From: Liolophura sinensis
Lineage: Eukaryota > Mollusca > Polyplacophora > Chitonida > Chitonidae
Direction of reading: 5' to 3'
NCBI RefSeq assembly: GCF_032854445.1
Contig: NC_088295.1
Coordinates: 18,897,385-18,961,384 of the forward strand
DNA length: 64,000 bases
The notes beneath the pieces are model-generated. The model saw only the letters and a list, made by a program, of their open reading frames with translations, searched no databases and was not told the DNA's origin. Position 1 is the stretch's first letter. Each line of letters starts with the position of its first letter. Of the stretch, positions 1 through 64,000 are shown one piece after another. The position numbers and the translations under genes are program-made.

Positions 1-748
1 TCGCATCAGCATTAAATGCACCGAACATATAGCCAGCCATGGTGACGAGGCTATCGGACACTTCATGTCGTTCTCAGGGAAGGCCTTCTCCGGTCAAACG
101 TCTACATTACTACAACACACAAAACATTCATCATCTTACATAAGAGTATATATGGTGAGTATATATTCGAATAACTAATAACTAACCCGCTGCTAATTTC
201 AGTCTGTCTATATAATTGGGGTATAATAGAATAGTCAAATACTGACGCAGGATAATCTGTACGAAACAGTATGCTTGAGGCAGAAGTGCTATCATGTATA
301 CATAATATGCGTATTCGAGCCATATAGAGCGTGTTGCTCTGGGCTATAGTTGATATGCAAACATGTCCTCATCCGCAACAATAACTGATCTTAGGTATTA
401 AATCACTTTTAATTCTAGCATGATGATTAATCTATGCGTTTTGTTTTCCTGCCAATAGTAATGAACCTTTGTCATCATGCACCTCTACTTACCTGAATAT
501 TTAAAATGGAAAGCACACATGATATTTGTAATTACATGTACATGCACCTTATGCATTAGATCTTTAGGTATGTCGAGAGAGGCCATGCAGTAAATAGTCT
601 CGCTGAGTGTTGAATTGTGAGAAGACTCGTCTACAGGTAAAGACTTGTCTATGTGTCTGCTATGTACTAAGTAGTATACATTTATAGGCCTATGTACACG
701 TCTTTGTGGGAAATGTCATGTATGGTTAATGACTATTAAGCTCAGCAC

Positions 749-752
<4 letters not shown>

Positions 753-830
<78 letters not shown>
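753..830. repeat. compound (AC)n(AT)n microsatellite
   Basis: About 14 AC units run directly into 25 AT units without interruption. A short open frame that crosses it translates to alternating Thr-His and Ile-Tyr and is not a gene. Confidence 0.95.
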
Positions 831-833
<3 letters not shown>

Positions 834-2255
834 AAAACTGTTAACATACATAATGCACGAGCTTGCATATTTTACATTCGTACATTAATTTGTGCTGACT
901 CAGACAAAAGATGACTCAGATCCATGCATGTTATCCCGGAGAGGGTGAAACACGTAGATGTTCTTGTTAACTGTTGTCTGTAACTTCTGACAGGTGTTTA
1001 CACAGAGGGTATTATCTAGGCTTATATCGTTTGAATGCATGCGATTTGAGGAGTTGCATTGGCACAATCTGGTACTCATGAGGATGCAATATCAAAAAGC
1101 AGATTCAATTTTATTGCAAACAATCTCTAGTAAAGCATGAAATCACATAATGACTCTTCCCGGGTAATTTATATACATGCATATACAATGTACACACATG
1201 TACCGATGACACATTTCATTTCGCCGAATATCAAGATTTTTGTCGGCGAAAGGGAATAGGCCACGTTGGTTTGAACAAATCTGTTGAATGTCTGGTATAC
1301 AGAAACGTGTAACTAAATTTATTCGACTTGAGCTGTTACAGTGTCCGGTTATATACAGAGCCCATATATACATTGGTTTTATCAATTTATAGACCGAAAC
1401 AGAAGCACATTTTCCTTCAAATATTGAACAGAATTTAACAAAACATGTCACATTTCCCCTGTAGAGATCCAAAGGTTGTTGACAAGGTCGCCATTGTTTG
1501 TACAGTTGATACAAATACTTTTAAGAATCAAATATTTTTCTCTGTGTATTGTTAGACCCAAACTGTGCGACTTCTTCCTGTGAGGTCTTACGTCTGTTGT
1601 CAAGCATGTGAGGTTCGTAACACTAAAATTCAAACCACATACAGAATTTTGCATGATAAAAGGCTATTGACGGCATTCTTTGCAGAATGCAGCATAGCCG
1701 GGTCTATGGGTAGTCATAAATCATAAAGTTGTAGATACGATCTACACCGTACACATGCTGGCCCAGTGCAGATAAACAATGCATAGTTTTTACTAAATGA
1801 TTCATTCTGCAGTGTAAGTCCTTTATAGGCCCACGCCTCAAATGATGTTTCTTTTGTCGTAGTTCTTTCTTAATACAAACGTCTCGAGCAGAATTGAAAT
1901 TCACTCCATTATATAAAACGCTTATAAGTCATTATATTCATTATAATTTATGTGAGTTAAAGCAACTATTTATGTTACGAACTCGTTATGAGTTTCCGTT
2001 CAGCTTACTGAATGTAATGTATAGTTTTGAATTGTGGGAGTTGCCAAATAGCCGTGAATTGTGTGTGTGTACATCTGTACAATATAGTCACACAGATTAT
2101 ATATGCAGTACAGTACATCCATAGAAGGATCAAGTATAGATATGAATTCCTTTGACCAGGTGCCAGTCACAGGCCTGAGCTGAGCTTTATGAGTAGTTCA
2201 AGTTGTATTGGGTCTCCTGTATGTATACGTGTAGTAACAAATTAACCATGTCAGG

Positions 2256-2279
2256 ATATATATATATATACACACACAC
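2256..2279. repeat. short (TA)n(CA)n microsatellite
   Basis: A short TA run followed by four to five CA units, a smaller version of the compound tract near 0.8 kb. Confidence 0.8.
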
Positions 2280-2998
2280 TGGCGAAGACTGCAAAACCTG
2301 TAGGTCGACATTTAGTCTCGTCCCATATAAACCATTGCTTAGCTCCACCCGAATGCCTTCCGAAATAGCTACATGCAGCATCCTGAATCAAATTAAGGGA
2401 TGCAACATTTCCCAATATAACTGCTCAACCTGTCGACCTTGTAATTAGTGTTGATGTATAGGTAAGCAGTGAGGTCCTGATTACAGGTAAATTTTCAACA
2501 CTTACCCCGCACTCTATCCACACACAGGTGTAACCAGGTGTCCTGAGGAATGGCGACCAGCTGACCGAGTCTGATGCAGGGATGCTGTCCCAAGTATAGT
2601 ATCTTCCCGGTGGGTGGTAGGGCAACCCCTGGGGAGCAAGAACAGTGCTGACTGAAAGCGTCTGTTACCCTGGACCTGCGTTCACTACCCCCCTAGTCAT
2701 GCAGTCAACTGTGACAATCTTGACCTCTTTTCACCGCTACCCTGTCTCTACAGCTCGTCATGTGGAATAACAGGCTTACACACGTATAATATCTAGCACA
2801 AACGTGTTCTTTTTTTTCTCTTTCTCAATTAAAATGGGTTACCTTTAGTATAAAACCCAATCCATTCACAATAAGCTATGAAGAGGTGTATGTCACACAG
2901 GTATATTGGGCGTAACAAAACATGGACCATTTGTCATACTGAAATGGTTTGACTAACCAAGATGCTTGTGTCATATAGAAAGAGGAAAGTGTGAAATT

Positions 2999-3160
2999 GG
3001 ATTATGTCGGCAAGATTAAGGATAATTGTTCATGGCCCTATATACAACAGATACTAAAGTTACACCAGTCTGGATTAAGTCAACAAGATTAAAGGTGATT
3101 GGCCATAGCATTACATTTTAACTTAAAATTACGTCGGTCTGGATTAAGTCGGCGATAATC
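2999..3160. repeat. diverged tandem repeat of about 70 bp
   Basis: The phrase 'ggattaagtcggcaagatta' or a close variant begins at 2999, 3072 and 3141, giving spacings of 73 and 69 bp. The text between also matches loosely (a gtct before each unit, a 'ttg.tcatggc/ttggccatagc' segment inside). There are about 2.3 copies, clearly diverged from one another. Confidence 0.65.
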
Positions 3161-4184
3161 TACGACGGTCACGGCATACATCTGAGCTGCATAAAATGAC
3201 ACCCAAGTCTATAAAGTCGTTTTATGCTTGATAACGGTATCTTAGTGCCTATACCGAAACGTCGCTCACAGAATAAATATAAGTTGTGATCAATATATAT
3301 TTGTTATGTTATCCAACTCAGCTTCTAAATGCTACTGAAAGAAAGCAAAGTCGGCAACATGAACGATCGATGACAGGCATAGGGTCTCAGACATGCATCT
3401 GCGCCTGTTACTCCTAACGCTACAAGTCGGAAATGGGGATTGTAGGCCTATTGGTCATAGTTAATTGTCATCCGACTTCGACATCGGAGAGATACTTTAC
3501 AGTACATCTGAAAGCAGTCATAGGCCTAAGTTACGCGTTTACGTCATGTTATGGGGTGGATATGCTGGGCCTATCTACACGAAGAGGGATTGCGAAAATG
3601 TGAAGACGGATGGGCCCTTGTATATCCTAAGTGGCCTATAGATATAGGTATACTCAGCCTACCGAATCACAGTATGGATTATTAAGACAGGGCGAAACAT
3701 TAAACTAACTCAACTGTTGCTTTCAGAAAGTCAATTGAATTGTTAAACCATGCAGTTTTTGTTTAAATCAACATGCAAAACTTGATCAGTGAAACGCTTA
3801 CAGTTGAATGTCGGCATTAAAATTTCCTTTTGATTGTTAGTTACAAAACCTTTACAGTTTGAACCGTCAGGACCAAGAAGATAGCATTATGTAATTATAC
3901 ATATATGGCTTTAATTTTGCCGGTCTCAGTTCATAGGTTTGTGGACCCAGACCTCTGTTGGTTATTGGGCCTGTATGAATCCAGATCAGCCCTATGCTGT
4001 ATGTTTACACCTATGTATAAGCAAGGTGTAAAACATTGGAAAATAGTCTGTGTAGAGACGGCTATATTGAACCTTGGAGAAGCTGTCGCCTTAAACGTAT
4101 GGCGGACTTATATGATCACCTGAAGTAGGGCCTATAGGTATTCTAAATTGTCTGTCATACATTGCATGTATACCTTCAGTTTGT

Positions 4185-4311
4185 TCTATTTATTTATCTA
4201 ATTGGTGATTTACGCCGTACTAAAGAATATTTCACTTATACGACTGCGGCCAGCGTTATAGTGGGAGGAAACCGGCCAGAGCCCGGGAAAACTCACGATC
4301 ATCAGCAGGTT
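4185..4311 (-). mobile_element. SINE copy (mollusc-type 'ggcgtaaaacacc' family)
   Basis: The plus strand starts with a TTTA-rich tract, then 'tttacgccgtactaaag', 'atatttcacttatacgac' and 'cagagcccgggaaaactcac'. This is the reverse complement of a family present at least seven more times in the window (for example 29483-29652), so the SINE sense strand is minus. It is 5' truncated and diverged. Confidence 0.8.
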
Positions 4312-4559
4312 CAGTTTGTTCTAATCGCAGATCAATTTACCATTCAATCAATTATATAATGTATACGGTTATGAATATAAATGTGTGGAAAAAAAGAAGA
4401 AAAAAGTAGTGAGCCTTTTTCTATATATTTACTATATAAATATATCAATTTTTGAAAAGGATAAATATATAGTTTTAGCATACAAAAGCTGATACAATTT
4501 TAGTTCTTATGCGTCTATAAATAGCAAGAAGTCTTAAACACAACATTTTAATCAATGAC

Positions 4560-4742
4560 CACTGAGATGGCGATACTGCCCACGTGCAAGCTATTTTTTT
4601 TTTTTTTTGTTTGCGGCAGAGGTAATGTTTGCCGAAAACATACGGTGTTAACCGAAGAACCACTTCCGGAAATAATCGGGTGAAACCGTCAGTCGGCCAT
4701 ATTCACTACATTCAAGGACGAAATACAGGCCGGTCCGACACG
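4560..4742 (+). promoter_or_regulatory. probable UQCRC2 promoter and 5' UTR
   Basis: Just upstream of the chosen start codon are CACTTCCGG at 4661-4669 (a good ETS/GABP, or NRF-2, site), an E-box CACGTG at 4581-4586, and YY1-like GATGGCG at 4566-4572 and GGCCAT at 4695-4700. ETS and YY1 sites are typical of promoters of nuclear genes for respiratory-chain subunits. No TATA box stands out. The transcription start is not known; if it lies downstream of the ETS site, the upstream in-frame ATG at 4629 is not transcribed, which supports the start at 4743. Confidence 0.5.
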
Positions 4743-7700
4743 ATGGCAACAAAATCAGCCAGCAGGGGAATTATTCCAGGGATTCGAGTAAATGTTCCAT
4801 TTTTATTAAACTTTGTAGAGCAAATTATGGCAATTTCATCAGATTAAGGACTATGGCATTTGAGCAAATAAACGCAAATTGACCTGTGCATTTAGTTTCG
4901 TGCAACAACAACATGTAGGCCTATCGTTTGAGTCACCTAACAGTCATATGCGAGAGTCCACATTATGGGCCTTGGATACCATCCGTCGTATCTGCTGTCC
5001 GGCTATGTCCGGTTCAAAGAGTGAAAGCACAATTTCCTTGCTAACCCATGCTCAGACTTATGTAATCTGGGAATAGATTTCAAGTCAATGCAAACTCTTG
5101 TGAAATTAATTTAGAAATAATTTTATTCTTTTATTCCTACTCTAACCTTTTACATAGTTCTTTGACAGTAAAAGTGTGAAAAAGAAACACAAATTAACAA
5201 TTTTTTTCCCCTTCTGCCGCTATGTCCACTTGTCTGCTATCAACAAATGCGCTAACTCCACGAGTGAAGTTGACACCTGATTGAACAATGTACTAACATA
5301 TCGAGCAGGTCAGCTTCACCCACTTCACTGATCAAATTGAAGCAAAGAAACCTGCTTCCTGTCAGAAAGTCTCGGAAATGCATTATAACAACCTCTGACC
5401 TGATATATTTATATGTCTCAAGGAGATTAAAGCATTTCTGTGTACATGCTGGTAAATATATATTGTTAATCAATGTGTTTTTGATGCAAGGGTCTTGATC
5501 TTGGAGTATGAAAGCCTTGTTTTCTTTCAACAAAACCATGCAATCTTCCATTACTTCACATGACATGTCCTCGCATGTCTTCCCTGACCTTTTAAACACA
5601 GGAAGCTTAATTTTGCTCAGGGAACTTACTGATGAAGATAATCGTAAATGACGGAGCTCGTACTGCTGACAGTTCTAACTGAGTCGTTTCATCTTCACTA
5701 GCTTCTTCAAAATTGTCAGAGTTATCCACAAAACCATTCCCACATGATAATGTATTTATAGTCTGTGTTGTTGGGCTACATGAATATGTATGAGCTAATA
5801 CGTAAGGGACCAACTTATTCATAGCCGGACAGAAGATGAAGTATCTCAAGGAAATCTCCAAGACACGTGCCCGTGGAACCTGCTACTTAGTCCCTTCTCA
5901 TTTCTGCCAGGGTTGGTTTTGCTCTGTATTACTTGGTACGTTAGTACATCATCAGATGAGTTGAGCCACACACATGTGGCTACAAATGTGCAAGCCTCAG
6001 AAAATGTCCAAAATCCCATTCAAGGCAAGGTGGTGAAGCATGTTTGCAGTCAGTCAGTTTTGATTACTTGTTTCTAGAATATCAATTTTTTTTTATATAA
6101 ATTTATGTGTATGTGCATCTGTATTATCTATTTATTCTTGTAACTTCATGATCATCAATGCATTTGATTGACAAGTGGGATGAACATGTCCCCTCAAGGT
6201 CGAGTGTTGTGAAATGAGAAATGAATCATGACACCAGTATGTTCCAAAGTGTGTGTCTCTGATCTCAGATATGTTGACATTCAACGTTGCATGTAGAACT
6301 AAAATCCAAAGTATAGTAGAATAGCAATTCTAACCAGGTACAAATTGGGTCCATACAGTGTTACTTTCTGAAATTTCAAGTGTGAGACAGTGTACTGATT
6401 TGAGAATTTATCTGGATGTTCCAGGAAAAAGGCAGTTGGAAACTTCTGTGCTGGTATATGAAGTAAACATTTTCTTTTATTTAAGGTTAGATTCTAGTGA
6501 AGTGAATTTATGAGCTTTACTTTTCAGAGACGGCTGTATGCATCCCAGGCTGCATCCAGAGCTGAACAAGGAGAGTCACATCTGCCAAAGCAGGATCCAA
6601 AGGTGAATTACATGTGAACTTGTGCAGATGTTTTATTTATATATGATTATTCAGTAGAGATTAACAGATTAATGTCATCCAGTGACAGAATAACATTCGA
6701 TGAAAATACCATTATTTACATGTATATCACAATAATTTAATTATTGCCCAACCAGATGTAGCAAATTTTATATGGAATGAGCCAATCCTATATACAGTAT
6801 GACTGTTTTGAATAGACTCCATGTTTTCAAAGATGCCTTAGCCATTTGGCTTTACTCCTGCACCAAATTTATGGTGGTTTAGGCGATATCCTGGGGTATG
6901 CGGTTGTTGTTGAGAGGTAGATTGAGATATGACTTTGTGTCGAATCAGAACTATAAAACAGAGTCATATTGTATAGGACAAAGAATGGGCATATATCAGC
7001 TAGCTGTAACCACTGAGTGATCTCTGATTAGGTATTACTATACCATGACAACTTCAAAGAAATATGTGTTCCAACATATGCTCTTGCAATTACAACAAGC
7101 AGTACTATTTGTAGACGTAATGAGCATTGCTTCAGACAGAAGGCATTAAAAACCCATGTAAATACACACACCTTCATACTTCTTTCACATTTAAGATTCC
7201 TACAAAGTTGCCCATTATGTTGGCTGAAATTTTTTTTTTTTGTCCCCAGATAACCAAGCTGCCTAATGGTGTACTTGTGGCATCTGTGGAGAACTATTCT
7301 CCACTGTCGCGAGTGTCTGTTGTCGTCAACGCTGGCTCTCGTTTTGAAGATGGAGACAACTTAGGTGTGACACATTGCCTGAGGGTAGCAGCTTCACTGG
7401 TAAGTTACAGTAATCTCCCTTGTAAAATTATGACTTGCATAAGGGTTTTATTTGATACAGTTAATTCATACTTTGCTGAGCATGTTATAATGTCATCACG
7501 ATGTCCATTTGTTCACCAGTTCATTTGTTGGCCTATTTGATCATCTGTAAGTTTGAATGACATGATCGCAGTATAAGTCAAACTGCTTCAGTTGAAGATA
7601 TCATATTTGATTTGCAGGTTCACATAAGTCACATTCATATTCTTGGTAGAAATGTCACGACATCTTGCAGTGTACTCGAGCTGGTCACTAATTTTCATTC

Positions 7701-10700
7701 AATAGCCCATGTTACCTAATGGCAGCGTGTTTACCACATTAAATATCTGTTTCATTGAAAACCTAGCTTTCAAATGGTATGAACATTTGCCATAGCTTGT
7801 AGCAGAAGTGAATTAGAAACTGAAATTAGCGTGGGTACCAAGTAGGAAGTGTTATTTTGAAGTGTTGCTCTTTTATTAGCTGTAGAGAACAGCTGCAACG
7901 TCAGACTTCAAACTAAAGGCCAACTGTCGACAACTGGGTGCTTTTTTCTGTTCTGTTGTGTTATATTTCATATGAAGGTTCAGGTTCATATTGAGGTGAA
8001 CAAGGTTCCTATTTAAACTGGGGCTGTTACAATCAGATTTCCAGCTTCCATGTCAAAATATTGGTAATAGCTAATTTAAACGATGGGATGGTAATAGAAG
8101 TTACCACCTCAGATAATGTTCATATGGGCTTAAAGAACCTCTTGATTAAAGTCGATCGGAGCTGATCAGATTTTTGATCTCTAAAGCAACCAACTGGAAA
8201 TAGCAAATAACTTTATCTGATTTATGCACATACAAAGCTGTTAAATTTGTCAATGGGATTGTATGTGTCACACATTTCTTTTAAAGATTCTTGTATAAAA
8301 GTAATAATTTACTGATGGTGGATTATATACTACATAAATTATTATTAATTATTAATTAGTATGAAGGCCTGTTGTGTGTGTAACAACGTGTCTTTTTTCA
8401 TGTATTACAGAGCACAAGAAATTCCAGCAGCTTTAAGATCATAAGAAGTTTACAGCAAATTGGATCCAACTTGACGTAAGTGTTAACTTTGATTGCATTG
8501 AGTGATAAAATGTGTAAGCTCTAAATGTGAAAACAATAATTATGGTAAATGACCAAGAATTTTTGTTCAAAATGATGTACTTATAGTGGTTCTTAAACTT
8601 ACATTATTCCAATTGCATGTCATCCTACTTTCCACAACTCACCCACTTCTCCCACCCAAACTTTGAACACCAGCTAACAGTAATTGAAATCTCAGAGTCT
8701 GAAATAATTTGCGTCCTTAATAGTCATTGGTAAAATTTTACGTCATGTAATATGTTTTGAGGGAATTCGATCAGTTGATTAAAAAAAAAAAAATATTATC
8801 ACTCTGCTTATCATGTATTTCTCTCATTCCAGGTGCTCAGCTGGACGGGAGTACATTCACTACAGCCTCGACTGCACACGTGACAATGTGTGAGTTTCTC
8901 TTGATTCACATCTTCAGTATGGAGTCTGAATGGTTTCTTAAATGAGGGTACTGATCAGGTTGTCTGTTCCCTAATCTGTTTCTGATATTAATGCTGTAAA
9001 GCCCATCCTTTGCACTTCTTCAACAGAACACTAGGATATTTGGCTAATTATCTACATTTTATATGTATGTTAGTCTTTCACTTTGGTTTCTCTATCTGTT
9101 TTAATATTGTTAATGTTTGTTTAAAACATGTATGTATTTTTGCATGATTCATTAAATGAGTCACTATCTATGTGCATCTACATGATCTCTGTTTATTTTT
9201 CAGAGAAACTGGCCTTGGATTTATGAAGGACATTACAACAAGTCCTGTATTCAAACCCTGGGAGTTAGCTGAGGTTCAGGCCAGGCTTAGGGTTGATAGA
9301 GCTGTTTTGGAGACCCAGCCTAATGTTGGTAAGTATGATAGGGTTTTCAGGCTATTATGTGCTCTCATCTGTTTGGTGTGTTGTGATTAAAAGTTCAAAG
9401 CATTCTACGTTCTGTGAAGGCAAATTTTGTCTGTGTATGTTTTCAGCACGTCTCTATGTTTGTCTTGTCTTTGCACTTATATTTTTGTCTAGGCTAGAAT
9501 TTACAGCCAACAAGAAATATATAGGATTCGGTGTGAACAACATATATTGAGTATATTTAAACATGGGTGTATTTTTCTATCCAGGATATGAAGGACAGGG
9601 TATTGGACCTATGGTTCTAATTTTCATGATAAACATACAGGATACACCAGTATGAGTATAGTGCAACTGAACCAGGTTGGTATTTTTGAAAGCTCTAGTC
9701 CACTCCCTCAATCTAGGCTGAATGAGGTATTATTGTTATATTTCAGAGGTGATTGAATTACTTCATGAGGCAGCTTTTAAGAGGTCTCTAGGCTGCTCCT
9801 TGTATGCACCAAGCTTCATGATCGGCAAATATACCTCAGAGCAGGTTTGTATTTCTTCGTTTGTAGTACAGCCATTTTAATGTGTATCTGCAGAGTGTGG
9901 TAGTGGCTGAAACATAGTATAGTTGACTTAAAGAACATTCAAATGATATCTTATGTGTGCATTTGTTCGTGTCCTGTAGAGTATTACACTGCTCCCTCGA
10001 AATAACACGCTCATCCGGGTCCAAAAGATTCATATCGTGTTGTATTGGAATCTGTGCAAAATGGAATCCTGACAAGGGAGATAATTTGTAATGGATGGGA
10101 TAAGCAGAATTTTGAATGTGACTGATGACAATTGTACGGTATGATACAAAATGTACACAAGAATTTCAGGTACTTGTGTTGATTGAGTTACCCGGTTTAA
10201 TAAAACAATAATTATAAAAATTCTTGCATGTCTCGCAATAAATCTTGAAATAATGGAACAAGTGATTTACCGATGCTTTATCCATGAATCGAGAGCCTGT
10301 TATCTTCTAGAAAGGCGAACTTTAGGCCTGCACGACAAGAGTATGTCAAGAATTCTTTACTTTTTTTATGGAATAATGTACTTTGAAAGGAACAAAACTT
10401 AATCTGCTTTGACAGTGTGTAAGAAAACAAAGATGGAGGGGACACATTGTTACATCGCTGGAATGGTGACAACAAATCTGTCTCTCAAAATGAACACAAA
10501 GGTGGATTCTTACCAAGTAATCATTGGTAGAGCAAGGGTCACTCAACAATACATATATTTCCATTTTTATTTACCTAAGAGTTGAACAGATTGATATTGT
10601 TTTTCAACCAAATTGCCACTGATCTGGCAGGCAAGCCTCATGGCGATTTGAAAGAAGTGGTTGAATTTCATCATTGAAGCTTTACGTTTTAGAAAATAAA

Positions 10701-13700
10701 AGTAAACAACCAGGAGTCAACGGCAGTATCATAAGTGGAGGGCTTTAATAGGACCCAACAAGCGTGAAGGGAAGCAATTCAGCTGAAATCACGATTGTTC
10801 CTAGGCTCCACCTCAAGCATGTCTCATTGTTTACCCATGTACGGTAGGATTGCAATTCTCAGCACAGTTTTTATTCGTCATATTACAAATTTACATTAAT
10901 AAACACTTGATATACACTCAAATCTTGTCAAAAGTGATGCCTAAAGACGTACTTGTGAGAACAATTTTGCCCTTTTTCCCATGAAGATTTTGATCCTGAG
11001 GTGAATAAAAAAAAAACGAGGGACACCACGCCATGGTGTTAAGTCTGATTTCGTGGTAAATCGATCCACTTAAATTAGAGGGAGCAGTGTACTTGTGTCC
11101 CACATGGTATTACTTGTAGATAGCCAAGTACTTTCTTTATCATAAAATCATTGTAAGTTACTTTGAATGTATTTTAATTTTAAGCACATGGTAATATGAA
11201 ATGAAAACCAGTATATAGTAAGTATTTTAGCACCTAACTAAAGAAAAGACATGCATGCTTACATGTAGATTTGAAATAAATTTCTGGCAAGCTATTTACT
11301 AAGGTTCGATGACAGATGTACATCTAAATTAGAACTCCTTCCTACATGATATGTTCCAGCTGCAGAGCTATGTGAGTCAGTTTTTCACCTGTGACCGCTT
11401 GGCTGTTGTTGGTGTTGGAGTGGACCATGATCAGCTATGTGCAGAGAGCAGTAAATTCACACCGTTTAACCCCACAGGCAATGAAGGAGACCCTGTCCTC
11501 TACCTGGGAGGTGAGCAAATATTGTAGCAGGGTATATAAAACCTATTACTTGGTTTCGTGTCAAAATTCTTTAGTGCTTTTACTGGTGTAGAAGAATGAT
11601 TCATGTTGATTATCAGGTAACCTATCCTGGGCCAAGGAAGCTGATTAGTTTTTTTAATCAGGTGGTTTAGTGTTGAATTCATCCAACTGTGCATTGTGGT
11701 TTTATCTAGGTTAGCAGGCAGATACAAATAAAAAAACTAGGCTACATGCTACATGTGCTCATAGAAGGTCGGCTGTCCAATGGTTTGTCCTGGAGGATCA
11801 CTAACCCTTGAACAATGAGGTGATACGCAATAACCTGGCTCAAAGTTGTAACATTTGTCAGTCACGTTGTGATGTTCAGTGGTTTCCCATAGGCTCTGCT
11901 CACTTTCCTTTACCAAGAAAACAGATGAAGGCCCTACCCTGAATCTCTAATGACAAATTTGATTTTGTGTTACAGGTGAGCTGAGAAAGAACACTGATAA
12001 CCCTCTTGTGTATGCTGCCGTAGCAGTTGAAGGGCCATCGTAAGTTCATGTACTTTCATAATATACATTTTTCTGTCGTTGTTTTTGAGTGACTAACAGA
12101 GGAACTATTTCTCTTTGAGTTCATGTACGTCAACACTTTGTCTTAAATAACCAATTTAATAACTTCTTGTATGCATTATATGAATGAACCAGTATCCATT
12201 TTGCTGTGTGGCTTTGTGGAGAATTGTCAGTATGAAGTAAGATTCACTGGTTTTGCCGTGTGACATCTGGCATAAATTGAAGGATATTGTTAATGATTAT
12301 TAGTTGCATCTGATCATGATAAATGTTTGTATTAAAACTAATGCATGGATGTAAGTGTAGGTTGGTCACATGGATAAATCCTCAAAAAAGATTCATATTT
12401 GGCTTGTGTTATATGAGTTCTGAGTAATTGTATTGCTTCATGTAATTTCATTTCTGGGTAGATTAATTTATACTAATAAAATTCTTTCTTAATAGTATTT
12501 CTTGTGAAAAGAAAGGGTAGGATATCATTTTTTTCATGAACAAGATCAATGTCAAGTCTGTGAACCTGGAAGGAAGGGTTTCTGTGAAAGCATGTTGTAT
12601 TTTTTTAAAACGATGCATGACAAAAATTCTCGGAGAACAGCATTTGCCTGATAGTTGTATGTGTAGACTTTCAGATGTCGTTATTGTGAGCAGAAAAATG
12701 GCATGATTTTTTCACCTTTAAGTTTTGCCTAGTGGATGGGTTGAGTCCGCTTGCTGTCATGCTGCATGTTAATATGTAACTGTTGGGTTTGGTAAATCAT
12801 CCATGGCTAAAAGCAGATTGAGAAGCTGCATGCGCTTATGAATGATGCATGTGTGTATAACTATCACATAATGCATGGTCTACCAAGCTATTGGGACATA
12901 ATGAAGCAGTTTCTAATCATCAGTTCAGTATAACTTTGCACAGCCCTTTGTAGTGTGTTTATGCTAATCTAAAGTTATCAATGTTTTATGTTCATACAGC
13001 TGATCTAAATGTGCTCTCGTATATTAAGTTTGTTTGATCTGTAGTGTATTTCGTGCTAGCATAACAGATGTGTGATTTATGCACTTAATGACCATTCTAA
13101 TTCTAACTAAAATTACAGCAGAGTTTTGAAAGTGCTGGGTTTTTCGAGATCTTAGGAATATAAAGAAATCAGGTGTACTTTATTGCATGTATTTTATGAA
13201 CCGATATTATTGCCATTCTTGGGAGAAGCTTACCACGGATAGGTTTGTGGTTATTTTGTAGGATAAATGGTAAGGACCTGTTGCCTAGCGGAGTACTCCA
13301 GATGATCATGGGAACAGGGCCTTATGTCAAATACAGTGGTGGCACATCAGCCGCTCATCTGGCTCAGGCTGCATCTTCAGCTACGTCCCAGCCGTTTGCA
13401 GTAAGTGGGCCACTCTTGCTATCTATTTAAAGGAAAAAACAAAGGATTTTGGTGTATTTTAAGCAATAATATGTGAAAGATTGCACCATTAAAGAATGGT
13501 AGAAAATAAATAGATTGTACATTCTTTATTCACCCTGAAAAATTGCACAAAATTGTACTTTTTGAGGCAAATACAATTAATAAAATATAATTACTTTTGG
13601 TACTGAATCTTCCATTTGTGGCGTATGATATCATTCTAACTTCCAAACAAAACTCATGACACCTTTCTAAGTTCAACGGAAATCTTGGAACCAAGTAAAA

Positions 13701-15113
13701 AATTTTAGATCAAGTACAGTGGTCTTCTAAGTTCTTGTCTGTTTTGCTCAGATTTCCTGTATCAATGCAAACTACCAGACCTCGGGATTGTTTGGATTCT
13801 GTGCCGCAGCTCAGTCCAATGACATAGGAAAGGTAAGACTTGGCTTGTTTATGTGATTTGTTTAAGATTCAAGATTTAGTATTTATTTTCATGATAAATT
13901 ATACATTCTGCTTTGTATAGTGACTAGTTACAATGAAATCTTATCTCTCTACCCCATGATTGCTTCTGTCCTTTATTTACTAAGGTGTTAAAGACTGCAT
14001 TCTCACAGTTTGCAAGCGTGACAAAGAATGGAGTGACAGACCAGGAGCTAGCGCGTGGAAAGTAAGAACTCTTTACCTCCGTGTGACCAGTTACACAAAA
14101 TTTTGACATTTTGTCATGTGGTCTTTCAATTAATAAATTATACTTTATGGTGAAATTAATGCTCTAAGAACTCATGAGCAGTAGTGTTGTAAATATTAAA
14201 AAATGGCCTCATTCCCTGCATCTGTAAACCTAACGCTCTTCTGGTTTAGTTGGGATAAACTTAAAAATGGTGTATTGCTAATTGGTATGATCATGTTGTA
14301 CTGTAAGTTTGTACATTGATGCATACGTTTGTGAACGTATGGTGTGTCTTGCTGTAGGAACCAACTGAAGTCAGCCATCCACATGCAGCGTGAGGACGGG
14401 GGTAATCTCTTGTTTGATATGGGAGAGGAAGCCTTAGGGGAGAAAGCCTTGATCCGCCTCTCAGAGGTTGACAAGGCCATCGATGCTGTCTCTGTTAGTG
14501 ATGTCGTCAATGTAAGTATCAAGTGAGAAAAATTGTATATAGTTTCTTTCTGTCACATTTGTCAAACTTTAAAATTTTGTTTGTGACTGAATCTGGATGC
14601 CAGTCTTACCACTTGTGAAATAATAAAATGTTTATTTGATGAACTGCTTGTAGTGACTTACATCTACTATGTGTGCTTTTTGTATCCTGAGTCCCATATT
14701 CATCTTTCTGTTTTCTTATTTGATTACAGCTTAATGTCAAACTCCAAAATATTTCACTTAAGACTGGGACCCTGTGTGTAGTATAAGCTCTTCATAGATG
14801 CTTTAATTTTTCAGTGTGTTTTTTGATGAACATTGGTATGAACAACTGCATATGCACCTTCCATTTGAATTGGTTATGTGTTGTTTTGGTTCTCTAAGGT
14901 TAACCAGTCTAGGTATTGGGACTGACTTCGTATTTATTGTAACTCACCTGGCGATGAACCATTACACTTAATCATACTAAAATTTTCCAGTGTTAATACC
15001 TGTTTGTTTTTTCTGAATTCCAGGTCGCAAAGAGGATTGTGAATGGAAAGGCAACCATGGCAGCTGTAGGAAACCTTAAAAACACCCCCTGTTTATCGGA
15101 GCTCTACAAATAG
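4743..15113 (+). CDS. UQCRC2: cytochrome b-c1 complex subunit 2, mitochondrial (core protein 2)
   Basis: Structural core subunit of respiratory complex III in the inner mitochondrial membrane, an M16-peptidase-like protein without a working zinc site. Exons joined by GT/AG and phase: 4743-4787, 6528-6602, 7250-7399, 8411-8475, 8833-8889, 9204-9328, 9747-9844, 11360-11510, 11976-12039, 13262-13400, 13752-13832, 13985-14061, 14358-14511, 15024-15113. They total 1371 nt and 456 aa with no internal stop; the human protein has 453. Residues 1 to about 30 are rich in Arg, Ser and Ala with few acids, like a matrix-targeting presequence. The M16 domain opens at residue 41 (ITKLPNG, then ENYSPLSRV and NAGSRFED) and the C-terminus MAAVGNLKNTP...ELYK matches the family end. 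Exon 1 is the least certain: it was chosen for its presequence character, phase 0 donor, A at -3 and G at +4, and the upstream ETS site. An in-frame ATG at 4629 would add 38 residues. All other exons are strongly supported. Confidence 0.93.
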
Positions 15114-15315
15114 CATGGGAATGGATAGGAAATTCTATTTAGTGAAATTGGTCTTGCACTTGTGTATATGTGACCGTTTATGTTACAAATGTTCTACCTG
15201 ACAGTCAGTTTCGCTTTCATATTTGTAAGATTATTGCACTATTTACTGTCAATGTTATGTTAACAAGAATTGCAGTGGTTTAGTGTACAAAACGGTAGTA
15301 CATACTACTTCATGT

Positions 15316-15321
15316 AATAAA
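15316..15321 (+). promoter_or_regulatory. UQCRC2 polyadenylation signal
   Basis: AATAAA about 200 bp after the UQCRC2 stop codon, followed by a GT/T-rich stretch ('tgtgggttttttcttttg'), the usual arrangement of an animal poly(A) site. The 3' UTR would be about 15114 to 15340. Confidence 0.7.
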
Positions 15322-15908
15322 AGGTGATATTGTAAATGTGGGTTTTTTCTTTTGTTTTGTCTATGCAAGCTAAGGCATAACCACATTATACATGGTTAAC
15401 ATTTCTTTGAGATGTCTTGGTAGCTCTCAGAAACAGTGTTAGCTCTACCAACAATATAGTCCAGTAACTCACTGAATAACTGCATGTTACAAGAAAACAG
15501 GTGGGATCTTGGATGGGCTCATGTGATTCAAATCCTGGGTGCCTCTAATTTGCTGTTGGTTCATGGACATGGACAGTTTAAGTTTGTCTGCCATTGTCTG
15601 TGTACTCTTAACAGAAAGGGGTACAATGTCTACTTTCTTGGACATGATGTTCCAGGAAGGCGGAATGATTGTCCTGTTACAAGGATGCATGGTCGACTCA
15701 GGGATATTGTGATAGTAACCTAGCAGAAAGAGACCAGCTTCTATGTCGCAAAGTTTGGTCAGCCTAAGTTTATACGGCATTACGTCAAGAGACTTGTCTG
15801 ATACCTGGCGAATGTCCGTGTTTTACTCCATGCACTCTGCATGGTTTACTCCGGGCACTCTGCATGGTTTTCACTAGGTATACAGCTGACCCCAGTAAAT
15901 TATTAAGT

Positions 15909-16153
15909 TGGTAGCCGAGGGGATTAGCAGCCAGCGCGGTGAAATGACCCAGGAGCCTCCCACCAGTGCAGTCAATGTGAGTTTAAGACCAGCTCAAGCT
16001 GGCTTCTGCGCCCTTACGTGGGAAGGTTTTCCAGCAACGTGCAGATGGTCGTGGGTTTCCCCTGGGCTTTATCCGGTTTCATCCCACCATAACGGTGACC
16101 GCTGTCGTATAAATGAAATATTCTTGAGTACTGAGTAAAACACTGAATAAATT
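15909..16153 (+). mobile_element. near full-length SINE copy
   Basis: This is the longest member of the family in the window. It has a head from about 15909 ('gtagccgaggggattagcag') containing 'gagtttaagaccagctcaag', which may be a decayed tRNA-type promoter region; a central part 'gtgggaaggttttccagcaa'; 'gatggtcgtgggtttcccc'; and a 3' part 'gaaatattcttgagtactg' ending in an AATAAA-rich tail. It is diverged by point changes from the copy at 29483-29652. Confidence 0.75.
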
Positions 16154-16355
16154 GGTCTTAGGCTAGACCTTTGTGATGCGTTACTGTTTTTGAAATCGTT
16201 ATAGTTAAGAACAATTTGTCTCCCACCAATATGGTGTACATATCTGCACGTCACGTGTGAGAATTTGTCAGCAACTTTCCTAAGATCAGACTTAAATGAC
16301 AAGAGAACTGTGATTTTCTCTACTAATAATAATCCTCTACCGTACACCACCAAGT

Positions 16356-16393
16356 TTCTTGAGTACAGTGCTAAACGATCAAATAAATAAATT
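16356..16393 (+). mobile_element. SINE 3'-end fragment
   Basis: Only the last part of the SINE is recognisable: 'ttcttgagtacagtgctaaa' then 'cgatcaaataaataaa'. It lies about 200 bp beyond the fuller copy and in the same orientation. Confidence 0.55.
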
Positions 16394-17027
16394 GACAGCG
16401 TCGTTAATCCCCAAACACTCGATGTGAATCTTGGCGTTTATGTGTTAGCATCTGTCAATGAGTAGGACTGTATGGTCGATTTCCCAGTTATACTGTCATT
16501 GATGTATTCAGTTATTGCCTCCCTCTGAAACTAAGAGGTTGTGGCTTGCAGGAGGTGTGGTAGGAATCCTTAAATACCGGTACCAATGTACCATATTAAT
16601 TTTTGGCCAGATTACTCACATAAACCGGCATCTAGTGCAGGTTCTTGTCTTCGGCAAATCCCACCAATGAGAATATATGGTGTCTTATTTTTAATGTTTT
16701 GCGTATGGTAACCTACATGTAGGCTAGTTGAATTAAAGTCACACTTGCATGGTAATACTACTATAATAAGAATGATGAAAACAGTTTCTAGAAAAAATGT
16801 TGAATTAGAAAAAGACTTTCCATCAAGTGGAGAAAGCAACCGCTATCAGACGCATTCAATGCTCTAGTCTGGTAGATAAGAACAAACCCATTCTGCAACT
16901 GTTTTGAATTTCTCGCTGCAGTGACATCCAGCTCGCCATCCAAATCCTGGCGAGGGTTAATGGATCATGCCGGGTTTCCACCAGGCTCTGACTTGTTACA
17001 TTGGTTCCCCAAATATAGTCTTGAGTA

Positions 17028-17200
17028 TTTTATTTATTTATTTGATTGGTGTTTTACGCCGTGCTCAAGAATATTTCACTCATACGACCGCATCCAGCAT
17101 TATGGTGGGAGAAAAACGAGCAGAGCCCGGGGAAAACCCACGACCATGCGCAGGTTGCTCTCAGACCTTCCTACTTCCCAGAGGAAGCCAACATTGGTGA
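17028..17200 (-). mobile_element. SINE copy, minus strand
   Basis: The plus strand reads TTTATTTATTTATTT, 'gattggtgttttacgccgtg', 'aatatttcactcatacgacc', 'agagcccggggaaaaccc' and 'ccatgcgcaggttgctc', and continues with a weaker match to about 17215 ('gaggaagccaac'). It is the reverse complement of the family consensus, well preserved and 5' truncated. Confidence 0.85.
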
Positions 17201-17485
17201 GAGGTTCCAGGTTCAATACTCTGCGCTAGCGCCCTTGTGCGTTTGTTACTTGTGCATTTAGTAGGGTAGTGCTCCGTCCGAGATTCAGCTCGACTTGCAT
17301 TTGGTTTTAGACATACCATCATGATTCCTTTATCATCCTTTAAGGTTGCGTATTTTCTTTCATTCTAACTGAACAAATATAAGTATAAAATGAAACTGGT
17401 CATGCTGACAACATTGAAAGAAAACTGATCATTATTTTGAGAACCGGTATGGCTTGTCTGTTATTTTATAAAAGACTTCCAGCTT

Positions 17486-17601
17486 AGAGAGTAAAACCAG
17501 CTAGGGGCGCGACGACAGTATGTGATAGTTGGCAATTGGTCACTTGTAACTGGTGAAATACAGCCTCTTGCCAATCTACCCCAGTTAGGGTTTTATTCTC
17601 T
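17486..17601. repeat. MITE-like repeat, copy 1
   Basis: A 116-bp segment beginning 'agagagtaaaaccagc' and ending 'agggttttattctct', so its ends are inverted repeats of each other (AGAGARTAAAACC). A homologous, diverged copy lies at 17873-17976; the shared interior includes 'gaaatac.gc.tcttg.caat' and 'taccycagtta'. It encodes nothing, so if mobile it would be non-autonomous. Confidence 0.5.
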
Positions 17602-17872
17602 TCATGTAAATGCTTAAATGCTTAGTAGCAAATTACACGCCCCTAGCAACATGACTTAAGCAGAATTAGGTAAAAAAGGTGCATTGATGTTAGTTGCAAT
17701 TTATTAGACATCAGTGCATGGTTTAGATCGAATTACCTGTACCAGTATTCAGAATGTTGTGTTGTCATCACATTTAATATACAGTACCATTAAAACAATG
17801 CAAAGAGACCAGGCTTAGTTCACCTAGAGAATCTTGGTTATGCAGGAATACACTAAAAAGGAATTACAGCAT

Positions 17873-17976
17873 AGAGAGTAAAACCAGAGCAGCCACGACA
17901 GATCAGTTGTCACACTTAATTGATACTTGAAATACGGCATCTTGTCAATTTACCTCAGTTATGGTTTTATTAAGCT
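17873..17976. repeat. MITE-like repeat, copy 2
   Basis: Homologous to 17486-17601: it starts 'agagagtaaaaccagagc' and ends 'ttatggttttattaagct'. The right end has decayed, so the inverted repeat is weaker than in copy 1. Both copies have the same orientation, about 390 bp apart. Confidence 0.5.
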
Positions 17977-18031
17977 CCAGGTAAGGCGTGATGCATATAT
18001 CAGACATTTAAATTCATAGACATTTATCAGT

Positions 18032-18394
18032 TCACTGTACCCAATGATTATTGACACAGGCCTGAAATGCCTTTGCATGAGCAAGGACTTGGCCACAGAC
18101 CCCCATAAATTTTCCATAAGCGACAATGTTAAAGTTTAGCGCAGTCCCAAACATTCCGTGGCCAATAAGCTTTGGTGCATTCCTGGCCCAGCCTGTGGCA
18201 AAGACGCCATAAAAATCTTGACATGGGTTGACTGTCAAAATCTGGACTTCTCTATGCCGGCAGTTGTGAGGGGTGCCCAACAACGCCAAGGGGAGGTCAC
18301 TCGCAGCCATATCACCACCTGTCTTCTTGTGTCCTCTCGCCCAGAATTTCAAACTTTGATCATTAAAACTTATACCTGCCCAAAGCTTAGACAA
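18032..18394 (-). other. unassigned open frame upstream of METTL14
   Basis: A 120-codon frame starting with Met on the minus strand, with a shorter open frame on the plus strand across the same DNA. The predicted protein has balanced composition and a hydrophobic C-terminal half (GHGMFGTALNFNIVAYGKF and onward). I do not recognise it and see no partner exon. It ends 288 bp before the METTL14 start codon and points away from it, so a divergent gene, a decayed transposon piece or chance are all possible. Confidence 0.2.
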
Positions 18395-18559
18395 TTTCCA
18401 TCATTTTGATAGCAAGCATGCACCTGTACACCAAAAACGGCAGGCTGGCAGCAAAAAAAAAGGCTTTACACCCTCCCGAAAAACCGAAGTTGTAATGGGG
18501 AGGTCGGTGTCCATACAACTGAATCGAGCGATGTGGAGTTATGTCCCTTTGAATTTGTC

Positions 18560-18681
18560 TCTATTTAAAGGAGGTTTGAAAAGTTGCCGGCTGTGGTTGT
18601 TGTTGTTTCATGAGCCCTGCACGCTGGTCACGTTATGGTTTGAAACCTAAACCTCATCCAAGTTTGCAGGTAAACAGTGAG
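18560..18681 (+). promoter_or_regulatory. METTL14 proximal promoter and 5' UTR (approximate)
   Basis: The 120 bp before the METTL14 ATG hold a TATA-like 'ctatttaaagg' at its upstream edge and no SINE. The ATG has a purine at -3. Neither transcription start nor transcription-factor sites can be fixed by eye. Confidence 0.3.
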
Positions 18682-21600
18682 ATGACAGATCGCCTGAGAG
18701 AGTTGAGGGAAAGGTCGCAGAAACGAAAGCAGCTACTTGCACAAGCGGTAAGGACCTGAACCTGACCTAAAATCGTTTACAAACGACCGAGCCGTGGACA
18801 GTGTTGGATAGTTTAAGTTAGAAACATTGCGATTAGATTTCAATCACGTCAGCGCAATCTGTTCTAGCCTAGTCTCATGAACTAATGCTGTTCGTAATTT
18901 CTGTTCTTGTGACCTTACTGAATGCTGGATTTCAACATCATATTTCATCCTTCAGTTTGGCGTGGCAAACCCAGATGGCCTCAAGACGGTGTTGAAGAGC
19001 AAACATGACTTGGAAGAGGAAGAAAAGGACTCGAAGCAAACAAAGTGAGATCTGCTTTCATCATTGTGAAGAAGATAGAATATGTGAATATTTTTTGGCT
19101 TCAACTGTAGGATCATAGTGCCTGTAACAAAGTGAGAAAATGTCATGTAAAAATCTAGTGACATATAATCGTGAGAATTTCTTCAAGCCTATCACAGCAA
19201 ATTAAGCGTTAACATTTTAGTTTGTTCTTTTCCTGTGAGGTCATAAATAGGTGGGCCTGATGATCTGAATAATAGACTGCACAGGCATAAAAACCAAATC
19301 AGAGAAGGGTCTGGTACACCAAAATGACCATAACATGGACCCTTCTGAATTCAACAGATTCAAAAAGAACATATTTCAAGCTAGGCAGAAATATACGCCG
19401 CCGTATAAGTGAAATATTTTTGAGTATGGCGAAAAACACCAATCAAGTAAATAAATAAATTAGGTGACATAACCAAAACTGACATGGCAAACAGGGTAGA
19501 TAACCCATTTAAATGACTTAGCTCCCTGTACTTTTTCTTTTATCCGCTCCCTAAAATATATCTGATATTAAGCTAAATCTTCAAATGTGCTCTTTTGGAA
19601 TCTGTTGAATTGATATATGTAGATGCCTGTGCAGTAGTTACTATGCTGCAGTCACTTATGTATGGCTGACCCCTCCCAAATACGGTGTTGATACGTGAGA
19701 CCCACCGTATATAGGTACAGTTATAAATAAAGTCGCTATATGGTAATATTGTTATTGTGCAATCTGTGACAAAATTTGGGCAATTTAACAAAGATACTGT
19801 GACTAAATGTGACAAGAACATAAACTTTATGTGTCAAAGTATATAATATCACATGACAAAATAAGACTATCTCAGATTCTTTCCAGTGACCCTTGGCAGT
19901 GTTACAAATGATATGCAGGTAAATGGAATGTCTGCTAAAATTAATCTGTTTTCAATTACTCTTGTCTTGTACACAGGAATTAATGTTTCCTTATCAGTAC
20001 ATGGTATATTGTTTTGTATTTATAAGTTAATCATGTTTAGCGCTTCTGCAAGATTTATTTTTCTCTTCAGCCTATTCATTAATATATGTAATGTTTTTAC
20101 AGGGAGTCGGCCTCGACTTCTAAAGGACCTGATGGGGAAGAGGAGATAAAAACTGAACTTATCAGCCCTGAAAGTAAACTGAGGAAAAAGGTGGTAAGAT
20201 AGCTCTTAATTTTGTCACCGGTTTATGATTGTCCTCAAAACTCATCATGGGAATATTCAGTTTATTATCTTTATGTTCTTCTGTTCAACAAAGCATCAGT
20301 AACTTTTTATCTGCTATAGAAGATTTTAGAAAATAACTCTATTTTTAATCCATGAATGTATTCTTTTGTATAGGAAAATAACAGTTAAATTCTTCATTTC
20401 TTTACACAACACATTTTTCCTTTATTTGTCACGAAATAACAATTGCCATAAATGATGACATACATGCTGGTAATGTTATTGTTGTGTGGATCTCTCAGGG
20501 TGCTGAGAAGGAAGAAGAATTTTGTGAAGAGGAAGAAATATACACTGACTCCAGTACATTTCTCAAGGTATATATCAGAAAATATGATTGAGTAATTTTT
20601 GACATATACATCAACAGTTTTGTGTGTGCATTCAAGGTAAATATCACACAGATATGTGTGTGCTTTCAAGGTAAATATCATATTCTGACACATATATGAA
20701 GTTTTGTGTGTGCATTCAAGGTAAATATCACACAGTTATATGTGCGTTCAAGGCAAATATCATGTTCTGACAGATATATGAATAGTTCTTTGATCACGTG
20801 TGTGCATTCAAGGTAAATATCACACAGTTATGTGTGTGCATTCAAGGTAAATATCATTCTGACACATGAACAGTTTTGTGTGTGCATTCAAGTTAAATAT
20901 CATATTCTGACACATATATGAACAGTTTTGTGTGTGCATTCACAGTAAATATCATAGATGTATGAGTGAACATATTCTGATACATATGGTAAAAGTTTGA
21001 GTGCATTGAAGGCATGATCAGACGGAAATAGTGCTTGATGTAGGCTTTTTTCATTCATGAAGAAAGAACCTTGAAGTTGTTGGCTTTATTTGCTGAATTT
21101 GAACTATATTTTGATTGCTTTCTACCTTACCGTCCAGGGAACTCAGAGTGCCAACCCTCACAATGATTACTGCCAAAATTTCGTTGACACTGGTGAACGC
21201 CCGCAGAACTTCATCAGAGATGTTGGTAAGTATAAATATTTATGCTGATAAATGCCCAGAGAATTTCATTGCTAAGGTTTTATGTTGAATTAGGGCTTAA
21301 GTATCTTATTAACACTAACAGGTTAATGTTAAACATGCAGTATGTATTACATTTTGATTATGTTACAGCTGAGTTCTTCATAACAGACCAAAGTTAGAAG
21401 TGTATCATAAGGCAGCTCACATCAAAAGATGAAGCCAATTAAGTGTATGGATTTTATTGGTAGTTGATGATAGTGGAGAAAATACCTGTGTTTGTGTGTG
21501 CCTGCTAGTCATACTTTAAATAAAAGTTAATGATTCAAATGGAGAACTTACGCACAAATTATAAAAGTATAATAAAACTAGAACAGGTATATCTGCACAT

Positions 21601-24354
21601 ACACTGGAAGTTAAATACTAGGATAAAGGAATCTGTATTGCTGTTTTCAGTTTGAAAATTGAATTGTCATAAAAAGGGCAAAAGTAATGTGGAAAGGCAA
21701 TTCAATTTAGACTAACAAGTCTGTACAAATGTTTCATATATGCCACATAGCACAAGCATCCATTGAACTGACAGGGTCATGCTAACACATCTCAGTTCAG
21801 TGTCATTCAGGAATGACAAAGTTGGCTATGTGTAGCACATTACAGATTCCTCTGCTGTGGGACTGATTTTCATGTTTTACTTTTGTTTGGGATGTTTGGT
21901 TGTATCAGTCATGGTGATTCACAAAAACATATGTAGATCCAGCCAACAAAGGGTCTGCTGCTGTGTCAGGCAAAGATATGCAGGAAAGTGTCACTAATAA
22001 ATTAAGCTGTGTCTTTCTTATTTTGACAGGCTTAGCTAACAGATTTGAAGAATACCCAAAGCTGAGAGAGTTAATTCGATTGAAAGATGAATTAATTGCT
22101 AAAACAAATACCCCGCCAATGTAAGTGACACAACAAAGGTCTGTTTTACAAAATGCACATGTCAGATGATATCCACAACTAAGTTCTGCTGTGATGACAT
22201 TTACTGTGTAAGAAATATTATTACACTGACAGTACAGTTAAGGTTTACATCTTTTTGACATCTGCTTTCCATTCTATAACCACACTGTGAATATTTGGAT
22301 TTTTATCATTGGGTAGGTATCTGAAAACAGACCTGGACACCTTTGACCTTCAGGACCTGAGGATAAAGTTTGATGTGATACTGGTGGAACCACCCTTAGA
22401 GGAGTACAACAGAGCCCAGGGGGCAGTGTTTGATACATACTGGAACTGGGATCAGGTTAGTTGAGAGATCTGTCAATCATGCTTGCTACGACTGTGTTAG
22501 TCTGGCTTTGCTTACATGTACATTCGTCAGTTCATTTATTGGAGGATGATGTCAATAAATGAGATTGAAACTGGAAAGTGATTAAATTAATTATTAGAAG
22601 TTTCAGTATTTGTGCAAGATGTGAAATGAACTGAGCAAAAATTGTTGTTTCTGTGTGGTCAAACATTGTCCCATTGTAGTTGGAAATTAATCAGCAGGTC
22701 ATTTCCATCAACACATCAACATAAATTTACCTGCAGTAGAGGTGAACACATTATCACATTTGCAGTATACATGCGTATGTCTTATTGCACAGATAGAGAG
22801 TTTAGACATTGCCAGTGTCGCGGCTCAGAGGTCGTTTATCTGGTTATGGTGTGGTAACGCTGAGGGCTTGGAGCGGGGGAGACTGGTACGTATAGCTCAT
22901 CTTCATGTCCGTGTCTTTCAGGTGCAGCTTGACCATTCAATAAGTGGAATTTGGTTTCATGGGCATTGGTGTAGCAAATTCTAGCTTTTTTCAGGAAGCT
23001 GAGAGTTTGCTTGCATTCCACAGTGATCTACTTTATCATATGAGGTGACACTGTGAACTAATGTACGTGTATACATATATATATTTTGTTTTTCTTCTTT
23101 CCTAAATATTTGATGTATAATTTAATTTGAATTTTTAATTCGATTTTGGCCTTTAAGGGTAACTTCGTAACCAGAGGGAGGATTTCGGTTTTCTCATAGT
23201 ACATGTATTTATGATATGCTTTTGAAAAAGCTGAATTTATTGTTCATGGCCATTGTCAGTGTTTGAAACGCTGGGGCTTTAGGAGATGTGAAGACATATG
23301 CTGGATAAAGACTAACATCAAAGACCCAAAGGCTAAGCGAAATCCAGAACCAAATGCTGCCTTTAACAGAACAAAGGTAAGGACAGCCATTACTTTTGTC
23401 CCTTGTCTAATGTTGAAAACATGGGAGAATTGAAACGAGTTTCACCAATTCTATAACAACTCTCATATCATAACCAATATCTGTGCAGTTATGGAAATGG
23501 AATGTGTGCACACTGATTTATAGGGTATACATATTTTTATTCACTTTTCGTGTGTGTAAAGATGAAAATGATTATCTAGAAACTGGTAGTGAACTTCATT
23601 GATTGCATTTTGTTTGATCACAATGGTACAACACCACCTAAACAATTAAACAAACAGACTATATGCAAATAAGCCATGAATGTCATAAATAAAAATCAGG
23701 ATATAAATTCTGAGCAGGTGTGAAAACAAATCTTTCTTAACTTTGTTAATTTATAATTGATTGTGTGATGTAGGTTGTGAGTGACAGTGTTATGGTTACC
23801 ATGCTTTATGTATTCCACAGGAACACTGTATAATGGGGATAAAGGGAACTGTGAAGAGAAGTACAGATGGGGATTTTATCCACGCCAATGTGGACATAGA
23901 CTTGATCATAGCAGAGGAACCAGAGTATGGCAGTAAGGAGAAACCTGTGGAGATATTCCACATTGTAGAACACTTCTGTCTGGGCAGGAGGAGGCTGCAT
24001 TTGTTTGGCAGGGACAGTACGATACGCCCAGGATGGCTGACGCTGGGCTCAGAGATTACCTCAAGTAACTTTGACCCGGATGTTTATGCCAGCTATTTCA
24101 AGGATCCCAGCAGTATGACGACAGGCTGCTCTGAGGAAATTGAGAGACTTCGTCCCAAATCCCCTCAGCCCAAGAATAGCAGTCAGAACATGCAGAATTC
24201 TGGTAGTCGGGGGCGTGGTGGTAGAGGTGGAGGGATGATGAGGGGATCTAACAAGGGAGGGAACCCGTCTGGCCGGGGTAGGCGAGGAATGGGTGGCCGG
24301 GGAAGGATGGGTGGATTCAGGGGGCGTGGGATGCACAGACCAATGCAGAGATAA
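18682..24354 (+). CDS. METTL14: N6-adenosine-methyltransferase non-catalytic subunit METTL14
   Basis: RNA-binding and scaffolding partner of METTL3 in the nuclear complex that makes N6-methyladenosine in mRNA. Exons: 18682-18747, 18956-19044, 20103-20193, 20499-20567, 21138-21225, 22030-22120, 22317-22455, 22793-22885, 23260-23376, 23821-24354. Together they are 1377 nt and 458 aa with no internal stop; the human protein has 456. Order: N-terminal helix ([19 protein letters not shown]), an acidic low-complexity linker unlike the vertebrate one, then the MT-A70 fold from about residue 110 ([18 protein letters not shown]). EPPL is at residues 189-192, the position equivalent to a catalytic DPPW in METTL3 and degenerate here as in all METTL14. 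Conserved [40 protein letters not shown] and [10 protein letters not shown] follow. The tail from about residue 410 is an RGG-rich RNA-binding region. Exon 3 could end three bases earlier (two GT choices); GTAAGA at 20194 was preferred. Confidence 0.97.
19391..19461 (+). mobile_element. SINE 3'-end fragment in METTL14 intron 2
   Basis: Reads 'acgccgccgtataagtgaaa', 'tatttttgagtatggcg' and a tail 'aatcaagtaaataaataaat'. It is 5' truncated and in the same direction as the gene. Confidence 0.75.
20629..20955 (+). repeat. minisatellite in METTL14 intron 4 with donor-like units
   Basis: Eight copies of a core 'gcattcaaggtaaatatca' begin near 20629, 20662, 20712, 20744, 20804, 20838, 20884 and 20937. 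Spacers 'cacagttatgtgtgt' and 'ttctgacacatatatgaaca' alternate, giving irregular unit sizes of about 32-60 bp. The core resembles the exon 4/intron 4 junction at 20557-20575 (CATTTCTCAAG, then GTATATATCA). Confidence 0.85.
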
Positions 24355-24960
24355 TATGTTGTAACCCTGCTAACATCTGCTAGACCTCTGACCACATATT
24401 GATAACACTTAATGATCATCAGTGTCATTACTGTTCTCTACATGCCAAAAAAAATCATTTAAATCATTATGATCTTTGTTGAAATGTTGTCAGTGAGATG
24501 TGTGAGTTCAATCCAGGTTTATATCTGACGTGTATGATGCACGAGTGTGTTGGGTTTGCAGCTGGCACTACTTGATCCATCCAGTACCTAATTTAAATAT
24601 TTTAATGATATAAACAAAAAGACCAATACTTCATTTATACTTTATCTTGGTTGTAGTTTTACATCCATTTCGCATTGTTGACACTGAATAACTTGTATTA
24701 TCATTCCTTCTGAACTTTGGTTTACATCAAGATGTTTTTATTGGTAATAAGTGTACCAGATCTGTTTTTTTCAGCATATAGTTGCTTGCGCATCGCTTGC
24801 AGTTGCTCTTCGATTCTAATTAAATATGATGACAAATACATAACATTAAAGTCAACTCTTTGCACAATCCTTGATGTTCGTGATTCATAAATGTCAACCT
24901 GCAGTGTAAATAACTGCCATGCTCAGATCATTGAAATAAATCCATCTCCCAACAGAGAAA
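24355..24960 (+). other. METTL14 3' UTR (approximate)
   Basis: Non-coding DNA after the METTL14 stop. Candidate poly(A) signals are ATTAAA at 24845-24850 and AATAAA at 24935-24940; the second was taken as the outer limit. No other feature was seen. Confidence 0.5.
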
Positions 24961-25024
24961 AACGTGGTCCGTTGTCCCATGAATAGCTACAGAAAAGCAT
25001 GTGAATGATTGGGGATTTCATTAA

Positions 25025-25049
25025 AATAATAATAATAATAATAATAATA
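25025..25049. repeat. (AAT)n microsatellite, possible LINE tail
   Basis: About eight AAT units. On the minus strand it lies roughly 120 bp beyond the stop of the LINE remnant at 25167-25303, so it may be that element's 3' tail. Confidence 0.7.
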
Positions 25050-25166
25050 TCATTATTTTCAGAGGGTAACAAACTCTTTCCTGAGGCCCTCTATTCACTC
25101 ACACAATCACTCGGCAGCCACAAGGGTTAAAAAAAAAAAACATTACGTGTCGTCATATATACGGAT

Positions 25167-25303
25167 TCAAGGCTTTGCTATGTGTTTGGCACTTTCTGCT
25201 GAGGAGGCAGATTCCACGTATGCAGGCAGACTGTTCCACTGAACAGCCGCAGAGTATGACAAGCTTTTCCTAAACTGTTTTATTGTGGGGAAAACCGCTT
25301 TCA
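25167..25303 (-). pseudogene. LINE reverse-transcriptase C-terminal remnant
   Basis: On the minus strand this reads about 45 codons to a TGA at 25167-25169, with FRKSLSYSAAVQWNSLPAYV followed by ESASSAESAKH. The pattern 'F.YSAA..WNSLP..V..A.S...' is the hallmark of the extreme C-terminus of non-LTR retrotransposon ORF2 proteins of CR1/jockey type. No reverse-transcriptase domain lies upstream; the preceding sequence joins another repeat, so this is a 5' truncated dead copy. Confidence 0.6.
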
Positions 25304-25320
25304 CATGGTGTAATTGTTGA

Positions 25321-25389
25321 GTCATGTGACTGAAAAGTTGATAAGTACAACCTTAAACCTCAGGCACTCACTCACTCACTCACTCACTT
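25321..25389 (-). repeat. interspersed repeat with (GTGA)n end, copy 1
   Basis: On the plus strand 'gtcatgtgactgaaaagttg', 'ataagtacaacctt' and a (CACT)n run. The first part matches 48741-48778, which shows it is dispersed in the genome. The family resembles a repeat I know from mollusc genomes in which a GTGAGTGA tract precedes a SINE-like body; this copy keeps only that end. Confidence 0.5.
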
Positions 25390-28300
25390 AAATCAAGCCT
25401 GCGCTGGCCCCACTGCGGCATTTGGTTTGTAGTTCTTGAAGTATGATGGTCTTCCACTGAGACTTTCATCATATTACTTGAGTTTATTGATTTCATCAAT
25501 CAGAGAAATGAAGAAAATAATTCCTGTATATAAATATGTGATTTTTTTTTATTTAAGTTTCCTTATCTAAGTTTAAGGGACACTAATAGAATGCTATGCC
25601 CAAGAAACTGTCTTTCGCGTATTTATGTTGCTGCAGTCATGAAGAGTAGACTCCACTAGTGTGTCAGAGTGGCATTTAGGAACATTCACTGTTTTGGAAT
25701 TTTCCCGCAAAAAAATCCACCGATCGCGATGAGGGAAAAGAGAGGCGTGCTTTCAATACATCAGTTTTCTCCGTAACTTTTCTAACTTTGCTGCCCCATG
25801 AAGCGATACCCCACAGCTCGGCTACAGTCAGGGCATTTCTTTTACTCAGGAATGTCTTCGACAACCTTGAACCGTAGTTTGAACACTTCTGGACAACAGC
25901 TTTTAAAATAAGCCAGTCATATAAACTTGACATTAAGCTGATTGAAGAGGGTATACGACTGATTTTTGGCAAATAAATGATGGGCGCAAGTTCAGTAGAA
26001 TTTTTGCTATTATGTTAGAATAGCCCTGATTAATTACCTTTCAAGAAAATATCAGCTTTGCCTCTGCACGTGTTCGCGTTCAAAATCGGTTATTAAGTTC
26101 CTAACATGCATAGAAACATTACTGTAACACCTATTTCAAACTTCAGGATCATTTTAAAACTTTAAACGGTACATGTGGTAGTGTAATATTTACTAAAAGA
26201 CATTTTCAGTATATGTAATAAATGGAAAAAATATCGTTAGCAAATACAGCTTTTTTACCTGAATCCACGCCATGGAATCTTTAATAGCCTTTGTAAATAT
26301 TGTATTGAGTTATTCCCCTTTAACCATCCTGAAATCTTTGATGGTTGTGTCCTTATCGGATCAAATCGATATCGAGGAGGCAGACAAAGTTGTTTTTTTT
26401 ATCTTGAAAGTAGAAAGTAGTAATTGTTGTTTTTTCAACGAGCATAGACCAGGAACTGGTTTAAATGAACTCGATGAATCATTAATTCTAATGCAATGAA
26501 AATCTAAACCAACTTTTATGGCAAATTATGTGCCAACAAACCGACTTCATCAAGGCACTTCATGCTTAGCCTGTGTTTATGTGTTCGGATTTAGACTCTC
26601 AGAAGGTGATCGTAATGTCACATCTCGGAGATTGCTACTCGTCTTAGGACTAACATTTACAATAAAAACGCCACAAAATAAGCTCATTGAGCTTGAAACC
26701 GTTTGCTGGGTATATGTTCCCCAAAAACAACGATAGATTTTTTCGGGACAAGACAGTTTGATAAGATTTAACGACGGCTGTAAGCCGGGTACATCAAGGT
26801 CAAATGTTATTCGTCAAAGTGGAAATATCAACGTTCCTTGAAGCTAACTCCAAGGACTGCTGGACGTGCTGAATTACTCTGAAATTGACTTGTGTTTTTT
26901 AAGGGGTAGTGATTAGTAGGGTGTGTTCATCAGGTAAAGCTAAAATGGTGGTTCTAAAACCGGAATCCGGCAATAAATGGCAGCGCTTGTGCAGTTTGGC
27001 GTGACCTTCGTTTATGTGGTCAAATGTGGCGCTTCCTTTAATACGGGCTCAGAGAAGATCGATTCTACAGACCCACACCGTCTTGTCTAACTCCCTCATT
27101 AGGCGGATTAGGTGGGTAAATGTGGACATCTAAGTGACACTAAAGTCGGCCAAATGTTACCCTGACTTCATCAGAGCCTCCAGTCGACACAGCCCTTCTC
27201 CTTAATTTGCAGGATGTGATTGTATCCTTGGTTGGATTCTTGGATTGATTAATACCTTCTATATCCAGACATCAAGGATTCCCTAAACTGCTTGATGGCC
27301 AAAGATGCAAACCAGCTTAGGTCCTCTGGTTCACGCCGTTCATCATAAAAGTTGGTTGATGAGGAGTCTACCGCTGTCGGAGTTCCCGCGTTTGGAACAC
27401 AATCGGTACCGGTGATGTGAACATGTATACTGTTCTATAGAAGGCATCCCAAGGGCAGGGTCAGCGGCAGAGCTCTACACAGTGACTAACTCACACCACT
27501 TACTTCACTGACGTCAGCTTATACTGACCAGATTCGGTGCTTGATTGCGTTCGGGTAACAATCATTTTGTGCTTTTCAAACTCGGCCTATATGATTTAAT
27601 TTACTCCACTACGTGAGTGCTATTAAATTCTGCTGAAGCTCTTTCAAATGAATGCGAAAGGATTCACAAGTTAGGGTCTAAATTGGCAATTTTTCACTGT
27701 TGCATTTACAAACGTGTACATGGCTATATGTATTTCCTCACCCAAATGTCCTTGTACAAGCAGCAAATTCTCCGCGCTCGGATAAGTAATATTGTATTGC
27801 TCAGAGCACCGTTGTATTTTGGTTAGGAAAAATACCTAGACTGGAGCATCAGTTGCATTCAAGCATATCTCATGAACAAACCGACTTTAGTTCGATAATA
27901 TATATATTGGGTCATTTACCCCATGTAGACATATACCCACTGGGTGATACTGATATATGCTCAAATATGGCTTCTTTTAACCACAGTGAAAAAAATTGCA
28001 AGTATTAATGTAGGCGTATAATGGAATAAATATTGGGAGCTCGGAGACTTTGTATACCTGTGTTAAGTGCATAGCACGAATGTTAAGCTGAATTGTTTGA
28101 TTAGGTAAAACACAATCTGTGCTGACAATCTTTTGTGTCTCGGTGTTACCGGTATACAGTTAGGGATTACCGGTAACTCTTTACTTCTCTGTCTTCCTTG
28201 GTTGTAAATGAATTTGTTTTAAGTCAGGATCATTATCAACTAGTATCCGTGTCACTGGAGATATCCACGCTCTCGTGCACAAAACACACCGGCTCTCTCG

Positions 28301-29340
28301 TGCTCAGGAACTCTGCTCTCGTCCAGAGCCTGTTAACCGCACCCTAATGAGATGACGTTGACATGGTGTTCAGTTGAAGCCCAATCCATCAAGCCATCAA
28401 TCGATCAATCAGTCAGTGGTCATACTTGTCGGATCCACTCTGTATTGGATAGCCCTTGATCTCAAAATGGCATTTATCTTCACTGGTCTAGCTTGTCTCA
28501 CAGCTTGGACATGGATCGATTTAACCGCCGCTGTATATGTGTTTTTTTTTTCTAACTTGCTTGTTCCAGAAAAAAAAAATGTTTCCCAATTACTGTCCCG
28601 AGATCGATGGTTCTCTTCCGAACTCGGGAACCTTTCTCGAACTGATCACCGGGTATTTGAAAGCTAAAAAAAGCCACTAATTATCACGGAACCTACGTAT
28701 GTATCATTTTCATCCAATTGTGCCCTGTGTAATTTTATAGATTTTCTCATATTGAAGACCATATTACACAAATAGCGGAATACATTATACAAGGGGCATG
28801 TATATAACCTTGTTTCTTTCAGCCTGAACATAAAGCTGGTCGACATAAGAAATCTATTGAACTTCTTGTTCGTTTCCGGAATCTGTGAGTTTGCCTTTAC
28901 ATTCAGGCCACAGGACTGAGAAGGAAGACTGTGGTTTGAGACGCTTCCAAGGCGATAAGAACGTTACAGGGGGTTGTGTCTAGCAGCTACTGAACAGGAC
29001 TGATCACTAATTCATTATCACACAATTAGTCTGAGGAGAAGCAATAGCCTGCTGGGCGGAGTTCTTTACCTCTTGATATCTGCTTGACATGATGAATAAT
29101 TAAACACAAGAAGGCAGAACGTTTAACGGATGGTAAAAATACCCAGTATGGTTTGCACAGAAGGAGCTGGTTATAGAAGAGGGAAGGAAGAACAGCTGCA
29201 ATGTGACACAGCCCTGCCCCCGGCTTACTTCCTCTTACCGTCTCCTGTCATCTTCCGTCCCACGCAACGTCTGTGTGCTTCTTCAACAGACCAAACTATG
29301 TAACCACATTCTGGCCGTAAGGAAGAAATACAGTACCGGT
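25390..29340. other. intergenic DNA, no gene seen
   Basis: Open frames here are short and match nothing I recognise; a 98-codon minus frame at 25676-25972 was considered and dropped. There are GC-richer patches near 27.0-27.2 kb (with 'ctcattaggcggattagg') and 28.25-28.36 kb that might be regulatory. No RNA gene was seen. Confidence 0.5.
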
Positions 29341-29364
29341 ATAATTGTATACCCATACCATCCC

Positions 29365-29765
29365 AAGCAATGGTTGGCATAATACCTTATCTCACTGGCA
29401 TAATAACTAATTCGACTGGCATAATACCTTATTTGACTGACATATGATACCTAATACTGTTAGAATAATTTATTATCTGGCTGGATTCCTCTTCGGCCGT
29501 TCGTGGGAAGGTCTGACAGCAACCTTCGGATGGTCGTGGGTTTCCCCCGGGCTCTGCCCGGTTTTCACCCACCATAATGCTGGCCGCCGTCGTATAAGTG
29601 AAATATTCTTGAGTGCGGCGTAAAACACCAATCAAATAAATAAATAAATAAATATCTGGCTCGAAAAATCCCTGATACGGTTGGCATAATGCCTTATTTG
29701 ACTGGCATAATACCTAATAAGGTTAGCACTACCTTATCTGACATGGATACTAACCGATACGATTG
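29365..29765. repeat. 'ggcataatacctta' tandem repeat, split by a SINE
   Basis: Repeated phrases such as 'tggcataataccttatctga', 'tggcataataactaattcga' and 'gcataatgccttatttgac' occur from 29371 to 29460 and again from 29683 to about 29775, with units of roughly 20-40 bp. The SINE at 29483-29652 separates the two parts. Confidence 0.75.
29483..29652 (+). mobile_element. SINE copy with probable 9-bp target duplication
   Basis: Best-preserved member of the family here: 'gttcgtgggaaggtctgaca', 'gatggtcgtgggtttcccc', 'gggctctgcccggttttc', 'cataatgctggccgccgtcg', 'aagtgaaatattcttgagtg', 'cggcgtaaaacaccaatc', then (AAAT)n. TATCTGGCT flanks it at 29474-29482 and 29653-29661. It lacks the head seen at 15909-16018, so it is 5' truncated, as expected for target-primed insertion. 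Confidence 0.88.
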
Positions 29766-29799
29766 GCATAAGGGCTTCATACTTGGGATGACGCGGATA

Positions 29800-30535
29800 T
29801 ATTACAACTATGGGTCTGGGTTGGTAAAGGTTGGCATGGTATGGGTGTATCAGATCTGTACAAGTCTGGGTGGGCAAGGCTTGGGGTGGCATGGATATAT
29901 CAGGTTCGAATATGTCTGGGTGGGCAAAGCTTCGAATGGCATTGATATATCAGAACTGTATGGGCAGCGATTGGGATGGCATTGATATATCACAGCTTTA
30001 TGGGTCTGGGTTTGCAAATCTTGGGATGGCATTGATATATCACATCATATATGTGGGTGATCAAAGATTGGGATGGCATTGTTATATCAGATCTGTTTGC
30101 GTGGGCAACGATTGGGATGGCATTGATATATCACAGCCGTATGGGTCTGGATGGGCAAAGCTTGGGATGGCATTGATATATCACATCATATATGTGGGTG
30201 ATCAAAGATTGGGATGGCATTGTTATATCAGATCTGTTTGCGTGGGCAACGATTGGGATGGCTTTGATATATCACAGCTGTATGGGTCTGGATGGGCAAA
30301 GCTTGGGATGGCGTGGATATATCAGGGCTGTATGGATCTGGGTTGGCAAAACTTGGGATGGCATTGATATATCACATCATATATGTAGATGATCAAAGAT
30401 TGGGATGGCATTGTTATATCAGATCTGTCTGGGTGGGCAAAGACTGAGATGGTATTGATATATCAGAGCTTTAAGGGGTTAAGTGAACCAAGCTTGAGAT
30501 GGTATGAATTTATCAGAGCTGGATTGCTCTCGGTG
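29800..30535 (+). repeat. higher-order tandem repeat (47+44+50 bp)
   Basis: The word 'gggatggcattgatatatca' or a variant starts at 30023, 30070, 30114, 30164, 30211, 30255, 30305, 30355 and 30402, so spacings run 47, 44, 50, 47, 44, 50, 50, 47. Three unit types therefore form a 141-bp higher-order unit, nearly identical between 30023-30163 and 30164-30304. Units before 30.0 kb and after 30.45 kb are more diverged. The unit sum is a multiple of three, which explains long open frames across the array; these are not treated as genes. Confidence 0.9.
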
Positions 30536-30955
30536 GAAAAAACTGACAACACCTGGTCGTCTCTGATGCCATGCTATCAAGGGGAAAGTGAGCATTTCTG
30601 AACTACCTTCTGTTTCTATATCTGATAGTTGTAGTGAGAGCAGGCATTCCGCAGAATCTGCAGGAATCTCGTATGAAATGAATACAGTCATCATTCCGGA
30701 CAATGAGCTTAACGAATTTGCATTGATAACTGACACTCTAGAACAGTTTGAGTCATTTCAGATATAATTGCAGTGTGCACACGCGTACCTGAGGTGGACA
30801 TGCTTCAATTCTGTTTGAATAGTTTTCATTACACAAGGCCACCTTCTGTGTATTTCCTGTTCATTTGTATTACCCTCTGATTTCTCGTTTTACATGCCTG
30901 TCAATGCCACACGTAAATTTACTCAGGGGACACATGTAATGAAGTAGTATTTGAA
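30536..30955. other. short unique spacer between arrays
   Basis: Non-repetitive DNA between the 141-bp array and the pyrimidine-rich array. Only short open frames; nothing else seen. Confidence 0.5.
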
Positions 30956-31426
30956 TCACTTGCAACTTTCTCATCGACATCCTCCGTCAATATTTTCCTC
31001 ATCGATGTCCTTCATCAGTATTCTCCTCACCGATGGCCTCCGATCCAGTTTCCTCATCGTCGATATTTTCCTCATCAACATCCTCCTCTCCAGTGTCCTC
31101 CTCGTCGATTTTCTCCTCATTGACATCCTCCTCCTCCGGTGTACTTCGACATCAATATTCTCCTTTCCGTTGTCCCCTCATGCCCCTCACCTAAATCCAG
31201 TATTCTGCTCATCCATATCATTCTAATCGATATCCTCTTCATTGTCGTCTTCTCCAGTATGCTCCTTGTCGGTATCTTCTTCTCCAGCATCCTCCTCATC
31301 GATATCATGTTCTCCAGTATTCTCCTCATCAATGTCCACTTCTCCTGTATACTCGTTGCCTGCATCCCCTTTATCGATATCCTCCTCATCAAAGTCCTGC
31401 TCTTCGGTAACTTCCTCATTGTCTGA
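30956..31426 (+). repeat. degenerate pyrimidine-rich array (TCCTCATCGATAT type)
   Basis: Variants of 'ctcctcatcgatatcctc' and 'ttctccagtattctcctc' recur throughout in variable unit lengths. The strand is strongly C+T rich and relates to the regular 26-bp array at 31660-32310 (both use 'tcctcatc.atatcctcct'), so it looks like an older part of the same array. Confidence 0.75.
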
Positions 31427-31429
31427 TCA

Positions 31430-31655
31430 GCCTTTACTCTAAACTTTTCATGTTTTATGTTTATCAACTGTGTAACTAAGCCTGTTGTTCTTGACTTACG
31501 TTAATTAACATCTTCAACACGTGAAAGTTTTATTACGTTTACATGTATGTTTTACACTTTTAAATGTAATTAGTGTTGAACTCTTCAGTTGCTTGTTACA
31601 TGTCCTGAAAGTGGCTCCTGTGGGCATGTGCGAAAATAAATGAAATCAATCAATA
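31430..31655 (+). mobile_element. unique insertion in the pyrimidine array, possible LINE 3' end
   Basis: About 225 bp of AT-rich sequence without the array motif, ending 'gcgaaaataaatgaaatcaa' and then re-entering 'tatcctc' repeats. A non-coding body with an A-rich, short-repeat tail is typical of a 5' truncated LINE end. No coding remnant or clean target duplication was seen, so the class is a guess. Confidence 0.35.
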
Positions 31656-31659
31656 TCCT

Positions 31660-32310
31660 CTTCACTGGCCACTTCCTCATCGATATCCTCCTGGTATACT
31701 CCTCATCCATATCCTCCTGATATACCCCTCATCCATATCCTCCTGGTATACTCCTCATCCATATCCTCCTGGTATACTCCTCATCCATATTCTCCTTGTA
31801 TACTCCTCATCCATATCCTCCTGGTATACTCCTCATCCATATCCTCCTGATATACTCCTCATCCATATCCTATTGGTATACTCCTCATCCATATCCTCCT
31901 GATATACTCCTCATCCATATCCTCCTGGTATACTCCTCATCCATATCCTCCTGGTATACTCCTCATCCATATCCTCCTGGTATACCCCTCATCCATATCC
32001 TCCTGGTATACTCCTCATCCATATCCTCCTGATATACTCCTCATCGATATCTTCCTGGTATACTCCTCATCCATATCCTCCTGATATACTCCTCATCCAT
32101 ATCCTCCTGGTATACTCTTCATCCATATCCTCCTGATATACTCCTCATCCATATTCTCCTGGTATACTCTTCATCCATATCCTCCTGGTATACTCCTCAT
32201 CCATATCCTCCTGGTATACTCCTCATCCATATCCTCCTGGTTTACTCCTCATCCATATCCTCCTGGTATACTCTTCATCCATATTCTCCTGGTATACTCC
32301 CCATCCATAT
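31660..32310 (+). repeat. 26-bp minisatellite
   Basis: About 24 copies of the 26-bp unit 'ggtatactcctcatcc' + 'atatcctcct', many identical, with common variants 'gatatactcc', 'tattctcct' and 'tcttcatcc'. The strand is about three-quarters C+T outside 'ggtata'. 26 is not a multiple of three, so translated frames repeat every 78 bp; these frames are not genes. The array is cut at its last ATAT by the transposon at 32311-35207 and a decayed remnant continues beyond. Confidence 0.95.
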
Positions 32311-32336
32311 GAAGAGCTTAAGTTCAAAAGCCGATA
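32311..32336 (+). repeat. left terminal inverted repeat
   Basis: 26-bp left end of the transposon, starting GAAGAGCTTAAG. It differs from the right end at four positions. The TTAA inside (32318-32321) belongs to the repeat and is not the target duplication. Confidence 0.85.
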
Positions 32337-32524
32337 AACGCCATTTTCGCGAAAATCGAGCAACCTATAAAAATCAACACTACATAGTAACCGCTTCAGA
32401 CCAAGCTATCTATTTTTGCGGCAAAAAACGATATATGCCATGCTAATCAGACTGATAGGTTCGGGTTTAGTTCAAAAGCCGATATCCGCCATTCCACTTT
32501 CACAACAAAATCCGATATATCCAG
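32322..32524 (+). repeat. left subterminal motif repeats
   Basis: Four direct copies of a motif close to 'caaaarccgatatayrcca' lie at 32322-32343 (overlapping the terminal repeat), 32418-32440, 32470-32491 and 32503-32524 (weakest). The third, 'ttcaaaagccgatatccgcc', is the closest to the first. Such repeats are typically where a transposase binds. Confidence 0.7.
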
Positions 32525-32592
32525 ATTAACCAATCAGTGACCGCCTTTCGTCGATTTGCGGGAAGGCCGGTTATCCACTTCCGGTGGAGTGA

Positions 32593-34653
32593 ATGCTGTC
32601 TGCTTGTTTTGACAACACATCGATATTTTGCGCAAATATGAATGATTTTGACAGCCTTGACGAACGGGTAGTAACGTCACCAGTTGGAAGAAAGCGTCGA
32701 GTGAGGAAGGACGGTACCAAAAGGGCTGAAAATAAGCGTAAGCTCTATGGTGGCGATGGACATGTTCCTCACGTTTCTTGTGACCATAACGAAAACTGGT
32801 GTCTCGGTGGAACCCTACAGCCTGGTGAGGTAGTTTTCTGTGCAGATAGATTCTATAGCACAACTGTCAAGACCAAACAGGATGCAATTTTGCTTTCCTA
32901 CATGAACATCAACAAGGCAAAAAGGTCCCGAGTGAAAGACGACCGCCGTAAAAGACAACGGACCACTTCAGTCAAATATTTCATTGTGAATGAAGCCCAG
33001 GAAAAAAAACCTGTTTGCAAGGAGACGTTCATGAGTATCTTTGGTAAGTGAAATTAATTGCTTCCAGGTATTTTGTCATAGTGTGGCATAGGTTTTTCAC
33101 GAAATCTAAATATCAGGCTATTTTGGCTCCTCTGTATTTGAATGGCGTTTTAACTGTATGAATAAGGAGAGTTTGAATTAACGGACAAGGGCCACAAACT
33201 AACCCGATGTTGTTTGGGTGTGGATGGCTAGTTACGGAACAGCTGAAAGATTATCGATTAAAACTGATTTTGCTTAAATCTGGTTTTCCATTCATGACTC
33301 TTTTCAGGTGTACGCAAAGACCGGTTGAGCAACATTTCTCAGTACTGGTTAGAGAAAGGAACGCCCATGCCAGAACTCCGCGGTGGAAAACGTGTCAATG
33401 AAGAACGAGAACAACAAAAGCAGCTGATAAAGAACCACATTACATCATTTACATGCCGGGCAAGCCACTATGCTAGACGAGGCGCTCCTGGAAGAAAGTA
33501 TCTCCCCAGTGATCTCAGCATTTCAAAAATGCACAAACTGTTCCTTGAACAAAATCATGCTCAGGTTACTTTTTCACTGTATTACAGTATCTTTTGCTAC
33601 GATTTCAACCTCGGATTTGGAACACCTGTGAAAGATGTGTGCGCCACATGTACTAAGTTCAAGATGAAATTAAAGGATCCTGACTTAACTGACCAAGAAA
33701 AACAGAGGGAAGCCACTATGTTCATGTTGCACCGTCGGCGAGGCAGGCGTTTCTACGACATTCTCAATGAAGTAGCTGAAGACATCACGATCTGTTTTGA
33801 TGTTATGGAGAATTTGGTACTTCCTAAGACACCAGTCGGCCAAGCATACTACTCCAGGCAGTTATATCTGTATGTGTTTGGAGTGGTCAGACATCATGGC
33901 AGCAAGCAGAGGCAATCTACGGATGACATTGACCTCTTTGTATGGAGAGAGGACCAGAACAGGAAAGATTCCAACATGATTTCCTCAGCTCTCAGACATT
34001 ATTTTACAACCGTCATCAACAGAGACCTTGATGAGTGTACACTCTTGCGCCTCTTCAGTGATTCTTGCTATGGACAAAACAAGAATATAAATTTACTGTC
34101 AATGCTCTTTGCTTTAAGAAAACAACAGCAGCCCCAAATGAACATTGAATACTATTTCCCCATTCGAGGCCACAGCTTTCTACCCGCTGACCGCGTGTTT
34201 GGTCGCATTGAACAAAAACTTCGGAAAATTGACACAATCTCTCTCCCTGGCGAGTATATCAGTGAGTTGAGAAACCATGGTCGTGTCCATGTTTATGGCG
34301 AAGACTGGGCTGCTGTTGATTTCAAAAGTGAAGTCAAGAAATATGTGAAGCAAACGCGTTCTTTCAAACTTAGTGAGGCCAGATCTGTTCTTATCTCTGG
34401 CGAACAGCTCGGATTTCGCACCAACTACGCTGGAGAATATTGCTACCACTCACTCCTGAAAAAAGGGAAGAAATGGACAAGCTTCAATCCTCTGGATTTA
34501 CCTATGGTTAACTGTGTCAACACCAACAAGAAAACGGATGTTCTTTCTTTGTTGGAGGAAATGGGTGCTCACAGGAACGTGAAGGACTTCTATGAAGGTT
34601 TGTTACAAGATGATGGCGTGCAACTTGCCGCAGGAAACAGTGACAGTGAATAA
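32593..34653 (+). CDS. transposase-like protein of the 2.9-kb transposon
   Basis: Two exons, 32593-33043 and 33308-34653 (GTAAGT donor, TTTTCAG acceptor, phase 1), give 598 aa. A second Met at 32638 (583 aa) has a better start context. Seen: a basic N-terminal region with Cys/His (PHVSCDHNENWC, then VVFCADRFY), CATC at 262-265, then Asp-315 in ITICFDVMEN, Asp-402 in LRLFSDSCYGQNKN, and RGHSFLPADRVFGRIE with Asp-445 and Glu-452. Two aspartates on predicted beta strands followed by a helix with an acid is the pattern of an RNase-H-fold (DDE/D) nuclease; the catalytic set D315/D402/D445 or E452 is inference. From memory the 'FSD.C.GQN.N ... GHS...DR.FG.IE' signature belongs to a large family of uncharacterised animal proteins (I believe DUF7869), not checked. 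Sole gene in the element, so presumably its transposase. Confidence 0.85.
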
Positions 34654-34859
34654 ACAGTGTGCTTCTATTACTGGTCTGATATTCAGCTTTGACCCCTGAG
34701 AACCTGTCAAGGTGCTTGGAATCATCGGTATCAGTAGCAAAGAACAAAGTCGTTCACCACAATGTTCCTTTCTGTTAAAATTATGGTTGTCACACGCAAA
34801 ATGTCTCGTTCATTGAAACTTCTGATTTAATGTTATGTTATGGTAACATTATGGAACAA

Positions 34860-34865
34860 AATAAA
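34860..34865 (+). promoter_or_regulatory. transposase gene polyadenylation signal
   Basis: AATAAA about 207 bp after the stop codon at 34653 and inside the element, so the gene carries its own 3' end signal. Confidence 0.6.
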
Positions 34866-34980
34866 GTAAAGAGGAACAAAACAACAATGTCTTACATCAA
34901 AGATCGCTATAATTTGCGAGAAGAAATCATTTCATTTTACGAAAATACAGTGCAGGATTTGTCTGCTTTTGCGCCAAAAG

Positions 34981-35003
34981 TGGCGTATATCTGTTTTTGT
35001 GCC
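34981..35003 (-). repeat. right subterminal motif repeat
   Basis: 'tggcgtatatctgtttttgt' is the reverse complement of the left-end motif ('acaaaaacagatatacgcca'). It sits about 200 bp inside the right end, mirroring the motif copies on the left. Confidence 0.7.
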
Positions 35004-35181
35004 TAAAGTTAATTTTATTGATTCTAATTATCTGCTCCATTAAATGAAACATTTTAAATTACAATACCAGTTTGTTTGAATTTTGTCTAATTATTAGATA
35101 ATGTAAAGTTCATTGGGTTATTTGAAAAAGAGTTCATCAGAGAAAAAAACTTGATTTTACTCAAAACAAAAGAAATGGATA

Positions 35182-35207
35182 TATCTGTTTTTGAATTTAA
35201 TCTCTTC
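35182..35207 (-). repeat. right terminal inverted repeat
   Basis: 26-bp right end of the transposon, ending AATCTCTTC on the plus strand and followed directly by ATAT. 22 of 26 positions match the left end. Confidence 0.85.
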
Positions 35208-35250
35208 ATATCCTCCTCATCACCATTATACTTCTCATCTGTACACAATG
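35208..35250 (+). repeat. remnant of the 26-bp minisatellite beyond the transposon
   Basis: Starts 'atatcctcctcatcacca' then 'ttatacttctcatctg', a decayed last unit of the array seen at 31660-32310. It fixes the right boundary of the transposon. Confidence 0.7.
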
Positions 35251-38200
35251 AACTTATTTTTTTTTCGGAATAATGTTGTACTTCAATTATACAAAAACTA
35301 ATGTAACATGACTCGTTAGTATCTTGTGTAATATCTATAAAAATATTAAGTTATCATGATAGTGCACATGCATTCTTAAATTATATCAATAAATGAACTC
35401 ATTCTAGCTACATGTAACATTAAACGAGCATTAATATGCCCTTAAGTTGTTTTATATAATCAACATATATAAATAGCTGTGTTCTTGTACATTTAATAGT
35501 AAGGTTACTCCTCATTTTAAAATTTCATTAGAAATCTCGCCATGTAAGCGCATTTCTCAAAGATACCGACACTTCGCCGAGGGAGAATATGTATTTCACT
35601 GAGGCATCTTGTCCATTACAATAACTTCTCATGAAGCTCATTTCATGTCAAGGTGCTAAATATCAAAGCCGTACATCGTTAATTTTCGCTCGATATTACT
35701 TTTCATATTGTTGTCCCAGTGGCGCTTTTACTTAGATTACTTCACTCCTGATCTTTCCAAGACATCTGATATATACTGTATTCTTGACCAGAAGATACGC
35801 GACATGCTGCTTTTTTCCTTGTGACTGGCCTTGGCTCATGTTTTCTGGTGGAACATAATAAAAAACGTGATAATTACAGCCATTACATGGAAGAGACTAC
35901 CTTACAGAAACCATCCCAAAGGATAAGCAACTTTTTCAGGAAGCAGTTACTGTCTAAGGTAAAAAGCATTTATTGCCATAACGCCTTTAGACGACTGGGT
36001 GTATTATTGCAACTACTTTTTGATGCCATCCTCAGCCAAAGAATTCTACATGTACATGACCTCCAATAATGCTCAGTATATTACCCTTCCTTAGATCAAG
36101 AGCAGGTGGAGGGTATACAACCGGAAACCCTCCAAAGTGTGGGGTACATCGATGCTCTTGTCGCCTCTCCATTGAGAAGGGAATGTTGCTGTACTGTAGC
36201 TCTCCCAACGAAAAAGTATACCAATGGAGTTGTTCCATTGATTAAAGGCACAATACTGTAGCAATCTGCGGCCTTCATACACTATCAGGCAACTAGCAAA
36301 GGATAACCTAAACATACCTAATCGAACCATCCTTTTGCCAACAGAAACTCCAACTCTCAGGACAAAGTAATATGGTTCATTCAATGAGGATCGTGGTATT
36401 TCAAAGAGCCGTAGCCGACATATTTAAATGATGTCCGAAATAGACTAGTAGTCTGCATTCCTGGCACTACAAATAATTGTGAAATTATAATAATATTAAA
36501 AAAATAAGTCTGAAAATTCAAGTCATTACCCACTTCGTGGAGCAATCTTTTCTGAAAGCCTTCTGTCTCACATGACACAGTATTATAATGTGAAACTTCG
36601 TTCAACATGGTTTCAACATTTTTTCATTCTCATAGGAACTCATGAATGTTGACGTTTGCCATACAACTTTTCTTATTTGGCTACGATTAAAAAAATGAAA
36701 ATCGAAGATGAAATCTCGTAGATTTAGTAATATTAGAATTGAAACATTAAGCAAAAAGAGATTCTCTATTAGTGCTCTGTCCATTTGATATGTTGGCGTT
36801 TCTTATTTCGAATGGTTATTTGAATGAAGAATTGGTTTTGAGACGTTCGGAACCAAAACCAGACATTAGAGAGGGCGCAAGTCGGCCGCGTGCCTTTGAC
36901 TTTCTGATCACACATGTCCCTCTGATGAAAAGGGAGTAATGAAAATGAGCAATAAGCCAGTTGGATGTCAGGGGAGGGCCCCAAGCCCTCTCTGGAAGTC
37001 CCTTGTGAAAATGGAGTAGTCGTCGCATGTCCGGCTCAATTAACTCTACAAGATGGGATTTAGCGTCGAAAATTTATACCCAGATAACTACTTCTCGGGA
37101 CGTTGCTCATGTAAATAGAGATACATGTTGGGATAATGTATATTAGCGGCTAGTGTCCGGCAGTTACGGCTCTCGTCCGGTCGCTGACTGATCGGCTTAC
37201 TGCAGAGACTTTGAGCGTATGTGCAGAATCAATTACTTCCCCAATGACTCTCAACAAGAGGTGAAAATGTCTCTCTGACCAAAGACGGTGCTAAAATATT
37301 TCGAGAGCAGACCATGAAGGAAATCTTCACTGCCTGTTCAGTTTTAGCCTGTCCCGGTAATGACAAAATCATTCAAATGACCCTTAGTTCTATATCTGAG
37401 CCTTGGGTTGTCAGTTCTTCAATTGACATGACAGTAAGTGTTGGCCTGTGATCGGTGTTATAGTCGTTGGATTGCTGTCAAATCTGAGAGACCTCGCTGC
37501 TCCATCGACCGGCTCCTGCGTGGCTGGCTCTAGAAGGTAAGGTGACAATTAACCCTCAAATGGAAGTGCTCTTTTAGAAGCTTTTAAAATGCAAGCTGAA
37601 ATCCAAGACAATGCTGTTTTTTACAACATGAACAGCTTAAAATAGCAATAAGTGGAAGTGGGGATGAAGAAGTATTGCATGTGTTCCTTATGTGTGCTTT
37701 TCTAGATATCCGGTAATCGATGAAATAAAGACTTCTTGACTACATAACTGATTTGCGGCTGAGCAGCAATTGTTTGCTGCTTGTCCACTTATCCTTAAAT
37801 TGCTCTACTTTCAGGAGATTTTATCATGTTGCCACTGGCAACATCCTTGTGACTGAAAATGTAACTGGGCTGCTATTTCGTATATTGAACATTATGTTTA
37901 CAAGTTCCGTTACAAAAACCGAAAAGAGGAGATACAAGATACAATGAATAATGCACATTAATCTATAAATTGAATTAACAGAAGCGTGCGAAGAAGGTGC
38001 TTTTTTCTAATCCATATACAAGGTTTTTTGCGGGCATATTAACGCTGATTGATTGGGTTCATGCTCCCGTAAAGTTACTTCAGCTTAATTATTAGAGCAA
38101 TCGGGTTTGAAAGACGACACCGGATGTTATTATCTGTTCACGGAAGACCGATGTCTGAGGCCTGGCCACATGTTTTTGTGTACAGGTCTTTAATAACCTT

Positions 38201-40381
38201 TGTTTTAGAAGCTTGCTCGGATCGCCATGATATCACCATTTAAATCCATGATCAATGGACTAGTCAAATGAGAACGATCGGATCTAGTAAACATTACGCT
38301 AGCTTCAGCTGGACTTTGTCCCGTTGCCTCTTAAATACAAATCAAGTACTTAGCTTGCACTATCATGGTCATAAATTTGGTTTCAGTGAAGATTAAAAGG
38401 AACTGTTTATGTCAATGGTTATCGAATGTAATAAACTTTGATTAGTTAAAAGGATGCCCTTTTCTGTTTAGTTTACTGCCTATAGATTTACACATCAGGG
38501 AATCCTTGATCAACGTCTTGAAGTAACCGTGACTGTTTAAAAATCGGTTTCCACTGTAGAATAATGTTGCTTCTAAGCCGCACTGTGTTGAAGATTTTTT
38601 ATAGGCTTCTAAATGGTCAAAAGAGTTTTGTTAGTAACAATGGTTTTAAAAATTATTTAATAATAGTATTATGTTTTTCCTCCATTTCTTAAACCTATCG
38701 CTGTACATATTCCAGATCACTGTTCTCATTGTATATTCTTTCTCAAACTGGCGCCATCTAAACAGCTCTGGTGTAATGAAGTGTGTATCATTGTGTGATT
38801 TTTTTTTCTTTTTTTTTCTAGCTTTGTAGGTTTTTTTTCTTGTTTGTCGTTTATTTTATTTTGGCAGCTGGTGCCGTATGGTAACACCGCCAATGTGGCA
38901 CTATGACCCCTCCAACCCTTCCCTAATTTGAACCTCTTGATTGATGCTACGAGAAACCAGCTTGGGGATAATTCAGTAACCGCGATGTTAAAAATCATAT
39001 CTTTGGACTGTATTGATTTCCCAATGGTTTCATATTCAGCAAAATATGCCCTCTAAGGCACCTTATCTGCATCTGATGTGCAACTGGAACTTTGTCGTGA
39101 GTCCGTGCCTGTATGAATACTCACGCCTACATCATAATCATCTGCCAGCAGGTCTTGATGCTCATGCGCGTACAGCTTTTACCCTAACTTCTTTGTCTTC
39201 GGTTGTCGTAAATTACGCCGTACTACTACGTGTTTGTCTGTAGTAGTATAATGTAGACTCTCTGCTTTACATAAATTCAATTTGTAGAGAAAAATACTTT
39301 GGATGGATTAGATTGCTATTGCTATAGTTTTATTTATAGGAAGCCTTTAAAGTGCTAAGCGAATGAAATGGACCTTAAAAGGATCCAGTAAGTACGAGCA
39401 AAAGCTTTTGCTGGTTGCGATCTCATGCCTTAGTTTTGCACGTTCAAACTATTACTCTGAAAGGACAAATTGATGCACATCAGTGGTACATGGTAACATT
39501 AATATACTTGTTCATCTCTCAGCCTACACATATCTGTTTACATGTGATTCAGCAGAAGTAAGAAAACGTCAAATATTATGGGTACTACACATTACATTTG
39601 ACAATAATACAGAGGCTGACCGTCTGCTGCAGCTTGCTCTTGAGTCGATGACTGAATAAACACAATATTGATGAAAAATTTGTATGAAAAATACGTAACA
39701 AATGAAGATGAACAGACTGTGCCCTGGTCAAAACAGACCCCGTAGTCCAAAAATATGAAAACCCATATAATGGGGAATATTGTAGTCAATATACAGATAG
39801 TGTATATTTGTATACAGTACCTGTGCCGATGTTCAAACGTAAGAGTACACAACTTAGCTACATGCAGCAAGCATCTTGTGCGTTGTGTATTTCACCAGTA
39901 CTGACAATGATATTGCGGAACCACGTGGCTGAAGCAGTGGAGATAACCATGTGTTTGTCTTGGACACTACCCCCGTGGAAATGCTACTCCACCATATTAT
40001 CTGCGAGAAACCCGATTCCTGGCATTTCAGCTGATTGACCGTCCTTCACTGTTTGGGTTGCCGATGGCTGTGTTTGGCCTAACAATCTGACTTTAAAATG
40101 TGACATTTTCCGGTGCGTTATGCAACCTTAGCATAATAACATACAATGAAGATTTATGGTTGTGACAATCTACAAACCAATGTCACGACGAGAACAACAT
40201 TAAACTTGTTCCCAAACATTTTATAAATTTATTCTTGACAGATGCACAATTATGTGTTGCATACCTTAACGTTTCGTCGCTTGGTTGTAAAGAACATTGG
40301 TGAAAATAACCACGGTGGGATTTGCATCATCTTATGGTAGCTTTGTATTTTTGACAGGGAATGGATTAGCAATGTAAAACC
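35251..40381. other. intergenic DNA, no gene seen
   Basis: AT-rich DNA with only short frames that resemble nothing known. T-rich runs occur near 38.80-38.85 kb. A GC-richer patch near 37.0-37.55 kb has no coding signal. No RNA gene seen. Confidence 0.5.
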
Positions 40382-40426
40382 GTGTGTGTGTGTGTGTGTT
40401 TGGGGTGGGGGTGGGTTGGGTGGGGG
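40382..40426 (+). repeat. (GT)n microsatellite followed by a G-quadruplex motif
   Basis: A GT run to 40399, then GGGG-T-GGGGG-T-GGG-TT-GGG-T-GGGGG at 40402-40426. Five G runs of at least three with loops of one or two bases meet the strictest definition of a G-quadruplex. Confidence 0.9.
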
Positions 40427-42757
40427 CTAATTTGGGAAGACCATGTATTTCGCACCGGTGGGAATAAGAAGAGTATCGATGAATTTAGGATGGGATAGTC
40501 TAAATCAGCAAGGTAGAAAGTTAGGAAAAAAGAAGAGGGAGCTGAGATCTGTTTCATTCCTCCCAGGTTACTTTTCAGAAATACAGATGAGAAGATAAAG
40601 ATGATCTTAATTTTCGGAAGAGCAGCCGAGTCCACCCTAGCAACGTGTACACGTAATTCGAAAATGGCGGATTGCGAAGGGTGGATGTTGTCTGAGTTGT
40701 TGCGTCGGCTCATACACCTCTTCGTCTATGACCGGACCATGCCATTAGATGCTGGCAAGCAGATGTCTCAGCAATAAGGTGACCAGCATTTCTCCGCCTT
40801 GATGATTTTATCGCACACGGTTAGACAGGTGAAATACGTTAGATGCTGGTGGGAACCAGTAGATGGCTTCTGAGTACTTTTTCGCGTGACTACCTTATAT
40901 CTGGCAGCGTCGGTTTGCGGATTTTGCTGCGTTATGAATTATTTCGTTTGTGTCATCTGGCAGTGCCCGTGTCCCGCAATAGCAGTCATGCGATCCAGGA
41001 ATAATTGATAACCATCTCAGGCACTGCTTAGCGTCTTCCTGGCATTACGTAAAACTTCTCTAATAAAGTCTGCCAATTAACCGTCTGGTCTGTCGTATGA
41101 ACAGGAGCCATTTGAATCTCATCACATGTCTGGCTACCAGTCCAAGTATGGGAAATCGGCTCTTTGCTTCTTGGTGCTGTTAATTATATTAAAACAAACA
41201 AGACGGTAACGGTTGGGAGGAAAGATAGTGCGTTACAGACACAGCACATTCTATGTATGGTTAAATCATCCTTGTTTTTTCATAATTTTCAGCAAACACG
41301 ACACAGTGAAGTTCTGACTGAGTACACACTGAATGACTCTGTAAGGTCACTGATACATCCAGAACTGCTTGTAAATGGGAAAGTTACCCAGATATGTAAC
41401 AGACAACTACTCAAGAAGATAAAGCCTCTTAACAGCCTTATCACCCAATTGATCAAACAGTAGGAGACAATAGGAAATGGTAGAGAGTACACGTGACAGG
41501 GTAATGCTATAGGCGGTGGGCGACAGGGAGGAGGCACGTGCTAAGTGGGTGGTCAGATAATGGTTGCAGAAGCGCGTCTAAGGGCTGAACTTCAGGGATC
41601 ATAAATATATGAAAAAATGCCCTCTGACCTGCGGAGGTTGAACAAAATCACCTTTCACAAACTTGAGCCCAAACTTCAGTTTGATGCACGGGACAATGTG
41701 TTTAGGGCCAATGTCTCATATTCCTTCACTAAACATATGCTGGTCGAGTTTCCAACGTGTGTGGAGAATAACTCCATCTTACCTCTGACGGCTCTGGTTT
41801 TTATATGTCTGAAGTGCTTTTAGAACTTAGGGGCTGGCCCGAAAATACAACATGTCATATATCTTCCTAACAATAACCTATAAATAACTGTACATGCTGG
41901 GACATTGTATACCTTTGTGGAACAGTAGAGAAAGAAAAACTGTTTCGATCCCATATGATAAAACCAATAATATTGATGTTTCTACATAATTAATAGGGCT
42001 TTGAAAATGCGTTCATGATGGCCAGTAACCGACCAATGATTCATGGAGAAATGCAGATGAAAAACTATAGAAATGTCAGTGTAATGTCACATAAGGCTGT
42101 TTATCGTAGTGTCCTTTCCTTTGATGGGTTCTCAGTGGCATGGATTTCAACAGAAGACTATAAGCAGGCTGTCATATAAAATTCAGTCTTTGAGTTTATG
42201 TTCCATCAGCTGATGGGCTAAATAAAGCCAGATATACCTGGTCTTGGGCCACCGGTATGTTCTAACAGCTGCGGTCAATTGCTATAGCGCTCACTGTTAA
42301 AAGCCTCAGGGACCAATAATTAACAAAGGCGCAAATGTCTGCAAAATAGGAGTAGGTTAAACGGGTAGATGAAATTTATTATCCATAGCATATACTCTGT
42401 AAACTGTAGTGATGTCGGCGGGTAACCTGAAAATCCTGCTAGTCTCTCCCGCCATCCGATGTGACACTAACCAAGGTGAAGTTTGTCGTATTAATGTCAG
42501 CTACATTAAAGTATTAAATTCGCTGGAGCGAATTCGAATTTCAAATCTCACAGCATCCCATCCCCTCTCCAATTTTCAAATGATCATTCACCGAGGCGGT
42601 TCTCATTTTGGAAACCACAGAGGCGTATGCCAAAACCTCTAGGATACTCGTTTCCTCTCACGAAATGAAACACAATACTCTTACGTCATGTGGCCTTTAT
42701 TTAAACATGACGTGATGTTAAATATAATGTTTATACAATAACTATTGGAGCGAAGCT
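40427..42757. other. intergenic DNA, no gene seen
   Basis: Open frames are at most 100 codons and not recognisable. A GC-richer, low-repeat patch lies at about 40.85-41.12 kb (contains 'gaattatttcgtttgtgtca' and 'aataattgataacc') and is a candidate regulatory element only. Confidence 0.5.
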
Positions 42758-43074
42758 TATGTCGCGTGCCTGATAAACGTGCTTGCAGCCCGAAGTCTAG
42801 GTCACACGAATCGTGAGTTCAATCTCATTCTCGGAAGGGGTGCTTTCAAGGGCACCCTGCTTCTGTTGTCCGGGGCCTTGGTGGCAAGACGCGGTCGACG
42901 GGCCTATGGCTGAGTGGTCTTACATGAAGTTCACTAGTAACCAGTATTCGCTTGTAACCAGTATTCGCCAGTAACCAGTATTCGCCAGTAACCACCAAAG
43001 GTCGATGGGTTTCTCAGTACTCCAATCTGCTCCAACTGTTTAAAACTGACCGGCATGGCGTTAAACAAAAATCA
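42758..43074 (+). mobile_element. tRNA-derived SINE-like element
   Basis: The head 'cctgataaacgtgcttgcag' followed by 'cgaatcgtgagttcaatctc' resembles polymerase III A and B boxes of a tRNA-derived SINE. The end 'catggcgttaaacaaaaatc' parallels the 'cggcgtaaaacaccaatc' 3' end of the main SINE family. The body differs from that family and holds a short internal tandem repeat. Confidence 0.45.
42936..42997 (+). repeat. 17-bp tandem repeat inside the SINE-like element
   Basis: Three units of 'agtaaccagtattcgcc' in a row (the second begins 'ttgtaacc') and a partial fourth, 'agtaacc'. Confidence 0.9.
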
Positions 43075-43251
43075 GATAATGTCTTTCAGCCCTAAATAGG
43101 CTTCGGTAATTAGTTACCGCTGTGAACTCAAACATGATTATTCAAAAGATATTATGAAGACCTAAACTATGAAGAAAACATCTCCTCCTCGACAAACGCT
43201 ACTTTTTAGACAGGTATATTCTTTAATTCTTCTACAACGATGTATAGTACT

Positions 43252-43449
43252 GTATAATGTTTCATTTTTAGCTTTTTTAAGGTTTTTGCAACTACAGGCA
43301 ACATTACACGCGTATGTGCTCATATTCGGTATGCATTTTGCACCATCTTAGTATAATGTTTCATTTTTAGCTTTTTTAAGGTTTTTGCAACTACAGGCAA
43401 CATTACACGCGTATGTGCTCATATTCGGTATGCATATTGCACCATCTTC
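43252..43449 (+). repeat. 99-bp tandem duplication
   Basis: 43252-43350 and 43351-43449 are nearly identical: both run from 'gtataatgtttcatttttag' to 'gcaccatctt', with one internal difference (gcattttgc against gcatattgc). The near identity implies a recent event. Confidence 0.95.
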
Positions 43450-46400
43450 ACATAAACCTAGGAAGAAGTGTCAAAATGGACATGAACATATAAGTGGAAT
43501 ACATGTTTCGAGAGAACAGCCTAATGCTGCCCAGATTACACGCCAAATCAGACCGAAGACAATTCTTTTCTCCTCACCATACCCGGTAATTTGTAGCTAC
43601 AATGATCTGAGATTCCACCTCTTTAACTGTTCCTTTTCCATGGCATAGTGGGTTTACAATGATTGAAACATTGATACGGTAAAGACAAATCTATTTCTCT
43701 AGAGCCTAATACGGCGACTTCACTACGAGGAAAAGAAGGATGCTGTTCAAGAGGGTATTATCTGTATACGAACCTTGATCTGCATGTATCGAATTGCACG
43801 TATTGAACGTATGGTTTCATGATGACATGCGAATAGTACTCAACAACAATGCGCAGTTAGCTGGACGACAGGGTGTGCACAGGCAAATTGGCTGTCAGTT
43901 GCCGATGTTTTCTTAGCATGTGATCTATAAATCTATACATAGAATTGAAAGGAATAAGCACGATCCTTTCGATTTTCATTTGCTTGATTCCAACGCTCGC
44001 GTTCTTTAATGATTTAATTGATTTCCTTTTTACCTTGTTCCAGCAGGCTGGAAGTTTTTCTCTGTCACAACAGCTGTTCGCTCCTCGTTTGGGAGGTGAT
44101 TGATTGATTTTCCAATAATGCCTGCAGAAGGAAAGTTCTTCTTTTAAGAGGGTTGACATTGAGGTATTTGGTAGACTGTTGTCTGTTGTGCTTCGTGCTA
44201 TGGGCACTCTCCCATGTTCATGGAGGGGTTACCATTGCCTGATCATTTGATTTCGATAGGCACACAGTACTTCCGGTTTTTTCCGGATGCGAATTACTGA
44301 ACATGCGCAACACGCATTTGATGATACAACAACTCACCTGTTGGGAGTGTGCATCGAGACTGAAACACACGTGTAAGACAAAAGCGATATTTCAGCTCTA
44401 TACGAACTGCATACTGTCTGCGCATGATTTGGAAACCTTTCATTTCGCTGCAAATCGATGTGAATACATGTGCTTTGTTGAAAACATAACTTGGGTCATG
44501 GCACTATGCATGTTTGACTTCTAAAGTAATCCAATGTCCCTCTAAGTATATCAAATTATGTCTGAGTTTACTCTGGTTAGAAGGTGTGCATGTTTGTAAC
44601 TATTCCACAGGTTGTCCATGCCTTAGTCCCTTTCAGGTGCTGGTGAGATGAACACACAATGCCAGACTAGCTGATAGAAGGTGAGCGCTTAAGTTGTATA
44701 CCAGGTGCGCTTTTACTTCAGCATCCTGTCCCACGTTATTTAGCGTTAATGTAGCTGAAAGACTTCAAAAGATTGCCCTCTATTCGCTAGATATCAATTG
44801 ACCTGAGATGGGAAATAATTAGGAAGAACCTTTTGTAATTTGTATAATACTGGACAAGTTTTTTTTTTATCAACCAGCTCATGCAAAACTCAAAGTGGTC
44901 AAGGCAGTAAAACGGAAAGAACACATAAACAGGGTGTCAATAATGGGGCATGGTGAAACCTTTCCGGCCTTTATACTGTATACCCAGTAACACGGAGATG
45001 GGATAGCGATTTGTGAAACACGCATAATATATAACTCACCGACATCAGTCCTCGACAATCCCTGAATACACGCATTAAACAACCATTGGATGTCATTCCT
45101 AAATACTAATATGAGAGAAGGAAAACTGCTGTTTTGACGAATAAAAGGACGGGGTACAAATAGGCGAGACCTGGATGAGGAAAGAGATTATAGTATCATC
45201 CTTTACTGCCTTGTCATTCATTCTACACGTGTCTGCCTTGAAAAATTGCTCTTCTTTTGGGGTGCTCTTTACTTTAAGGTGCTGTGCAAAATACAATAGT
45301 AAGAAAATTTTATAAGGGTTGCGTAATCGCACCTTCTCTCCAGGTTCGTGTTAGGAGGTAGTCTCTGGCTCGTGAAGCAGACACCTATAAATGCTCTCAT
45401 AACCTTCATGAAACATTTAGCTATTATCCTGACTGAGTACAGGTTGCTTAATAGAGCAACTCACCCCCAGGCCTTGAACGGCAGTGAATACCTTAAAAAC
45501 GAAGATCACATTTTTTCCATAGATGTTCTATAGGCACTTGCTTAAATCTGGCATAAAATGCATAATTAAAAACACATTACTCAGTGTCTCAAACCACTTT
45601 ACTATGAGAGAACCGTGTTTTCGGCATGTTTGATGTATCATGGTTTTGTCACGCAAAGCCAAGATTAGCGGGAATCATTCTCTGGACTATAAAGACGGAC
45701 AATCTCATGTCGTCGACCAGGGAAACGGTCTTATAGGACGAAGATTTTCTTGACAAATTCAGTTTCTTCGTATTTTCTTTCACAATTGTGTTTAGAACTT
45801 AAAAAAGTGCAATCCACCTGACATAGATTCCCCTCACGAAATGAAATGAAACACAATTCTAACGAGAGACATCAAATCAGGGTGGATTGGGCTAAATAAT
45901 GTATTGATAAATAAAATCGTTTAATTGTAGGCTCAGTTTCAAAGCTATAAACATCTGTCTGAATACTAATTAGTCTAAACCTACACTCCCCGTAACCGGA
46001 TGTAACAGTCTCTCGGGACATCCGGTAACGAACATTCACCGCCCCTGCTTTTGAAGGGAATTGTCCGCTGGAATGTACCCAGTTCTTTCGTTTCCTGTCC
46101 AAACAAAAAATGGACTCGTTAAAAATAAATAAAAATACAGAATGAAAAAGAAATGGAAAAGAAAACTATAGGTTCCTAATAAACCCTGAGAACTGTATCA
46201 AAACCGAGGAACATGGTCTCGCAGTTTTAAGGTGTCAGACATAGATACCAAAACCGAAGTTATTTCCAATGCTTCCTAAAACATCATGTTAACCATATAG
46301 CCGGTTCGCTTTGACAAGCGTCCCCAATGTCTCCGATTTTAAAGGTATACATGACATCAAAGACGACCACATTACTATAGTGATGAAGCATATCGAACCA

Positions 46401-48145
46401 TTTTAGGCTGTAGGTGATTGAGAAAACAGGTGCATTTTGACAGTGACGGGATTTATTGAATTAAAACGCTTTGATTTATACTGAAAACCATTTGAAGAAG
46501 ATACGAATCCAAGTTGGATTGAATGCTGTTTCACAAAACCCTATTCTGTTTGGAATAAGGAATACTGTGCGGTTCTTTATCGTCGTTCACGGGAACTTAG
46601 CCAAATTTAACCGGCATTCGGAGAACGGGTTTCTTTACTGTTTTTCACCGGGTTTCAGTTTTCAAAGCCGCGCTTCATTCAGCTGATTATCCCAGCACAG
46701 AACGCCGATCAGACTCCCGCTGCCGACTCGACTGTCCAACAAGTGGGGAGGAAATGAAGACAAACACGGGTCAGGTTTCACGCTACCTGACCTAACAGCC
46801 GCCGCTCTCCCAGGGACACCCATAATTACTCCACTGGTGTCCGGATCTCGTTGCTATCAGACTACACCTCGTTAAATTGCGCTAATTCAGAAGGAAGAAG
46901 AAGGATGGACGCGTGCGCGAAACAGAGCCTTTTCCACGCCGACATTAAATCAATCGAAAAATGTATTTCCGCCAGAACGCCTTATGAAAAAATAGCTGAG
47001 CTAGAAAGACTCGTATTTTCCTCTCAGCCGAAATCTCTTCTAGTAGTTGAATGAAAATTACTCTGGCAAGTTCTCAGTTCTATTGTTACCTCGCCTCACC
47101 GAGGAAAGGCACAGCCCACGTCACCGACCAAAGGCCGTAAGTAAACACTTAGTTAGCCTCGTGTAGTATGAGCGTTCTTCAAAGTTTCCTGAAAAATACA
47201 CCCGAAAAGTAAGATGCCATGATATAAGTCGTGTTTTGCGAAACATGTCGTTAATAATGGTTACGACTGACGCACATATATTTTGTCGAAAGAACTTGAT
47301 GGCCATTTAGTATAAAGAAGTTATGTGTGAAAGCGTTAAGCAACATACCACAACAATGACATCATACCTGTAAGCAGGCCTTGAAGTAGGAAGTGTCTTG
47401 GACACTGCTTAACTCGAAAAAAATATGACAACTTTTTTCATAGACCAGAATCAGTATAGTGGTTACTGCCTGTTACCCGATCATGTATAAAATGTTCTAG
47501 ATAAGAGACCCATGGCTTACTAATTACTTCGTTCACTCTCAGAGAACCTTAATTTTCCACTCATATGAATTTGTGATACGATCCCTTTCGTCATTAAACC
47601 TTGATAACGTCATGTACGAAGACACTGATACCTATTGCATTTCAGCTAACATTACAAAAGGTGATATGGGTTAGCAGAGGGAGAGATTGTTGCCGATAAT
47701 GGTGAACAGGTTTGCATTTCGTATGAAAAAAATCCTGTAATCAAAAAGGAATCAAATATATCCAAATTACGTTCCACAAAGAATTTTCTGAGAAGAATGT
47801 TTTTCTTTTGTTTAAATATATTTCGGTCTTGTCTCAAAATTAATTTTTCACCTAAGGAGACGGTTCAATTCTGGTCTTGGACAGGGAATTTTTAGATTCC
47901 TGCACCCTCTTTGTTCTTTGGGGACCTTAATGACAATAGGTAAGAGAACGTGCGCCTATAGAGGCGTATGCGCAGTTTTACGTTTGATTAAGTGCATGTT
48001 TTTCACCAATATAGCAAGCAAATTTTTTTTGTATTTTCTACCAATCATGAAATTAGATTATAAGTAAAAATGATTTGGGTATGGTGTTAAACATCTATTA
48101 ACTGAATTAATAAATATTATGTTTGTGATAGGAGAAGAGCGCTCG
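43450..48145. other. intergenic DNA, no gene seen
   Basis: No convincing exon. A GC-richer block at about 46.70-46.95 kb stands out from its AT-rich surroundings and holds an 8-bp inverted repeat at 46769-46792. Other open frames are short and unassigned. Confidence 0.5.
46769..46792. repeat. inverted repeat GGTCAGGT / ACCTGACC
   Basis: Perfect 8-bp arms separated by 'ttcacgct'. The flanks create GGGTCA and TGACCT, which look like nuclear-receptor half-sites in inverted orientation, but the 14-bp spacing is not a standard arrangement. Confidence 0.45.
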
Positions 48146-48352
48146 TTGGTCGTTGATCGAGTGGTTCAGACCGCTAGGCCAATAAGGCTTCATTTTAGAA
48201 TCCAGTTCGGCTTGCTCTGGCGCGTCCCCATATTTGGGCATTTTAGGTACATGATGAGGTGCAGTGGTTTTCACATAGCTCTGCCCACTTTCCTCCACCC
48301 ATAATCTATAGACCGTCGTCATATAAGGCAATGTTCTTGAGGGTGGTATGAC
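48146..48352 (+). mobile_element. diverged SINE copy
   Basis: Old member of the main family. The head is tRNA-like ('gttgatcgagtggttcagac'), then 'ccagttcggcttgctctgg', 'agctctgcccactttcctcc', 'ctatagaccgtcgtcatata' and 'ggcaatgttcttgaggg'. The A-rich tail is lost. Confidence 0.6.
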
Positions 48353-48686
48353 AACTATCACAGCTATCGTCGCTGCTCTAGTTTTACTCTCTGTCCTGCC
48401 TGCAGTCTTTTATACTCCATATAGTTTACGGAAACATATCCCTGAGTTAAAAAAGTGGACAAGACATTTGATTTTTGAAACACCAATTGACTTTATAGTC
48501 AGACCTAGAAGAATAAATTATTCCACGATAAAATGCCACTTAAGTCTCTAATTGTTGCTTCACGTCAAAACCACCACTGGCGAATAGGGTTGAATACAGT
48601 TGCTATATTTACTCATGACTGTAACCTTGCAACCTTGGATTGTTTCTTTGATTCTTATGCCTTCATGATGAACAATATTTCATGCA

Positions 48687-48778
48687 TCTATTTATTCCAC
48701 AAGTAGGTACATTACAAGCACAATAAAGACTCCTTCGTCGTCATATGACTGAAAAACTCTTAAGTACGATAGGATATT
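48687..48778 (-). repeat. interspersed repeat, copy 2
   Basis: On the plus strand 'ccacaagtaggtacattaca', 'agcacaataaagactccttc', 'gtcgtcatatgactgaaaaa' and 'ctcttaagtacga'. The last part matches 25321-25352. I recall this sequence as a common mollusc repeat; the second copy in the window confirms only that it is dispersed. Confidence 0.55.
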
Positions 48779-50284
48779 TTACTGCACTACTACAGCTGTT
48801 ATCTGACGCAATATCCAGTGACTTATTATATACTGTTCTTCTAAGAATCGATCCCTTTGCGCTGACTCTTTGACTTAACAGTAGATGGTATAACCACGTT
48901 TATGCATAGCATTTTGGATGGTATGGGACAATATTGAGTGATAGCAGATGTGTTGGGTTATCATGCTGATATGAACTATTGTGTATGGAACACGATAAAT
49001 CAATTAGAGAAGATTCTGCATTCGTCATACAGCATATCTTTGGAACTGGTTGCTCACGGATCTATTCGTTGATGTGGCAGAAAACCCCCAAATATTCTGG
49101 ACGCAGTTTCACTAAGATGTCATACATGTACAATAATGGCACCTATAGGACAACGATACGGTAATGGCGACGTGCTAAATATCGTACGATAAATGTACGA
49201 TAAAAATGTGTCGTACGCCCCTTTGCGAGAAAGGAGTTTGCTGTATTTTAGCTAACAGTGAATAGTGAACACATAGTGCATATACTTGAAAAATTATCGT
49301 TGAAGGCTAACAGAAAGGGATGACTAGTCTTTTCTTACCTGTCTATTTGCCCAGTATTCCGAGTGCTATAATCTCTCCAGCATGCGTCATCACCATACAA
49401 GTGAATTATGTATGTGGGGCATCTTAGACAGGCATCAGTGAGGAGACCTTGGGATATAAGAACGTCATGGTCACCAACACAATGGCAACACTGCCAGTTA
49501 TTCCTGCTAAATTATAGAAACTATAATGTGAAAATACACTTATTTACCATCTGATGAAAAGAAACTTTAGGTAAATTTAGCGTATGATTTTCAATCATAT
49601 ACAATTTGTCGTTTAAGAAACTTGTTTAAATTTATGACGTAAATGCTGCCCTTAAAACATTTAAACTAGTGGGTATATCTGTAAAAATTCTAACAAATGT
49701 AATGCAAAGTTTTATGGGAAAGGCGTCTGAAATGCGTTAATTTTTAAGGTCGGGTTGATGCGTTCATTTAGTACTAGTGGTTTTAAGACATGTAGGGGTG
49801 GATAAAGACAATATATTAACAATGAGATCATCAGAGAAAACGAGTGATTATTTTAAAACTACACAGCAGAAGTGTTCCAATACCTCGTCCAATCCATCCG
49901 GCTCTGTATTTAACCAACAAACGTTTGGGATAACAGCACCATTTAGAGTATCTGTGTGTGTGTTGTCAGAGGTTTTGCGCCCACAAAACAGAATCGGTTT
50001 AGGCCTCGTTCAGAGCCAATCGATCGAGTTCTGAAGTGCTGGTTTGAAAGAGGTGCGCTCGTCGCTCGGGATTTCAATTTTCATGAGATCCATGCAAATG
50101 CCGGAATAAAACGAGTCATCTATGCCTGCGATCAGTGTACTGTTCTCGACAGCCATACATCTACACGCAGTGTACACTAATTATACGGTTATTAACCAGA
50201 AAGAAATCCTGAATCTGTCAGTGTGCGTAAATCGCGACATTTGTTAGAATTAATCTTCTGAAGTTTGATGTGCAACACCAAAAA
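48779..50284. other. intergenic DNA, no gene seen
   Basis: Only short unassigned frames. Nothing else seen. Confidence 0.5.
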
Positions 50285-50880
50285 AATGTAAAATGCCAAA
50301 AACGGTGCCCATTATAGTATTGGGTACTCACGTTTGAAGCAAAGCTGTTCATTGTATGCTTGATAATGATGATTACTTATTATGATGGTGGAAAACTGTG
50401 CGAGGCGATTGGGTTGTTAGTTTTAAAGATTGTTCTTTATTGACAAACAAAAGCCTGTGTACACCCAAGAAAATGCATAACGGATTCTTTCTCCTTCGCG
50501 GTATTGGATACCAATGTTGAAAATCAATGTATTCCGTTGGACGCTCATTGACAATGATTACTTATGATATTGGTGGGAAAAGACACAAGGCCTTTGGGTT
50601 GTTAGTTTTGAAGCATGTGCCTAAAGTAATTTGACAAACAAAAACTATGACACACCCCGGAAAATGCACAATAAAATCTTTGTCTTTCATGGCACTGGAT
50701 ACCAATGTTTAAAATCAAAGTGTCCCAGTGTATGCTGTGTAATGCTGAATACTTATTATATTGGTGCAAAAAACGCAAAGTTGTTGATCGTGAAGCATGT
50801 ACTTAGCACATTAACAAACAAAAGTTATGACACACCCAAGACACTAAAGAGCGAAATCTTTGTTCTAACATCAAAAGTGA
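50285..50880 (+). repeat. three-copy tandem repeat of about 185-191 bp
   Basis: The anchor 'gattacttat' (third copy 'gaatacttat') begins at 50371, 50556 and 50747. Other shared phrases are 'ttgacaaacaaaa', 'acacaccc.gaaaatgcac' and 'attggataccaatgtt.aaaatcaa'. Copies 2 and 3 are more alike than copy 1. No open frame is shared by the copies. Confidence 0.85.
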
Positions 50881-52893
50881 GTCAATAATATTCTGTAGCA
50901 TATTTTTTTTTATTTATGGAGATAAACACGCTGAAAAATTTCCTTATTAATAGTGTTGTCACTGTAACTTTCTGTGTGTATATTGTGCACTGCCGATCAT
51001 ATCTGAAGCACTGTCCTGTAACATGTTGTTATTACTCACTATTCTTCTGGGAATCCATCCGCTAAGACTGGCTCTTGGAATATTTTTTGCGCCTATGAGC
51101 TCTTTACAGCAATGTGCGTGTATGTCGCCTGATTTGATTACCAGGCACAAAAAATGACAGGCTGTCTCAAGTTTAGGGACAAGCTGAGTAAAAGCCTTAT
51201 GTGGCTGGTCACTTTTCCAATCCTTGGAAAGTTGGCAAGTTTTTACTTTAGATCAGAAATCGGAAGTAACTGTCCCTATCTGAATCCACATTCACGTTTA
51301 ACGCGCGAGAAGAGTCCAAGTTCACACAATTTCTACATGCATCCCGTTTGAAATGTCTACCGTAAAGTTACTTACCACTGTCATGAATTGTTACTCAGAG
51401 CGGTTAAAGTGAACATAAACCATATGAGAAAGTCAGTGGTATTGGAATAGCCCCGCGAGACTGTATCCAAAATTATTTTCATTTGCTTTAATTTAAAGTG
51501 GGAGAAATCACAGCTGTCTTTACTGACCACATCTAAGTTGTAACGTCACAAAAGATTTCCCATATTTTCCTGTGGAACATTCTGAAAATATTTATTTTCT
51601 GTACAATCTTCTCTGATCAACTACCGTAAGATTATTTTAATCAATTTTAATGGGTTTTAACTACTCAAAACAGTGTGAAAAAACATGATAAGATATGGTC
51701 TCAAAAACACCTTAGAAAACGATTGATTCTTGTGGAATTTCTTGGTACGAAAAATGTAAACAAAGATAGTATGAAGTATTTCTGGACGCAGTCCTCTCTT
51801 GTCTTTCGCTTGAGGCACACATTTTAAACCCTAAATGTACATGTTAATATGACACCTTTGGTGCAATCTGGATAATCAAACACAACCCGAATGGTTAATC
51901 TGTAACGAGTATGGAATAACATGTTCCTATAGGTAAACTATTTGTTGCCGAACACAAGGGGACAAGCCGTCCAGGGGACCCACGAACCGTCTTGACCAAC
52001 TGTGTATCGTTTGGTCCTATTGTGTCGCACAGTTGTTGTTCATTAACACTTTTGCAGGTTTTCTTGTTTCCAGACATATAATGGCAGCTTGCCACGCCAA
52101 CGCTCCATTATTATCCGTCTGATCGAGTGTGCCCTCCAACACGACCGTCTTCTCTAACGTTAATTCGCATACAAGGGCAATCATTACAAAAACACCAGTT
52201 TAGTGGCATGATCACAGGACCTGTCCAGTGGAACACGCCAAAAGCACCAAGTGTCCCAAATGTTCTTGTTAAAGACCTACAGGAATGAGAGTAATTTCCA
52301 TAAGTGTTCACCTTTGTTGAGGCGTGCTCCTCCGAGCTGGTTCTGCATGTAGACGATGTGAATACCAGATAATGAACAGAATGTCTGATAATGTCCGCTA
52401 TCTTGTAACGTCATCCGATTAAAATCTAATCAGATGATAATTATACATGCATTACATTATCATGTACTCATTTCACATAAATATACGTGGACGCTGATTG
52501 TATAATACAACAAGTTTAGATTCTGTAAATCATTTTTGTAATAACATACAATGAACGCAAAATGCAGCTGTACTTGCAGCTTTATTACAAGTTGTGACTA
52601 AGGTAATTTGTTAATACCATGTTCCCTAGGATCTTTTCCTTTTGTGTACACCATTACCAGCTCAGAAACAATACTGTCTAGATAGTTTGTATATTTACCG
52701 TGCTTAATATTGGTTTGTTTTGTATAGCTGATTCAAGCTGAACATCGCTTTCAACCGTATTTCGGTCTTACCGGGGCGTTGTCTCTTTGTACTCTATGTA
52801 AGCACATAGCTACATTGCTATCTCATTGAAATGACACGCCGAAGTCAGCGGACACAACGCCCCATACATTAACATATATCTTAATTGCACAAG
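50881..52893. other. intergenic DNA, no gene seen
   Basis: AT-rich, with short frames only. Nothing supported. Confidence 0.5.
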
Positions 52894-53036
52894 CAATACT
52901 TGGCCAATTTCTCTAGTGCTGAGCACCAATCAAGGTAGAATGAAGGTTACCGATTTTAAAGTCTTAAGTATAACTTTGGGAATGAATGCTATCTACTAGG
53001 CAAACGCTCTATTCACTAACCCACCGCGGCAGGTTG
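52894..53036 (-). mobile_element. tRNA-derived SINE (second family)
   Basis: On the minus strand it starts with a tRNA-like A-box region ('gggttagtgaatagagcgtt' then 'tgcctag') and ends with 'aagactttaaaatcggtaac' and 'ggtgctcagcactagagaaa'. That body (GACTTTAAAA.TGGTA ... TTGG.GCTCAGCA) is a SINE body I recall from mollusc genomes. The B box has decayed. Single copy in this window. Confidence 0.6.
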
Positions 53037-56000
53037 CTCACTGCGACTGTTAATTGGTGATATGCTGTTGAAGTGTTTTTCCATGATAAAATCTTACTGT
53101 GAATAAATGGAAAGGAGACTTTCGGTGATCGCCTTTGAACTAGTGTATAAACTCTTTCCTTCCTGTGTAGTGACTGTTTGCATCGCACCCCTCATTAGAC
53201 CACCGTTGTGAGCAGCTGGTATCATGTTGATTGTGAATTGAGCTCACAGGGGACACGATTAGCTCCCTTCTCACCTGGCATCCGATACGCTTACTCTCAC
53301 CCAGACTGACTTCCGGTAATAACAGTGCTGAATCTCAGCGGACGTTTGACTGTGCGTGGCCAGACTACGCCACTTCCGCTCTCGTTAGATTCACTAAAGA
53401 CCCAGTTGCTCAATGGCCTCCTTATCGTCCCAGCTTTAGATAATCTAGAAGTGTAACGATCAGAACTTTCTGCTGGACACTTGATACATCCGTTTTGGAG
53501 CTAGTTTTTGTGGCTAAAGTACTGCGAGCGAAATTTCAAAAGAACTAAGTGTAAGCCATCATTTTTTTGTTCAAAAGATTTATTGATTCAGAAATCCTCT
53601 TGAATGTTCCAAGTCATTGTCATCAACCAGTGTATTCGTGTCCACAATCAAGCTTCCAAAGATTTGCAGAATTGTTGTTGTACATTAAGAGAAATTCAAA
53701 GAAGGATATAATTTTTAATAAAAATCTAATTGCTTGAAGCAGTCAACAGTTTTATTTCATGTAATGATCAGTGTGTGTCAAAGAACAAACCGTCAACTCT
53801 ACACACCTCTACATCACTCACCATCTTAACGCTTTTCTTTCTAAAATTATATAGTGTTGACTGACATGGGTTAATAGAGGCATTCTGAAATGACTTGGGT
53901 ATACGCCTTATCCAGATGATCAGAAATCACAGTAAATGACATTTCGTGTGCATGGCAGAAGCATTCTTCAATTTAACATCTGTCAGTGTATCAATGATTA
54001 TACAAGTTACAGAGAAGCAAAGTAAATGACGACGATCAATGATGAAAAAAAGTATTTTTGCGAATACCTGCAAGCATTAGGGTTTTATCATATCATCTAA
54101 TTATATATCTATAAATCAGTTAAAACTTGACTCTAGATTCGGACTGATTCAAGATATGGTAAGACACCACGAGTATTTTTTTTTGAAGCCTTTACCCATT
54201 GACAAGCTGACAGTCATATGAAGCTTGGTTTCCGCTCAATAACTTCTTCAAATGTCCAGCCTGTATTTCCATATAACTTAATAGTTTATCACGGTCTACT
54301 CAGCCCATTACAATTACTGTCTTCTAAAACCGTATCACTCGAAAATTTTTGTCATATTGGGGCATGCATTTATACCAATATCACATTCTGGCCATAAACT
54401 ATACCTGTTATCCGTATTTCTGATTCTTTGATTTCCCAAAAAGGATAGGACTGGAATAGAAATACTTTCCAGAAACAGAGCCTTTCATAAATTTAAGTAA
54501 ATATAGATAAAACACTATTTTAAGCTACGTTTCGTCGTAAAATCTCGTATCACAAATGTGGGAAAGCAGTCAACTTGGCTTTGACTGGCATACTGATATA
54601 CGAGTAATTATTTCATTTCCAGCATGCAAGTCCGATGAATCTTTAAATACATCAGGATCTAAGGGTAGTAAAGGCTTTATTTCTCTACTAACTGCTCAGT
54701 TTTCACTGGAGCGCACCATTTTGCGCTAACTGAAGGACATCTCTCTCTTATAGATTCTGAATTAGGGATCAACAGTACAGCGTTTCCTGGACTGAAAATA
54801 ACCTAGACTCGATTAATGAGCACACTATTCACTAGGCACGGATACAGTCGGAAGTCGTGCTGACTGGGCTCTGTATCTATCTTTTCTTGAAATACTCTAT
54901 CGATTCGTTATAACAATTGGCATGCATTTCTAAGAAGATGCCTGAATGAGAACACCATGTAGGTTACACTCCTTATTCCATTCACCGCGCATGTCACTTG
55001 TGTTTTGCAGCTTGTGTTCCAAATGGTGTATGCCTTAAGCTGCACACCATGTCTACATTGTCAAGATCAGCTCACCTAGTCTCATGCTAGGCGGTTTCAA
55101 GGTGTACCGGTGAGCTAAAATAAGAACTTACTACTGCAGTTTTCAAAATGTTGGTTCCTCTAGGATCACGAGCTTCATGTTTCAATATTATAGCATTAAT
55201 AATGATACCTTGCCACACGAGTATCAATATGCGATAGCACCACCGCGGATGATGTGAACCGGGAACAATTACATGTTACTATTCCTATTTTTCTGTGAGC
55301 AGTCAATATAACTCAGCCGCAGAGCAAATGGTTATAATTAACACTCCGAGCAAATGTTAAATGGACCAATTTTCGAGATAATCTTCATAAAAAAAGTTGT
55401 AGAGCTGTAGTATAAATTACTGTGATCTTTGTCAAGCACGATAAAAGCAGGAAGTTGTTCTAGTGATCCCGAAAGTTCAGCTCAGTATGGGGAATGCACC
55501 AAAAATCTCAAGTGTTAAGCATTTTGTCAGAAAATAATACGCCTTAAGGGGTGGCAACCCTATATCATGTGGAGATAACCCTAGGATTTCCTGTAGTCCT
55601 TTCATGGGGAGATCATCAGTAAAATTGAAAAGGGTATAACAATAAGTCTTAAACAAAATTCCAGTGTAAAATGTAGCCTTCTGCAACGTCAGATGGCTTG
55701 AGGCTGCGTGTTATTTGTGTTGTGCAGTTACTGGAGCGTTTGAATTTGCTCTGTATATACCAGAGTATTACACATTCAGTCTTAACCTATCCGTGTCTTA
55801 TTCTCCACAATTGTCTTATCTCTACACGTGGGAGAGTCCGCAGGTGGATGTAATCGCTCGGTGTTTGGTAAACCAGTTGTATGTGTACACATACTCGTTA
55901 GCACTCTTGTCATACTTCTCTCGATGACCCAGAAACTAAAGTACACGAGTTCACAGAACGAGCATCGTAGGATATGCTTCAGTCAGTATATTTTCGGCCG

Positions 56001-58677
56001 TAGAGCCATGTTATTATGAATGTCGAACCGGGCATTCACACTGTAGGTGTGTAATTAAAGAGATGTTCATATAACTGCATTTCTGGTTCAGGACTGCACA
56101 ACCAGTGAGCAGCCATTGAAGACGACAGGCGTTAGCATCATGATAGAATTGTGGTAAATTGAGAGTGAAGCGGTCACGCTCCATGCAAACATCAAGAGTC
56201 AGCAGCCAATTAGATTGGGTTGCCTGGACGTCACTTCCGAGTGACAGATGTAATTTTCCACCATGTACATTGCTTATTGCCAACACATCAAAGCGCCGGT
56301 CGCAGTTTGTCGTGGCTCACTCATGCTCGTCTTTTGGATGACTTGTCTTTGCTAACTTATTTCTAACGTAAATACTGATCTAGGGTTCGTGTCTTCGGTG
56401 ATATTTTTTTTTGGAATCACCTTGAGATCCCATTGGTATTTTCTTAATAAGCTTCGTTAATGTGTTTGCTGGGCCTATAGTGTTTCTCAGTGTGATCGGC
56501 ATCAATAACGTCTCTATGATCGAGGTATCCATCGAGGCTCTCTATGTCGCCAGCCCCGTCCATGAACAAGCTAGACACCACGGCGCACTAGAGGCGGTTG
56601 TTGACACCAATTTTCAACACTAGCAAAGATAATTTCTACGAAATGGGGCCGACACATAACCAGTTCCTGTTGTTTTTTTTAAAATAATTCTTTAATTCAT
56701 GCACGCTGCTTTGTAAGGTATTAGGTTATATATGTATATATATACATGCTCATGCGTTTAATTTTCTTCATAAAGCTGTTTAGATACAGCAATTAGTTTC
56801 TGGTGACCCTTTTTTTACTTTATGTTGTTTTTTCTTTACGGAGGGAACAGTCCTCTTAGTTTTACATCATGTAAAGGTTCAATCCAAGTCTTAGACAGCA
56901 CACTACCGCGATTCCTCTGCTAGCACTGTTCTCAAGGCATTATTGGCAGCATGGACGTTTAGGATGTCTTAACAGAAGTTCCTTAGAGATCACTTGAATG
57001 TTTTTTACCAACACGGTTAAGCTGGCTTGCGTCATAAAGTGGTCTCTCCGGTTACCTTCACCCTTAAACGGAACGCGGTCATCAATGAATGAAATATTTT
57101 TAAGTAATTTTTGGTATTTCATTGTAGTTTATTTAAACCACTGTACAAGCTTACTGTAGTGATGTCATAAAAACTGCCCACACTATTATGAAGAGGGTGA
57201 ACATTTCGAACTGTACATCTGCTAGACAAGGAAAGGTTTATGCTTGTTAGAGAGCTCTCTAAATTCCACCATGATTTTTTTTCATCTGTCTAGTAAAAAG
57301 CTTATACTATATTTATACATTCTTGTGATTTATTGAAGGCGTGTGTTCCAGTGTTTTACGTGGGCTTATCTTTACGTGTAGGCTTAATTGTGAGGCATTT
57401 ACGCCTAAGCTTATATACTGAGTATGTTTTGTCTCTATGAGACAAGGACGTGTTTTTCGTGCGCTATTAGCCCTTGCTTGCAGAGGGCAGGAACCAAATC
57501 CTCGTGAACCATACACTCTGTCATCATCCACTGTCTTTATTATACTCTCTATAGAGTGACACTGATCTTTAATAACCCCAATTAGACATAATAGGTGCTG
57601 AGCCTGAACAAAGCTCCCATCACTTGCCATAGAGCATACACTGTCCTCTCTGTATCCAGCCAACTCTAATGGATATGTTGTTAGAAACGGTGCACCATCT
57701 GTTCAGAAACATCAACCACCAGGCATGAGACCAATTATTAGTGATATATCGACAATCCACTTCACTTATTCCCAGAAAACCACTTATCAGCTATGATTAT
57801 TACTTCTTTCTTTTCTTTCATATTTATAAGAAAAATACTTTCTCGGTGTTGTGGCTTGGTTAGGTATCCAAAGACTTCAACACTGTTTTTATCTAAACAA
57901 CTAGGTCTATTCTAATGTTCGTTATCATAGGCGATCAAGTAAAACCGATCACGCTTTTCATTCACACCCTGCCTCATTTTATAGTTTGTTTCAATGGGCT
58001 AAATTGCTCAACGGATTTCCAGTATTAAGAATCTTTCAGCTGAGAGCCCCACAAGAATTGGCTTCATTAAGTGTCGGGGATATCGACCGCCGGTCGTGCA
58101 GCTCCGGGTCGGCTTTGCCCGACTTGGCCAACTCGTACTTTGGCTGTGGTTTAAGACGTCTGGGTTCGGACTGGCATAACTCTGTATTTCAGATACAGCA
58201 CTGAGATTAATCACTGTTTTCGTTGCATTTAGGTTTTGATTTTACATGATACATGATGCTTTCCTCTCAACCCTTCATGGGGGCAATCCGCAGAGGTCAC
58301 AAATGGATGTTATTGATCTCACTATCCCAGCACTCAACTAATCTGGCAAGTTGAAACAACCATATATCTTTCTCTGGGACATTGTTCAATATTTCCCTTG
58401 TTAATCATACCCTGGATGCTCAACTGAAGCATGCGATATGATTTTATTATCATAGGAAAACACCCCCTTTCAATCTTTCACCAAATCAACCGAGGGAAAC
58501 ATCCGAAAAAAATGTTAACAGGACGTCTTTTCTTCGTCTAGACTCATACTAAGATTAAAAAGCTTTGTACATGGATATTTCCTGTTTTATCCTGTTATGT
58601 TTCTTTCGTTGCTCCCCGCCGTTACATTTGGATTAACACCGCAGAAATCTGTTACAAATTGTACAAATTGTTAAATG
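53037..58677. other. intergenic DNA, no gene seen
   Basis: No coding exon supported. A short TATATA palindromic tract lies near 56.73-56.75 kb. A very decayed SINE-like piece may lie near 57.05-57.11 kb ('gaatgaaatatttttaag'). GC-richer patches occur near 53.2-53.45 and 58.03-58.16 kb. Confidence 0.5.
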
Positions 58678-60846
<2,169 letters not shown>

Positions 60847-60982
60847 TTTATTTGTTTATTTGTTTGCTTGGTGTTTTACACCGTACTCAAGAATATTTCA
60901 CTTATACGACGGCGGTCAGCAATATGATGGGAGGAACCCGGGCAGAGCAGGGGGGAAACCCACGATCATCCGCAAGTTGCAT
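60847..60982 (-). mobile_element. SINE copy, minus strand
   Basis: The plus strand reads a TTTATTTG tract, 'ggtgttttacaccgtactca', 'gaatatttcacttatacgac', 'ggcggtcagcaatatgatgg' and 'aaacccacgatcatccgcaa'. Reverse complement of the main family, 5' truncated and fairly well kept. Confidence 0.85.
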
Positions 60983-63900
60983 CAGTTTGATTGTCAACAT
61001 TTCGCACAAAAACAGGTTTGTAAGATATGATCTTCAACACAGCCTTGTGAGTAACCTTTCACACCACTGGTACGTAGATGTGTATCTGAGTTAAGGAAAC
61101 TTCATATTGGGTGACTGTTACGAAAAATATGATACAGATGTTAGATCGTTAATGAATCAATTCACAGAAGACCCACCTGGCTGATGGTAAAGTCACTGAC
61201 AGATGAAGCGCGGGCTCAGGAAGTCAATGAGGAGAGCGACCTTAACAAGGCGGGACCAGCCTGCTGTAATGCGATGTTACTGTCTCTATGTGGTACTCTC
61301 AATCTCAGCAGGATCGACTTGAGGACAATACGGCATCATTAACCGTGAACTCGCGCTGGCCAATAACGCCATCGTAACAGTGTCATAATCCAATACACCG
61401 ACCAACTTAAACAGACATAATTAATAACAGAACAGATTATGAAACACTAACCGTGATTAAAGCTGGTGTTGGCGCATTTCTCAGGTCTGTCGTATGATGA
61501 GAGGGGGCATTTCAAGGGTCGGTCTCTTCTCACAGAACGGATTTACACACGAATCAATCGGTGGCTTTTTGTTGCATGCCTGATTTGGTTGGCTTCAGCC
61601 GACTCGTGCCTAATTAGCGGATTAGATCAATGTCTAATGACTGGGCTTTACGTTGATCTATCGATCTCTTAGAGCAGTTATTGCTGAAGAACTTGGCTGG
61701 CTTGTTTGAGGGTACCCGATACTCAAAACCTTTCCTGTAGGCATTCGCTGTCTCAGCCTTTAATAAGTGAAAAACAAGCGCTTGACTCGGTCTGAACCGA
61801 GACATGGGATGGCGCGTAACAATCTAGTCCTGCGGCGTGGTGGAAGCTGGTTTTTCCAAATGCTTCCGCTTCCTTTCTTTCGATGAAAAATCCTTCTTTC
61901 ATTCCTCGTTACGCAGGTTAAGCTTGGAAATAAACAGTTGGCACGACTATGTGCAGGTTCTCAAGAAAAAAAGAAAAATATTTGATTGTGGAAAGTTTGC
62001 AGTATTTTAGCGTTTATCTAACGCGAATACGATGTCTCTCTTCCTTACTGCTTAATACTGCGCATACATACCTTTATCTAATTTCCTGTGCAAAAAGTCG
62101 ATGGAAATGTATCATATAGTCAACTTGCTTCAGAAACAGAACGAAAATCAGGCAAAGATTGGATTAGTGTTAGTAAGGTGAGGCTGACTAATCGAAGACT
62201 GGGAACTACGATAGCAAGTAATCAAGCAATTATTATCTCCAGAGTGTTCTCCCTCGGAAGCGCTCGTGTCGATGAGAAACAATTTGAGAGCCGTGATGAA
62301 TCTGTAGCTGGGAGATACAGCACGGTCAGCTATTACTTCAGGCTCAACAATAATTCATCTGGAACCCTCCAGAACTGAACTGACAACCAGTTCTTCATAG
62401 TCGTCCCCGTAATGCCCACAGACTCCCAATTTCACTTGATGCTGTTGGTAAAATTGTAGGTTTTTTTCAAGTGCACCACACACATATAAAAACCAACTTA
62501 ACACAGATATGGATCACGTGGCAAAAACCACTAGCATATTACTCACAAGGTCAACAAAGTTTGAACTGATCTGTGCTGTAACAAGGAAAGTAGAACATCT
62601 TTTACAATGTTGTCACGATGTTTTCACTATGAACAGTATCGCCAGTTACAGATAAATCATGAACAATAGTAAATAGTACGAAGTCTCAGATCATCTAATG
62701 GGGAATGGGTTTCTTTATTACAGCGGTTAATCTTAAAAGGCTCATTTGTGAGCATGAAATCGAAGGGACTCTCCCGGAAGAACCTGACGTCTGTCCGTGC
62801 GACCTTTCTCAGGGTCAACAACGAACGAGCCTTCAATCTGACTTCTGCCTTTTCACTTGTCCCTTTATAAGCGAGCGCATTTGTCAGAAATTTCCAAATT
62901 AAATGCCAAGCACGCTCTGACTGCATCAGGGTGTAAACGGTACAATAATCCGTAGTGCATTGTGCAATACGCTCTTGTACTGGCATATTCGTTGGGAGTG
63001 TGCGAAGCTGACTGGTCCATTGATTAAAGCCGTCTTGAGACAGCGCATGTTTCTACCCTTTGATGCGGAATAATCCACATGAACTGCAGGCACTATGTGC
63101 TTTTCGCGTTAAACAGTTAAGGAATCCGTTCCCGCTGGACTCTTGGTTATCACGCCCACGGGAGAGCTACCAATGGGTATTGACGCTGCCGACCAGGAAC
63201 ACTGCCGACTAGCAAGGGAATTCCACCAGTCGCCTTTCCTCCGGCTTCGCCCAACTTCCACAGAAAAGTTTCTGCGCGCCTCATCACTTAAGGCCTTGGT
63301 CGGACGGGAAGCAGCCTAAACCAGAGCTGGTCCAGTAGTGCAGGTGCTCGTTCCAAACGCTGAAAACGGTAAGGCCGCGTCTATTTTATTTGCTAATGGT
63401 TGCCAGTGGCGGAGACATTTACCCATATGAGATATTATTAGGAGAGGTGTACGTAGCGAATGAATCCCCTCGCCCATTTTTGGCACAGTATGAATATATT
63501 TATCCTAATGCCGTATTTGGGAACGTTTTGATCACGACTAACCTTCTTTTTGCTTTGGACATTGTCTGTCCAACTATTTACTGCCCGATTTCCTCAAAGG
63601 ACTGATTTCAAAATAAATCGGTCAGGGTGGAGAATTTTTGCTATATTGTATGTTATCAGACTTCAGCATCACTTGACAGCATTCCTGTTCTAGCCTCTTA
63701 GAATTTGGCATTAATAGATATGATGTTTATTGTAGGCCTAACAGATGAACAAAATACAACAAATGTCAGGTTCAGATATCATAATCCTTATTGCTACTTT
63801 GTGTTTGGAAACGCAAAAGTACACATGTCTTTATCTGTGGCAAAGGTGCATTATACGAAAACGTTACCTGATTACTGCTTTCTGTTAAATGTAGTTATGA

Positions 63901-64000
63901 TAAGTATACTGATCTGAGTTCTTGGCTCTAGAATGTCCAGTTGGTGACAATACTGTTTATGAAAAGTTTTATTAACAAAAGAGTTATTCTCAGTGTGAGC
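60983..64000. other. intergenic DNA, no gene seen
   Basis: No exon supported to the end of the window. GC-richer patches near 61.16-61.40 and 63.10-63.35 kb show no open frame or splice signals that convince; possible regulatory DNA. Confidence 0.45.

Follow-up and report, generated by a model that had tools for sequence, protein, structure and literature searches.

A recently inserted, probably autonomous DNA transposon of Liolophura sinensis with a DUF7869 protein and an unequal array of putative transposase-binding sites

The window analysed here is a stretch of 64,000 nucleotides from the mollusc Liolophura sinensis (assembly GCF_032854445.1, contig NC_088295.1, positions 18,897,385 to 18,961,384 of the forward strand). 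Based on our analysis, the insertion that interrupts a minisatellite in this window is, with high probability, an autonomous cut-and-paste DNA transposon, recently inserted, with a DUF7869 transposase and an unequal array of sites at its two ends (Table 1). This conclusion is drawn from features that can be read directly in the host genome, namely the ends of the element, its target-site duplication, empty sites, the recency of the copies, an open frame, the two arrays of a 19-bp motif, and short relatives that carry the arrays without most of the gene.

The junctions between flank and element read 5' ...CCATAT/GAAGAG and 3' CTCTTC/ATATCC... in the window sequence, and the ends GAAGAG...CTCTTC belong to an imperfect terminal inverted repeat of 26 bp with 22 identical positions, as an earlier note on this DNA had described. 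A scan of the window element for inverted repeats revealed that end pairs moved by up to 5 bases outward also score 22/26, because ATAT is its own reverse complement, and that the best end pair off that diagonal scores 19/26 and involves another subterminal copy of the motif. The inverted repeat alone therefore leaves the edge ambiguous, and the exact boundary rests on the other copies in the genome. The earlier note had taken the host sequence to fix both the ends and the 4-bp duplication; the minisatellite does support the empty site, with some 10 bases (ATATCCTCCT) that stand uninterrupted in earlier array units, but the edge itself is fixed by the other copies, and at the window locus alone the duplication is also readable as CATAT (5 bp). 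To the right of the insertion, only CCTCCT and a degenerate remnant of the 26-bp array are found. The C before the duplication is absent in 4 of the 11 copies of the family and the G after it in 4 of the 11, copy L018 having neither, and because these flanking bases vary among copies, 4 bp is the only duplication length common to all 11. The note had also proposed a search for alleles without the insertion, and none was found in the single assembly examined: the right flank occurs once, and a search with the uninterrupted phrase yielded nothing but the occupied site.

Table 1. Features of the transposon and of its insertion site (positions in the window; sites and intron are predictions)
Feature	Position	Strand	Remark
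26-bp minisatellite, 24.5 units	31674..32310	.	right edge is the insertion point
Left target-site duplication copy, ATAT	32307..32310	.	perfect 4-bp duplications in 11/11 family copies
Transposon	32311..35207	+	2,897 bp; between two ATAT copies
Left terminal inverted repeat	32311..32336	+	identical to right one at 22/26
Putative transposase site L1 (element position 15)	32325..32343	+	starts inside inverted repeat
Putative transposase site L2 (position 112)	32422..32440	+	
Putative transposase site L3 (position 163)	32473..32491	+	
Putative transposase site L4 (position 196)	32506..32524	+	
Transposase exon 1, N-terminal part with invariant Cys/His residues	32638..33043	+	
Intron, GT...AG, phase 1, 264 bp	33044..33307	+	predicted from sequence
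Transposase exon 2, DUF7869 core: D300, D387, D430, H424 of 583-aa protein	33308..34653	+	
AATAAA downstream of stop	34860..34865	+	resembles a polyadenylation signal
Putative transposase site R3 (position 237 from right end)	34953..34971	-	weakest of three
Putative transposase site R2 (position 209 from right end)	34981..34999	-	
Putative transposase site R1 (position 15 from right end)	35175..35193	-	
Right terminal inverted repeat	35182..35207	-	
Right target-site duplication copy, ATAT	35208..35211	.	

Searched at the DNA level, the host genome (609 Mb in 632 contigs; match counts are lower bounds) returned at least 27 matches. Fourteen match rows correspond to 11 copies of the window's family, nine of them contiguous and two split by a later insertion, and the remaining 13 rows belong to related families with 67-71% identity. 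The window's family is likewise represented by exactly 11 ends among the matches of a left-end pattern for the whole group. All 11 copies are bordered by perfect 4-bp duplications that start with A and end with T (A-N-N-T), which bears out the earlier description of a DNA transposon with a 4-bp duplication; copies with other ends or another duplication length, named in the note as evidence against its reading, were not found in the family, where all 11 agree. The duplicated bases are ATAT in six copies (the window's, L011, L017, L018, L013 and L022), ATGT in two (L014 and L016+L039), and ATTT (L015), ACAT (L012) and AAAT (L019+L040) in one copy each. The preceding base is C in 7/11 and the following base G in 7/11, pointing to a preference for CATATG-like targets. 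L013 and L022 do not represent independent target choices, because they lie at the same point in copies of one host repeat. Empty sites with a single 4-mer were identified for L013, L022 and L015 in uninterrupted copies of the flanking repeats, that is, at paralogous positions.

The nine contiguous copies are 99.5-99.9% identical, with a mean pairwise difference of 0.29% (0.10-0.48%), and in each of the 38 variable gap-free columns the change is private to one copy (4.2 private changes per copy on average). The divergence is that of a recent, star-like burst, as follows from this identity and from the private nature of all 38 substitutions, and the earlier view of the element as apparently complete and possibly young agrees with it. 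If neutral changes are assumed to accumulate at 1-5 per billion sites and year, 4.2 private changes correspond to an age of about 0.3-1.5 million years. Since two of the 11 copies have been split in the meantime, the family is not newborn. In copy L012, 31 bp are deleted beyond the gene.

The element carries a two-exon gene for a protein of 583 aa, with a frame that is open in eight of the nine contiguous copies and broken in L022 by a 9-bp insertion with a stop; the window copy and L017 differ by two residues. An intact frame had been reported in the earlier note, and this is correct provided that the predicted 264-bp intron (33044-33307) is spliced out. Homology in the L021 and L031 types is interrupted at the same position on either side of the intron; only the exon-2 side of the break is seen in family C (L005/L029), and only the exon-1 side in family D (L023/L024). 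Exon 2 of the window matches the Pfam domain DUF7869 (PF25273) with 41.4 bits (1.5e-10) against a curated cut-off of 26 bits. We aligned nine protein rows from the host genome, the window's and eight that share 17-70% identity with it, and all nine match DUF7869 at E <= 0.01; the rows except the window's were found with this same profile, and their matching is therefore no independent test. D387, H424 and D430 are invariant in the nine rows, and D300 is present in seven of the eight rows covering it, the exception being the degraded L035, whose sister L036 has D300; E437, the other candidate for the third acid, occurs in 6/8 rows covering it. This conservation suggests that the DUF7869 part may be a DDD catalytic core with D300, D387 and D430 as its triad, and the Cys/His part at the N-terminus would be a candidate for DNA binding. 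PDB sequence searches with the element protein gave nothing significant, the N-terminal exon had nothing above cut-off in Pfam, and GQNKN retrieved from the literature only papers that, judging by their titles, are unrelated (ecological and similar).

A 19-bp motif (about CAAAANNCGATAWACGCCA) is present in the element in four copies on the left and three on the right, all pointing inward. Using matrices built solely from the terminal sites of other families, we located internal left sites at 110-112, 162-163 and 195-196 in 5/5 families, and the same type of scan of the right ends located internal sites at 206-210 and 237-242 in 4/5 families. The fixed places were then compared with simulated ends in four families (112, 163 and 196 within 2 bases; 209 and 240 within 4), at offsets chosen after the first matrix scan had been seen, 240 being a rounded value (237 in the window). 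Eighteen of the 20 places were filled, with scores reached by 0 to 24 of 4000 simulations, except at site L4 of family B; the weak sites are this one (73 of 4000) and those of family D (14, 8, 24 and 10 of 4000). Both unfilled places belong to the right end of L031, where both sites are displaced by about 87 bp towards the terminus. Because four short relatives of the L031 family have their right sites at the usual offsets (208-214 and 239-246), L031 itself seems to have lost a stretch of about 87 bp. Identity of left ends between families averages 65% in sites 2-4, 47% in the spacers and 43% in shuffled spacers, a comparison that favours the sites because they were chosen as motif matches; the spacers of families A and C stand above the shuffled identity. 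The spacers are near saturation in sequence, less so between families A and C, and yet their length is kept within 2 bases, which argues for a constraint on spacing. Taken together, the motif copies probably represent an ordered transposase-binding array.

A DUF7869 profile search of the host genome gave 31 matches, and ends were sought by an indexed search at 16 loci of related families. Matching ends with a 4-bp duplication were found at seven of them (L021, L033, L031, L023, L037, L038 and L029). GAAGAG ends are accompanied by the duplications AAAT at L021, ACTT at L033, ATAT at L031 and L023, and, from two analyses read together, AATT at L029; L038 (ATTT) and L037 (ATAT, part of a longer AT run) belong to a distant family whose ends read GTGACC. 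At L030, GAAGAG ends are flanked by ATAT and ATAC, and at L026 the two 4-mers differ and the last base is altered. At another seven of the 16 loci (L024, L027, L028, L032, L034, L035 and L036) there was no clear end pair; the best candidate pair of L032 (17/24, CATG) is not claimed. At some family-C loci without a clear pair, the end is either outside the stretch or altered. In all, four further families of the host genome have GAAGAG ends and 4-bp duplications, not at every locus, and the left-end pattern of the group gave 35 matches genome-wide compared to 0 for the reversed control.

The same pattern lists eight ends of the L031 type, five of which were examined besides L031. Four of these five are internally deleted elements of 884-980 bp, whose longest open stretch is 110-136 codons and whose 4-bp duplications are AAGT, AAAT, ATAT and ATTT; they have a common 518/3202 junction and retain both site arrays. 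The fifth, L043, was left out of the count, as no right end could be located in the stretch examined. The length of the duplication is ambiguous at L037 and at the derivative L044 because of AT runs, and the ATAT of L044 is uninformative alone. These short relatives spread after losing most of the gene, and the fact that they did so with their arrays kept suggests that it is the arrays that the transposase requires.

Three other explanations of these data were considered. The four left motif copies (32325-32524) lie shortly before the start codon of the gene (32638), a position that would suit promoter or host-factor sites rather than sites bound by the transposase. We find this improbable, given that three inward-pointing copies are also present at the right end, beyond the gene, that the outermost copy at either end begins within the inverted repeat, and that the arrays are kept in all four measured short relatives without most of the gene. 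As for the duplication, it might be an accident of a minisatellite whose unit contains ATAT, which makes the window locus alone weak evidence, or the insert might be an assembly join; both ideas are contradicted by ten further copies with the same ends and perfect 4-bp duplications and by the paralogous empty sites of three of the other copies, and we give them practically no weight. An open frame with a predicted intron would be expected also of a domesticated host gene encoding no mobile transposase, a proposal that becomes hardly tenable with a gene enclosed by inverted repeats and duplications, in scattered copies of star-like divergence.

Under the preferred explanation of an autonomous cut-and-paste transposon, the two-exon gene would be spliced to produce the 583-aa transposase, which may bind the 19-bp motif at four left-end and three right-end sites of nearly fixed spacing, possibly through its N-terminal part. 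Unequal binding of the left and right ends could lead to an ordered synapse in which the two ends differ. The DUF7869 part would cut at GAAGAG...CTCTTC and carry out the joining, with a stagger of 4 bp at an A-N-N-T target, preferably CATATG-like, which would generate the 4-bp duplication.

The core matches PF25273 above its cut-off, and whereas Pfam lists this domain as of unknown function, here it is the core in an element whose ends and duplication are defined; a likely function, that of a transposase core, may thus be proposed for it. The family looks recently mobile, and several intact copies with defined ends make a transposition test straightforward; if active, the element would be a further candidate tool for DNA delivery. 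What appears to be new, at the level of sequence, is the occurrence of the 19-bp motif at nearly the same offsets in five families. The conserved unequal array predicts how these transposases may pair their two ends, a step solved structurally for few eukaryotic transposons, Hermes and piggyBac-type elements among them.

Several known systems do not fit the element. The TTAA duplication of piggyBac and Kolobok was found in 0/11 copies, Ginger, whose transposase resembles the integrase of Gypsy, is not supported by any integrase match in Pfam, and a hAT assignment is contradicted by a duplication of 4 bp instead of 8 bp and by the lack of BED or hAT matches in Pfam. Outside the host, no relatives were confirmed in viral contigs, prokaryote species genomes, phages and plasmids, collections that cover no animal genomes and so say little on the spread of the element; two matches of a pattern scan of prokaryotes and two phage records at E = 6 were judged to be chance.

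The earlier note, which knew of no named superfamily with exactly this combination, proved too strong on this point, as printed descriptions of Sola and Sola2 fit 4-bp AT-rich duplications. The Sola superfamily was reportedly described by Bao and others in 2009. According to the parts of the sources consulted, Sola elements have a DDD transposase, 4-bp duplications and mostly a size of 2-9 kb (PMC10741241), the duplications of Sola2 are given as AWWT or as ATAT, AAAT and ATTT (PMC3627910), and a bivalve survey counted Sola2 elements in molluscs (PMC10294476). The window's family shares with Sola a 4-bp duplication in 11/11 copies, which is ATAT, ATTT or AAAT in eight and ATGT (2) or ACAT (1) in the other three, and it resembles Sola2 in these AT-rich duplications, in size range and in short imperfect inverted repeats; a DDD triad, if the one predicted here is right, would be a further likeness. 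It differs in its protein of 583 aa from the 888 aa of Sola2, the only size given in the text consulted (PMC3627910), and neither the GAAGAG ends nor the 4+3 site array is mentioned in those parts of the Sola and Sola2 descriptions. DUF7869, PF25273 and IPR057191 are likewise named in no paper of the open literature searched; Repbase or Dfam may already list the family. Going by the description of duplication and predicted triad alone, membership in Sola is likely, and, comparing descriptions only, we lean towards a further family of the Sola superfamily, in the Sola2 group, where the array would be a known or general trait. This assignment concerns the name and is compatible with the cut-and-paste transposon proposed above. 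We are doubtful that DUF7869 instead defines a separate lineage of DNA transposons outside Sola, in which a GAAGAG branch with A-N-N-T duplications, a conserved seven-site array (four left, three right) and an ordered, direction-sensing synapse would be new for eukaryotic transposons with 4-bp duplications.

In its working, the nearest studied parallel is Hermes, for which the part of the source consulted describes dissimilar ends that reach far inward, with repeated short sites arranged differently at each end and read by the transposase's own DNA-binding domain, the right end reportedly being bound by no BED domain (PMC10368747). The parallel lies in the unequal repeated sites and not in kinship: Hermes, a hAT element, differs in its 8-bp target sites, its BED zinc finger and its hAT core, neither of which domains was matched here. 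Tn7 and phage Mu, which are bacterial and make 5-bp duplications, also have unlike ends with several sites each for one transposase. They are like the element in these unequal multi-site ends and have other transposases, and we regard the resemblance as an analogy only.

The 4-bp duplication was also read in a distant DUF7869 family of the same genome, two loci of which end in GTGACC and are bordered by ATAT (L037) or ATTT (L038); the CAAAA...GATA array, a 19-bp motif repeated near both ends of the GAAGAG-ended families, is absent from these loci. Judging by this family, target-site duplications of 4 bp may characterise the DUF7869 group more widely. Four short elements (L041, L042, L044 and L045) are internally deleted derivatives, about 0.9-1 kb long, of the related GAAGAG-ended L031-type family, and they are flanked by 4-bp duplications.

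Members of the distant DUF7869 family
Locus	Position	Orientation	Ends
L037	4145-5936		GTGACC
L038	3847-5960	reverse complement	GTGACC

Inserts of about 5.9 kb interrupt two copies of the window's transposon, L016/L039 (G000:C11:21875890-21881759) and L019/L040 (G000:C4:302056-307963), and the split copies show overlaps of 14 and 18 bp. Both inserts start with TGAATGAATGAATGATTATGGCTT and end with CCACGGGGGG; judged from these edges alone, they look like a single non-LTR retrotransposon family.

Near the minisatellite, the window carries a second, complex tandem array (29782-30521; periods of about 50, 141 and 191 bp). An open frame at 23785-24351 (+) matches MT-A70 (2.9e-25), the domain of METTL3/METTL14-type RNA adenine methyltransferases.
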